This document shows, in pieces, positions 1 to 64,000 of a stretch of 64,000 nt of DNA. The notes beneath the pieces were generated by a model, which worked only from the letters and a program-made list of their open reading frames with translations, ran no database searches and was not told the origin of the DNA. Position numbers and translations under genes: made by a program. This stretch comes from Desulfovibrio sp. (GTDB lineage Bacteria > Desulfobacterota > Desulfovibrionia > Desulfovibrionales > Desulfovibrionaceae). The stretch spans positions 18,793 to 82,792 of the forward strand of contig JAQVYA010000001.1 of the NCBI GenBank assembly GCA_028708865.1, written 5' to 3'. Every line of letters starts with the position of its first letter. Positions within the stretch are counted from its first letter, which is position 1.

Positions 1-828
<828 letters not shown>

Positions 829-832
<4 letters not shown>

Positions 833-1572
833 GCTTGCTCCCTAAGGATGTTCGTCACTCCGGTCAGATCCTCTTCGCGGTCCACGCCGTGGCAGCGGTG
901 TCGCGTCAGGCTGACCCGGATGGGGATGTTGTTTTCCAAAAACCGGAGTTGTTCGAGCCGTTCGCGTTGTTCCAGCCTGCCCTGCGGCAGGGCGGCAAAG
1001 GCGCGCAACGCCTCCATGCGAAATCCGTACAATCCGATGTGCAGCAGGTAGTCCCCGTCTGCACCGTCACGGTTGTACGGGATGGCGGCTCTGGAAAAAT
1101 AAAGCGCATCGCCGTTGGCGGCAAGGGCCACCTTGACGCGGTCCGGCGAGGCGGCCTGCGCCGCGTCCATGCCTGCGGCCAGCGTGGTCACCCGTACATG
1201 TGCATGACGGAACGGAGCCGTCAGTTCCGAGAGCATGTCCGGGTCCAGGCAGGGCTCGTCGCCCTGAATGTTCACCACCACGGCGTCGGGTTCCACGCCG
1301 AGTCGTTCGGCCGCTTCCAGCACGCGGTCCGTTCCGCTGGCATGGTCGGGCCGGGTCATGAGCACGGGCACGTCCAGCTCTTCGGCCTTGGCACGGATGC
1401 GTTCATCGTCCGTGGCCAGAACCACCCGGGTCATTGCCGGGCAGGCCTGGGCGCGTTGGAACACGTGCCAGAACATGGGCTTGCCCAGGATTTCCACCAA
1501 GGGCTTGCCCGGGAACCGGGAAGACGCGTACCGCGCCGGAATGATGCCGTAGCATTTGGGAAGAGCGTTCAT
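829..1572 (-). CDS. kdsB: 3-deoxy-manno-octulosonate cytidylyltransferase
   Basis: [37 protein letters not shown]...[11 protein letters not shown]-terminal part of ORF 829..2460; ATGA overlap with carA. Confidence 0.95.
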
Positions 1573-1589
1573 GGATCGGCTCAAGGTTC

Positions 1590-2885
1590 CTACCGTCTTT
1601 TGAGTGAATGGGCAATAGAGCGGCAGGCGGTCTCGCTGCCGCCGCGTCGTTCGGCCACATAGGCCTGGAATCGCGCCCGCACCGCATGACGATCCGGCGG
1701 CGCGTCCACAAGCCGGATCAAACGGGCCAGCACAGCGGCCGCATCCGGCATGCGGTGCACCAGCCCGCTGTCCAGGAGTTCCTGCCCTACCCAAGAAAAG
1801 TTGCTCCAGGACGGCCCGACTACAGGACAGATGCCGCAGGCCAGCGGCTCCAGGAAATTTTGTCCTCCCAAAGGGGCCAGACTCCCCCCGACAAAGGCGG
1901 CCGTGGCCGGGGCAAAGGCCGCGGCCAGTTCCCCCATGCGGTCGCCCAGCAAAATGCTCCCTGGAGCGGCAGGCTCTTTGGCCTGGGAACGCAGGGTAAA
2001 GGGGATTTGTGCCTTGTGGAGCCGGGCGGTCCAGGCGTCCACTCGTTGGAGGTGACGCGGAAAAAGTCCGTAGACCGCGTCGGGCCGGGCGGCGCGAAGC
2101 CCGCGCAGCAGGGTCATGACCTGGTCCTCCTCCTGCTCGCGCACCGAGGCCAGTACCACGAAAGGACTTTTCGCGGGCAACACCGGGGCCAGGGGGTTGG
2201 ATTCGGCGGCGCCGGATGCATCCGGCAAGGGGATGCGGTCGAACTTGAGATTCTGCATCCGTTCCACATGGCTGTGGCCGTACAGGGCTGCGAATCTTGC
2301 CGCGTCCGCCTCGGACATGGCCAGCACGCGATGCGGAGCGATGGAGCGAAACAGGGATGGAAACTTCATGTAGCCCCGCAGGCTCTTTTCGCTCATACGG
2401 CCATTGACCACGAGAAGCTCGGCATCGCGTTCCCGGCAGGCGGCCATGAACCCGGGCCACATTTCCGATTCCAGCAGCACCACCGTGCGCGGCCGGACCG
2501 TATCCAGGGCCTTACGTACCAGCCGGGGCCGGTCCAGGGGAAAATACGCGGTCCGCAACAAAAGGTCCGGACGCACGGGCTCCCGTTCCCGGCGCAGTTC
2601 ATCCAGACGGCCCATGCCCTCAGCCGTGTTGGTGGTCAGCAGGACCGAGAGAGGCCGCTCCCAGGGGGAGCGCAGGCGTTGCAGCACCTGTCCGGCCAGC
2701 AGGGCTTCCCCCACGCTGGCGGCCTGCATCCAAAGATCGCATGGACCGGGATAGGGAGCTTTCTGCACGCGCTGTTCCCAGCCGTGTCGCAGGCGGCTGT
2801 TACGGTGCAGCAAGGGTAGAGCGGCTCCCCATGCCAGGTCGTAGAGTCGCATCAGGGCGGGATGCCTGCCGCCCATGCTAGTCAC
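1590..2885 (-). CDS. waaA: 3-deoxy-D-manno-octulosonic acid transferase
   Basis: 431 aa ORF with Kdo-transferase motifs ([37 protein letters not shown]); start may be ATG at 2876 rather than GTG at 2885. Confidence 0.92.
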
Positions 2886-3780
2886 GCTCCAGTCCGAGGC
2901 GAATCAACTCCGCGATCAGTTGATTGAAATCCATGCCCGTGACCTTGGCGGAGCGGGGCAGCAGGCTGGTGGAGGTCATGCCCGGCAGGGTGTTTACCTC
3001 TAGGAGGTAGGGGATGTCGTCCCGCACCATGAAGTCCGCCCGCGAATATCCCCGGCAGCCCAAGGCGTGGTGGGCCGCGAGGGACATGTTTTGCACCTCG
3101 CGCGCCAGCTCGTCCGACACGGGAGCCGGACAGATTTCATCCGCTCCATCCTGGTCGTATTTGTTTTTGTAGTCAAAAAAGGCGGCTCCATGTTTGGGCC
3201 GGATGAGGATCAACGGCTGGGGTGTGTGTCCCAGGATGCCGCAGGTGACCTCCACACCGGGCACGGCCGCTTCCACAAGGGCCTCTTCGCCCAGGGCGTG
3301 GACCTTGTCCAGGGCGGCGGGCAGGTCCGCCTTTTGTTCCACCAGGGTCATGCCCAGACTGGAACCGCCCATGTTGGGCTTGACGAAAACCGGGTAGGGC
3401 AGGGCTGGTGAGGTTTCGCCGCTGCGGCGCGGGTGCAGTTCCCAGTCCGGGGTGCGGATGCCCGCGTCGCGGAACAGGGCCTTGGATGCGGCTTTGTTTA
3501 AGGCCAGAAAGGACGCGGCCGGCCCCGATCCCTGGTAGGGACAGCCCGCACGGTCCAGCACGGCCTGCACCAACCCGTCCTCGCCGGGAGCGCCATGCAG
3601 GGCGATGAAGGCGAAGTCGTGTTCTCCGGCCAGCCGGACCAGGGGGCCGAAGCCGCCCAAAAGGTCCAGGAAGGTGACGTCGTGCCCCAATTCATCCAGG
3701 GCCGTGCCGATATTGCGCGCCGAGGCCAGGGAGACCTCACGCTCCGTGGACCATCCGCCCGCGATCAAAAGTACTTTCAC
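2878..3780 (-). CDS. ddl: D-alanine--D-alanine ligase
   Basis: MKVLLIAGGWSTEREVSLAS...FIALHGAPGEDG...VFVKPNMGGSSLGM...EVNTLPGMTSTSLLP; GTG start. Confidence 0.95.
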   Translation of the reverse strand: MKVLLIAGGWSTEREVSLASARNIGTALDELGHDVTFLDLLGGFGPLVRLAGEHDFAFIALHGAPGEDGLVQAVLDRAGCPYQGSGPAASFLALNKAASKALFRDAGIRTPDWELHPRRSGETSPALPYPVFVKPNMGGSSLGMTLVEQKADLPAALDKVHALGEEALVEAAVPGVEVTCGILGHTPQPLILIRPKHGAAFFDYKNKYDQDGADEICPAPVSDELAREVQNMSLAAHHALGCRGYSRADFMVRDDIPYLLEVNTLPGMTSTSLLPRSAKVTGMDFNQLIAELIRLGLERD

Positions 3781-4369
3781 AGAGATTCACCTTAAGGGTT
3801 GTGCTGAAGAGTCGCTCCACGTCCAGGGCCTGCTCGTGCGTATAGGCGATGCGTTTCCGGATGGCCTCGGTCCTGCCGTAGCGCCGGATCAGATCCGCGA
3901 ACCGTTCGTTCAGGGAGACGATGCGGTCGTGCGCTACGCGCTTGTCGCCGTAGATCACGGCCAGAGGCAACAGGTCACGGGGCAGTTCGGACGCAAAGGG
4001 CCAGAAAACATGGTGCATGACGCCTTGGGCCAGGGCCGGGTTGCCGGTTTCATCCATGACCCAGGAGGCGCCGAGCTGGCTATGGTTGCCTCCGTAGTGG
4101 ATGGTGTAGGCTTTGGCAATGTCGTGCAGCAGCGCTGAGGCGCGCACGGCGGCTACGTTGACGGTCAGTCCGGCCTCGTGGGCCAGGACGGCCAGATGCG
4201 TGGCCACGCGGGCCACCTGGGTGCAATGGGCGCGGATGTGGTCCGGCATGGCGTACCGGTCCCAGATGCGGGTGCATTCCGCGTCGTCCGGGACCCGGCC
4301 TGCGGGTGTTTCCGCGGGGGCGGGCGGGACGTTTAATGGCGGCAGGTATGGTTGAAGCGGGTTCTTCAT
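3737..4369 (-). CDS. HD-domain phosphohydrolase family protein
   Basis: HCTQVARVATHLAVLAHEAGL...ASALLHDIAKAY, HD-type metal motif; start uncertain (ORF extends to 4438). Confidence 0.75.
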   Translation of the reverse strand: MKNPLQPYLPPLNVPPAPAETPAGRVPDDAECTRIWDRYAMPDHIRAHCTQVARVATHLAVLAHEAGLTVNVAAVRASALLHDIAKAYTIHYGGNHSQLGASWVMDETGNPALAQGVMHHVFWPFASELPRDLLPLAVIYGDKRVAHDRIVSLNERFADLIRRYGRTEAIRKRIAYTHEQALDVERLFSTTLKVNLCESTFDRGRMVHGA

Positions 4370-4540
4370 GGCGTTCTTGCTGAGGGTTGGCCCGGGCATG
4401 GTGCCCGGATGCAGGGAACCTACCAGCAGGACCGGCAAAAGGCAAAGCCGGAACCGGGGGACGCGGAAAAAACGATACTCCGGAAGGGGCGTTCCAGTAC
4501 GGGGATTCTCGGGGTATATCTGGGGCGGGTCATTTTTCCC

Positions 4541-4569
4541 TTGATCAAATCTTCATGGGGATTTAATAC
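4541..4569 (+). promoter_or_regulatory. predicted sigma70-type promoter of dsrC
   Basis: TTGATC (4541-4546) - 17 nt - TAATAC (4564-4569). Confidence 0.6.
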
Positions 4570-4664
4570 TCGGCAACTGACCGTGGGCTGCGGGCCCGCA
4601 ATCCGCTCTGGAAAGGGCGGACGTGAGAATCTGATTTCCCACAACTCATTGAGGAGGTTAAGGA

Positions 4665-4982
4665 ATGGCTACTGTTGAGTTCAACGGCAAATCCTTTGAG
4701 GTGGATGAGGACGGTTTCCTGCAGAGCTTTGACGGCTGGAACCCGGATTGGGTCGAGTACGTCAAGGAGCAGGAAGGCATCGCCGAAATCACCGATGATC
4801 ACCAGAAGGTCATCGAGTTCCTGCAGGACTACTACAAGAAGAACGGCATCGCCCCGATGGTCCGCATCCTCTCGAAGGTCACCGGCTTCAAGCTGAAGCA
4901 GATCTACGAGCTGTTCCCGTCCGGGCCTGGCAAGGGAGCCTGTAAGATGGCTGGCCTGCCCAAGCCCACCGGCTGCGTGTAA
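4665..4982 (+). CDS. dsrC: DsrC/TusE family sulfur carrier, dissimilatory sulfite reductase-associated
   Basis: 105 aa; MATVEFNGKSFEVDEDGFL...KQIYELFPSGPGKGACKMAGLPKPTGCV with the two C-terminal-arm cysteines 11 residues apart. Confidence 0.96.
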   Translation: MATVEFNGKSFEVDEDGFLQSFDGWNPDWVEYVKEQEGIAEITDDHQKVIEFLQDYYKKNGIAPMVRILSKVTGFKLKQIYELFPSGPGKGACKMAGLPKPTGCV

Positions 4983-5004
4983 GCGCACCTTTTTCGGGTA
5001 GTAG

Positions 5005-5034
5005 GGCGGAAGCTGCGGCTTCCGCCCTTTTCTT
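5005..5034 (+). terminator. rho-independent terminator after dsrC
   Basis: GGGCGGAAG-ctgcgg-CTTCCGCCC followed by TTTTCTT. Confidence 0.85.
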
Positions 5035-5392
5035 ATGGCTGTTTTTCGGACGATGCATCCGCCCAAAACAGAATGCCCTTTCCCGGGCCGGTGTACATGA
5101 CGCCGCTCCGGAATGGCACGGCTCGCCTGCCTGTTTCCTGCCTCTTCCGTTGGGACCGCTCCTCCCGGATTCAACCGTCTCCCGCTCTGATTCAAAACCG
5201 TTCCCCGGCATTGTTTTCGCTGGATGCGCTGTTTCTTTGCATGGTCCCGCAGCAAAGACTTTGGCTGGCAATCGGTGCGGCAAAAGTGGCGCTCCCTTGG
5301 CTGGAAAGCGGATAACGTTTGCTTCGCAAGGCTCAAAAGGGTATGAAGGTCCGCACTTTATATATCGCGGTCATTCAACGTGGAGAATTGCT

Positions 5393-6487
5393 TTGAGCCT
5401 GAAACTGCTTGACGAATTTCGGAATCCGGAACTGTGCAAGGGACTGCTCGACAAGCTGCACTCCCTGGTGGACCGGGAGTTTCGCTTCATGGAGGTGTGC
5501 GGTACGCACACCGTGGCCATCTTTCAAAGCGGGCTGCGTTCGCTGCTCCCCGAGCAGGTGGTGCATCTTTCCGGACCCGGGTGTCCGGTCTGCGTGACCC
5601 ATGAGTCCGAGGTCAATGCCTTTATTGACCTGGCTGAGCGGGACGATGTGATCGTGGCCTCCTTCGGCGATTTGATGCGGGTCCCGGGCAGCCGGGGGCG
5701 CAGCTTGAAAAAAGCCCAGGCCGACGGCGCCGCTGTGGAAGTGGTCTACTCCCCGCCCGACGCCTTGAAGCTGGCCGCTGCCAACCCTGGAAAGACCGTG
5801 GTCTTTCTCGGCGTGGGGTTTGAAACCACGGCCCCCACCGTGGCCGGGACCCTGCTCATGGCGCGCGAACAAGGGCTGAAAAACTTCAAGGTCCTTTCCT
5901 TCCATAAACTGGTGCCGCCCGCCCTGGTGGCCCTCATGACCGACCCGGGAGTGCGCATCGACGCATTTCTCATGCCGGGGCATGTCTCCGCCATCATCGG
6001 CGTGGAGCCGTACAAGGTGGTGGCCGAACGTTTCGGGAAATCTTCGGCCGTGACCGGGTTTGAGCCTGCGGATATTCTCGGGGCCCTGGTTTTTCTTGCA
6101 GAACATTGGAAATCCGGCCAGCCCGCGGCGGCCAACCTTTACCCCCGCGTAGTGCGGGATGAAGGAAACGCCAAAGCCCGCGCCGTCATGGATCAGGTGT
6201 TTGAGACCACGGACGCGCTTTGGCGCGGACTGGGCATGATCCCCCGGTCCGGTCTGGAGTTGCGTTCCGAGTTCGAACCGTTCGACGCCAAAAAAGCCTT
6301 TGATCTGGAAATTGTGGAGTCCCCGGCATTGCCCGGCTGTCGTTGCGGCGACGTGCTCAAGGGCAAGCTGCGCCCGGACCAGTGTCCGCTGTTCAAGAAG
6401 GCGTGCACTCCGGCCAGCCCGGTGGGGCCCTGCATGGTTTCCACGGAAGGTTCCTGCGCCGCCTACTTCAAATACAGCATGGACTAG
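5393..6487 (+). CDS. hypD: hydrogenase formation protein HypD
   Basis: MEVCGTHTVAIFQSGLRSLLP...GPGCPVCVT...FEPFDA...CRCGDVLKG; TTG start, in frame with ORF 5150..6487. Confidence 0.95.
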   Translation: MSLKLLDEFRNPELCKGLLDKLHSLVDREFRFMEVCGTHTVAIFQSGLRSLLPEQVVHLSGPGCPVCVTHESEVNAFIDLAERDDVIVASFGDLMRVPGSRGRSLKKAQADGAAVEVVYSPPDALKLAAANPGKTVVFLGVGFETTAPTVAGTLLMAREQGLKNFKVLSFHKLVPPALVALMTDPGVRIDAFLMPGHVSAIIGVEPYKVVAERFGKSSAVTGFEPADILGALVFLAEHWKSGQPAAANLYPRVVRDEGNAKARAVMDQVFETTDALWRGLGMIPRSGLELRSEFEPFDAKKAFDLEIVESPALPGCRCGDVLKGKLRPDQCPLFKKACTPASPVGPCMVSTEGSCAAYFKYSMD

Positions 6488-6491
6488 CACG

Positions 6492-7496
6492 ATGAGCGAA
6501 AAGGTTCTTCTCGACTACGGCAGTGGCGGACGCGCTTCCCAGCGCCTTGTTTCCGAGCTTTTTTTGAAGCATTTCGACAACCCTGAGCTGGAGCGGCTCA
6601 ACGATGCCGCGCGGCTGGACCTACAAGGGCCCGTGGCCATGAGTACGGACTCCTTTACCGTGGATCCCATCTTTTTCCCCGGAGGGGATATCGGCCGTCT
6701 GGCCGTGCACGGTACGGTCAACGACGTGGCCATGCTCGGTGCGGAGCCGCAATACCTGACCTGCGGCTACATCATTGAGGAAGGCCTGCCCATGGACGAT
6801 CTGGAGCGTATCGTGGCATCCATGGGAGAGGCGGCCCGTCATGCCGGAGTGTACATCGTCACCGGCGACACCAAGGTGGTGCCGCGTGGAACGGTGGATA
6901 AGATTTTCATCAATACCACCGGGGTGGGGCGCATCGTGGCCGATCCCATGCCCAGCGGCGACCGGGCCACGCCCGGGGATGCGGTGTTGGTGTCCGGAAC
7001 CATGGGCGACCACGGACTGACCATCCTGGGCACTCGTGAAGGGCTTTCTTTTGAGGCCGCCGTGCAGAGCGATTGCGCCTCCTTGAATCATCTGCTGCTC
7101 AAATTGGTTCGGGCGCTGCCCTCGGTACATGTCCTGCGTGACCCCACCCGGGGCGGACTGGCCACGACCCTGAACGAAATCGCCATCAGTTCCAAGGCGG
7201 GCATGGAAATCGATGAACAGTCCATTCCCGTGCGGCCCGAGGTGGCGGGGGGCTGTTCGGTGCTGGGGCTGGACCCCTTGTACCTGGCCAATGAAGGAAA
7301 GTTTATTTGCATCCTTCCTGAAGCGGATGCGGAAAAAGCGTTGGAGATCATGCGCCAGGATGAGCTGGGGCGCGATGCCTGCCGCGTGGGCACCGTGACC
7401 GAGGCGAATGCGGGCAAGGTTTCTCTGGTGACGCCTTTAGGCGGCAAGCGCCTGCTGAACATGCTTGAGGGAGAACAACTGCCCCGGATTTGTTGA
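6492..7496 (+). CDS. hypE: hydrogenase expression/formation protein HypE
   Basis: MSEKVLLDYGSGGRASQRLVSELF...RDPTRGGLATTLNEIA... C-terminus PRIC (HypE C-terminal Cys). Confidence 0.95.
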   Translation: MSEKVLLDYGSGGRASQRLVSELFLKHFDNPELERLNDAARLDLQGPVAMSTDSFTVDPIFFPGGDIGRLAVHGTVNDVAMLGAEPQYLTCGYIIEEGLPMDDLERIVASMGEAARHAGVYIVTGDTKVVPRGTVDKIFINTTGVGRIVADPMPSGDRATPGDAVLVSGTMGDHGLTILGTREGLSFEAAVQSDCASLNHLLLKLVRALPSVHVLRDPTRGGLATTLNEIAISSKAGMEIDEQSIPVRPEVAGGCSVLGLDPLYLANEGKFICILPEADAEKALEIMRQDELGRDACRVGTVTEANAGKVSLVTPLGGKRLLNMLEGEQLPRIC

Positions 7497-7533
7497 CGGT
7501 TTTTGAATTCCAGGAACAGCATGGATAAAAAAA

Positions 7534-7574
7534 CGCCCGCATCGACGTAAGGCCGGTGCGGGCGACTGTTTTTT
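7534..7574. terminator. bidirectional terminator between convergent hypE and YbjN-like gene
   Basis: A-run, CGCCCGCA ... TGCGGGCG, T-run. Confidence 0.8.
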
Positions 7575-7582
7575 GGGGCAGG

Positions 7583-8065
7583 CTACCAGTTGATGTGTTG
7601 TGCGAATTCACGCAGCACGATTTTCCAGGTGCTGGCCAGGTTGCGGATGTGTTGTTCCGTGACGCCGCCCGTGACTAGGGCGTCCATTTCCACCCGGCTG
7701 TCCCCGCTGCTGTTGCGGTAGGCCCGGCCGAAGCGCTTGGTGGTGTTCCACTCGTTGATGGACTGGGCGTCCGGGTTGCTGGACTGGGTGAACCCGCTGT
7801 AGAACTGGATGGCCTCGCACACATCGCCGGAGCAATTGTAGAAGTAGACCTGGAAATTGAGGCCGTTGTCGCTGGAAGAGATCAGCGGGTCTCCGGCGTC
7901 GTCCCTGGTCAGCTCCGTGTCAAAGCCCATAGTGTTCAAAATGCGCTGCATTTCAGGCCCGGAGATTCCGTCATACAACGACTGTGCAAAGACGTTGCTG
8001 GAAAACAGGCCCAGGCACAAAGCCAGGGTGAGCAGCATGGTGAAACGGATCTTGGCCTGACGCAT
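7583..8065 (-). CDS. secreted YbjN-domain-like protein
   Basis: 160 aa, N-terminal signal peptide MRQAKIRFTMLLTLALCLGLFSSNVFAQS; YbjN-like IQRILNTMGF/NFQVYFYNC pattern. Confidence 0.65.
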   Translation of the reverse strand: MRQAKIRFTMLLTLALCLGLFSSNVFAQSLYDGISGPEMQRILNTMGFDTELTRDDAGDPLISSSDNGLNFQVYFYNCSGDVCEAIQFYSGFTQSSNPDAQSINEWNTTKRFGRAYRNSSGDSRVEMDALVTGGVTEQHIRNLASTWKIVLREFAQHINW

Positions 8066-8381
8066 TCATTCCCTCCTGAAATCAAAGTGAATGTTGAAAT
8101 GGGGTTATTTACCGACCGTGGCACTGTATTCAATGCCTTTGCTCTGGTCAAGAATCAATTGGACTTTGATGTTGTCACTCTTTTGCCGTTATCTACATGC
8201 GTTGTCTGCATGTTTGACAATATAATTTTCCCGATTGACCCATATTGGGGAATATAGTAAACAGTGTTTATGAAATCTGCAACCGCTCGCCACAACTCCT
8301 TTTCCTTTTTCTTCTTTTTTATCTTTATACACGCCTGTGGCTTGGCGGAGGCAGTCTGACGCGATCAGGGCGGAAGATTTG

Positions 8382-8424
8382 AAACCGGGGCCGCAGGCGC
8401 AAGCTGGCGGCCCCGGTTTTTGTT
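8382..8424 (+). terminator. intrinsic terminator in leader upstream of symporter operon
   Basis: AAACCGGGGCCGC (8382-8394) / GCGGCCCCGGTTT (8407-8419), then T-rich tail. Confidence 0.75.
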
Positions 8425-8480
8425 TGGGTATTGCGCGGCCGTCCTGCTTGCTCCGGGCTCCTTGAACGGAGGGAGACGAC

Positions 8481-8720
8481 ATGATGTTGGGACTCGGTAG
8501 CGTGGAGATCGCCCTGGCCTTTTGGCTGGTGATCTTCGGCGCGGCGGTGTGCATCGGCTATGGGGGCGTCAAGTGGAACCAGGACGGGCGGGCGGACACG
8601 GTGGACCCGCAACAGGATGAGGAGCAGGAGGAGCCGGCCGGCCAGGGGCAGGCGCACTGGGGATCGCCGGACACGGCGAAAACTCCCGGGGAAGCCCCGG
8701 ACGGGGAGGTCCCTTCATGA
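8481..8720 (+). CDS. small single-TM symporter accessory protein
   Basis: 79 aa MMLGLGSVEIALAFWLVIFGAAVCIGYGGVKW + acidic tail; ATGA overlap with symporter. Confidence 0.7.
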   Translation: MMLGLGSVEIALAFWLVIFGAAVCIGYGGVKWNQDGRADTVDPQQDEEQEEPAGQGQAHWGSPDTAKTPGEAPDGEVPS

Positions 8721-10315
8721 TCACCAAACTTCTCGTTTGTGCGGTCTATTTTGCGGCCGTTTTTTATTTGGGATACAAGGGCTGGCGCACCACCCGCAAA
8801 ACATCGGACTACATGCTCGCCGGAAGACGCATGCACCCCTTTGTCATGGCCATGAGCTACGGAGCCACCTTTATTTCCACGTCGGCCATCATCGGGTTCG
8901 GAGGAGCGGCCGGGCTGTTCGGATTCTCTTTGCTCTGGCTTACGGTAGCCAACGTATTTATCGGTGTTTTTCTGGCCATGACAGTATTCGGCAAACGCAC
9001 CCGCCGCATGGGGCTTTGTCTCAATTGTCACACGTTTCCCGAATTGCTGGGACGGCGTTACGACTCGTCCTTTATCCAGGGCTTTTCCGGCTTGATCATT
9101 TTTCTTTTCATCCCCGTATATGCCGCGGCCGTCCTCATCGGCATTTCCCGAATGCTGGAGGTCTCGCTGCATATTCCTTATGACGCGGCCCTGGTGGGCA
9201 TGACCGTGATATTGGCACTGTACGTGATCACGGGTGGCCTCAAGGCGGTCATGTATACGGACGCCTTTCAGGGCACCATCATGCTGGTCATGATGGTGGT
9301 GCTCCTGGTCTACACCTATGCGGCGCTGGGCGGCGTGCTCAAGGCGCACCAAGCGTTGACGGACATGGCCGCACTGATGCCGGAGAAATTGCGGCAAGGG
9401 GGCATGATCGGCTGGACCCAGGGAGCGCGATTCGGTTCGCCGCTTTGGCTGGTGATTTACACCACCATTATCTACGGGGTGGGGGTGGGCGTGCTGGCGC
9501 AGCCCCAGTTGGCTGTGCGGTTCATGACCGTGCGCAGCGACAGGCAATTGAACCGGGCCGTGCTTTTCGGCGGGGTGTTCATCCCCTTGATGACCGGGGT
9601 AGCCTTCGTCGTCGGGGCTCTGTCCAATGCCGTGTTTGCGTCCCGGGGCGGCGGCCTGTCCATTGGAGAGGCGGGCGGCAACATGGATAAGATCATTCCG
9701 GCCTACATCGAACAGGTCATGCCGGACTGGTTTGCCGGACTGTTCCTGCTGGGCATGTTTGCCGCGGCCATGTCCACCCTCAGCTCCCAATATCACGTGG
9801 GCGGTACCTCCCTGGGGCGCGACGTGATCGAGCACGGGCTGTTTCGGCGCAGCGTGGGCACGGCGCGGACCTCGCGTCTGGGCGTTGGGGTGACCATCCT
9901 GGCGACCCTGGTTTGGGCCTGGGTTTTGCCGGGATCGGTGATTGCCCGTGCCACGGCGTTCTTTTTCGGCCTGTGCGCGGCTTCGTTTTTGCCGGTCTAT
10001 CTGCTCGGGCTGTATTGGAAGGGGATGACCCGGACCGGGGCAAAAGCCGCCATGCTCGGCGGATTTGGCGTTTCCATGCTTTGGCTCTTGTTTGTGCATG
10101 AAAAGGAGGCGGCCGCCATTGGGCTGTGTCGGTGGCTTACGGGGGAATCCACGCTGGTGGCCGGAGCCGTGCCCGGTTCCTGGCTTTGGTCGCTGCAATG
10201 GGTGGACCCCAATGTAGTGGCGCTTCCCGTGGGATTTTTTCTGGCCCTGGCGGTGAGCTGGGCCACACAACCGTTGCGGCCCGAGCATCTGGAGCGATGC
10301 TGGGCCAACTTTTGA
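8717..10315 (+). CDS. sodium:solute symporter (SSS family)
   Basis: 532 aa multi-TM; DYMLAGRRMHPFVMAMSYGATFISTSAIIGFGG and ITGGLKAVMYTDAFQGTIM motifs. Confidence 0.9.
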   Translation: MITKLLVCAVYFAAVFYLGYKGWRTTRKTSDYMLAGRRMHPFVMAMSYGATFISTSAIIGFGGAAGLFGFSLLWLTVANVFIGVFLAMTVFGKRTRRMGLCLNCHTFPELLGRRYDSSFIQGFSGLIIFLFIPVYAAAVLIGISRMLEVSLHIPYDAALVGMTVILALYVITGGLKAVMYTDAFQGTIMLVMMVVLLVYTYAALGGVLKAHQALTDMAALMPEKLRQGGMIGWTQGARFGSPLWLVIYTTIIYGVGVGVLAQPQLAVRFMTVRSDRQLNRAVLFGGVFIPLMTGVAFVVGALSNAVFASRGGGLSIGEAGGNMDKIIPAYIEQVMPDWFAGLFLLGMFAAAMSTLSSQYHVGGTSLGRDVIEHGLFRRSVGTARTSRLGVGVTILATLVWAWVLPGSVIARATAFFFGLCAASFLPVYLLGLYWKGMTRTGAKAAMLGGFGVSMLWLLFVHEKEAAAIGLCRWLTGESTLVAGAVPGSWLWSLQWVDPNVVALPVGFFLALAVSWATQPLRPEHLERCWANF

Positions 10316-10388
10316 CATGGCCCGGCCCGGGGGAAGGGGCGAGATTTGGGCCTGCGGCGTCGGCCCGGAGTCGCCGTAACAAACGTGT

Positions 10389-11393
10389 TTAGTCGGGAAT
10401 GACCGCTGCGGGATCAAAGCCCAGCGGGTCGGCGGGCTCCATTTCCCGGATGCGGGACGCCGCAGCTTCCAGTTGCTCCCAGGTTTCGCAGGTGATCAGT
10501 TCGTTGCGCAGGGAGCGGATGTCCCGCAGGCCCTTGGCATAGCGGGGGATAAAGGAGCGCAGCTTGCGAAAGGCGCGCTCCGAGCCGTCAAACTCCCGGG
10601 TGTACCGGATGTGCATGCGCACGACGCGGTCGAGCTGTTCGCCGGTTCGCCGGGGAGGCTCCTGGCCGCGCATGAGGGCGTGGAAGCGCTCGAAAATGGT
10701 CGGGTCGAACATGGCCCCCCGCGCGAACATGACCGCGTCGATGCCGGTCTCCCGCAGGCAGCGCACAGCGGCCTCGGCGGTGTAGAGATCGCCGGAACCC
10801 ACAATGGGCAGGGAGACGGCCTGTTTGATCTCGGCCAGGCGGGACCAGTCCGCGCTGCCTGTGAACATTTGTTTGCCGTAGCGTGGATGCAGAGTCATCC
10901 AGGCTACGCCGATGTCTTCAAGCCGCCGCGCCACATCCAGGAAAATATCGTTGCCGTTTTCCCATCCCAGACGGGTCTTGACGCCCACCCGGCCCGGCCC
11001 GGCCTTGCGGACCATGATCTCGGCAATGGCACAGAGCCGGTCCGGGTCTTCCAGCAGGCGGGAGCCTGATCCGGATTTCGTCACCTTGCGCACCGGGCAG
11101 CCCGCATTGAGGTCGAAAAATCGAAAGCCCATCTCCAGAGTTTTGTCCATGGCCTGGTCGTATGGTTCCGGGTCCGCACCAAAAAGTTGCAGGACCAGCG
11201 GCGCATCGTCCGGATGGGTCTGAAGCAGACTGGTGGTGCCGCGATTGAAGTAGCACAGCCCTTTGGCCGAGACCATTTCCGTATTGGTCACGGCGGCACC
11301 GTGGGCGCGGCAGAGCATACGGAAGGGTAGATCGCTGTAGCCGGCCAGGGGGGCGAGCCAGGGGTTTTCCGGGCTGATGGGCAGAGTTTTCAT
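10389..11393 (-). CDS. dus: tRNA-dihydrouridine synthase
   Basis: APLAGYSDLPFRMLCR...LQLFGADPEPYDQA...FFDLNAGCPVRKVTKSGSGSRLL. Confidence 0.93.
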   Translation of the reverse strand: MKTLPISPENPWLAPLAGYSDLPFRMLCRAHGAAVTNTEMVSAKGLCYFNRGTTSLLQTHPDDAPLVLQLFGADPEPYDQAMDKTLEMGFRFFDLNAGCPVRKVTKSGSGSRLLEDPDRLCAIAEIMVRKAGPGRVGVKTRLGWENGNDIFLDVARRLEDIGVAWMTLHPRYGKQMFTGSADWSRLAEIKQAVSLPIVGSGDLYTAEAAVRCLRETGIDAVMFARGAMFDPTIFERFHALMRGQEPPRRTGEQLDRVVRMHIRYTREFDGSERAFRKLRSFIPRYAKGLRDIRSLRNELITCETWEQLEAAASRIREMEPADPLGFDPAAVIPD

Positions 11394-11557
11394 AGCGCCT
11401 GGAAATAGGCGCGGCCGGATGTTCTGTCAATCAAAAGTGGTTTTGCGGAGAAAAAAGGGCAAAAAGTTCTGGACAAAGCTTTTTGGAACTGGCATTAGCG
11501 TTGGCCGCAACCCAGTGCACCGCATTTTTGGCGCAGAAAAAAGCTGCAAAAAAATGC

Positions 11558-11586
11558 TTGCATTAATGCCGAGGGATGAGTAAGTT
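11558..11586 (+). promoter_or_regulatory. predicted promoter of tRNA-tuf operon
   Basis: TTGCAT - 17 nt - TAAGTT, preceded by A-rich tracts and followed by GC-rich CCCTCG. Confidence 0.55.
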
Positions 11587-11601
11587 CCCTCGTTCACGCT
11601 G

Positions 11602-11677
11602 GCTGGCGTAGCTCAATTGGTAGAGCAGCTGATTTGTAATCAGCAGGTTGCGGGTTCAAGTCCCATCGCCAGCTCCA
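11602..11677 (+). tRNA. tRNA-Thr (TGT)
   Basis: Cloverleaf GCTGGCG...CGCCAGC-T-CCA, anticodon loop TTGTAAT. Confidence 0.97.
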
Positions 11678-11686
11678 GTCAGCAAT

Positions 11687-11772
11687 GGTGGGGTTCCCGA
11701 GTGGCCAAAGGGAACAGACTGTAAATCTGTCGGCAATCGCCTTCGGAGGTTCAAATCCTCCCCCCACCACCA
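11687..11772 (+). tRNA. tRNA-Tyr (GTA)
   Basis: GGTGGGG...CCCCACC-A-CCA, long variable arm, anticodon GTA. Confidence 0.97.
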
Positions 11773-11826
11773 CTTTTGAATAAATGCTGTAGGAGGCGGA
11801 CTTCCGCCGGTGACTACGGATGACAA

Positions 11827-11903
11827 GCGGGAATAGCTCAATTGGCTAGAGCATCAGCCTTCCAAGCTGAGGGTTGCGGGTTCGAGTCCCGTTTCCCGCT
11901 CCA
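11827..11903 (+). tRNA. tRNA-Gly (TCC)
   Basis: GCGGGAA...TTCCCGC-T-CCA, anticodon TCC. Confidence 0.97.
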
Positions 11904-11943
11904 GTCGGTGTCCTGCCTATCCACCTTCCACAGCTCGGCATAC

Positions 11944-12019
11944 GCCCACGTAGCTCAGCAGGTAGAGCACATCCTTGGTAAGGATGAGGTCACCGGTTCA
12001 AGTCCGGTCGTGGGCTCCA
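11944..12019 (+). tRNA. tRNA-Thr (GGT)
   Basis: GCCCACG...CGTGGGC-T-CCA, anticodon GGT. Confidence 0.97.
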
Positions 12020-12084
12020 TGTCTTCACTATACTTGCTTTGAACATTAAAAATGCTGTACAGAACTTTATAGGGGGATTTCAAC

Positions 12085-13278
12085 ATGGGTAAGGCCAAGT
12101 TTGAGCGGAGCAAGCCGCATGTCAACGTTGGTACCATCGGTCACATCGACCACGGTAAGACCACTCTGACCGCCGCCATCACTAAGCTGGCCCATATGGC
12201 CGGCCACGGCGAGTACGTCGCTTTCGATGAGATCGACAAGGCTCCCGAAGAGAAAGAGCGCGGCATCACCATCGCCACCTCGCACGTCGAGTACGAGACC
12301 GCTAATCGGCACTACGCCCACGTGGACTGCCCCGGTCACGCCGACTACATCAAGAACATGATCACCGGTGCCGCCCAGATGGACGGAGCCATTCTCGTTT
12401 GCGCCGCCACTGACGGTCCCATGCCGCAGACCCGTGAGCACATCCTGCTCGGTCGTCAGGTCGGCGTGCCCGCCATGGTTGTGTTCCTGAACAAGTGCGA
12501 CATGGTGGACGACGAGGAGTTGCTGGAGCTGGTCGAGTTGGAAGTGCGCGAGCTGCTCTCCAAATACGAGTTCCCCGGCGACGATGTCCCGGTCATTCGT
12601 GGTTCCGCTCTGAAGGCTCTTGAGGCCGACAGCGTGGATGACGAGGCCGCCAAGCCCATCTTCGAGCTGCTGGAAGCTTGCGACAGCTACATTCCCGAGC
12701 CCGAGCGCGACATCGACAAGCCTTTCTTGATGCCCATCGAGGACGTCTTCTCCATCTCCGGCCGCGGCACCGTGGTGACCGGTCGTGTGGAGCGCGGTAT
12801 CATCACCGTTGGCGACGAAGTCGCGATCATCGGCATCAAAGACACCACCAAGACCACCTGCACCGGCGTTGAGATGTTCCGCAAGGTCCTCGACCAGGGG
12901 CAGGCTGGCGACAACGTGGGTATCCTGGTTCGCGGCGTGAAGCGTGAAGATGTTGAGCGTGGTCAGGTTCTGGCCAAGCCCGGCTCCATCACCCCGCACA
13001 CCAAATTCAAGGCCCAGGTCTACGTCCTGTCCAAGGACGAAGGCGGCCGTCACACTCCCTTCTTCTCCGGCTACCGTCCGCAGTTCTACTTCCGCACCAC
13101 GGACGTCACCGGCGTCGTGACCCTGGAAGAGGGCGTGGAAATGGTTATGCCCGGCGACAACGCGGTGTTCAACGTTGAGCTGATCGCCCCCATCGCCATG
13201 GAGAAGGGCCTTCGCTTCGCCATCCGTGAAGGCGGCCGTACTGTCGGCGCCGGCGCGGTCAGCGAAATCGTGGAGTAA
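12085..13278 (+). CDS. tuf: elongation factor Tu
   Basis: [33 protein letters not shown]... Confidence 0.99.
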
Positions 13279-13283
13279 TTGCA

Positions 13284-13433
13284 ATGCGCGTCAACATTCA
13301 GTTGCAGTGCACGGAGTGCAAGCGTAAGAACTACGCGACCTCCAAGAACAAGAAGAATACTACCGGACGCCTGGAAGTGAAAAAGTATTGTCCCTGGGAC
13401 AAGAAACACACTGTCCACAAAGAGTCCAAGTAG
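13284..13433 (+). CDS. rpmG: 50S ribosomal protein L33
   Basis: [49 protein letters not shown] (49 aa; below ORF track cutoff). Confidence 0.96.
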
Positions 13434-13443
13434 TTTCGAACGC

Positions 13444-13520
13444 AGGGGTGTAACTCTAACGGCTAGAGTGCCGGTCTCCAAAACCGGAAGTTGGGGGTTC
13501 GAATCCCTCCACCCCTGCCA
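13444..13520 (+). tRNA. tRNA-Trp (CCA)
   Basis: AGGGGTG...CACCCCT-G-CCA, anticodon loop CTCCAAA. Confidence 0.97.
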
Positions 13521-13540
13521 TTTTTTATAGGACGGTCCAG

Positions 13541-13798
13541 ATGGCCAGAAGGAAAACTAAGGACTCCGGCGGCCAGCAGGCCCAGAAGGCCTCCCCGGCT
13601 AACCTGGGAGCCAAGATCTCACAGCTAAAGGAATTCTTTGAAGAATCCAAGGTTGAGATCAAAAAAGTCGTCTGGCCCAGCCGGAAGGAAACTGTCGCTA
13701 CCAGTATCGCCGTCGTGGTTTTCACGGTGGTGGTCGCCCTGTTTCTGGGGGTTGTCGACTTTGGGCTTTCACAGCTCATCAGCGTCATCCTGTCCTAA
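13541..13798 (+). CDS. secE: preprotein translocase subunit SecE
   Basis: FFEESKVEIKKVVWPSRKETVATS...; between tRNA-Trp and nusG. Confidence 0.95.
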   Translation: MARRKTKDSGGQQAQKASPANLGAKISQLKEFFEESKVEIKKVVWPSRKETVATSIAVVVFTVVVALFLGVVDFGLSQLISVILS

Positions 13799-13823
13799 CC
13801 GCAACGCGTAAGGACATCGGACT

Positions 13824-14387
13824 ATGAGTGAATTAGAGCTTACAGGCGGTAGCTCCCAACGTGCCCGCTGGTACATTCTCCACACGTATTCGGGGTTTGA
13901 GCAGCGGGTCGAGCAGACCATCAGGGAAATGATGCGTACCGGCCAGGACAGCGGCCTGATCGAAGAGGTGGTTATGCCCACCGAAAAGGTCGTGGAAATG
14001 GTCAAGGGCGAAAAGCGGACCACCACACGCAAGTTTTATCCCGGTTACGTCATGATCAAAATGATCATGACGGACGACTCCTGGCACCTCATCCAGGATA
14101 TCCCCAAGGTGACCGGGTTCGTTGGCGGCAAAAATCGTCCCACGCCCATGCGCGACAGCGAGGCGCAGCACATCCTGAACATGATGGAGAGCCGTCAGGA
14201 AAAACCACGGCCCAAATTCAATTTTGGCCGCGGCGACGACGTCCGCGTTATTGACGGTCCCTTCTCCGGCTTCAACGGAGTGGTGGAAGACGTCAATTAT
14301 GACAAGGGCAAGCTGCGCGTCAATGTCTCCATCTTCGGCCGTCAGACGCCTGTCGAGCTGGATTTTGTCCAGGTCGATAAAGGCTGA
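13824..14387 (+). CDS. nusG: transcription termination/antitermination protein NusG
   Basis: [18 protein letters not shown]...[18 protein letters not shown]. Confidence 0.98.
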
Positions 14388-14433
14388 CCCGGGCCGGCCC
14401 TCTACGTCGAAAAGGCACCGCAAGGATTAAAAA

Positions 14434-14859
14434 ATGGCCAAGAAAGTCATCGGTAAAATCAAGTTGCAGATCGCCGCAGGCGCTGCCAACCCGTCGCCGC
14501 CAGTCGGCCCGGCTCTTGGTCAGCACGGCGTAAACATTATGGAGTTCTGCAAGGCGTTCAACGCCAAAACGCAGGACCAGAAGGGGATGATCATTCCCGT
14601 GATCATCGAGGTCTACGCGGACCGGTCGTTCTCCTTCATCACCAAGACTCCGCCCGCTTCGGTGTTGTTGCTCAAGGCCGCCAAGCTGGACAGCGGCAGC
14701 GGTGAACCCAACAAGACCAAGGTTGGCAAGGTGACCCGCACCCAGGTGCGCGAGATCGCCGAGCTGAAAATGCCCGACCTGACCGCCGCGGACATCGATG
14801 CCGCCATGCGTAGCGTCGAAGGTACCGCCCGCAGCATGGGCATTGAAGTCAAAGGCTAG
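14434..14859 (+). CDS. rplK: 50S ribosomal protein L11
   Basis: [35 protein letters not shown]. Confidence 0.99.
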
Positions 14860-14874
14860 TTGGAGAAGCGAACC

Positions 14875-15582
14875 ATGCCGAAACACGGAAAGAAATTCAG
14901 AAACGCCGTCGAGGGCAAAGACCTCACCCAGCGCGTCTCCGTGGAAGAGGGCGTCAGGCTGGTCGTTGAGGCCGCCTATGCCACCTTTGACGAGACCGTG
15001 GATGTGGCCATCAACCTCGGTGTCGATCCCAAATATTCCGATCAGATGGTGCGTGGCGCCGTGACTCTGCCCAATGGATTGGGCAAGGACGTGCGCGTCG
15101 CCGCTTTCTGTAAGGGTGAAAAGGAATCCGAGGCCAAGGACGCCGGTGCCGACATCGTTGGTGCTGAGGACCTGGTGGAAAAGGTCCAGGGCGGCTGGCT
15201 CGAGTTCGACAAGGCTGTGGCCACCCCGGACATGATGGCCCAGGTCGGTAAGATCGGCCGGGTTCTCGGTCCCCGCGGGCTGATGCCCAACGCCAAGACC
15301 GGCACCGTCACCTTTGACATCGGTCAGGCCATCAAGGAACTTAAAGCCGGTAAGGTGGAGTTCAAGGTGGACAAGGCTGGCGTGCTGCACGCGCCCATCG
15401 GAAAAGTCTCCTTTGGCGCGGAAAAGCTCTGCGAAAACCTCAAAGCCCTGCTGGAGACCGTGAACCGTCTCAAGCCGTCTTCGAGCAAGGGCACCTATAT
15501 GCGGAACCTCACCGTGGCCTCCACCATGGGCCCCGGCGTCAAGGTGGACGTGTCCACTGTCCGCAAGTTCCTGGGTGTCTAG
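14875..15582 (+). CDS. rplA: 50S ribosomal protein L1
   Basis: [12 protein letters not shown]...[15 protein letters not shown]. Confidence 0.98.
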
Positions 15583-15640
15583 CTAGAAATCAGGGACAAC
15601 CCCGCCCGGTCGGACCGGGCGGGTTGAGATATACAACAAG

Positions 15641-15712
15641 GAAGGCGAGTCAAAGACAGCAGGTGGGGCCGCGCCCCTTAATCCGTTCCTGCCGAGACGA
15701 GATCTAGACTTG
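15641..15712 (+). ncRNA. ribosomal protein L10 leader-like element
   Basis: AAGACAGCAGGTGGGGCCGCGCCCCTTAATCCGTTCCTGCCGAG between rplA and rplJ, matching my recollection of the L10-leader core (GCAGGUG...CUUAAUCC...CUGCCGAG). Confidence 0.75.
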
Positions 15713-15741
15713 CTTTCCGGGCCAACTGACGAGGAGTATCG

Positions 15742-16263
15742 ATGAACAGGCAAGAAAAAGCCCAAATTATTGAGCAGCTTTCTGAGAAGGCTTCTCGGGC
15801 AGGCATTGCCGTCGTCGCCGGATTCGCCGGTGTCTCCGTTGAGCAGAGCACGGCTCTGCGCAAGGAGCTGCGCGAGGCCGGGGTCGATTTCCAAGTCGTC
15901 AAGAACACCCTGGCCCGGTTAGCTCTCAAGGATACCGATCACGGGGTCCTCTGTGAGCATTTCAAGGACAACTGCGCCATTGCCCTCGGGTACGAAGATC
16001 CCGTTCCCCTGGCAAAGGCGCTGGCTGAATTCGCCAAAAAGAACAAGAAGTTCGAGGTGAAGTTCGGCAGCCTTGAAGGGCGCTATCTTGACGAGAACGG
16101 CTTGAAGGAACTCGCCAAGCTGCCCGGCAAGCCCGAGCTGCTTGCGTCGGCTCTCGGCACCATGAATGCCGTACCGACCAACTTTGTGGGTCTGTTCGCT
16201 AACCTGCTGCGCAATACTCTGTATGCCTTGAACGCCATCAAGGAACAGAAGGAAGCTGCGTAG
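15742..16263 (+). CDS. rplJ: 50S ribosomal protein L10
   Basis: [47 protein letters not shown]. Confidence 0.97.
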
Positions 16264-16317
16264 CGCTGGTTCATGCTCACGACCAATTAAGGTTTACCCC
16301 CTAGGAGGACAACGAAA

Positions 16318-16704
16318 ATGGCTGATATCACCAAAGACCAGGTTGTCGATTTTATCGCCAACATGACTGTGCTTGAGCTCTCCGAGTTCATCAAAGAGCT
16401 GGAAGAGAAGTTCGGCGTTTCCGCCGCTGCCCCCGTGGCCGCCGTGGCCGCTGCTCCTGCCGCCGGCGACGGCGCCGCTGCCGAGGAAGAGAAGACGGAG
16501 TTCGACGTCATCCTGACCGGCGCTGGAGACAACAAGATTGGCACCATCAAGGCTGTCCGCGCCATCACCGGCCTGGGCCTGAAGGAAGCCAAGGCCTTGG
16601 TCGACGAGGCTCCGAAGCCGATTAAGGAAGGCGTGTCCAAGGAAGAGGCTGAAGAGGCCAAAAAGCAGCTCGAGGAAGCGGGCGCTGGCGTTGAAGTCAA
16701 GTAA
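16318..16704 (+). CDS. rplL: 50S ribosomal protein L7/L12
   Basis: Ala-rich hinge; [43 protein letters not shown]. Confidence 0.98.
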
Positions 16705-16723
16705 CTAACATTATATAACAGCC

Positions 16724-16759
16724 AAAGAGCGCAATCCCCAAAGGGGAGTTGCGCTCTTT
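16724..16759 (+). promoter_or_regulatory. rplL-rpoB intercistronic hairpin (attenuator/processing-site candidate)
   Basis: AAAGAGCGCAA-tCCCC-aaa-GGGGag-TTGCGCTCTTT. Confidence 0.7.
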
Positions 16760-16912
16760 GCGCTGTATCAGTATAGAATATTTTAGCGTTCCAATTTTAC
16801 CATCCGCATTTCCCGTAAACACCGGCTCCCCACCGGTATTGGCCCGAAGGGGTCGCTGGAGCTGCGCAAGGCAGTCCGTACCTAAACGCCAAACGTATCG
16901 CACGAGGGTACA

Positions 16913-21013
<4,101 letters not shown>

Positions 21014-21092
21014 GGCGTCAGGCGCAATCGACTGTTACCGGCCCGGCCGAAAGGCCGGGCCTGGACAAAAATCATAACCCCAAGAGGCAGCC

Positions 21093-24000
21093 ATGACTTT
21101 GGACGACCTGTTCACCTTGCGTGGCACTCCCAGCGTCGGCGGCGCTGGTCGTGGATTGAAATCCATCCAGATTTCCATCGCTTCTCCGGAAAAGATCCGG
21201 GAATGGTCCTTTGGCGAGGTCAAGAAGCCGGAGACCATCAACTACCGTACCTTCAAGCCGGAACGGGACGGCCTGTTCTGCGCTAAGATTTTCGGCCCGG
21301 TCAAGGACTACGAGTGCAACTGCGGTAAGTATAAACGCATGAAGCACCGCGGCATCGTGTGCGAAAAGTGCGGTGTCGAGGTGATCGCCTCCAAGGTGCG
21401 GCGCGAGCGTATGGGCCACATTGAGTTGGCCGCGCCTGTGGCGCATATCTGGTTTTTGAAAACCCTGCCTTCCAAGATCGGCACCCTGCTGGACATTACC
21501 ATGGCCGATCTGGAGAAGGTGCTGTACTTCGATTCCTACATCGTGCTCGAACCCGGAGACACGCCGCTCAAAAAGCACCAGATCATCTCCGAGGATCAGT
21601 ACCTACAGGTCATCGACCATTTCGGCGAAGACGCCTGTGAAGTGGGTATGGGCGCGGAAACCGTGCGCAAGCTCCTGGAGGCGTTGAATCTGGATGAGCT
21701 GCGCGTGGCCTTGCGCGAGGAATCGCAGACCACCAAGTCCCAGACCCGCAAGAAAAAAATTACCAAACGGCTCAAGATCGTTGAGGCCTTCCTGGAGTCC
21801 GGCAACCGGCCCGAGTGGATGATCATGGAAGTGGTTCCCGTGATTCCGCCTGAGCTGCGGCCGCTGGTTCCCCTGGATGGCGGCCGGTTCGCCACCTCGG
21901 ACCTGAACGATCTGTATCGCCGCGTGATCAACCGGAATAACCGCCTCAAGCGGCTGTTGGAACTGGGGGCGCCGGACATCATCATCCGCAACGAAAAGCG
22001 GATGTTGCAGGAGTCCGTGGACGCATTGTTCGACAACGGACGCCGCGGTCGCGCCATCACCGGAACCAACGGGCGTCCACTCAAGTCCCTGTCCGACATG
22101 ATCAAGGGCAAGCAGGGCCGTTTCCGTCAGAACCTGCTTGGCAAGCGCGTGGACTATTCCGGGCGTTCGGTCATCGTGGTGGGCCCCAGCCTCAAGCTGC
22201 ATCAGTGCGGCCTGCCCAAGAAAATGGCGCTGGAGCTGTTTAAGCCATTTATCTATTCCGAGTTGGAGCGGCGCGAACTGGCCACCACCATCAAGAGCGC
22301 CAAGAAGATGGTGGAACGCGAGGACCTCGTGGTCTGGGACATCCTGGAAGACGTGGTGCGCGAGTATCCCATCATGCTCAACCGGGCCCCCACTCTGCAC
22401 CGTCTGGGCATTCAGGCCTTTGAACCCCTTCTGGTGGAAGGCAAGGCCATTCAGTTGCACCCGCTGGTTTGCGCCGCGTACAACGCGGACTTTGACGGCG
22501 ACCAGATGGCCGTGCACGTGCCCCTTTCCGTGGAGGCGCAGATCGAGGCCCGCGTACTGATGATGTCTTCCAACAACATCCTCAGCCCGTCCAACGGAAC
22601 GCCCATCATCAACCCTTCCCAGGACATCGTCCTTGGCCTGTACTATCTGACCACGCCCCGCAGCTTTGAGCTGGGCGAAGGCAAGGTCTTTGCCGGTCCT
22701 TGGGAAGTGATCGCGGCCCATGACGGCGGCGCGTTGAGCCTGCATGCCCGAATCAAGGTGCGCATTAACGGCGAAATGGTGGAGACCACCACGGGCCGCG
22801 TCCTGGTCAGCCAGTTGCTGCCTGAAGGCGTGGGCTTTGACGCCGTGAACCTCGTTCTGAACAAGAAGAATATTGCCCGGTTGGTGGCGCAGACCTACCG
22901 TGACGCCGGAACCAAGGCTACGGTCATTCTCTGTGACCGCATCAAGGGCCTGGGCTACGAATACGCCACCCGGGCTGGCGTGACCATCGGCGTGAAGGAC
23001 CTCAAGATTCCGGACCGCAAGGCGCATCTTATCGATTCCGCCTATAACGAGGTCTCGGAAATCGAGTCCCAATATCGCGACGGCATCATCACCCGCACCG
23101 AGAAGTACAACAAGGTGGTGGATGTCTGGACCAAGACCACCAACGATGTCTCCAATGAAATGATGAAGGAGATGTCCATTGATGAGGTCCAGGATCCTCT
23201 TACGGGCAAGGTGGAGCACAACTCCAGCTTTAACCCGATTTATATGATGGCCACCTCCGGTGCCCGAGGCAACCAGGACCAGATGCGCCAGTTGGCGGGT
23301 ATGCGAGGCCTGATGGCCAAGCCCTCCGGCGAGATCATCGAATCGCCCATTACCGCGAGTTTCCGCGAAGGGCTTTCGGTGTTGCAGTACTTCATCTCCA
23401 CGCACGGTGCCCGAAAAGGTCTTGCGGACACGGCGCTGAAGACCGCCAACTCCGGTTACCTGACACGGCGTCTTGTGGACGTGGTTCAGGATGTGACCGT
23501 CAATGAGCAGGATTGCGGCACTGTGGACGGCCTGGAACTCACCCACCTGATTAAGGGCGGTGAGGTCAAGGAACGCCTCTCCGAACGTGTGCTCGGCCGG
23601 ACCACCATGTTCGACGTCTTTGACGAGACCACCGGGGAGTTGATCATCCCGGGCGACACCCTCATTGATGAGGAGTACGCGGCCAAACTGGACCAGGCAG
23701 GCGTCAACAGCGTCATTATCCGCTCGGCCTTGACCTGCCGCTCCAAGCGGGGCGTTTGTGCCAAGTGCTACGGGCGCGACCTGGCCCGGGGCCATCTGGT
23801 CAACGTGGGTGAGACCGTGGGCATTATCGCGGCCCAGTCCATTGGTGAACCGGGCACCCAGCTGACCATGCGTACCTTCCACATCGGCGGTACCGCGTCC
23901 AAGGAGATCGAACAGTCGTCTATCGACTCGCAGCACTCCGGCAGCGTGACCTTCTACCGCATGCGCACTGTCAAGAACAGCGAAGGCCAGCACATGGTGT

Positions 24001-25244
24001 TGGGTAAGAGCTGCCAGGTGGGCGTGGTGGACGAGCAGGGCCGGGAGCGTGAAAAGTACGTTCTTCCCTCCGGAGCCAAACTGCTGGTGCAGGAAGGCCA
24101 GGAGATCAAGAAGGGCCAGACCCTGGCCGAGTGGGATCCGTTTAACGAGCCGTTCATCGCGGACGTGAGCGGGCGGATTGTGTTTACGGACATCATCGAG
24201 GGCAAGACCATCCAGGAACGGGTGGACGAAATGACCCAAAAGGCCACGTTCACCATCATGGAGTACCGGACCACCAACTTCCGGCCCGCCATCTCCATCG
24301 TGGATGAAAACGGCGAAGCGGTCATGCGTCCGGGCACATCCAGCCCGGCGGTGTTCCCCATGCCTGTGGGCGCCATTCTTATGGTCCGTGACGGCGAAAT
24401 GCTCCAGGCTGGTGATGTCATTGCCCGTAAGCCGCGCGAAACATCCAAGACCAAGGACATCGTCGGTGGTCTGCCGCGCGTTGCCGAGCTCTTCGAAGTG
24501 CGCAAGCCCAAAGACCAGGCCGTGGTTTCCGAAATCGACGGCGTGGTGTCCTATGGTCAGGAGACCAAGGGCAAGCGCAAGATCGTGGTCACTCCGGAGG
24601 TGGGCGATCCCAAGGAATATCTTATTCCCAAGGGCCGCCACATTACGGTTCAGGAGGCCGACTTCGTGGAAGCGGGCGACATGCTCACCGAGGGGCATCC
24701 CGAATTGCACGATATCCTGAAGATCAAGGGTGAAAAACACCTGGCCCGGTACCTCGTGGAGGAAATCCAGGACGTGTACCGCTTCCAAGGCGTTAATATC
24801 AACGATAAGCACATTGAGATCATTGTGCGCCAGATGCTCAAAAAGGTCAGCATCCTTGACCCGGGCGGAACCACCTTCCTCATTGGTGAGCAGGTGGACA
24901 AGACCCGGTTCATGGAAGAAAACCACAAGGCCATTGCCGAGGGCTTTGAACCGGCCACGGCCGAACCCCTTGTTTTGGGCATCACGCAGGCTTCTTTGTC
25001 CACCGACTCGTTCATCTCGGCGGCTTCCTTCCAGGAAACCACCAAGGTGCTCACCGAGGCTTCGCTCATGGGCAAGGAAGACAGCCTGCGCGGACTTAAG
25101 GAAAACGTCATTGTGGGCCGGCTCATTCCTGCGGGGACGGGCTTCCGCGAATATGCGGAAACCGGCATCGACGTTCCGGACCAGCCGGAGCGGGCCGATA
25201 AGTTCCTTGAGGACCTGGAAGAGAATCCGCTCCTGGTGGAGTAG
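21093..25244 (+). CDS. rpoC: RNA polymerase subunit beta'
   Basis: 1383 aa; [16 protein letters not shown] catalytic motif, [23 protein letters not shown]. Confidence 0.99.
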
Positions 25245-25267
25245 GAAAGCCGAACGATATCGATCTA

Positions 25268-25297
25268 ATGGAGAGGCTTCGGCCTCTCCATTTTTTT
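25268..25297 (+). terminator. rho-independent terminator after rpoC
   Basis: ATGGAGAGGC-TTCG-GCCTCTCCAT then T7; UUCG tetraloop. Confidence 0.93.
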
Positions 25298-25348
25298 GGC
25301 CGGGGCCGTGCAAAGTGCGGGCATGCGGTATAAAGTGCGAAGCGAACC

Positions 25349-25378
25349 TTGACAAGTGCAGGGTTCTTGACGTACATC
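25349..25378 (+). promoter_or_regulatory. predicted str operon promoter
   Basis: TTGACA - 17/18 nt - GTACAT/TACATC upstream of rpsL. Confidence 0.55.
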
Positions 25379-25424
25379 CCCGTCTCTTTGCCTTGTTTTA
25401 CGAAACATTCGTTTTGGAGGAGAT

Positions 25425-25796
25425 ATGCCGACTATTAACCAGATGATCCGTAAGCGCCGCGCTGTTGTGGGCAAACGGAAAAAGACTCCGGCTCTCCAGG
25501 AATGCCCGCAGCGGCGCGGTGTGTGCACCCGTGTGTATACCACCACGCCCAAGAAGCCGAACTCTGCGTTGCGTAAGGTCGCCCGTGTGCGCCTGACCAA
25601 CGGCATTGAAGTGACGGCCTACATTCCCGGTGAGGGCCACAACCTGCAGGAACACTCCGTGGTGCTGATCCGCGGCGGCCGTGTCAAGGACCTTCCTGGT
25701 GTGCGTTACCACATCGTTCGTGGGAGCCTGGATACCGCCGGCGTTTCTGATCGTCGTCAGGGTCGTTCCAAGTACGGCGCCAAGCGTCCTAAATAG
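25425..25796 (+). CDS. rpsL: 30S ribosomal protein S12
   Basis: [12 protein letters not shown]...[34 protein letters not shown]. Confidence 0.99.
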
Positions 25797-25912
25797 GACC
25801 ACGCCGTCGTTATCGGTCTGAGTGATGTAATGCCCGGGGAGCGATGCCCGAAGTAGGGTTTTTCCGGCGTTCCTGAAATAACGTCCCCCCGGCCAGAACC
25901 AAGGAGAAAAAA

Positions 25913-26383
25913 ATGCCGCGCAAAGGACCCGCGCCGAAGAGGCAGGTCAATCCCGATCCGATTTACGGGAGCCGCTTGGCGTCCCGCTTTATCAACCGCT
26001 TGATGTTCAACGGAAAGAAGAACACTGCGGAACGAATTTTTTACCAATCCCTGGAAAACCTCGGCAGCACCACTTCTGAGGATCCGCTGAAGGCTTTTGA
26101 AAAGGCCTTGGAAAACGTCAAGCCCCACGTGGAGGTCAAGTCCCGCCGCGTTGGTGGTGCGACCTACCAGGTGCCTATGGAAGTGCGGCCCGAGCGCCAG
26201 TCCGCTTTGGCCATCCGCTGGCTCATCACCTACGCCCGCAATCGGGGCGAAAAAGGCATGGTTGCCCGCCTTTCCGGCGAGCTTCTGGACGCCTACAACA
26301 ACCGTGGTGGTGCCGTGAAAAAGCGCGAAGACGTGCACAAAATGGCCGAAGCCAACAAGGCCTTCGCCCATTACCGCTGGTAG
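25913..26383 (+). CDS. rpsG: 30S ribosomal protein S7
   Basis: [31 protein letters not shown]. Confidence 0.98.
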
Positions 26384-26398
26384 CGGAGGAGAGACAGC

Positions 26399-28471
<2,073 letters not shown>

Positions 28472-28608
28472 GGCCTGCCCGGCTTTTAACTTGACAGAAC
28501 TGTTATATAGAGAGTAAGCCTTCGAACCGTTTTTATCTATTCGAAGGATTCCGCGCCCGCTTCGAAACGGGCAGGCGCGTTACGACGAAACGTTTCAGGA
28601 GTACGCTT

Positions 28609-28926
28609 ATGGCGACCATGACCAGTGATCGGATCAGGATCAAACTGAAAGCATATGATTATCGTATCCTGGACAAGGCGGTCACCGAGATCGTAGACAC
28701 CGCCCGGAATACCGGTGCGGCCATCGCCGGGCCCGTTCCTTTGCCCACTGATATTCACCGGACCACGGTCCAGAAGTCCGTGCACGTGGACAAGAAGTCC
28801 CGCGAGCAGTTTGAGCAGCGCGTACACAAGCGCCTCTTGGATATTCTGGAGCCCACTCAGCAGACTGTGGACTCGCTTGGTAAGCTGTCCCTGCCCGCTG
28901 GTGTTGACGTGGAAATTAAGCTTTAA
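28609..28926 (+). CDS. rpsJ: 30S ribosomal protein S10
   Basis: [30 protein letters not shown]. Confidence 0.98.
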
Positions 28927-28939
28927 TTGAGAGGATACC

Positions 28940-29572
28940 ATGCCCAAAACGCTTGGATTGCTCGGAAAGAAGGTCGGGATGACCCGAATCTTCAGCGACG
29001 ACGGCAGCGTGTGCCCTGTGACCGTGATTGCCGCCGGGCCGTGTCCGATCATGCAGATCAAATCCGTTGATAAGGAAGGATACAGCGCCTTGCAGGTGGC
29101 CTTCGAGGAAGTGCCGGAACGCAAAGTCAACCGCCCGGAGCGCGGCCATCAGGCCAAGGCCGGGAAGGGCTTTTTCCGCCACACCGTGGAGTGCCGCATC
29201 GACAACGCTGGGGAATATGAAGTGGGTCAGGAACTGACCGTGGACATGTTCAAGATCGGTGACACCGTCAAGGTGTCCGGCACCAGCAAGGGAAAAGGTT
29301 TCCAGGGCGTTATGAAGCGCTGGAACTTCGGTGGTCAACGGGCTTCCCACGGCGCGGAAAAAGTGCACCGCTCCCCGGGCTCTGTTGGTAATGCCACGTT
29401 CCCGGGACGCATCTGGAAGAATAAAAAGATGCCCGGCCACATGGGCGCTCGGAACGTCACTCTTCCCAGCGTGGAAGTGATCGATGTCCGCCCCGAAGAA
29501 AACATCATCGTGGTCAAGGGTCAGATTCCGGGCCCCAATAATGGCTTGGTGATGATCCGCAAGAAGAATTAG
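28940..29572 (+). CDS. rplC: 50S ribosomal protein L3
   Basis: [18 protein letters not shown]...[21 protein letters not shown]. Confidence 0.98.
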
Positions 29573-29583
29573 GGGAGTCCGAC

Positions 29584-30204
29584 ATGGCCAAAGTGAACGT
29601 GTTCGACCAGAATAATAAGGAAGTGGGCAGCATCGAGCTGGCCCCTGAGGTCTTTGAGGTGGAAGTCAAACCCGAGATCATGCATCTCGTGGTGCGCGCC
29701 TACCATGCCGCGGGGCGTGCCGGAACGCATGCCACCCGCAACCGCGCCATCAAGACCGGCGGCGGGCGTAAGCCTTGGCGTCAGAAGGGAACCGGCCGCG
29801 CCCGTGCGGGCAGCGTGCGGTCCCCCCTGTGGCGCGGCGGTGCGATTGTCTTCGGCCCACAGCCCCGTTCCTATGACTTCAAAGTCAATAAAAAGGTGCG
29901 GAGCCTGGCGCTGAAGATGGCTTTGTCTTCCAGGCTTTCCGAGGAAAGTCTCAAGGTTGTCAATGTGATTGACCTGCCTGAGATCAAAACCAAGAACTTC
30001 GTCCAGGTGACGAAGTCCCTGGGACTCGAAAAAGCCTTGATTGTTGCGAAGGATGCTGATACTAATCTCGTCCTTTCTGCCCGGAACTTGCCGGGAATTA
30101 AGGTGGTTGAGGCCGATAAGCTCAATGTCTATGATGTGCTTCGTTATCCTGCCCTTGTTTTGCTTGAGGGAGCGGCGGAGCGCGTCCAGGAAAGGCTGAA
30201 ATAA
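29584..30204 (+). CDS. rplD: 50S ribosomal protein L4
   Basis: GGGRKPWRQKGTGRARAGSVRSPLWRGGAIVFGP. Confidence 0.98.
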   Translation: MAKVNVFDQNNKEVGSIELAPEVFEVEVKPEIMHLVVRAYHAAGRAGTHATRNRAIKTGGGRKPWRQKGTGRARAGSVRSPLWRGGAIVFGPQPRSYDFKVNKKVRSLALKMALSSRLSEESLKVVNVIDLPEIKTKNFVQVTKSLGLEKALIVAKDADTNLVLSARNLPGIKVVEADKLNVYDVLRYPALVLLEGAAERVQERLK

Positions 30205-30205
30205 C

Positions 30206-30496
30206 ATGGATTACACCCAGGTTTTGCTCAAGCCGCTGATCTCGGAAAAGGCCACTCTGGCCAAGGAAGAGTGCAATAGCGTAGCCTTCTACGTGCACCC
30301 CTCCGCCAATAAGATCGAGGTCAAAAATGCGGTCGAGAAGGCCTTCGACGTCACTGTCGAGGCCGTCAACATCGTCAACCGGAAGTCCCGGGACAGGAAG
30401 CGCTTCGGTCGTCTTGTTGGTCGTATCGCCGGCCACAAGAAGGCCTACGTGCGTTTGGCGCCCGGCAGTAAGATTGATCTGTTCGAAGGAGTGTAA
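30206..30496 (+). CDS. rplW: 50S ribosomal protein L23
   Basis: [42 protein letters not shown]. Confidence 0.97.
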
Positions 30497-30498
30497 GA

Positions 30499-31329
<831 letters not shown>

Positions 31330-31338
31330 GAGACAGTC

Positions 31339-31614
31339 ATGCCCAGATCGCTGAAAAAAGGTCCGTTTGTAGACGGACACCTGCTCAGGAAAGTCGAGCG
31401 GGCCAATGAGAACCAGGACCGTCGGGTCATTCAGACCTGGTCCCGCCGTTCTACCATCATTCCCGAGATGGTGGGCCTGACCTTTGCCGTGCATAACGGT
31501 AAGAAGTTCATTCCGGTGTTCGTGACAGAGAACATGGTCGGACACAAGCTGGGCGAATTTTCGCCCACCCGTACCTTCTTTGGTCACGCCGCCGACAAGA
31601 AAGGCAAGAAGTAG
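31339..31614 (+). CDS. rpsS: 30S ribosomal protein S19
   Basis: [20 protein letters not shown]. Confidence 0.98.
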
Positions 31615-31627
31615 GGGGTAGAGAAAC

Positions 31628-31960
31628 ATGGAAGCTAAAGCTGTCAGTAAGTTTCTCCGGGTCTCCCCTCGCAAGGTTCGCCTTGTTGCCAAAAATATTA
31701 ACGGCAAGCCGGTCGAGGACGCGTTGAACCTGTTGCGGTTTACGCCGAACAAGTCCGCGGCCATTCTGAGGAAAGTGCTCTACTCCGCGGTCGCGAACGC
31801 GGAGCAGAAGCCCGGTGTGGATGTGGATTCGCTCAAGGTTCACCAGGTCATCGTCAACGAAGGCCCCACCTGGAAGCGCATTCAGCCGCGAGCCATGGGC
31901 CGCGCCTATCGCATCCGTAAGCGCACCAGCCACATCACCGTCGTCGTGAAGGAAATGTAA
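31628..31960 (+). CDS. rplV: 50S ribosomal protein L22
   Basis: FLRVSPRKVRLVAKNINGKPVEDALNLLRF. Confidence 0.98.
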   Translation: MEAKAVSKFLRVSPRKVRLVAKNINGKPVEDALNLLRFTPNKSAAILRKVLYSAVANAEQKPGVDVDSLKVHQVIVNEGPTWKRIQPRAMGRAYRIRKRTSHITVVVKEM

Positions 31961-31969
31961 GGTACCGTC

Positions 31970-32611
31970 ATGGGTCAGAAAGTTCATCCGTACGGCTTCA
32001 GGCTGGGGTACAATAAGAACTGGCTTTCGCGCTGGTTCAGCAAGAAGGATTACCCCGCGTTCGTCTTTGAGGACGACCGCCTGCGCAAGTACGTCAAGAA
32101 AAAGCTGTACCAAGCCGGCATCTCCCGCATCGAGATTGAACGCGCCGGTGGTAAGGTTCGACTGATCATCCACACCGCACGTCCGGGCATCGTCATCGGA
32201 CGCAAGGGGTCGGAGATCGAAAAGTTGCGCGAAGATTTGAGGAAAAAGTTCCAGACCGAGTTCACCATTGAAGTGAACGAGATCCGTCGTCCTGAGACGG
32301 ATGCCCAGCTCGTGGCTGAGAACATCGCCCTCCAGCTGGAGCGCCGAGTGGCCTTCCGCCGCGCCATGAAGCGTACTGTGGGCCTTGCCCGCCGCTTTGG
32401 TGCTGAAGGCATCAAGGTCTTTTGTGCCGGTCGTCTGGCCGGTGCCGAGATCGCTCGCTCCGAATGGTATCGCGATGGTCGTGTGCCTCTGCACACCCTG
32501 CGTGCCGATATTGATTACGGCTATGCTGTGGCTCGCACCACCTACGGCGTCATCGGCGTGAAGGTCTGGATTTTCAAAGGTGAAATTCTCGACCACGAGG
32601 TGGAACAATAA
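31970..32611 (+). CDS. rpsC: 30S ribosomal protein S3
   Basis: [23 protein letters not shown]. Confidence 0.99.
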
Positions 32612-33027
32612 TGCTTGCTCCTAGAAAAGTTAAATACCGCAAGCGGCAAAAGGGGCGCATCAAGGGCAAAGCCCAGCGCGGCAGCACGGTTTCCTTCGGC
32701 GATATTGCGCTGAAGACCCTGGACCACGGCAAGCTGACCAGTCAGCAGATCGAGTCCGCCCGTGTCGCCATCATGCGCCACATCAAGCGTGGCGGTCAGG
32801 TGTGGATTCGCGTCTTCCCCGACGTTCCCATCACAAAAAAGCCCGCTGAAGTCCGCATGGGTAAGGGTAAAGGCGCTCCCGAGGGCTGGTGCGCTCCGGT
32901 GAAACCCGGCCGCATCCTGTACGAAGTCAAGGGCGTCAGCCTAGAGCTGGCCAAGGAAGCTCTCAAGCGCGCTTCCTACAAGCTGCCCGTTCGCACCACC
33001 ATCGTGGTCAAAGAGGGGGTGGAATAA
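32611..33027 (+). CDS. rplP: 50S ribosomal protein L16
   Basis: [24 protein letters not shown]. Confidence 0.98.
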
Positions 33028-33224
33028 TGCAAAGTGTCAAGGAACTTCGCGAGATGGACGACAAGAAGCTCGCTGAGACCCTGGCCGAATCGCGTCAGGA
33101 GCTGTTCTCCAAGCGTTTCCAGCATGCCACCGCGCAGCTGGAAAACACCCAGCAGCTTCCGGAACTGAAGAAAACCATCGCCCGCATTCTCACTATCCAG
33201 CGGGAACGCGCCGTGGGAGCGTAA
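33027..33224 (+). CDS. rpmC: 50S ribosomal protein L29
   Basis: [44 protein letters not shown]. Confidence 0.95.
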   Translation: MQSVKELREMDDKKLAETLAESRQELFSKRFQHATAQLENTQQLPELKKTIARILTIQRERAVGA

Positions 33225-33227
33225 GAT

Positions 33228-33494
33228 ATGGCCGAGCTTAAGTTTAAAGGCAACCGGCGTATGCTGACCGGCCTGGTCATCAGCGACAAAGCCGACAAGA
33301 CCATTGTCGTGCGTGTCGAGACCTTGGTTAAGCACCCGTTGCTCAAGAAATATGTGCGTCGCCGCAATAAGTTCATGGCCCATGATCCGGCCAATGAGTG
33401 CAGTATCGGCGATAAGGTACAGATCGTGGAGTACCGCCCTCTCTCCAAGCAGAAGCGGTGGCATCTCGTCAAGATTCTTGAAAAGGCTGTGTAG
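33228..33494 (+). CDS. rpsQ: 30S ribosomal protein S17
   Basis: [36 protein letters not shown]. Confidence 0.97.
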
Positions 33495-33502
33495 GTGTAG
33501 CC

Positions 33503-33871
33503 ATGATCCAGGTGGAATCCAATCTCGACGTGGCTGACAACTCCGGCGCCAAGCGACTGTCCTGCATCAAGGTGCTGGGCGGATCCCGCCGGCGGTATGC
33601 CACGGTCGGTGACATCATTAAGGTTTCGGTCAAAGAGGCCATGCCGCACTCCAAGGTGAAAAAGGGCGATGTCCTCAACGCCGTGATCGTGCGGACCAAG
33701 AAAGAGGTGGGCCGTCCGGACGGTTCCTACATAAAGTTTGACACCAACTCCGCCGTGCTGCTGAACAACTCCATGGAGCCCATCGGCACCCGTATCTTTG
33801 GTCCGGTGGCCCGTGAGTTGCGGCAGAGGAACTTTATGAAGATCGTCTCTCTTGCCCCCGAGGTCCTGTAA
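33503..33871 (+). CDS. rplN: 50S ribosomal protein L14
   Basis: [33 protein letters not shown]. Confidence 0.99.
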
Positions 33872-33885
33872 GGAGGGCCTTAACT

Positions 33886-34206
33886 ATGAAGTGCAAGATC
33901 AAAAAAGACGACAAGGTGATGGTCATCGCCGGGAAGGACAAGGGCAAGATCGGAAAGGTCCTGCGCGTCCAGCGCAAAAAGGACACGATTTTGGTCGAAA
34001 AGGTGAACATGGTCCAGCGCCACACCAAGGCCAATCCGTACGCCAGTCAGCCCGGTGGGATCATCGAGAAAGAGGCCCCCATCCATGTCTCCAACGTGAT
34101 GGTCGTTTGCGACGCCTGCGCCAAGCCGGCCCGCATCGGCTACACCGAGACCAAGGACGGGAAAAAGGTCCGCTACTGCAAAAAATGCAACGAACAGTTT
34201 GATTAG
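33886..34206 (+). CDS. rplX: 50S ribosomal protein L24
   Basis: [44 protein letters not shown]. Confidence 0.97.
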
Positions 34207-34216
34207 GGGCTGATAC

Positions 34217-34756
34217 ATGACTCGTCTTGAGAAAATCTATCGCGAGAAGGTGGTGCCCGCTCTGCAAAAAGAGTTCGGGTACAAAAGCCCCATGGAGCTG
34301 CCCCGTCTGGAAAAGGTGTCGTTGAACATCGGTCTTGGCGAAGCCAGCCAGAACAGCAAACTCATTGAGGACGCGACGGAAGAATTGACCCGCATCGCCG
34401 GCCAGCATGCCGTGATCACCCGGGCCAAGAAATCCATCGCGCAGTTCAAGCTCCGTGAGGGGATGCCCATCGGGTGCCGCGTCACGCTTCGTCATGATCG
34501 GATGTGGGACTTCTTTGATAAATTGGTGAGCTTTGCTCTGCCCCGTGTTCGCGACTTCCGGGGTGTCCCGGATCGCGGCTTTGACGGGCGCGGCAACTTC
34601 ACCATGGGCATCAAGGAACACACGATTTTTCCCGAGGTCGATATCGACCGCGTGGAACGGGTGAAGGGCATGAACATCACTGTCACCACGACTGCCAAGA
34701 CGGACAAGGAAGGCAAAATGCTTCTTGATCTGCTTGGTATGCCCTTCAAAAAGTAG
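34217..34756 (+). CDS. rplE: 50S ribosomal protein L5
   Basis: [42 protein letters not shown]. Confidence 0.99.
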
Positions 34757-34768
34757 GAGGATACCGGT

Positions 34769-34954
34769 TTGGCCAGGACATCTCTTCGGGTCAAGGCTCA
34801 ACGCAAGCCGAAGTTCAAGGTTCGCGCCTATAATCGCTGCCCCATCTGCGGGCGTTCGCGTGCGTTTCTGCGCCGGTACGGCATTTGCCGCATCTGTTTC
34901 CGCAACAAGGCGCTTGCCGGTGAACTTCCCGGCGTTCGCAAAGCGAGCTGGTAA
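34769..34954 (+). CDS. rpsN: 30S ribosomal protein S14, zinc-binding type
   Basis: [41 protein letters not shown] start. Confidence 0.97.
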
Positions 34955-34966
34955 GGAGATCACGCA

Positions 34967-35350
34967 ATGAGCGTTATTGATCCCATTTCCGATATGCTGA
35001 GCCGTGTCAGGAATGCCTACGGTGCGTACCACAAAAGTGTGGACATCCCCGCTTCCAAAATGAAGCAGGCCATCGCCGGCATCCTGAAGGATCAGGGATA
35101 CATCACCGACTATTCGGTTGAGGAACGGAACATCAACATCCAGTTGAAGTACTCTGACGGCAAGTCGCTCGTCACCGGACTGCGCAAGGTCAGCAAGCCT
35201 GGCCGCCGCGTTTACGTGGGGGCGGGCGAGATCCCCTCTGTGCAGAACGGTCTCGGCATCTGCATCCTTTCCACCTCTCGCGGGGTGATGGAAGGAGCGC
35301 AGGCCCGCGCCGAGAATGTGGGCGGCGAGCTGCTGTGCGAGATCTGGTAG
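34967..35350 (+). CDS. rpsH: 30S ribosomal protein S8
   Basis: DPISDMLSRVRNAYGAYHKSVDIPASKMKQAIAGILKDQGYI. Confidence 0.98.
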   Translation: MSVIDPISDMLSRVRNAYGAYHKSVDIPASKMKQAIAGILKDQGYITDYSVEERNINIQLKYSDGKSLVTGLRKVSKPGRRVYVGAGEIPSVQNGLGICILSTSRGVMEGAQARAENVGGELLCEIW

Positions 35351-35363
35351 CGAGGATTGTGAT

Positions 35364-35897
35364 ATGTCCAGAATAGGAAAACAACCCATCGCCATCCCGT
35401 CCGGCGTGGAAGTCTCCCTGGGAGACGAAATCAAGGTCAAAGGCCCGAAGGGTGCCTTGTCCACTCCCGCGGATGCCAGCGTCGATTATAAAATCGAGGA
35501 CGGCCAGGTCATCATTACCCGTAAGGACGACTCCCGCAGGGCGCGTGCCCAGCACGGGCTGCGTCGTACGCTGTTGGCCAACTGCGTGGATGGCGTCAGC
35601 AAGGGCTTTGAAAAGAGCCTTGAGGTCATTGGCGTGGGCTACAAGGTCCAGGTTGCGGGCAAAAGCGTGGTTCTCACGGTGGGATATTCCCATCCTGTTG
35701 AATTCCCTCTGCCTGCCGGGATTGAGGCCAAGGTCGAAGGCAGCAAGCTGACCATCAGTGGAGCGGATAAGCAGCTGGTGGGTGAAGTTGCCGCTAAGAT
35801 TCGCAAGGTGCGTCCGCCCGAGCCGTACAAGGGCAAGGGCATCAAGTATCTTGACGAGCAGATCAGACGTAAGGCCGGTAAGTCCGGCAGCAAATAA
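35364..35897 (+). CDS. rplF: 50S ribosomal protein L6
   Basis: MSRIGKQPIAIPSGVEV...RPPEPYKGKGIKYLDEQIRRKAGKSG. Confidence 0.98.
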   Translation: MSRIGKQPIAIPSGVEVSLGDEIKVKGPKGALSTPADASVDYKIEDGQVIITRKDDSRRARAQHGLRRTLLANCVDGVSKGFEKSLEVIGVGYKVQVAGKSVVLTVGYSHPVEFPLPAGIEAKVEGSKLTISGADKQLVGEVAAKIRKVRPPEPYKGKGIKYLDEQIRRKAGKSGSK

Positions 35898-35909
35898 CGG
35901 GGGAAAGCT

Positions 35910-36269
35910 ATGAAGCTTACCAAGGAACAAGCCCGGCGGCGCAGAAAGGCCCGCATCCGGAAGAAGATTTCCGGTACGGTCGAGCGGCCCCGCATGGTGG
36001 TTTTCCGTTCCAACTCCCATTTGTATGTCCAACTTGTGGACGATGTCATGGGAGTGACCCTGGCCAGCTCTTCCACCTTGACTTTGAGCAAGGAAAAGGG
36101 CGAGATGCATCCCAACCGCGAGTCCGCCACGGAAGTGGGTAAGGACATTGCCGGGAAGGCCAAGGAGCGGAACATCGAGCAGGTGGTCTTCGACCGCAAT
36201 GGGTATATTTACCACGGACGAGTGAAAGCCCTTGCTGACGGCGCCCGTGAGGGCGGCCTGAAATTCTAG
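35910..36269 (+). CDS. rplR: 50S ribosomal protein L18
   Basis: [36 protein letters not shown]. Confidence 0.98.
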
Positions 36270-36291
36270 GGCCAATCGAAGGATACGGACG

Positions 36292-36783
36292 ATGGAACAG
36301 AACGATTCCGGGCTGATTGAAAAGATCGTGTACCTGAACCGCGTGGCCAAAGTGGTCAAGGGTGGGCGAAGGTTCTCCTTCAGCTGCCTGGCGGTTGTCG
36401 GCGACGGCGAAGGCAGCGTGGGCTACGGCCTCGGAAAGGCCAACGAGGTCCCTGAGGCCATCCGCAAAGCCACCGAGCGTGCCAAAAAGGCCATGATCAG
36501 GGTTCCCCTGCTGGACGGAACGCTTCCGTATGAGACTCTCGGACGCTACGGCGCCGGGCGTGTCATGCTTAAGCCCGCCAGCCGAGGTACGGGTATCATC
36601 GCTGGCGGACCTGTACGTGCCATTATGGAAGCAGTCGGGGTGCACGACATCCTGACCAAGGCCATCGGCACCAACAATCCGCATAACGTGCTCCGGGCGA
36701 CCATGGCTGGTCTGGCTTCCCTGCGCAGTGCCGAGGAAGTTTCCGAACTGCGTGGATTGAAGGTTGAGACCCCCCGGAAGTAA
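36292..36783 (+). CDS. rpsE: 30S ribosomal protein S5
   Basis: [41 protein letters not shown]. Confidence 0.98.
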
Positions 36784-36815
36784 CTCGTCCGGATTAAGCA
36801 GGTAAGGAGACAGCC

Positions 36816-36995
36816 ATGGCACAGGTTACTGTGAAGCTTGTAAAAAGCAAAATCGGGTGCACGCCTAAACAGCGTGCCACCTTGGCGGCCCTCGGTCTGC
36901 GGAAGATTCGCCAGGAGAAATCCTTCGATGATTCCCCGGTCGTGCAGGGCATGATCAATAAAGTGAAGCACCTTGTGGAGGTTGTTGGATCATGA
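36816..36995 (+). CDS. rpmD: 50S ribosomal protein L30
   Basis: MAQVTVKLVKSKIGCTPKQRATLAALGLRKIRQEKSFDDSPVVQGMINKVKHLVEVVGS (59 aa; below ORF track cutoff); ATGA overlap with rplO. Confidence 0.96.
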   Translation: MAQVTVKLVKSKIGCTPKQRATLAALGLRKIRQEKSFDDSPVVQGMINKVKHLVEVVGS

Positions 36996-37447
36996 AGCTC
37001 CACGAATTGTACCCTTTTCCGGAGCAGACCAAGGACCGCAAGCGTATTGGCCGCGGTTCCGGCTCCGGCTGGGGAAAAACCAGCGGAAAAGGCCACAAGG
37101 GACAAAAGAGCCGCTCCGGCGCCTCTATCCCGGCCTGGTTCGAGGGCGGCCAAATGCCGCTCATGCGCCGCCTTCCCAAGCGCGGCTTCAAGAATCCGTT
37201 CCGGGTGGAATACGCGGCCATCAACCTGGGTCAGCTTTTGGCGGCCTTTGAAGGCAAAAGCGAAATCACCCTTGACGACATCTATGAACGTGGCCTGTGC
37301 AAGGTCGGTGCCCCGGTGAAAGTCCTGGGCGGTGGTGAGGTCTCTTCGGCCGTCTCCATCGAGGCCCACAGGTTCAGTGCCTCGGCAGCCGATAAGATTG
37401 CCAAGGCTGGCGGCACCGCCAAGTCCATCGAAGTTCAGGAAGGATAA
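36992..37447 (+). CDS. rplO: 50S ribosomal protein L15
   Basis: KRIGRGSGSGWGKTSGKGHKGQKSRSG. Confidence 0.98.
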   Translation: MKLHELYPFPEQTKDRKRIGRGSGSGWGKTSGKGHKGQKSRSGASIPAWFEGGQMPLMRRLPKRGFKNPFRVEYAAINLGQLLAAFEGKSEITLDDIYERGLCKVGAPVKVLGGGEVSSAVSIEAHRFSASAADKIAKAGGTAKSIEVQEG

Positions 37448-37450
37448 CAC

Positions 37451-38770
37451 GTGGCACTCTCTGGCGTTGAGAATCTTGCGCGACTGCCCGAATTGAAGAA
37501 GCGGCTTCTGTGGACGCTGCTTCTTCTTTTCGTCTATCGCATCGGCATTCATATCCCGGTTCCGGGCGTGAACGGTCCGGCCCTTGCTTCCATTTTTGAA
37601 GAAGCGGCCGGAACCCTTCTGGGGCTGTTCAACATGTTCTCGGGCGGCGGATTGCAGAATCTGTCCATCTTCGCGCTGGGCATCATGCCCTACATCTCGG
37701 CCTCCATCATTCTGCAACTGCTCACCGTGGTCAGCCCCGAGCTGAAGCGGTTGCAAAAGGAGGAAGGACAGGCCGGGCGCAAGAAGATCACCCAGTATAC
37801 CCGTTACGGCACCGTGCTGATTTCCCTGGTGCAGGGGCTTGGCATTGCCGTGGGACTGGAAAGCATGGTCAGCCCCATCGGCCCGGTGGTTTCTCCGGAA
37901 ACCGCAGGCTGGTCTTTCCGGATTATTACCGTGGTCACCATGGTCACGGGTACGGTTTTCCTGATGTGGCTCGGTGAAAAGCTCACGGAAAAGGGGATCG
38001 GCAACGGCATCTCGCTGATTATCTTTGGCGGTATTGTTGCCGGACTTCCCAGTGCCGTGGCTCGTACCTTCTCGTTCATGAGCGAGGGGATCATGAGTCC
38101 GTTGTTCGTTCTGGTGCTCGTGGCCGGCATGGTCGGCGTTTTGGTCTTGATTGTGTTTGTGGAACGCGGCCAGCGTCGCATCCCCATTCACTACGCCAAG
38201 CGCCAGATGGGTCGCCGCATGTATGGCGGGCAGACCACACACCTGCCGTTGCGGGTAAACACTGCCGGTGTTATCCCGCCCATTTTTGCCTCGAGTTTGC
38301 TGCTCTTCCCGGGCACTATCGCCCAGTTTTCGGACATGGCTTGGTTGAACGCCATTTCCGATCTCATGCAGCCCACCTCTATCGTATACAACCTCCTCTA
38401 CGTGGTGGTCGTGGTTTTCTTCTGCTATTTTTACACCGCCATCGTTTTTGATCCCAAAGGGATCGCCGAGAATATCCAGAAGCAGGGCGGCTTCATTCCG
38501 GGCATTCGTCCCGGTGCCAAGACTCGTGAGTACATTGATCGCGTTCTGGCACGCATCACCCTCTGGGGATCGCTGTATGTCTCCGCTATCTGCGTCCTGC
38601 CCATGTTCCTGATTGCCCAGTTCAACGTCCCGTTTTACTTCGGCGGCACTTCGCTGCTGATTATCGTGGGCGTGGCCATGGACTTCATGGGGCAGGTGGA
38701 ATCCTACATGATTTCTCGCCAGTATGAGGGCCTGATGGGCAAGTCTGGCAGAATTAAAGGTAGGCGTTAG
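37451..38770 (+). CDS. secY: preprotein translocase subunit SecY
   Basis: 439 aa; RIGIHIPVPGVNG...GIMPYISASIILQLL; GTG start. Confidence 0.99.
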   Translation: MALSGVENLARLPELKKRLLWTLLLLFVYRIGIHIPVPGVNGPALASIFEEAAGTLLGLFNMFSGGGLQNLSIFALGIMPYISASIILQLLTVVSPELKRLQKEEGQAGRKKITQYTRYGTVLISLVQGLGIAVGLESMVSPIGPVVSPETAGWSFRIITVVTMVTGTVFLMWLGEKLTEKGIGNGISLIIFGGIVAGLPSAVARTFSFMSEGIMSPLFVLVLVAGMVGVLVLIVFVERGQRRIPIHYAKRQMGRRMYGGQTTHLPLRVNTAGVIPPIFASSLLLFPGTIAQFSDMAWLNAISDLMQPTSIVYNLLYVVVVVFFCYFYTAIVFDPKGIAENIQKQGGFIPGIRPGAKTREYIDRVLARITLWGSLYVSAICVLPMFLIAQFNVPFYFGGTSLLIIVGVAMDFMGQVESYMISRQYEGLMGKSGRIKGRR

Positions 38771-38773
38771 ACG

Positions 38774-39544
38774 TTGAAGAAGTTCAGAGGAGTTTTCCTC
38801 AAGAACGATAGGGAGATCGGCCTCATGCGTGAGGCCAATCGCATGGTCTCGAAGATTCTTGACGAGTTGGGACGCGCGGTAAAACCGGGCGTCTCAACCA
38901 TGCTCTTCGAGGAAATCGCCCAGGAAAAGTGCCGGGAATTTGGTGTCCGGCCTGCTTTCCAGGGATACGGCGGCTTTCCTTATGCACTGTGCTGCTCGGT
39001 CAACGAAGAAGTCGTGCATGGCTTCCCCTCGAAGACCAGAGTGCTTCAGGAAGGCGACATCGTCAGTTTTGACATGGGTGTTATTTATGAAGGGTTCAAT
39101 GGCGACTCCGCCCGGACCTTTGGTGTTGGTAACGTCAGCGACACCGCCCGGCAACTGATGGATGTCACACGAGAATCCCTGATGAAGGGGATTGCCATGG
39201 CCCGGCCCGGACGAAATCTTTATGAGGTTTCCCGGGCTGTGCAGGAACATGCCGAGGCTGCTGGATTCGGCGTGGTTCGTCGCTTTGTGGGACATGGCAT
39301 TGGAACACGGCTTCATGAAAAGCCGGAAATCCCCAACTTTGTTCCCAAGGGCCTGCCTGGGCTGGTGCTCAAACCCGGGATGACCCTGGCTATTGAGCCC
39401 ATGATTACCGAAGGGGATCCCGATGTGGAAGTCCTTTCGGACAAGTGGACGGCGGTGACGAAAGACAGAAAGCTGTCGGCTCATTTCGAGCACACCATTG
39501 CCGTCACTTCGGACGGGCCTGTTATTTTAAGCCGGTCCGACTAG
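38774..39544 (+). CDS. map: type I methionine aminopeptidase
   Basis: GYGGFPYALCCSVNEEVVHGFP...FVGHGIGTRLHEKPEIPNF; TTG start. Confidence 0.97.
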   Translation: MKKFRGVFLKNDREIGLMREANRMVSKILDELGRAVKPGVSTMLFEEIAQEKCREFGVRPAFQGYGGFPYALCCSVNEEVVHGFPSKTRVLQEGDIVSFDMGVIYEGFNGDSARTFGVGNVSDTARQLMDVTRESLMKGIAMARPGRNLYEVSRAVQEHAEAAGFGVVRRFVGHGIGTRLHEKPEIPNFVPKGLPGLVLKPGMTLAIEPMITEGDPDVEVLSDKWTAVTKDRKLSAHFEHTIAVTSDGPVILSRSD

Positions 39545-39642
39545 GAAGTGGTTTGGCGAAACCCTTGCGGTTTCCTGGAAACTGCTGTAAAAGACACCTT
39601 CGCTTTTTCCCGACGTGGAACGTTGGGTGCTGTGAAAGGCAT

Positions 39643-39671
39643 ATGACTTTAAGGGGTTATTCCCGTACAAT
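39643..39671 (+). promoter_or_regulatory. candidate internal promoter upstream of rpmJ
   Basis: ATGACT - 17 nt - TACAAT in the 153-bp map-rpmJ gap. Confidence 0.4.
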
Positions 39672-39697
39672 AGAGCTGAAAGGCATTGGAGACGGTC

Positions 39698-39811
39698 ATG
39701 AAAGTCAGACCCTCTGTCAAAAAAATGTGTTCTAAGTGCAAAATCATCAGACGCAAAGGCGTGCTGCGGGTCATCTGCGACAATCCCCGGCACAAACAGC
39801 GTCAAGGATAA
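39698..39811 (+). CDS. rpmJ: 50S ribosomal protein L36
   Basis: [37 protein letters not shown] (37 aa; below ORF track cutoff). Confidence 0.97.
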
Positions 39812-39826
39812 GAAGGGGTATAGAAA

Positions 39827-40201
39827 GTGGCACGCATTGCTGGTGTTGATCTGCCCAAAAGCAAGCGGATGGATATCGCTCTGACCTATATCTATGGTAT
39901 CGGTCAGACGACGGCCCTCGAGATCCTCAACAAGACCGGTGTGGACTGGACCAAGAGTTCCGACGACCTGACCTCGGAAGAGGCCAACACCATTCGTGTT
40001 GAGATCGAGCAGAATCACAAGGTGGAGGGTGACCTGCGCCGCGAACTGACCGCGAATATCAAGCGGTTGATGGATATTGGCTGCTATCGCGGCCTGCGCC
40101 ATCGCAAAGGACTTCCGGCCCGTGGTCAAAAGACCCACACCAATGCCCGCACCCGCAAGGGTCCGCGTCGTTCGGTCGTCGGCCGCAAGAAGAAGAAGTA
40201 G
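39827..40201 (+). CDS. rpsM: 30S ribosomal protein S13
   Basis: [32 protein letters not shown] start. Confidence 0.98.
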
Positions 40202-40255
40202 CGGCGCGTCCGCCTTTCTATATTCCCGTTAGATCGTATCTGAGGAGATCAGGAT

Positions 40256-40642
40256 ATGGCGAAACCCAAGCGTTCCGCAAAAAAAAGAGAAAAGAAGAGC
40301 GTGCCAGTGGGCCTGGCTCACATCAAGGCCACGTTCAATAATACGATCATCACCTTCACTGACATGAAGGGCAACGTGATCAGTTGGGCCAGCGCGGGCG
40401 CCTCTTTCAAGGGCTCGCGTAAGAGCACCCCCTTTGCCGCGCAGATTGCCGCCGAAAATGCCGCTAAAACGGCCCGGGACAACGGCATGCGTACTGTGGG
40501 CGTGTTTGTGAAGGGTCCGGGGTCCGGCCGTGAGGCCGCCATGCGCGCCATCGGTGCCGCGGGCTTTAAGGTCAATTTTATTCGCGACATCACCCCGATC
40601 CCCCACAATGGCTGCCGGCCGCCCAAGCGCCGCCGCGTCTGA
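40256..40642 (+). CDS. rpsK: 30S ribosomal protein S11
   Basis: [28 protein letters not shown]. Confidence 0.99.
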
Positions 40643-40657
40643 TTTAGGAGGTTACCC

Positions 40658-41287
40658 TTGGCTCGTTACACTGAAGCTAAATGCCGCATTTGCCGCCGCG
40701 AGGGCCAGAAATTGTTCCTCAAAGGCGATCGTTGCTATACGGACAAGTGCGCCTATGAGCGTCGTCCTTATGCCCCGGGTGCCACCGGGCGCAATATGCG
40801 CCGCAAGATGAGCGACTACGCCATCCAGTTGCGGGAGAAGCAGAAGGTCCGCCGGATGTACGGTATCCTGGAAGGCCAGTTCCACCGGTATTTTGAGCGC
40901 GCCGACGCCATGAAAGGCGTCACCGGCACCAACCTGCTGGTTATGCTCGAGCGCCGCCTGGACAACGTTATTTACCGTCTCGGGTTCGCCAACTCGCGTA
41001 CCCAGGCCCGCCAGCTTGTCCGCCACGGTGCTTTTTCCGTCAATGGCCGCCGGGTGGATGTCCCCTCGTTTATGGTTCGTCCCGAAGATGTCATCGAGGT
41101 TCGCGAGAAATCCCGCAAGATTCCCGTGATCGCCGAGGCTCAGGACGTGATTGCCCGCCGCGGATGCCCCGAGTGGCTCGAGAGCGACGGCGCGGCCTTC
41201 AAGGGTACGGTCAAGGACCTGCCCAAACGCGAGGACATTCAGTTCCCGATCAACGAGCAGCTCATCGTCGAGCTGTACTCCAAGTAA
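40658..41287 (+). CDS. rpsD: 30S ribosomal protein S4
   Basis: [25 protein letters not shown]...[29 protein letters not shown] start. Confidence 0.98.
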
Positions 41288-41299
41288 TACGGGTGATTC

Positions 41300-42340
41300 A
41301 TGCTTGTTCAAGACGGTGACAGACTTATCAACACGCGGAACTGGTCTGAGCTTGTAAAGCCGGAACAGCTCGTTCGCGACCCTAAGTCCACCGAGATCTA
41401 CGGCAAATTCGTCTGTGAGCCGTTGGAGCGTGGCTTTGCCACCACCATCGGCAACGCCCTCAGGCGGGTGCTGCTCTCCTCCTTGCAGGGAGCCGCCATT
41501 GTTGCCGCTCGGATTGAGGGGGTCCAGCACGAGTTCACCACCATCGAGGGCGTGATGGAGGACGTGACGGAAGTCGTCCTCAACCTCAAGTCCGTCCGTC
41601 TGGCCATGCGCACCGACGAGCCTCAGATTTTGGTCCTTGAGGCCGATAAGAAGGGGCCCGTGACTGCTGCCATGATTGCCGAGAACCAGAACGTTCGGGT
41701 GCTCAGCAAGGACCAGCCCATTGCGACGCTGTCTGAGGACAAGCCGCTCAAGATGGAGTTGGAAGTGCGTATGGGAAAGGGTTATGTCCCGGCTGAACTG
41801 CACGAAGGTCTTACCGAGGACATCGGCCTGATCACCATGGACGCCAGCTACTCGCCGGTGCGCAAGGTTGCGTACACCGTGGAGCAGGCTCGTGTCGGCC
41901 AGATGACCAACTACGATAAGCTCATTCTTGAGGTGTGGACGGACGGTTCCGTGTCCCCCGAGGACGCTGTGGCCTATAGCGCAAAGATCCTCAAGGACCA
42001 GCTTTCCGTTTTCATCAACTTCGACGAAATGTCCTCGGCTCAGCAGCCTGATGACGAAGATACCGTGAACCTGAACCCTAACCTGTTCAAGAGCATCGAC
42101 GAGCTGGAGCTTTCGGTTCGTGCGACCAACTGCCTCAAGGCCGCCAACATCCAGCTTGTGGGCGAACTCGTGCAGCGCAGTGAGCAGCAGATGCTCAAGA
42201 CCAAAAACTTTGGTCGGAAGTCTCTGGACGAAATTCGTCGGGTACTGGACAGCATGGGACTCAAGTTCGGTATGGCCGTTGAGGACTTCGACAAGAAACA
42301 GCAGGAATGGCTGAAGAGGAAAGAAAAAAATGAGGCATAG
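41300..42340 (+). CDS. rpoA: RNA polymerase subunit alpha
   Basis: [32 protein letters not shown]. Confidence 0.99.
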
Positions 42341-42773
42341 AAAGTCCGGCAGAAAACTGAACCGCACCAATGCCCATCGTAAGGCGCTGATGCGGAACAT
42401 GGCGCGCGCGCTGCTCACCTATGAGCGCATCCGCACCACCGAGGCCAAAGCTAAGGAACTGCGTAAGGTCGTGGACGGCCTCGTGTCCCTGGCGCTTCGC
42501 GACGACCTGCATTCCCGTCGTCAGGCGTACAAGGCCCTGAACAATCACCAGTTGGTTCAGCGTCTGTTTGACGAAATCGCCCCGCGCTTCAAGGAAGATC
42601 AGGGCGGATATACCCGCATTCTCAAGCTGGCTGTTCCGCGTCGCGGTGATTGCGCCCCCATGTGCGTGATCGAGCTTACCCGCCGCGCTGAAGAAGCTGC
42701 CGAAGAAAAAAACATTGCCAAGGCTGCCAAGCCTGAAGCCAAGGACGAGTCCGAGGCTCCGGCCGAGGCTTAG
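42330..42773 (+). CDS. rplQ: 50S ribosomal protein L17
   Basis: [37 protein letters not shown]. Confidence 0.98.
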
Positions 42774-42797
42774 TTCGCGGCCACGCAACGAGAATAA

Positions 42798-42826
42798 GGC
42801 GGTCCCCAGGGACCGCCTTTTTTTAT
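42798..42826 (+). terminator. terminator of the S10-spc-alpha superoperon
   Basis: GGCGGTCC-CCAG-GGACCGCC then T7. Confidence 0.93.
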
Positions 42827-42867
42827 GTCTTGCCCGATCGGTAATCTCGATGTAAGGAATTGACGTT

Positions 42868-43755
42868 ATGGATTTCAGAAAACTAGAAGCATTTTGCAAA
42901 GTATATGAGTTGCGCAGCTTTTCAGGTGCCGGGCAAGAGCTTCATCTTTCCCAACCAACCATCAGCGCACATGTGGCTGCCTTGGAAGACCGCCTGGGGC
43001 TGCCGCTGTTTGATCGCCTGGGCCGCAGTGTGCTCCCCACCCATGCCGGAGACGTGCTTTATCGGGAAGCCTCGGGCATTTTCGGCACGTTGCGCCGTGT
43101 GGAGGCTGAACTTTCTCTGCTTCGGGACGAGGTGGCCGGAGAACTGGTCATTGGCGGGAGCACCATTCCTGCCACATACATCTTACCTCGGCTCATGGCC
43201 CGCTTTCTTGGTCTGCATCCACTGGTGCGTATGGAGTTGCGCACCGGGGATACGGATCAGGTGACTCAGATGGTGGCGGACGGCACTCTGGACGCTGCCG
43301 TGGTGGGGTCGCGTCCCACCCTGCGTGGACTTGTGGCCGAGGCGCTGTTTACTGATCGACTTTGCGTGGTCGCTGCCCCGGACTTCGCGGTGCCGGACGT
43401 GCCATTGACTGCTTGGCCCTGGATTCGCAGGGAAAAGGGGTCAGGAACCCGTCGGGCCTTTGAACGGGTACTGGCATCCAACGGTATGGATCCGAGCTCT
43501 GGGAGCTGCGTTTGTAGTGTGTATGGCACAGAGGCGGCCCTGCGCATGGCCGCGGCCGGGGCCGGAGTGGCCGCGGTCTCGGGCCGTGCCTGTGCCGGAC
43601 TGGTGGAACGGGGCGAGTTAAAGCTGGTGGATTGTGGGCTGAGCGGTCTGGAACGACGGTTTTATCTGCTGCGTCATGAATCGCGTCGGGCTTTTCCAGC
43701 GGCCACAGCATTCATGGCCTTTCTCCGGGAACACGCTGAGCACCATGTTGAATAA
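42868..43755 (+). CDS. LysR-family regulator (resembles the selenium-metabolism-associated subgroup)
   Basis: MDFRKLEAFCKVYELRSFSGAGQELHLSQPTISAHVAALEDRLGLPLFDRLGR HTH plus LysR substrate domain; subgroup from recollection only. Confidence 0.85.
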   Translation: MDFRKLEAFCKVYELRSFSGAGQELHLSQPTISAHVAALEDRLGLPLFDRLGRSVLPTHAGDVLYREASGIFGTLRRVEAELSLLRDEVAGELVIGGSTIPATYILPRLMARFLGLHPLVRMELRTGDTDQVTQMVADGTLDAAVVGSRPTLRGLVAEALFTDRLCVVAAPDFAVPDVPLTAWPWIRREKGSGTRRAFERVLASNGMDPSSGSCVCSVYGTEAALRMAAAGAGVAAVSGRACAGLVERGELKLVDCGLSGLERRFYLLRHESRRAFPAATAFMAFLREHAEHHVE

Positions 43756-43910
43756 TTGTCGAATTTGAGATCCCCCGAGCATTCATTTCGAGTGCCGTCT
43801 TTGAGTCCCTCATGAATTGGGCCGCCTCCTGAGAGTGGTGAAAAACTTCTCCCGGAAGCGGCCCAGTGCGGCTTGTCGGATTTTCCCAACCTGCCCATGC
43901 GGGGAGTCCG

Positions 43911-44750
43911 TCAGGACAGGGATGCGAATTCCAGGGGCGGCGCCTTTGGGATGATCCCGCATTGCTGGAGCATCGCAAAGAAGCGTTGCAATCCCTGCTG
44001 TTCCCGTTCTCCAAGATTATATGATAATCCATTGAAATAAGAGCACATTTCCAGTGTGTCCAGGGAGGAACCCTGTGCGGCCAGTCCGCACATGTCGGAA
44101 AGGTGTTCCTGCCCCCACTCTTTGGCGGCGATCAGTTGCCGCATGGCCTGCTCGAGCGGGCGCTGGTGTGTTTCCCAAGCTGCACGGCGCACAATCCAAA
44201 CTCCGAAAATGAAGGGCAGGCCAGTCCATTCCAGCCATTCCTGGCCCAGGTCGTATATGTAGGGATAGTCCGGGTGCCGTCGCAAGTTCAGGGCTTCATC
44301 GCCGATGGCCAGAATGGCGGGAGGGCGTTGTCCCGAGGCAAGCAGCGCTGTGGCGTCCCCACTTTCAAATCCGGCGTGGACCTTGTAGCGTCGGTCCAGC
44401 AGCATCCGGAGCAGGGCGGCCGAGGTGTGTGTCTGGGCGCTGACCAGAACGTTTTGGCCCTCCAGTGAGGCCACTGGATTTTGGGTGAGCAGCAAAACAC
44501 TCTGCACAGGCCCGTGGCAGCCAATAGCCAGGTCCGGCACGAGAAGATAGCGCTGGGGTCGGCGTGCGTATTCTATGCTGGAGTTGGCGGAAAGGTGCAG
44601 CTCGCCGCGGCGCATCTGTTCATTGAGTTCGGCGGGCACTCCGGAGACGATTTCCAGGTCGTGCCGCACCAAGCTTTGTTCCAGGGGATGATAGATGGGC
44701 AGGACATTGAGGTATCCGATTTTGCCCAGTCGCAAAGGGGAGGAGGTCAT
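43911..44750 (-). CDS. mqnA: chorismate dehydratase (futalosine menaquinone pathway)
   Basis: LRLGKIGYLNVLPIYHPLEQ...SSIEYARRPQRYLLVPDLAIGCHGPVQSVLL. Confidence 0.9.
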   Translation of the reverse strand: MTSSPLRLGKIGYLNVLPIYHPLEQSLVRHDLEIVSGVPAELNEQMRRGELHLSANSSIEYARRPQRYLLVPDLAIGCHGPVQSVLLLTQNPVASLEGQNVLVSAQTHTSAALLRMLLDRRYKVHAGFESGDATALLASGQRPPAILAIGDEALNLRRHPDYPYIYDLGQEWLEWTGLPFIFGVWIVRRAAWETHQRPLEQAMRQLIAAKEWGQEHLSDMCGLAAQGSSLDTLEMCSYFNGLSYNLGEREQQGLQRFFAMLQQCGIIPKAPPLEFASLS

Positions 44751-45808
44751 GTTCGAATCACCGGTTCATAGGTCATGGTGCGTTGCATAGGGGTATATCC
44801 GGCGGCCTGGATCAGGCGGTGAATTTCCTTGCGTGTGAGCCGGAAGGACACGCCGGCGGCCTTGACCACATTTTCCTCGATCATCAAAGAGCCGAAGTCG
44901 TTTCCGCCGAAAAATAAGGCTAATTGGGCGATTTTTGGCCCCATGGTAACCCAGGAGACCTGAATATTGTCGATATTGTCCAGGACGATGCGAGAGAGGG
45001 CCAACATGCGCAGATATTCGGGAGCTGTTGCTGGGCGGGCTTTGATGTTGGTGTTTTCGGGTTGGAAGGTCCAGGGAATGAAGGCCGTGAAGCCATGTGT
45101 GCGTTCTTGCAGGCGGCGCACGGCGAATAAGTGAGCCAGGCGGTCCTCCTCCTGTTCCTCGTGTCCGAACATCATGGTGGCGGTGGTCCGCAGGCCCTGG
45201 CGATGAGCTTCTTCCATGACCGCCAGCCATTCATCGGCGGAACACTTATTGGGCGACACGCGTTCCCGCACGGCATTGACTAGGATTTCAGCTCCGCCGC
45301 CAGGGATGGAGTGCAGACCGGCTTGGTGCAGCCGCTCAATGACCTGGGCTGTACTCATGCCGTAGAGCTTGGAAAAATAGTGGATTTCCGGCGGGGAAAA
45401 GGCATGGACGTGGATGGAGGGGAAGCTGTCATGGATAAAGGAGAGCAGTTCTTCGTAAAAGGTGAACGGCAAATCCGGATGATGCCCTCCCTGCATCAAA
45501 ATTTGGGTCCCGCCCAAAGCCAGGGTCTCCTCGATTTTTTGGGACAATTCCTCACGGCTGATCACATATCCGCCCTCTTGGCCCGGGGCCTTGTAAAAAG
45601 CGCAAAACCGGCAGCCACAGGAACAGATATTGGAGTAATTGATATTCCGATCAGCCACATAGGTGACCACCGGTTCCGGATGTTTTCTGAGTCGCACGGC
45701 ATGGGCCAGGGCGCCCAGGTCATGCAGAGACGCCTGCTCATAGAGCAGCCGGGCCTGATCAAGTGTTACTCGCTGGCCGGAACGTACGGCGTTGAAAATG
45801 GTTTGCAT
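44747..45808 (-). CDS. mqnC: cyclic dehypoxanthinyl futalosine synthase (radical SAM)
   Basis: NINYSNICSCGCRFCAFYKAPGQEGGYVIS...LMQGGHHPDLPFTFYE; ATGA overlap with mqnA. Confidence 0.93.
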   Translation of the reverse strand: MQTIFNAVRSGQRVTLDQARLLYEQASLHDLGALAHAVRLRKHPEPVVTYVADRNINYSNICSCGCRFCAFYKAPGQEGGYVISREELSQKIEETLALGGTQILMQGGHHPDLPFTFYEELLSFIHDSFPSIHVHAFSPPEIHYFSKLYGMSTAQVIERLHQAGLHSIPGGGAEILVNAVRERVSPNKCSADEWLAVMEEAHRQGLRTTATMMFGHEEQEEDRLAHLFAVRRLQERTHGFTAFIPWTFQPENTNIKARPATAPEYLRMLALSRIVLDNIDNIQVSWVTMGPKIAQLALFFGGNDFGSLMIEENVVKAAGVSFRLTRKEIHRLIQAAGYTPMQRTMTYEPVIRT

Positions 45809-45833
45809 AGGGATCCTTGGTATCCAAACCGCG

Positions 45834-46931
45834 TTAGGGCTGAATCGGGTTGAAGTAGGAATCGCGTTCCACGGGCCGCAGTCCACAGCCAGTGATCATA
45901 GCGTTCAATTCCTGGCGGGTGAGTCCCTGCCGGGAAGTGGCTCCGGCCTCATGCCCGATTTTCTCTTCGACCACCGTGCCATCAAAGTCGTCCGCTCCCC
46001 AGAAAAGGGCGGCCTGCGCTTGTTTGACCGTCAGCATGACCCAGTAGGCCTTAATATGCGGGACGTTGTCGAGCATCAACCGGCTCACGGCAATGGTCCG
46101 CAGTTCATCCAGGCCCGTGAGGGGGTTGGGGATTTCCAGCTTGCTGTTTTCCGTGAGAAACGGGAGAGGAATGAAGCAGACAAAGCCGCCGGTTTCATCC
46201 TGGAGGCGGCGCAATCTGTCCAGATGGTCAAGGCGCTGGGCCAGGGTTTCAATATGGCCGAAGAGCATGGTACAATTTGTTTTAATGCCAAGCTCATGCG
46301 CTTCCCTGTGAATTCGCAACCATTCCTCCGCATTGCTTTTGCGAGGGCAGACCTGTTGGCGGATTTGTGGGTCGAATATTTCGGCCCCGCCCCCGGGCAG
46401 CATGTTCAGTCCGACCGCCTTGAGGCGTTCCAGGGTCTGGCGCGTGGAGATGTTTTCAAGCCGGGCAAAGTGGGCGATTTCCACAGCTGTGAAGCATTTG
46501 AGGACCGCGTTGGGCCAGCGGGCCCGCAGGGCCGCCAGGGTGGCTTCAAAATAAGACAGGGGAAGTCTGGGATGGCAACCGCCCACAATGTGGATTTCCC
46601 GGGGGGCGGAAGGCGAAGATTCCAATTTGGCCAGGATTTCCTGCGTGTCCAACCGGAAGGCCCCGGGCTGGGTGTCGTCCTCACGCTGATAGGCGCAGAA
46701 GGTGCAGGCGTTGACACAGACGTTGGTGTAATTCACGTGCTGGTTGGCCACGTAGAACGCGGCATCGTCATGCAGCCGGGTGCGGACCCTATGGGCCAAT
46801 TCCCCGATGGCCAATGGATCTGGGCAGGTGAACAGGGTTTCGCCGTCTTCCAGGCTGAGGCGTTCTCCGGCCTCGACCTTGTCGAAGATGGTCTCCAGGC
46901 CGAGGCGGGTGTAGTATTGACGGTCAGGCAT
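45834..46931 (-). CDS. mqnE: aminofutalosine synthase (radical SAM)
   Basis: HVNYTNVCVNACTFCAYQREDDTQPGAF...EIHIVGGCHPRLPLSYFE. Confidence 0.93.
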   Translation of the reverse strand: MPDRQYYTRLGLETIFDKVEAGERLSLEDGETLFTCPDPLAIGELAHRVRTRLHDDAAFYVANQHVNYTNVCVNACTFCAYQREDDTQPGAFRLDTQEILAKLESSPSAPREIHIVGGCHPRLPLSYFEATLAALRARWPNAVLKCFTAVEIAHFARLENISTRQTLERLKAVGLNMLPGGGAEIFDPQIRQQVCPRKSNAEEWLRIHREAHELGIKTNCTMLFGHIETLAQRLDHLDRLRRLQDETGGFVCFIPLPFLTENSKLEIPNPLTGLDELRTIAVSRLMLDNVPHIKAYWVMLTVKQAQAALFWGADDFDGTVVEEKIGHEAGATSRQGLTRQELNAMITGCGLRPVERDSYFNPIQP

Positions 46932-47571
46932 GCTGTTCTCCGTTGTTTGCCGCCAGGGCGCGGCGGATGAAGTCCATGAGCTGGTCGATGCGTTGCCGGG
47001 CGTCCCCTTGGGAAAGGCCGTGCAACGCGGGATGCACCTCGGGCACGGTCAAGGATTGCAGAAGTCTGTCGAACAGCCCATCAATGAGGAAGACGGCCAT
47101 GTCCAGGTCCAGGTCGGCGCGCAGTTCGCCGCGCCGCATGCCGTCTTCCAGCAACGGTCTCAAAAATTTTGCTGAATATCCGCGGACCTGTTGCAAAAAT
47201 GGTTCGCGAAAGGGAACATTTTCCTGGAAGAGCACTTTGAGGTAGATGCGATACAGGCGAGGATGCTGTTGGACGAATTCCAGACCGGCCATGAGACTGA
47301 GACGTAACCGGTCGAATGTATCGCCTTCGGCGTTTCGGGCGGCCTTGAGCGGCCCTTTGAAGAGGTCCACCGCATGTTCAAAGACGTGTTGGAACAGGCC
47401 TTCTTTGGAGCCGAAGTATTTGAACAGCGAGCCTTTGGCAATGCCAAGCTGTTTGACCATCCGGTTGACGCTGGCCTGATGAAAGCCGTGTTGCGCAAAT
47501 TCCTCCACAGCGGTGTCCAGAACGCGCTCCTGTTTTTCCGGAGCCAAATTTTCGAATGTCTTGCTGCGCAT
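46924..47571 (-). CDS. TetR/AcrR family regulator
   Basis: ERVLDTAVEEFAQHGFHQASVNRMVKQLGIAKGSLFKYFGSKEGLFQHV; 8-bp overlap with mqnE start. Confidence 0.92.
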   Translation of the reverse strand: MRSKTFENLAPEKQERVLDTAVEEFAQHGFHQASVNRMVKQLGIAKGSLFKYFGSKEGLFQHVFEHAVDLFKGPLKAARNAEGDTFDRLRLSLMAGLEFVQQHPRLYRIYLKVLFQENVPFREPFLQQVRGYSAKFLRPLLEDGMRRGELRADLDLDMAVFLIDGLFDRLLQSLTVPEVHPALHGLSQGDARQRIDQLMDFIRRALAANNGEQHA

Positions 47572-47601
47572 CGCTTGCCTTTCCAAGAGTGGTTTTCTAT
47601 G

Positions 47602-47644
47602 GTGACCAGGTGGTCACTCTAGAAGCGACCCATGATCTTGTCAA
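47602..47644 (-). promoter_or_regulatory. predicted promoter plus TetR operator of TetR-mqnECA operon
   Basis: Minus strand TTGACA (47644-47639) - 17 nt - TAGAGT (47621-47616) overlapping palindrome GTGACC-aggt-GGTCAC (47602-47617). Confidence 0.65.
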
Positions 47645-47661
47645 CGATAAAGGACGGTTTC

Positions 47662-48516
47662 ATGTTGGAAGGATTGCGCTTTGGAATTTCACCCTGTCCC
47701 AACGATACATATATTTTTGCTGGTCTGGCGCTGGGGCGGGTGGCCTGTTCTGCCGGTGTGCCGCGGTTTCGGTTGGCGGATGTGGAGGAGTTGAACCGCT
47801 GGGCCGTCAGCGCGGAACCGGACGTGTGCAAGGTCTCTGTAGCTGCGGCCGCCGGGCTGTTGGAGGATTACGTGCTGTTGCGCTCCGGCGGCGCTCTGGG
47901 CTGGGGAGTGGGCCCGATCCTGGCCGTGAAGGAGGGCCCTGCCGGAGGTGCGCTTGAGGCCCTGCGGGGGCGCGTAGCCGTGCCGGGAAAGCACACCACA
48001 GCCACATTGCTGTTTTCCATGCTGGCACGGGAACAGGGACTGGACGTGGAACTTGTGGAAATGGTCTATGATCAGGTCATACCGGCGGTGGCTTCCGGTG
48101 CCTGCGCAGCCGGTCTGGTGATTCATGAGGGCCGTTTTGTGCTTGGGTCGCACGAGCTGGCCGCCTTGCTGGACATGGGGGCGTGGTGGGAAGGGCGAAC
48201 CGGACTTCCCTTGCCGCTGGGCTGCATTGTGGCCCGCCGGAGCTTGGGCACGGAGCGCCTGGCCGCTCTGGATCGCAGCATTCGGGCCAGTATTGCCTAT
48301 GCTGAAGGATTCTCCCACGACGTTCGGGAATACATAGCCGAACATGCGCAGGAGCTGGACGAACAGGTGGTGCTGCGGCACATTGAAACGTTTGTGACCG
48401 AGTACAGCAGCGATGTGGGGCGCGAAGGCGAACAGGCCCTGGCCGCGCTTTTGCGCGAGTCCGCTCGGCTGAACAATAGGCCCTGGCCGGTGCGGGACTG
48501 GATTGTCCCGGCCTGA
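47662..48516 (+). CDS. mqnD: 1,4-dihydroxy-6-naphthoate synthase
   Basis: LRFGISPCPNDTYIFAGLALGRV...VPGKHTTATLLFSML; start chosen at ATG 47662 with AAGGA upstream (ORF extends to 47632). Confidence 0.92.
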   Translation: MLEGLRFGISPCPNDTYIFAGLALGRVACSAGVPRFRLADVEELNRWAVSAEPDVCKVSVAAAAGLLEDYVLLRSGGALGWGVGPILAVKEGPAGGALEALRGRVAVPGKHTTATLLFSMLAREQGLDVELVEMVYDQVIPAVASGACAAGLVIHEGRFVLGSHELAALLDMGAWWEGRTGLPLPLGCIVARRSLGTERLAALDRSIRASIAYAEGFSHDVREYIAEHAQELDEQVVLRHIETFVTEYSSDVGREGEQALAALLRESARLNNRPWPVRDWIVPA

Positions 48517-48555
48517 GGCCTGGCCCTCACAGCTCCGCAGGGCGGGGCAGAAGCG

Positions 48556-49479
48556 TTATTGAGGCGGGGTCACTTCCACGCTGGCTTTGGTCGCACTTTT
48601 TTTGGAGCGGTCCTGGCTGAGGACTACCCCGGCCAGCACCAGACCTGACGCGAGGTATTGCGCCCCTGTCAGGGTTTCCCCCAGGAAGAACCAGGACATG
48701 AACAGGGTTAGCACCGGAATGGTGTTGGTAAAGGCGGACGCCTGGTGTGCCGGTATTTTGCTGGATCCGTAATTGTAGAGGCCGTAGCCGCCCAGGGTGA
48801 TGAATGCGCCCAAGTAGACGATGGCCAGGATTCCTTCGGTGGAAAAGCCTTGGGGCGGGGCCGTGCTGGGAAGAAACAGCAGAGGAAAGTAGAACAGCGT
48901 GGCCTGCACCGCTTGTACCGCAGTGAGGAAGAGGGGCGGGTAGCGTACGCACATGCGCTTGAGCATGATCATGTACCCGGCGGCGCAGACCATGGCCAGA
49001 AATTCCAGAAAGTTGCCCAGTACAGGATTGGGGGCGGATTCATCGGCTTCGGCCCCGGCCGAGAGCAGTACCGCACCCACTACGGCCAGGGCGAATCCGG
49101 CCAGAGTCCGCCGGGAGATGTGCTCTTTGAGCACGAAGTGTGCTCCCACGGCCACGATCAGGGGCAAGAGGGAAACGATCATTCCGGCTTGGGAGGCGTG
49201 CGTGTTTTCCAGAGCCTTGGCCTCGAAAATGAAGTAGAAACATGGTTCACACAAGGCCATGAAGGTCAGGGGCTTCCAGTCCCCTTTTTGGTATTTGATA
49301 TTGCGGAAGTTTTTCCACAAAGCCAAAAAGCAGAGGCTGGCCACGAGCATGCGGCCGAAAATGACGATCATGGGATCGTAGTGACGGAAAGCCACTTTGA
49401 GGGCCACAAAGGAACTGGCCCATAGCACCGAAGCCGTCAACAGGGCCAGCACGGGCAAGGCCCCGGCGGAAAGACGCAT
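48556..49479 (-). CDS. DMT superfamily (EamA) transporter
   Basis: Ten hydrophobic segments, LLTASVLWASSFVALKVAF... EamA-type repeats. Confidence 0.88.
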   Translation of the reverse strand: MRLSAGALPVLALLTASVLWASSFVALKVAFRHYDPMIVIFGRMLVASLCFLALWKNFRNIKYQKGDWKPLTFMALCEPCFYFIFEAKALENTHASQAGMIVSLLPLIVAVGAHFVLKEHISRRTLAGFALAVVGAVLLSAGAEADESAPNPVLGNFLEFLAMVCAAGYMIMLKRMCVRYPPLFLTAVQAVQATLFYFPLLFLPSTAPPQGFSTEGILAIVYLGAFITLGGYGLYNYGSSKIPAHQASAFTNTIPVLTLFMSWFFLGETLTGAQYLASGLVLAGVVLSQDRSKKSATKASVEVTPPQ

Positions 49480-49481
49480 GG

Positions 49482-49970
49482 CTACTCCTTGCAGGCGTCG
49501 GCAGGCAGGGTCGGCTGCTCGTCCACGTACAGGGGCGGGTTGATTTGCTGCTTGCCGGAGCGCAGCACGATGATGGTCTGGGTGGCGCGAACCGGGGGAA
49601 TGTCATTAATGTTGGTCAGCACGTGCTCCAGGCTGGCCGTATCCGGGCAGCGGAGCTTGAGCAAAAAGCAGGCTTCGCCCACGGTGTAGTGCACTTCCAC
49701 CACTTCCGGGATTTTTGCAAAGGCCGCGGCCGCCTCTTCGGAGCGCCGCATTTCCTGAAGAAATATTTGTGCAAAGGCAAGCACCTGCATTTGCAGGGCA
49801 TTGGGGTCCAGCTCCACGGTAAAGCGGCGAATAATGCCACGTTGCTCCAGGCGTTTGATGCGCCCGTGCACGGCCGCAGCGGAAAGCCCCACCTCTTGGC
49901 CGATAAAGGCGTTGGTGGCGCGCGTGTCTTCCTGAAGGATATTAAGAATCCGTTTGTCCAGCTCGTCCAT
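49482..49970 (-). CDS. Lrp/AsnC family regulator
   Basis: MDELDKRILNILQEDTRATNAFIGQEVGLSAAAVHGRIKRLEQRGIIRRFTVELDP. Confidence 0.9.
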   Translation of the reverse strand: MDELDKRILNILQEDTRATNAFIGQEVGLSAAAVHGRIKRLEQRGIIRRFTVELDPNALQMQVLAFAQIFLQEMRRSEEAAAAFAKIPEVVEVHYTVGEACFLLKLRCPDTASLEHVLTNINDIPPVRATQTIIVLRSGKQQINPPLYVDEQPTLPADACKE

Positions 49971-50035
49971 CGTTCGTATTTCCTCCGGTGTGGCAGGCAA
50001 TAAATGAGTTCTGGCCGGAAATCAATGATGGAGGT

Positions 50036-50065
50036 TCAAAAAAAAGCGGCCCCTGGGGGCCGCTT
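50036..50065 (-). terminator. terminator downstream of the small zinc protein
   Basis: Minus strand AAGCGGCCCC-ca-GGGGCCGCTT then T-run. Confidence 0.85.
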
Positions 50066-50088
50066 GCAGGGGCGTTGCCGCAGGGCAA

Positions 50089-50352
50089 TTAAAAACACAT
50101 GGCCACGAGATTGAATGGCTTGTAGCCGTTATCCGGATTGAGCGCGTAGCGGCAGCCCAAAGAGCAGTCGTCACGCTTGTTGATGATGTCTTGGTCAGAG
50201 TCCTTGTAATGTGGGCACTGGTTATTGAAGCAAACGAGCACTACACTCCAGCCGCTGTCCGGCGGGGCAAGCCAAGCTTCCATGGGCTTCCCGCAATGGG
50301 GGCAGTCATGGTCTTCCAGCTCGGTTTCGATTCCGGCGTATTTAAAAATCAT
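50089..50352 (-). CDS. small Cys-rich (zinc-ribbon-like) protein
   Basis: 87 aa MIFKYAGIETELEDHDCPHCGKPMEAWLAPPDSGWSVVLVCFNNQCPHYKDSDQDIINKRDDCSLGCRYALNPDNGYKPFNLVAMCF. Confidence 0.75.
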   Translation of the reverse strand: MIFKYAGIETELEDHDCPHCGKPMEAWLAPPDSGWSVVLVCFNNQCPHYKDSDQDIINKRDDCSLGCRYALNPDNGYKPFNLVAMCF

Positions 50353-50459
50353 TCCACTCTCCTTGTTGTTGTGAACCTGTTCAGAACATAAGACCGCTCC
50401 GCGGAAGGTCAACCCTGCATCGGGGCGAGCGGCCTGGAGCCGGGATCTCCGGGAGCGGA

Positions 50460-50951
50460 TCAACTCTGCCGGGCGTCCCGCAAAGCGCGAAAAAGGGCCT
50501 TGCTGCTTTTTGGGGCTTTCCCGGCGTCCTGCTCCTTGCGGGCATTGCGTACGAGCTGGCGCAGGTGCTGCCGGTCCGCCTGCGGGTGGGCATCGAAAAA
50601 GTCGTCCAAAGGGGCGTCTTCTCCGTCCAGCAGTCGTTCCCGAAGTCGTTCGAGATCATGAAACGCGGCGTCCTGCTCTGCTTTGGCCCGGCCACGCCGA
50701 TCCAGAAAATCGCGAATGGGCTCCGGGTCCAGGTCACGCATGAGTTTGCCCACGAATTGGGCCTGCCTGCGCCTAGCTTCATGTTTGCGCAGACTGCGCA
50801 GTTCATCCAGGGCGCTGACGAGTGAATCCGGCAGGGCAAGCGGCCGGAGTTCATCCTTGGTCAGGGTGGCGAGTTGTTCGCCCATGTCCTGGAGCGTTTT
50901 GGATTCGCGCTTCAACTGCGATCGGCTTTTGGGAAGATCGGATTGGTCCAT
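50460..50951 (-). CDS. darP: ribosome-associated protein DarP/YjgA family
   Basis: SRSQLKRESKTLQDMGEQLATLTKDELRPLALPDSLVSALDELRSLRKHEARRRQAQFVGKLMR. Confidence 0.9.
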   Translation of the reverse strand: MDQSDLPKSRSQLKRESKTLQDMGEQLATLTKDELRPLALPDSLVSALDELRSLRKHEARRRQAQFVGKLMRDLDPEPIRDFLDRRGRAKAEQDAAFHDLERLRERLLDGEDAPLDDFFDAHPQADRQHLRQLVRNARKEQDAGKAPKSSKALFRALRDARQS

Positions 50952-51036
50952 GCGGATTTCTAGCCGAGGGAGGCGGCGCTGTCCAGTAGTCGGGCGGGCC
51001 TGGAGGCGGTAAAAGATACAGACAGGGATAAAGCGA

Positions 51037-51564
51037 TCACCAGGAACGCGCCCCTCCCTGGTAGGGCTTGCCCAGTCCGGACTGAATCAGTAGGGCCGCC
51101 AGGTCGCACCCGTCGACATAAATATCGGCTACAAGGCGAAAGTACTTGCCGCGCCGTATGTTGCGCAGCTCCACCCTGGGGCGTCCGGCCAGGGCGGCGC
51201 GAACCAGGGCGCGGGCCTGCTTTGCCAGGCGGCGGATTTCCGGACGTTGGTCACGCAACTCCGGAGTATCACACCCGGCTAGGCGCACGGCAATGCCCCG
51301 CCCCACCAGGGGCGGATAGCCTGGAATATCCACCACAATGGTATCCCCGTCCACCACCCGGCGCACCTGGGCCCAGGTTGAACCATAATTTTGGTCTGCT
51401 GACCAAACAGTCCCCGGGCCGGACCAAAGCGTCCAGGAGAATAGCGCAAGATAAAATATTTTGCCAATTTGTGACGTAATGAAGGGGATTCCTCTCTGTG
51501 GATGATGCCCGCTGGAAATAGTATTGAGTCCGGCGGGTTGGAGAAACAGACATTCTATTGTCAC
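51037..51564 (-). CDS. secreted thermonuclease (SNase)-like protein
   Basis: VRRVVDGDTIVVDIPGY...VRLAGCDTPELRDQRPE...SNase fold; N-terminal signal peptide; start uncertain (GTG 51564 or ATT 51480). Confidence 0.8.
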   Translation of the reverse strand: MTIECLFLQPAGLNTISSGHHPQRGIPFITSQIGKIFYLALFSWTLWSGPGTVWSADQNYGSTWAQVRRVVDGDTIVVDIPGYPPLVGRGIAVRLAGCDTPELRDQRPEIRRLAKQARALVRAALAGRPRVELRNIRRGKYFRLVADIYVDGCDLAALLIQSGLGKPYQGGARSW

Positions 51565-51626
51565 AAGACATAATTTTTTTGTCGCTGTTTTGTCAAGTAT
51601 ATAATAAGATGTGGTATACAGATAAT

Positions 51627-51650
51627 AAAAAGCCCCGCAATGAGCGGGGC
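51627..51650 (-). terminator. terminator downstream of rpe
   Basis: GCCCCGC-aatga-GCGGGGC with T-run on minus strand. Confidence 0.8.
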
Positions 51651-51687
51651 CATGATGACGAAAGCAGGACCTTGTAGTGAAAAACAA

Positions 51688-52350
51688 TCAGCTCCAGGCT
51701 GCCTCAAAAGCGCGTAGCCGTTCGCCGTAGGGCGGGTATTTGAAGAAAGCCGAGCCAGAGACCAGCACGTCGGCCCCAGCCTGCACCAACTCACGGCAAT
51801 TCTCCAGAGTCACGCCGCCGTCCACCTGAATCAGCGTGTCAGCTCCGGCCTCACGGATCATGCTGCGTAGCTCGCGGATTTTGTCCATGCAAAAGGGAAT
51901 GAATTTTTGGCCGCCAAAACCAGGGTTCACGCTCATGAGCAGCACCATGTCCAACTGGGGAAGCAGATATTTTACGGCTTCACAGGGCGTGGCCGGGTTC
52001 AAGGAAACCGCGCACTTGACCCCGCGGTCCGCTATGGCGGCCACAGCGCGTTCCAGATGGTGGGTAGCCTCGGCGTGCACGCAGATAAGGTCGCACCCCG
52101 CGTCCACGAATTCATCCACGTAGCGTTCCGGCCGTTCGATCATCAGGTGCGTGTCAAAAAACAAGTCCGAATGCTTGCGCATGGCCTTGATCACCGGCGG
52201 GCCAAAGGTGATGTTCGGCACGAACAAACCGTCCATCACATCCAGATGGGCCCATTGCAGACCGGCCTGTTTCAGGGCCTGCAACTCCTCCGCCAGCCGG
52301 GCAAAATCGCACGACAGCAGCGAAGGCGAAAGAATGATTTCCTTGCTCAT
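51688..52350 (-). CDS. rpe: ribulose-phosphate 3-epimerase
   Basis: ILSPSLLSCDFARLAEEL...HLDVMDGLFVPNITFGPPVI...LMSVNPGFGGQKFI. Confidence 0.97.
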   Translation of the reverse strand: MSKEIILSPSLLSCDFARLAEELQALKQAGLQWAHLDVMDGLFVPNITFGPPVIKAMRKHSDLFFDTHLMIERPERYVDEFVDAGCDLICVHAEATHHLERAVAAIADRGVKCAVSLNPATPCEAVKYLLPQLDMVLLMSVNPGFGGQKFIPFCMDKIRELRSMIREAGADTLIQVDGGVTLENCRELVQAGADVLVSGSAFFKYPPYGERLRAFEAAWS

Positions 52351-52817
52351 GCCTTGTTGTCCTTTACATTGAAGTCCACTTTGATTTTGAACATCTTGTC
52401 CGCCGGGAGGTTGAGTACCTTGATGCCCGTGCGTTCGGTGATTTCGGCCAAGGTGGCCTCCACGTCTTCCCAGTCGGGACCGATGTAGGTGAACCACACG
52501 TTGAATTGATTTTGCCGCAAATAGTTATGCGTCACGCCCTCGTGGCGATTCACCTCGGCCACGAAATCGTCCAGACGTTCTTCAGGCACCTGGGCCGCGC
52601 ACAGGGTGGAGCGCCAGCCGAGCTGCCGGGAACCGAAGTTGGCGCCGATGCGGCGGATTACGCCTTCATCCCGCAAGCGGTTCACCCGCTCGAGCACCTC
52701 GTCTTCGGAAAGACCGATCCGTTCCCCCACCACAGCATAGGGCCGGGAATCAATGGGATAGTCGGACTGGATGATGTTTAAAATCTTGCGGTCAAATTCG
52801 TCTATCTTGTAACTCAT
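52347..52817 (-). CDS. ahbB: siroheme decarboxylase subunit (AhbA/AhbB family, Lrp-like fold)
   Basis: SRPYAVVGERIGLSEDEVLERVNRLRDEGVIRRIGANFGSRQLGWRSTLCAAQVPEE; A versus B subunit not certain. Confidence 0.8.
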   Translation of the reverse strand: MSYKIDEFDRKILNIIQSDYPIDSRPYAVVGERIGLSEDEVLERVNRLRDEGVIRRIGANFGSRQLGWRSTLCAAQVPEERLDDFVAEVNRHEGVTHNYLRQNQFNVWFTYIGPDWEDVEATLAEITERTGIKVLNLPADKMFKIKVDFNVKDNKA

Positions 52818-52976
52818 CTGCGCTCCCTGGACCCCCTTCCCCGAAAAACTTCGCGGGCGTTGATGTTGCGTCGCGACCTCAACGCGGGGGAGAATGGATG
52901 ATTCGTTGGTTTCCCCCTCCGCCTTGCGCGTACGGGCAAGGCGGATGAACGTCTTTGGAAAGGGGCCCGGAAAGTC

Positions 52977-54170
52977 TTACACTTTACTCTTTTTCTTCGG
53001 CTGATACGAGCACAGGGGCTCTTCTTCCAGGTAGTGGCCATTCATGGTCTGGGCTCTGGCCCTGCATCCACCGCAGACGCGTTCATATTCGCACTGCCCG
53101 CATTTGCCCCGGTAGACCTCGGGGTTGCGCAGGTTCAAAAACTGTTTCGAATTTTTCCAGATTTCCGGGAAGGGCGTTTCGCGCACATTGCCGCAGTCCA
53201 GCTCCAGGTAGCCGCAGGGCTGGACCTGGCCGGTATGAGAGATGAAGCAGAACCCCACCCCGCCGAGACAGCCTCGGGATACCGCGTCCAGGCCAAAGTT
53301 TTCAAAGGTGACGGGGATCCCGTCCTCCTTGGCCCGCTGGCGCAGGATGCGGTGGTAATGCGGGGCGCAGGTGGCCTTGAGTTGCATATCCGTGGTTTTT
53401 TGGAAATCGTAGAACCAGTTGAGCACGTCTTCGTATTCCAGATCCGTGATGACTTCGGTTCCCAGTTCCACGGCTCGGCCCGTGGGCACGAGCAGGAAGA
53501 TGTGCCAGGCGGCCGCGCCTATTTCTTGGCAGAGATGGAAGATATCCTTGAAGAACGGGAGGTTGTTTTTTGTCACCGTGGTATTGATCTGAAATTCGAT
53601 GCCCGCTTTTTTCAACCGTTCGATGCCTTCCATGCTGGCCTGAAACGCGCCGGGAACGCCCCGGAATTCGTCGTGCTGCCCAGCGTTGGCTGCGTCAATG
53701 GAGATGGAGCAGCGTTCGATGCCTGCTTCTTTGATCCGGGCCACGTTTTCTTCGGAAAGAAGCGTACCGTTGGGAGCCATGACGCAACGCAGGCCCTTGG
53801 CCTTGGCGTAGGGGACCAGCTCGAATACATCGGAGCGCAGCAGGGGTTCGCCCCCTGTGAAGATGATGATGGGGTTGCCCACGGCGGGGAAGGTGTCGAT
53901 GAGCGCCTTGGCTTCTTCGGTGCTCAATTCGCCTTCGTAGGGTTCGGGGTGGGCTTCGGCGCGGCAGTGTTTGCAAGCCAGGTTGCAGGAGCGGGTCACT
54001 TCCCAGGCAATGAGTCGGCAGGCCGGGGTGCCGTCTTCCAGTTTCATGACGGGTTTGCGGCCGGGATGCTCGTGGGCGCCGTCCGGGTGCTTACCGGAGT
54101 GTCCCGCCGGTGGACCGCCAGGATGTCCTCCGGGGTGTCCCGCTGGATGCTGCTGATTGGTTTTGTTCAT
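52977..54170 (-). CDS. ahbD: heme b synthase, radical SAM (AhbD)
   Basis: WEVTRSCNLACKHCRAEAHPEPYEGELS radical SAM CxxxCxxC, C-terminal CxxCxxxxxC SPASM-like cluster; adjacent hemB/ahbC. Confidence 0.9.
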   Translation of the reverse strand: MNKTNQQHPAGHPGGHPGGPPAGHSGKHPDGAHEHPGRKPVMKLEDGTPACRLIAWEVTRSCNLACKHCRAEAHPEPYEGELSTEEAKALIDTFPAVGNPIIIFTGGEPLLRSDVFELVPYAKAKGLRCVMAPNGTLLSEENVARIKEAGIERCSISIDAANAGQHDEFRGVPGAFQASMEGIERLKKAGIEFQINTTVTKNNLPFFKDIFHLCQEIGAAAWHIFLLVPTGRAVELGTEVITDLEYEDVLNWFYDFQKTTDMQLKATCAPHYHRILRQRAKEDGIPVTFENFGLDAVSRGCLGGVGFCFISHTGQVQPCGYLELDCGNVRETPFPEIWKNSKQFLNLRNPEVYRGKCGQCEYERVCGGCRARAQTMNGHYLEEEPLCSYQPKKKSKV

Positions 54171-54189
54171 CTATATCCACCCGTGATGA

Positions 54190-55161
54190 TTAAAGTGTCT
54201 TTAAAACTTCTTCGGTGTAATAGCTTAGGATCAGATCGGCACCAGCCCGCTTGATGGCGGTGAGTGATTCCATGACCACGGCTTGCTCGTCGATCCAGCC
54301 GTTTTGGGCTGCCGCCTTGATCATGCTGTATTCCCCGGAGACTTGGTATGCGGCCACCGGAGCGTCGAAACTGTCGCGCACCTGCCGGATGATGTCCAGG
54401 TAGGGCAGGGCGGGCTTGACCATGAGGATATCCGCGCCTTCGTACACATCAGCGGCCGCCTCCCGCAGGGCTTCGCGGTGGTTGGCCGGGTCCATTTGGT
54501 AGGTCTTGCGGTCGCCGAACTGGGGTGCGCTTTCCGCGGCTTCACGGAAAGGACCGTAAAAGGCTGAGGCATATTTTACGGCGTAGGACATGATAGGCAG
54601 GTTTTCGTACCCGGCGTTGTCCAGCGTTTCGCGGATGGCCAGTACCCGGCCGTCCATCATGTCGGAGGGGGCCACCATGTCGGCTCCGGCCTCGGCGTAG
54701 GAGAGGGCGGTACGGGCGAGCAGTTCCAGTGTGGGGTCGTTGAGCACATCGCCGTTGTGTACAATGCCGCAATGGCCGTGCGAGGTGTATTCGCAGAGGC
54801 AGACATCCGGGCAGACCAGCAGTTCGGGCCAGTTCTGTTTGATCATCCGAATGGCGCGCTGCACGATTCCCTCGGGATCATAGGCGCTGGTGGCCTGCTC
54901 GTCCTTGTGCGCGGGAATGCCGAAAAGCATCAGGCTCCGGAGACCGTTGTCCACGGCCCGGCCTACGCGCTGTTCCAGACGGGCCAGGCTGAGTTGGTGC
55001 TGGCCGGGCATGGAGGTGATGGGTTTCTCAAAGTTTTCGTCGTCGGTTTCCGCGACGAAATAAAGCATCATCAGGTCCTGGGGCCGGAGTTCGGTCTCGC
55101 GGACCATGTCGCGTAGGGTCTTGCTGCGGCGCAGGCGGCGGCCGCGGTGGAAATCGGACAT
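54190..55161 (-). CDS. hemB: porphobilinogen synthase
   Basis: [19 protein letters not shown]...[13 protein letters not shown]...[12 protein letters not shown]. Confidence 0.97.
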
Positions 55162-55426
55162 GTCAGCTCCTTTTGCCCTGGCGGCTGGGAGCCCCTTTTG
55201 GTGCAGGGTGTCTATCCCAACCCCTTGTGAAAATATGATTTTCGCGTTGCCGGGTTCGAGTAATGCCGTTCCGGATCACGCGGTCTGATTCTTCCGGCGT
55301 TTGGGGAGCTTGCGGCCGATGGGATCGGCCGCAAGACCGGAGACGTCCGGATGGGAAAGCGGGGAAAAACAGCGGTGGCGCAAAGTTTCCCCGGAGAGTA
55401 CGCCATGTCCGGCGTGCTTGTGGCGG

Positions 55427-56632
55427 CTATTCCTTCACGCCCACCGGTTCGCCGGTGATTTCTTCGTCCGTGAGGTAGCAGGCCGGGTCCTCGGCCCAGA
55501 AGTCGCCGTGGAAGGCTTCGGCCCGGGCGCGGAAGTTGCCGCCGCAAATGTGCAGGAAGCGGCATTTGGCGCAACGCCCCTTCACGTAGGGACGCTTGTC
55601 CTTCATCTTGTGCAACAGTTCGATTTCCGGGTCGTCCCAGATTTCGGAGAAGGGGCGCTCCAGCACGTTGCCGAAGGTGTGGTGCCGCATGAACTGGTCC
55701 GCATGTACGGAGCCGTCCCAGGAGATGCAGCCGATGCCGCGTCCCGTGGAGTTGCCTTCGTTCCATTGGAGCAGTTCGAGCACGTCGGCGGCGCGCTTGG
55801 GATCTTCGCGCAGCAGACGGTAATAGAGGTAGGGGCCGTCCGCGTGGTTGTCCACGGTGAGGACTTCTTTGGGCAGGCCCTTATCGAACAGCGCCTTGGT
55901 GCGGTCCATGATCAGGTCCACCACCTGCCGGGTCTCCGCATGGTCCAGGTCTTCCTTGATCAGCTCGGAGCCGCGGCCCGAGTAGACCAGATGGTAGAAA
56001 CAGATGCGCGGGATATCGCGTTCCTCGATGAGGTCGAAGAGATGCGGAATCTGGGTTGCGTTTCGTTTGTTGATGGTGAACCGCAGCCCCACCTTGAGCC
56101 CTTCGGCCTGGCAGTTGGCCACGCCTTCCAGTGCTTTTTTGTATGCGCCGGGCACGCCGCGGAATTTGTCGTGCACTTCCTCGGCACCGTCCAGGGAAAT
56201 ACCCACGTAGGAGAGGCCGACTTCACGTAATTCCTTGGCCTTTTCCTTGGTGATCAAGGTGCCGTTGGTGGAGATCACGGCCCGCATGCCTTTGCTGGTG
56301 GCGTATTTGGCCAGCTCGGTCAGGTCCTTGCGCACCAGGGGTTCCCCGCCGGAAAAGAGCATTACGGGAGCGCCGTAGGCGGCCAGATCGTCGATCATGG
56401 CTTTGGCCTGCTCTGTGGAAATGGGGTCCTTGTGAGCGCTGGGGTCAATGGCGTGGGCATAGCAGTGCACGCATTTCAGGTTGCACCGCTGGGTCATGTT
56501 CCAGACCACCACGGGCTTTTTGTCCTTGGAGAATTGCAGCAGGTGGGAGGGCAGTTGGCCCGACTCCCGTCCGTAGCGCAGGGCGTCCGAGGGTTCCACC
56601 GAGCCACAGTAGAGTTTCGAAATACCGATCAT
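55427..56632 (-). CDS. ahbC: 12,18-didecarboxysiroheme deacetylase, radical SAM (AhbC)
   Basis: VVVWNMTQRCNLKCVHCYAHAID...GRGIGCISWDGSVHADQFMRHHTFGNV...CAKCRFLHICGGNFRARAE. Confidence 0.92.
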   Translation of the reverse strand: MIGISKLYCGSVEPSDALRYGRESGQLPSHLLQFSKDKKPVVVWNMTQRCNLKCVHCYAHAIDPSAHKDPISTEQAKAMIDDLAAYGAPVMLFSGGEPLVRKDLTELAKYATSKGMRAVISTNGTLITKEKAKELREVGLSYVGISLDGAEEVHDKFRGVPGAYKKALEGVANCQAEGLKVGLRFTINKRNATQIPHLFDLIEERDIPRICFYHLVYSGRGSELIKEDLDHAETRQVVDLIMDRTKALFDKGLPKEVLTVDNHADGPYLYYRLLREDPKRAADVLELLQWNEGNSTGRGIGCISWDGSVHADQFMRHHTFGNVLERPFSEIWDDPEIELLHKMKDKRPYVKGRCAKCRFLHICGGNFRARAEAFHGDFWAEDPACYLTDEEITGEPVGVKE

Positions 56633-56771
56633 TACCTAACCTCGCTTTGAAGTGGGACCATTGCGGTACCATAAAAGGCTTGGGCCGAAAAGTCGAAATA
56701 CGGGCACGCCAAGGGGAAGAGAGGCGGTACCCCTCTCCCCCCTGATTTACTTAAGGCATGTGCCCCGGGTG

Positions 56772-57986
56772 TCAACCCTGGTCGGCGGCCAGCCTGACTT
56801 CCACGCGGCGGTTGAGCTGTTTGTTTTCCGGCGAGGTGTTGGGCACCAACGGGGCGGACTCGCCGCGTCCATCCGTGCGCAGCAGGTTGGGATCCAGGCC
56901 GTGACGCTGTACCAGGTAGTCCCGGACGGCCTGGGCGCGTTGTTTGGAGAGGTCCAGGTTGTACGCCTCAGAGGCGTCCGAGTCTGTATGGCCGATGAGC
57001 AACACCCGGCGACCTTGCAGCGGCGGGGATTGCAGGGCTTTGGCTAACTCGTCGAGATTAAGGTGGTATTCCGGACGGATGGTGGCCTTGTCCACATCGA
57101 ATTCCACTTTGATGTACACGCTGCCAGCCTCCGGCCCGGTCAGTTCCTGGGCCAGGTCCAGGCGGCGCAGGGCGGATTCCGGCTCCAGATCCGTGGACGG
57201 CACTGCATCTGACCCTGGAACCGCGTTTTTCAAATCGCGCTGTGAGCCGTTTCCGGTCGCATCCGGGGAAGAGGTCAGCCCGTTGACGATTTCCTCACTG
57301 GTGTAGGCATATCCCAGACGCCGGGCGTCCACGGGAGGAAGCCAGGAGCGCAGCGGGACGGCCATGTCTTCGGCAATGGCGCGGGTAATGGCGTAGAGCG
57401 GAGAGTCGGGCAACCGGGTAGTGGTGACCCAGAGAATCCAGTCTTTATTGCGTTGGAACGCGAGCCGGCCGGATTGTTCCATGGAGTGGAGCAGCAGCCC
57501 GTCCTCCACGTTGTAAATGTCACAACGAATGGTGATGGCCGAATCGTCCACAGTGCCGCCTGCATACAGGTAGGGAACAGTGAGCAGCACGAGCATGTCG
57601 GCCCCGCGCTGGCGGGCATTGGCAAGAGCTGAATTTTTTCCCCGGTAGGTCTGATTCTCGGCCAGCATGAGGGCCGGGAACACGGGCCGTTCTGTCCAGG
57701 CGTCAAAAAAAATGCGGGCCATGTTGCGCCCCATTTCGATGCGCGCGGGCAGGGATTCGCGAATCCACATGGGGTACATGAGCGCCTTGATAGGAGCGTG
57801 CAGCTTGTCCGCGGGGCGGACGTATATGCGCAGATTGGAGCGGTCCACCATGGCGTCCGTGACGATTTCGGACTGCTGGGTGACGGCCGGGCGGACGTAG
57901 TTGCAGGCACCGAGCAGCCCGGTGAGAAGCAGCATGGCAACGGCGAAGGCCAGCGGACGGGCTGCGGGGCATTGGGGTTTGGTCAT
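56772..57986 (-). CDS. OmpA-family lipoprotein
   Basis: Lipobox LTGLLGAC; C-terminal OmpA-like LLIGHTDSDASEAYNLDLSKQRAQAVRDYLVQ...NRRVEV. Confidence 0.88.
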   Translation of the reverse strand: MTKPQCPAARPLAFAVAMLLLTGLLGACNYVRPAVTQQSEIVTDAMVDRSNLRIYVRPADKLHAPIKALMYPMWIRESLPARIEMGRNMARIFFDAWTERPVFPALMLAENQTYRGKNSALANARQRGADMLVLLTVPYLYAGGTVDDSAITIRCDIYNVEDGLLLHSMEQSGRLAFQRNKDWILWVTTTRLPDSPLYAITRAIAEDMAVPLRSWLPPVDARRLGYAYTSEEIVNGLTSSPDATGNGSQRDLKNAVPGSDAVPSTDLEPESALRRLDLAQELTGPEAGSVYIKVEFDVDKATIRPEYHLNLDELAKALQSPPLQGRRVLLIGHTDSDASEAYNLDLSKQRAQAVRDYLVQRHGLDPNLLRTDGRGESAPLVPNTSPENKQLNRRVEVRLAADQG

Positions 57987-58113
57987 GGCGTTTCCCTTTC
58001 TCTGCCGGCGGGGTGTTCGGTGCGCCAAGGCGCTGACGGTGCCGGGATGTTTGGAGAAGGAAAGCAAAATGCGTACCGCGTGCACGCATGTGGCCGGGAC
58101 GCCCCTAAAGCGT

Positions 58114-58452
58114 TTATTGCAAAAGCCGGGTAGGGGATGGGACGCATTGCATGGACTGGAGCAACTGCCGACGGGATTGGACCAGGCCTTGGCGCAGGAT
58201 CATCCGTTCCTGGAGGGGGAGGCGGCGGAAGTCCGGCGCAACGGCCCGCCGGGCCAGAGCCTCGGCGTCGTCGTGAATGCGTTGGATTGCGGATTGCAAT
58301 TCCGTGTGGGGCGGGCAGGCGCGGGCCGCGCTCCGGGCCATGGTCTGGATTTCTTCAGCCATGCTTAAAAATTCCCGCGGTTCCAGGCGGCGGCTGAGCT
58401 GCCAGCGGGCCTTCAAGGCGCGGATCATGTCGCGCATTCGTCCGAAGATCAC
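58114..58452 (-). CDS. hypothetical charged helical protein
   Basis: GTG start overlaps stop of upstream gene (GTGA); MRDMIRALKARWQLSRRLEPREFLSMAEEIQTMARSAARACPPHTELQ. Confidence 0.55.
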   Translation of the reverse strand: MIFGRMRDMIRALKARWQLSRRLEPREFLSMAEEIQTMARSAARACPPHTELQSAIQRIHDDAEALARRAVAPDFRRLPLQERMILRQGLVQSRRQLLQSMQCVPSPTRLLQ

Positions 58453-59402
58453 GGCTGAGGCGCCCCGCTGGGAGCGGGGTGGGGCATGGAAAGGGCGGAA
58501 AAGTAGAGAATGGCCACGACTCCGGCCACCAGGCCGAGCCCCAGGGCCACGCGCCATGTCGGGGTGCGGTGAATGGCGGCGCAACCTACCACGGTGATGC
58601 CAAGGCTCCAAATCCAGCCGGCCAGATAGCCGTACGGCACGATGCTGAGCACCAGGGGAGCATAGGAATAGGCCATGGCCCGGAATGTGGCTTCGAATCC
58701 GCGCGGGGCGGCGCGCAGCAGCACCAGGACGCCGTGGAGAATGCCCGTGGTCAGGAATAGATTGATGATGAACATGATGGGCATGACCACGAACAGGCTG
58801 ACCGGATCCATGGGCCCGGACTGGACGTCGGAGTCCAGCATGGCCATTTGAGAGCCAGAGCCGAGCCCCAGACTTGAAAAAGCAGGAAGGCCCGTCATGT
58901 CCCAGAACAAACTGAGAATCATGTAGAACTCAAACAGCAGCAGCGCAAAGACCAGGGGGCGGGCCAGCCCGGAAAGGGGCATGACGCTGAAAAAAAGCCG
59001 GGGACGGAGCATGGCGCGCTTGACGGATTCGGCGATGCCCGGGAAAAAACCGAAATGCTCCAGGTCCTCGAACGGGGGAAGAACCGTGGCGTCGTCTTCT
59101 TTGGAGGTGGATTCGGGATGTGGCCGGAGCGACTCCGGGTGTTCATGCAACCGTCCGTCCGGGCCGTAGAATCCGGAGTCCTGCCCGGCGTGGCCGTGGC
59201 GGGCCGCATGTTGCTCCTCGGGCGAACCGGTCCTTGGCTGCGACTCGGAAGTCGGGGCCTCAAAGTTGAAGTCTTCCAGGTCCAGGGCCCGAAAGCGGAA
59301 CTTTACGCCGCACTTGGGGCAGGTGGCCACTTCACTGCGGGACGGGATCTTTTCCTCGGGAACTTCCCGCGTAAAATCGCACTGGGGGCATTTGATCTGC
59401 AT
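58449..59402 (-). CDS. zinc-ribbon protein with YIP1-like membrane domain
   Basis: MQIKCPQCDFTREVPEEKIPSRSEVATCPKCGVKFRFR zinc-ribbon; C-terminal multi-TM. Confidence 0.8.
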   Translation of the reverse strand: MQIKCPQCDFTREVPEEKIPSRSEVATCPKCGVKFRFRALDLEDFNFEAPTSESQPRTGSPEEQHAARHGHAGQDSGFYGPDGRLHEHPESLRPHPESTSKEDDATVLPPFEDLEHFGFFPGIAESVKRAMLRPRLFFSVMPLSGLARPLVFALLLFEFYMILSLFWDMTGLPAFSSLGLGSGSQMAMLDSDVQSGPMDPVSLFVVMPIMFIINLFLTTGILHGVLVLLRAAPRGFEATFRAMAYSYAPLVLSIVPYGYLAGWIWSLGITVVGCAAIHRTPTWRVALGLGLVAGVVAILYFSALSMPHPAPSGAPQP

Positions 59403-59501
59403 GATTACCGATGCGCCGACAGGGGCGGGGTTTGGTGCGTTTTTCGATGTTGCAAAGCCCTATCCATACGTGAGAACGAAGGCCGACGCAACCTGACCCG
59501 C

Positions 59502-60719
59502 CTAGGCGGGCACCTGCGGTAAAAGCAGCAGTTGCAGCTCGTTGCAGAGCGGATTGGCCCGGCGGAAGCGTTGCAACGGCAGGGTGGGATATTCCGGGCT
59601 GAGCTGATGTTGTACGCTACCACCGCCGGCACGGTCAAAGGTCAGCAGCTTTTCCCGGAGTTGTTCCGGCTGCTTGCGCAGATGCGAATAGTGCAGGATT
59701 GGAGCATCTAGCACCAGTCCGGTTCGACCGGAGACGCCCGTGAGCCGTTCATGAACGGGCCGCTCATAGGCCAGGCCGGGCTGGTTGCGGAACAGCCGCA
59801 TCTGAAGGTCGGGCCAGAGTCCGAATCCCACGCGGCAATGTTTCTCGTCCGGCATGAAGGTCAGGCGGGGGAAGTAGTAGGCCTGGACGTTGCGGACCGG
59901 GAACAATCCGGGCAGCAGGGTCCAGTGCTCTTCGGAAAAGCATTCGTCGCCATCGAGAAACAACACCCATTGGGCATGACACTGCGCCAGAGCACGATTG
60001 CGCTGGGCGGCAAAGTCGTTTGCCAGAGGATGGGCGTATTGGCGTACCGGACAGGCAGCATTGATTTCGTGCTCGGGAATGGTCTTGCTGTCCCAAAAGA
60101 CCACCAGTTCTTCGACCCAGTCCGGGAATTGGCTGAAAAATTGGTCCAACCCCGGTTCCTCCGGATGCAGAATCGCGCCCACGGATAGCGAGGGGGCCTG
60201 CACCGCAAAATGGCCGAAAGGTGTGCCGTTGATAGCGGCATGCGGTTTGGCCAGGGTCAGGGTACGTTGCAGGGACTGGTAGGGTTCACGTTGTGCTGGC
60301 CCCAATTCCGGGTTGAGTTGCAGCAGGGCATTGGGAGGCAGAGCATTTTCCGCGGCCAGCAGATAGGCCAGGGCCCAGGGGGAGGAATCCGCCAAAAGTT
60401 GCGTTTGACCGCCGCGCCAGGCGGCATTGGCGGCAAGAACGCGGCGCGCCCTGGCCGGATTGCATTCACAAACCGTGAGCCGGGTGGAGGCAGGGAGTTG
60501 CCCGGTCAGGAGGGCGGCCAACCTTCCGGTGCCCAGCCCGAGCAGCACTAGGTGCGGTTTGCGGCTTTTTTCCAGTAAGCGGAGAAAGCGTTCCGCATGC
60601 TGCATCAACTCCTGTTCCGAAAGTTGTTCGGGCGGCGTGTCCTGCGTGGCGTTGTCCTTGTAATCAAAGGCCAGAACCTGGTCGGTATACGCGGCAAAAA
60701 GATGCTGGTCATCAGGCAT
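59502..60719 (-). CDS. methyltransferase-like/family 2 glycosyltransferase fusion
   Basis: N-term HLVLLGLGTGRLAALLTGQL...LTVCECNPARARRVLAANA (Rossmann/SAM-like); C-term WVLFLDGDECFSEEH...GT2-like. Confidence 0.75.
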   Translation of the reverse strand: MPDDQHLFAAYTDQVLAFDYKDNATQDTPPEQLSEQELMQHAERFLRLLEKSRKPHLVLLGLGTGRLAALLTGQLPASTRLTVCECNPARARRVLAANAAWRGGQTQLLADSSPWALAYLLAAENALPPNALLQLNPELGPAQREPYQSLQRTLTLAKPHAAINGTPFGHFAVQAPSLSVGAILHPEEPGLDQFFSQFPDWVEELVVFWDSKTIPEHEINAACPVRQYAHPLANDFAAQRNRALAQCHAQWVLFLDGDECFSEEHWTLLPGLFPVRNVQAYYFPRLTFMPDEKHCRVGFGLWPDLQMRLFRNQPGLAYERPVHERLTGVSGRTGLVLDAPILHYSHLRKQPEQLREKLLTFDRAGGGSVQHQLSPEYPTLPLQRFRRANPLCNELQLLLLPQVPA

Positions 60720-61797
60720 GAGTGGCTTCCTTGGCTTGGCTCAGCAGATCGGTGTAAATGGCTTCTAATTGGCGTGTCTGTTGTTGCACGCGGAAAAAGT
60801 GGCGGGCCTTTTTTCTTCCGGCCAGACCCATGCGCCGGGCTTCTTCTGGGTTGTTGAGCAGATGGGCCACGGCCCGGCCATATTCTTCGGGGCTGTGGGC
60901 CACAATGCCGGTAATGCCGTGCTCCACCAGCTCCAACTGGGCATTGTCTTTGGGCAGCGGGCAGGGATGCGTGACCACGGGAAGACCGCATGCCATGGCC
61001 TCCGCAATGACCATGCCAAAGGACTCGCCTCGGTCCGAAGCATGGGCCAGCACCCGGCATTGTCCGAAAAAGTCCGCCAACTCGGCATCCGTGCTGACGG
61101 GCGGCAAAAAGCGCACGGCGGATTTCGGACCGTTTTCCTCTACACATTGGCGGACCTTCGGGGTCGCGCCGATGATTCGGTACTCCAGGTCCGGTGCATG
61201 TTGAAGGGCATGGGGAAGAAAGCTCAAGGCCAGCCGGGACCATTTGCCGGAATCGTTGCGGGATATCCGCCCCACTACGGGACGTTCCATGGCGGGACCG
61301 TGGGGAAGAGACTTGAGGAAGAAGTCCGTGTCTACGGGGTTGTAGAGCACCTGGAAACGGGGGGATTGTACAGCGGCGTCATGGAGCACGGCGTACCGTC
61401 TGGCGCAGAAATGCGAAACAAAAAGGTGGCACCATACGGCGCGGCCTTCAGCACTGGGGTCGTATTGGCCAAAGACATTGGTTTCGACCACGGGCACGCC
61501 GTGAATTTTGGCATAGGCCCGAAGAGGGCGCATCAACGTGGGTTCGGGCCAGCCAGCGCGGTGTATGTGAATCAGACCTGGCTGAACCTTGCGTAATGTC
61601 TCGTAAAGGTTGTCGGTGATGTGCGTGGGCACTCCGGCGGCCCGGAGCTGCTCTCCGCGTTCGCCGCCCGCCAAGCTACACACCTCGGGATGCCAACGTT
61701 GTCGATCCAGGTGTAAAACAAAAAGCTGGAGCACTTTTTCGGTGCCGCCCAACCCCAGGGAATTGGCCATATGCAGGACGCGGACAGGATTCTCCAT
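60712..61797 (-). CDS. glycosyltransferase family 4 (group 1)
   Basis: VRVLHMANSLGLGGTEKVLQLF...ASDRGESFGMVIAEAMACGLPVVTHPCP. Confidence 0.9.
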   Translation of the reverse strand: MENPVRVLHMANSLGLGGTEKVLQLFVLHLDRQRWHPEVCSLAGGERGEQLRAAGVPTHITDNLYETLRKVQPGLIHIHRAGWPEPTLMRPLRAYAKIHGVPVVETNVFGQYDPSAEGRAVWCHLFVSHFCARRYAVLHDAAVQSPRFQVLYNPVDTDFFLKSLPHGPAMERPVVGRISRNDSGKWSRLALSFLPHALQHAPDLEYRIIGATPKVRQCVEENGPKSAVRFLPPVSTDAELADFFGQCRVLAHASDRGESFGMVIAEAMACGLPVVTHPCPLPKDNAQLELVEHGITGIVAHSPEEYGRAVAHLLNNPEEARRMGLAGRKKARHFFRVQQQTRQLEAIYTDLLSQAKEATHA

Positions 61798-61914
61798 GAC
61801 TGAACAAGGGTATTGGCCCATTTTGGCGGGCTTGGCAAGACGGCGGTGATGCCGAGGCGATCTTCCGCCCCGGAGGACAAGGCCGGAGCGCTATTCCGGC
61901 CCTGTCCGGATTGA

Positions 61915-62682
61915 TCAAAGCGAGTTGGAATAGGCGGAAGCTGCGCGCTTGCGCAGCAGGTTGACGGATTTGGACAGCGAAGGCTTGGGAGTGTTTTCTT
62001 GGCTGTTCTCGTTTTCTGAGGAGGCTGGTGCAGCCGCTGACGCCGGGGGCGTAGGCCGGGGAGCTTGCGTTTCGTTCGGCTCGGTCGCGTTGTCGCCGCT
62101 CTTTGCTGGCGCTGCTGCGGCAAGGTCCGGCGTGGCGGCCTTTTGGGGGGCTGGTTGAGCCGGGACCTTGGGCTGAGATTCTGCCTTGGGCTGAGTTTCC
62201 ACCTGGGGCGGCGTGTTTTCTGTTTTGGAGGCCTGCTGGTTGCGCGCTGTGGCGGCTGCGCCGAGTGCGGCGGCCCGGTTCAGGCCGGCGCGGGCCTGGC
62301 CGGAAATCTGCCGTTCCGTTTCCGGCACGATCTGTGCGTAGGCCGAGCGGATATTTTCCAGAATGTTCAATACCTCGTCGATCATTTTGGTGTCCATCTT
62401 CAGGTTGGCCTTGGCCAGCCGGATGTTGCAGAACATGTAGAGCGAATCGAGGTTGTTGGCCAATTGTCCGCCTTTGTCCCGGTTCAGGCTGTTGGCCAGC
62501 TCGCTGATGATGTCCATGGCCCGGGAGATGAGGATGCCCTTTTTGGCGTAATCTTTGGCCTCGATGCGCTCCTTGGCCTGCTTGAGGAACTTGATGGCCG
62601 CGTCGTAGAGCATGACAAGCAATTGTCCCTGGGTGGTGGTTGTCACCTGGGTGGCAAGGTAGGCGTGGGCGGCCTTGCTCAT
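61915..62682 (-). CDS. fliS: flagellar export chaperone FliS with long C-terminal extension
   Basis: AYLATQVTTTTQGQLLVMLYDAAIKFLKQAKERIEAKDYAKKGILISRAMDIISELANSLN. Confidence 0.93.
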   Translation of the reverse strand: MSKAAHAYLATQVTTTTQGQLLVMLYDAAIKFLKQAKERIEAKDYAKKGILISRAMDIISELANSLNRDKGGQLANNLDSLYMFCNIRLAKANLKMDTKMIDEVLNILENIRSAYAQIVPETERQISGQARAGLNRAAALGAAATARNQQASKTENTPPQVETQPKAESQPKVPAQPAPQKAATPDLAAAAPAKSGDNATEPNETQAPRPTPPASAAAPASSENENSQENTPKPSLSKSVNLLRKRAASAYSNSL

Positions 62683-62739
62683 GATTATGGTCCTCCTGGA
62701 AGCTTGGTGCCCGTGGGGGCATTCCGTGGTTTCGGCGTT

Positions 62740-64000
62740 TTAATTCTGGGCCAGCTGGCTGATCTGGCTTGTCAGCTGTGCGGACTGCCCCTCGTACTGG
62801 CCGAGCAGTGCGTTGAGCCGGGCGAACTTTTCCTTGAGGGTCCGTTCCATTTTGTCGATACGGTCTTCCTCATAGGCGATTTTGTCGTCGATCATATCCA
62901 TGATGTCATCATAGTTGTCTTCAAGGATATGAAGCGGCCCGGTATTTTTATTCGTCAGTTTTTTCAGCTCGTTGATGAACTGACCGGTTTTTCCCTGCTT
63001 GATGACCCCCAGAGGGTAGTCGTCTTCACTGGTGCCTGCGGGCGGGTGCGTTCCAGGGGTGCGGTTGATGATGTCCAGCACAAGACCGGCGGACGGGTTT
63101 TGTTCTACCAGCGTGTCACCGATGGCCACCTTTTTGGATGGGGCCGTGATTTGATGATTCACGTTGTCGATGCTGGCCTTGAACCCGTTGATCCAGGCTT
63201 CCGTGATGTTGCCGCCCGCGTCCACAGTATATTTGACCTTATACGCTCCAGCCTGGGTGATTCCATCAATGTGCGAAAAGTAAGAAAAATCGTTGGTGTT
63301 GTAGACCCCGCCCTCATGGTCCGCACTAAAGAGCTTGGCCACGGCTTCGGTGTCCTGCCGCAAGGCCTTGTCCAGCTCTTCTTCGTCCAACACAAGTTGG
63401 CCGGCTGTGGGGGAGTTCTCGTCGGCGTCCGTGAGGATACCCACCTGGGAAAGGGAGGAAAACAGATCGCCCTGCGGGGTCCCGCTGGATTCGTCATAAT
63501 AGAAGAATCCCAGTCCCTTTTCCGAAGCGAGGTTTTTCAGGTTTTGGGAAATCATCTCCACACCGTAGTTACCGGTAAGCAGAGAGCCTTCTTCCTTGAC
63601 CGTGTCGAACTTTGTGATTTCCTTGATGTATTTTCTTATTTCATTAACCTGGTCCACAAAGGTGCGCACGTTTTCCTTGACGCCTTCCAGGTCCGTATCC
63701 ACGGTCAGGGAGATGTCCGCTCCTGGGGACGCGCCTTTGAGGCTCAGGGTCAGCCCGTCGATGATGCCGGTAATGGTGTTGGACGGTACGGAAATCCAGT
63801 CTGAGGCAGGCCAGCCGTTCACCCGGATTTGGGCGTTCTGGTTGGACTGGGTCACGTCAAAGTCGCCGGCGGCAAATCCCGAGACCGTGGTTCCGGCCCC
63901 GATTGCCAGGCTGGCGTCTTCTCCGAGGTTCATGCCGCGAAATTGCAAAAAGACCTCGGAGCCGTCGGAAATAAGACTGGCCTTGACTCCGGGGTTGTCC
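62740..64000 (-). CDS. fliD: flagellar hook-associated protein 2 (partial, 5' end beyond right edge)
   Basis: Frame open to window end; SLTVDTDLEGVKENVRTFVDQVNEIRKYI..., C-term ...RMERTLKEKFARLNALLGQYEGQSAQLTSQISQL. Confidence 0.93.
   Translation of the reverse strand, partial: DNPGVKASLISDGSEVFLQFRGMNLGEDASLAIGAGTTVSGFAAGDFDVTQSNQNAQIRVNGWPASDWISVPSNTITGIIDGLTLSLKGASPGADISLTVDTDLEGVKENVRTFVDQVNEIRKYIKEITKFDTVKEEGSLLTGNYGVEMISQNLKNLASEKGLGFFYYDESSGTPQGDLFSSLSQVGILTDADENSPTAGQLVLDEEELDKALRQDTEAVAKLFSADHEGGVYNTNDFSYFSHIDGITQAGAYKVKYTVDAGGNITEAWINGFKASIDNVNHQITAPSKKVAIGDTLVEQNPSAGLVLDIINRTPGTHPPAGTSEDDYPLGVIKQGKTGQFINELKKLTNKNTGPLHILEDNYDDIMDMIDDKIAYEEDRIDKMERTLKEKFARLNALLGQYEGQSAQLTSQISQLAQN

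Follow-up and report, generated by a model that had tools for sequence, protein, structure and literature searches.

The TetR-family protein encoded at the head of the mqnE-mqnC-mqnA operon of this Desulfovibrio genome, for which the name MqnR is proposed, is very probably a dedicated local regulator of the futalosine route, most likely a repressor modulated by a ligand, with a gene for 2-amino-3,7-dideoxy-D-threo-hept-6-ulosonate (ADH) synthase as an additional target in this genus. The wider proposition, that MqnR is a previously undescribed, phylum-wide factor in futalosine-route menaquinone synthesis that responds to a compound of the pathway and, in some genera, sets the chorismate supply via an ADH synthase paralogue, has about an even chance of being correct.

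These sulfate reducers and their relatives use menaquinone (vitamin K2) as their membrane electron carrier; to our knowledge, the setting of the menaquinone amount by the futalosine route has not been studied. The conserved regulator and its exact operator make menaquinone control testable at once and offer a handle on the metabolite that is sensed.

The mqn locus and its operator

In the window (the whole 64-kb stretch of DNA that was analyzed), the minus-strand operon runs in the order tetR, mqnE, mqnC, mqnA, and is recognized as a futalosine-pathway operon by the scores of MqnE and MqnC above their equivalog cut-offs together with PF02621 proteins as MqnA and MqnD (Table 1); the latter two, which share this family, were told apart by place and sequence. 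The likely start of mqnC is the ATG at 45808, the longest ORF extending to 45886. The sequence-only reading had described tetR as the first gene, overlapping mqnE, with mqnD divergent across the same ∼90 bp, and the coordinates agree: tetR and mqnE overlap by 8 bp (mqnC and mqnA by 4 bp), and 90 bp separate the start codons of tetR (ATG at 47571, minus strand) and mqnD (ATG at 47662, plus strand). In the flanks, a LysR-family regulator gene (window positions 42868-43755) lies between rplQ and mqnA, convergent with the mqn operon, and the minus strand past mqnD (48556-50000) carries an Lrp/AsnC regulator gene followed by an EamA-type transporter gene.

Table 1. Features of the mqn locus and of related loci (window positions, except where a locus label precedes them)
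Feature	Position	Strand	Remarks
mqnA, chorismate dehydratase	43911..44750	-	PF02621, 227.7 bits
mqnC, cyclic dehypoxanthinyl futalosine synthase	44747..45808	-	TIGR03699, 505.2 bits (cut-off 428.1)
mqnE, aminofutalosine synthase	45834..46931	-	TIGR03700, 481.2 bits (cut-off 434.6)
TetR-family regulator, proposed name MqnR	46924..47571	-	215 aa, PF00440 and PF21256
Predicted mqnD promoter	47575..47603	+	TTGCCT 47575-47580, 17-base spacer, TATGGT 47598-47603
Operator	47602..47617		GTGACCAGGTGGTCAC, 6+6 inverted repeat, centre AGGT; conserved in 51/51 non-redundant orthologous gaps
tetR-mqnECA promoter	47616..47644	-	TTGACA 47644-47639, 17-base spacer, TAGAGT 47621-47616
mqnD, 1,4-dihydroxy-6-naphthoate synthase	47662..48516	+	Divergent; PF02621, 218.9 bits
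Operator-bearing ADH synthase gene beside XRE/S24-type repressor-like gene	L154 4895-6535; L155 5156-6789; L156 5204-6836; L142 about 5449-7927		Two genera
TetR-headed transporter operons	L308 871-4067; L306 about 4100-7336; L313 4376-8410; L309

Both elements that had been read on the minus strand, a TTGACA-N17-TAGAGT promoter and a palindrome over the end of its -10 element and the start point, are confirmed by their coordinates: the perfect palindrome GTGACC-AGGT-GGTCAC, within the 90-bp tetR-mqnD gap, shares two bases with the end of the tetR-side -10 element and covers the start point. The predicted mqnD promoter, absent from the sequence-only reading and assigned by consensus matching only, abuts the palindrome from the opposite side and also ends two bases inside it. 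Since both -10 elements end inside the palindrome, one operator, occupied by one dimer, would cover both divergent start regions. The exact 6+6 palindrome has a single occurrence in the window and a single one in the 3.13-Mb genome; a perfect inverted repeat could nevertheless appear by chance in 64 kb, so that the weight of the argument rests on conservation.

Conservation in Desulfovibrionaceae and the wider phylum

Orthologs were searched for with an alignment of the TetR protein, not with the operator motif; of the 199 genomes from the family Desulfovibrionaceae, 50, representing 11 genera, have one. Wherever the context of a fetched family locus could be read, mqnD is divergent from a tetR-mqnE-mqnC-mqnA gene cluster. 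Conservation of the palindrome at orthologous loci, on which the sequence-only reading had staked its case, is complete: TGACC-N4-GGTCA is found in all 51 non-redundant tetR-mqnD gaps, drawn from the family genomes and a separate collection of named genomes, for a total of 57 sites. All ten half-site positions are invariant across these sites (the centre is GGGT or AGGT in 50 of them), yet the TetR proteins outside the genus are only ∼42-55% identical to the one described here.

The promoter on the tetR side is very regular in the relatives, nearly all of which have TTGACA or TTGACG, mostly with a 17-base spacer, and a -10 element starting with TA at the same place; the operator core starts a median of 2 bp past this -10 element. 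On the mqnD side, about half of the relatives have an element similar to TTGCCT/TTGCNT-N17-TA next to the operator, and in about half the promoter assignments are weak or lie away from the operator. The tetR-mqnD gap of some family members (L046, L048, L094, L100, L104, and L105) contains a pair of operator-like sites.

In the phylum sample, the TetR protein is present in 79 of 395 genomes. Beyond the family, mqn genes lie no more than 4.5 kb away at 65 of 76 loci, and GACC-N4-GGTC is located 27-80 bp upstream of tetR at 53 of these 76; across the phylum, many further families have the operator ahead of tetR-mqnE. In the separate collection, the TetR-carrying organisms include Pseudodesulfovibrio, Salidesulfovibrio, Fundidesulfovibrio, Humidesulfovibrio, Desulfocurvus, and a Desulfarculaceae bacterium, and from these names we infer that the phylum is Desulfobacterota. 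Further GACC-N4-GGTC sites, found between tetR and mqnE at the non-family loci L258, L271, L274, L278, and L284, suggest a separate mqnE promoter. Neither mqn genes nor the operator were found at the loci of the two weakest TetR matches (L310 and L311), and no mqn neighbors were found for distant TetR matches in Spirochaetes and Firmicutes.

Operators upstream of unlinked mqnE genes

In the Desulfarculaceae type of arrangement, tetR comes after nusB and ahead of mqnB and mqnD. In this type, mqnE lies far away and is preceded by two operators about 55 bp apart (L213 and L215). Among TetR-encoding genomes with an unlinked mqnE, GACC-N4-GGTC was detected within 400 bp upstream of this gene in 16 of 18 (one of the 16, L329, has atypical centres only; the two genes without a site are L325 and L332), compared to none of 35 genomes without a detected TetR (Fisher p about 1e-11, a value that ignores relatedness). 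Most of these 35 control genomes retain the divergent mqnD-mqnECA arrangement. Pure autoregulation is rejected by the operators that precede unlinked mqnE, and the proposal of the sequence-only reading that this TetR protein controls futalosine-pathway menaquinone synthesis is supported by the presence of the site in all tetR-mqnD gaps, in many other families, and upstream of unlinked mqnE. No TetR was found in G155, which belongs to a TetR-bearing genus; in this genome, the mqnD-mqnE gap holds GTGACCACTTGCTGAA, a degenerate half operator upstream of mqnE (L205) that is apparently a decayed operator.

ADH synthase and other sites in the genome

The pattern RTGACCRSSYGGTCAY has two perfect matches in this genome and no third. 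The second match is located about 30 bp upstream of a gene whose product scores as an ADH synthase equivalog (TIGR01949, 370.2 bits against 299.45), one of three ADH synthase paralogues in this genome. ADH synthase opens an alternative route towards chorismate, which is the substrate of MqnA. The site precedes this gene in all three members of the genus, and the same site, near the same XRE/S24-type gene, was found separately in a member of another genus, G147, whose enzyme is 66% identical. Of the 25 ADH synthase loci with a readable start, the site is found only in the three from the genus, so this target is best viewed as a lineage-specific extension.

A larger regulon of weak sites in this genome is rejected: allowing for up to two mismatches, 63 sites were counted compared to 57 for a reversed-pattern control, which is no excess. 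Of the one-mismatch sites that were inspected, the one at L146 coincides with a reading-frame start and those at L147 and L148 are within reading frames; perfect sites in TetR-less genomes are nearly all within reading frames. In G055, the site at L166 lies where a contig begins, upstream of a gene, and its centre is atypical.

The regulator protein

MqnR combines an N-terminal TetR_N helix-turn-helix domain (PF00440, 56.6 bits against a threshold of 24) with a C-terminal ligand domain of the PF21256 family (41.2 bits against 27). Its AlphaFold2 model (pLDDT 93.7) is an all-helical TetR fold of ten helices, and its nearest structural matches in the PDB are TetR folds. The closest solved structure, both by sequence (E value of 1.7e-26) and by fold (31% identity), is PDB 3nrg, the Caur_2714 protein of Chloroflexus aurantiacus, a structural-genomics entry without an assigned function; FadR, FasR, and HapR come next among the structure matches, at about 20% identity. 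The best-scoring named family is the Bacillus-type FadR (NF053878), an acyl-CoA-responsive member of the TetR family that is also among the nearest solved folds. However, MqnR differs from FadR of Bacillus in its predicted target genes, with about 22% identity and a score of 64.9 bits against the equivalog cut-off of 200. With the TetR/tetA system of Tn10 and regulators of the AcrR type, MqnR shares the N-terminal helix-turn-helix, the location of the regulator gene beside its targets, and a predicted palindromic operator over overlapping divergent promoters, but their targets are efflux genes, whereas the probable ones of MqnR belong to a cofactor biosynthesis pathway.

Proposed mechanism and alternatives

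An MqnR dimer would bind between the two -10 elements, at the palindrome TGACC-R-SS-Y-GGTCA; such binding to operator DNA is what we infer from the sequence comparisons. Bound MqnR would block RNA polymerase at the tetR-mqnECA promoter, resulting in negative autoregulation, and also at the facing mqnD promoter. Repression is the most likely sign of this control, judging from the operator position, the autoregulatory layout, and the protein family. A small molecule would alter the binding, most simply by causing release; the sequence-only reading had tentatively suggested a quinone or an intermediate. In this genus, MqnR may also bind upstream of the paralogous ADH synthase gene, thereby tying chorismate supply to menaquinone synthesis.

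The alternative that deserves most attention, tentative as it is, concerns the sign of the control or the effect of the ligand: MqnR bound at this site could be an activator, or a repressor dependent on menaquinone or a late intermediate as co-repressor and not released by an inducer. Some TetR proteins do activate, although an operator covering the -10 element and the start point fits repression. The co-repressor version draws on the frequency of end-product control in biosynthetic pathways, on TetR members that work with a ligand as co-repressor, such as FabR, and on the acyl-CoA binders FadR and FasR among the fold neighbors. It is far less probable that MqnR regulates only its own gene, with the mqn genes as passengers of the operon and the real target elsewhere, e.g., among fatty acid or efflux genes. 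TetR proteins commonly autoregulate, and FadR is both the best-scoring named family and among the nearest folds, but the FadR cut-off was missed (64.9 against 200 bits), 16 of 18 genomes have the operator upstream of an unlinked mqnE, it is also found upstream of the ADH synthase gene, and the genome offers neither a third perfect site nor an excess of weaker ones (63 against 57).

Two further explanations discount the pairing of protein and palindrome. Sites resembling GACC-N4-GGTC could suit other TetR proteins, and further sites of this form exist in the family genomes, so the palindrome might belong to a different regulator and lie beside tetR by coincidence; this is very improbable, as the site tracks the presence of TetR over many families and is absent upstream of mqnE in the 35 controls. 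That the palindrome is a functionless chance repeat, as single palindromes of this size can be in a 64-kb window, has a negligible probability and is ruled out by its invariance across all 51 independently found gaps, where its place relative to the promoter is nearly fixed.

Relation to described regulons

No published regulator of the futalosine pathway, and no TetR-type regulator of menaquinone synthesis, was found in the open-access literature. The RegPrecise collection for Desulfovibrionales relies on the same kind of evidence, i.e., a local regulator, a conserved operator, and pathway genes, and no menaquinone regulon was found in the published accounts consulted. MqnR is a TetR-family regulator like many others; its dedicated, phylum-wide role in the futalosine pathway is apparently unreported.

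The operator could also be used to find missing pathway and transport genes, and an ABC transporter is already present in several such operons. Outside the family, at several of the loci without mqn neighbors, the product of the gene or genes next to tetR is a menaquinone decarboxylase (TIGR03701, 637 bits against 496), a UbiA-type prenyltransferase, a UbiE/MenG methyltransferase, or an ABC transporter that includes an NMT1-like binding protein. In several lineages, an operon headed by the same TetR gene encodes an NMT1/SsuA-like binding protein, an ABC ATPase, a permease, and a UbiE/MenG methyltransferase (Table 1), and a tie of this transporter to menaquinone synthesis is possible. The operon at L313 additionally holds UbiD- and UbiA-type genes.
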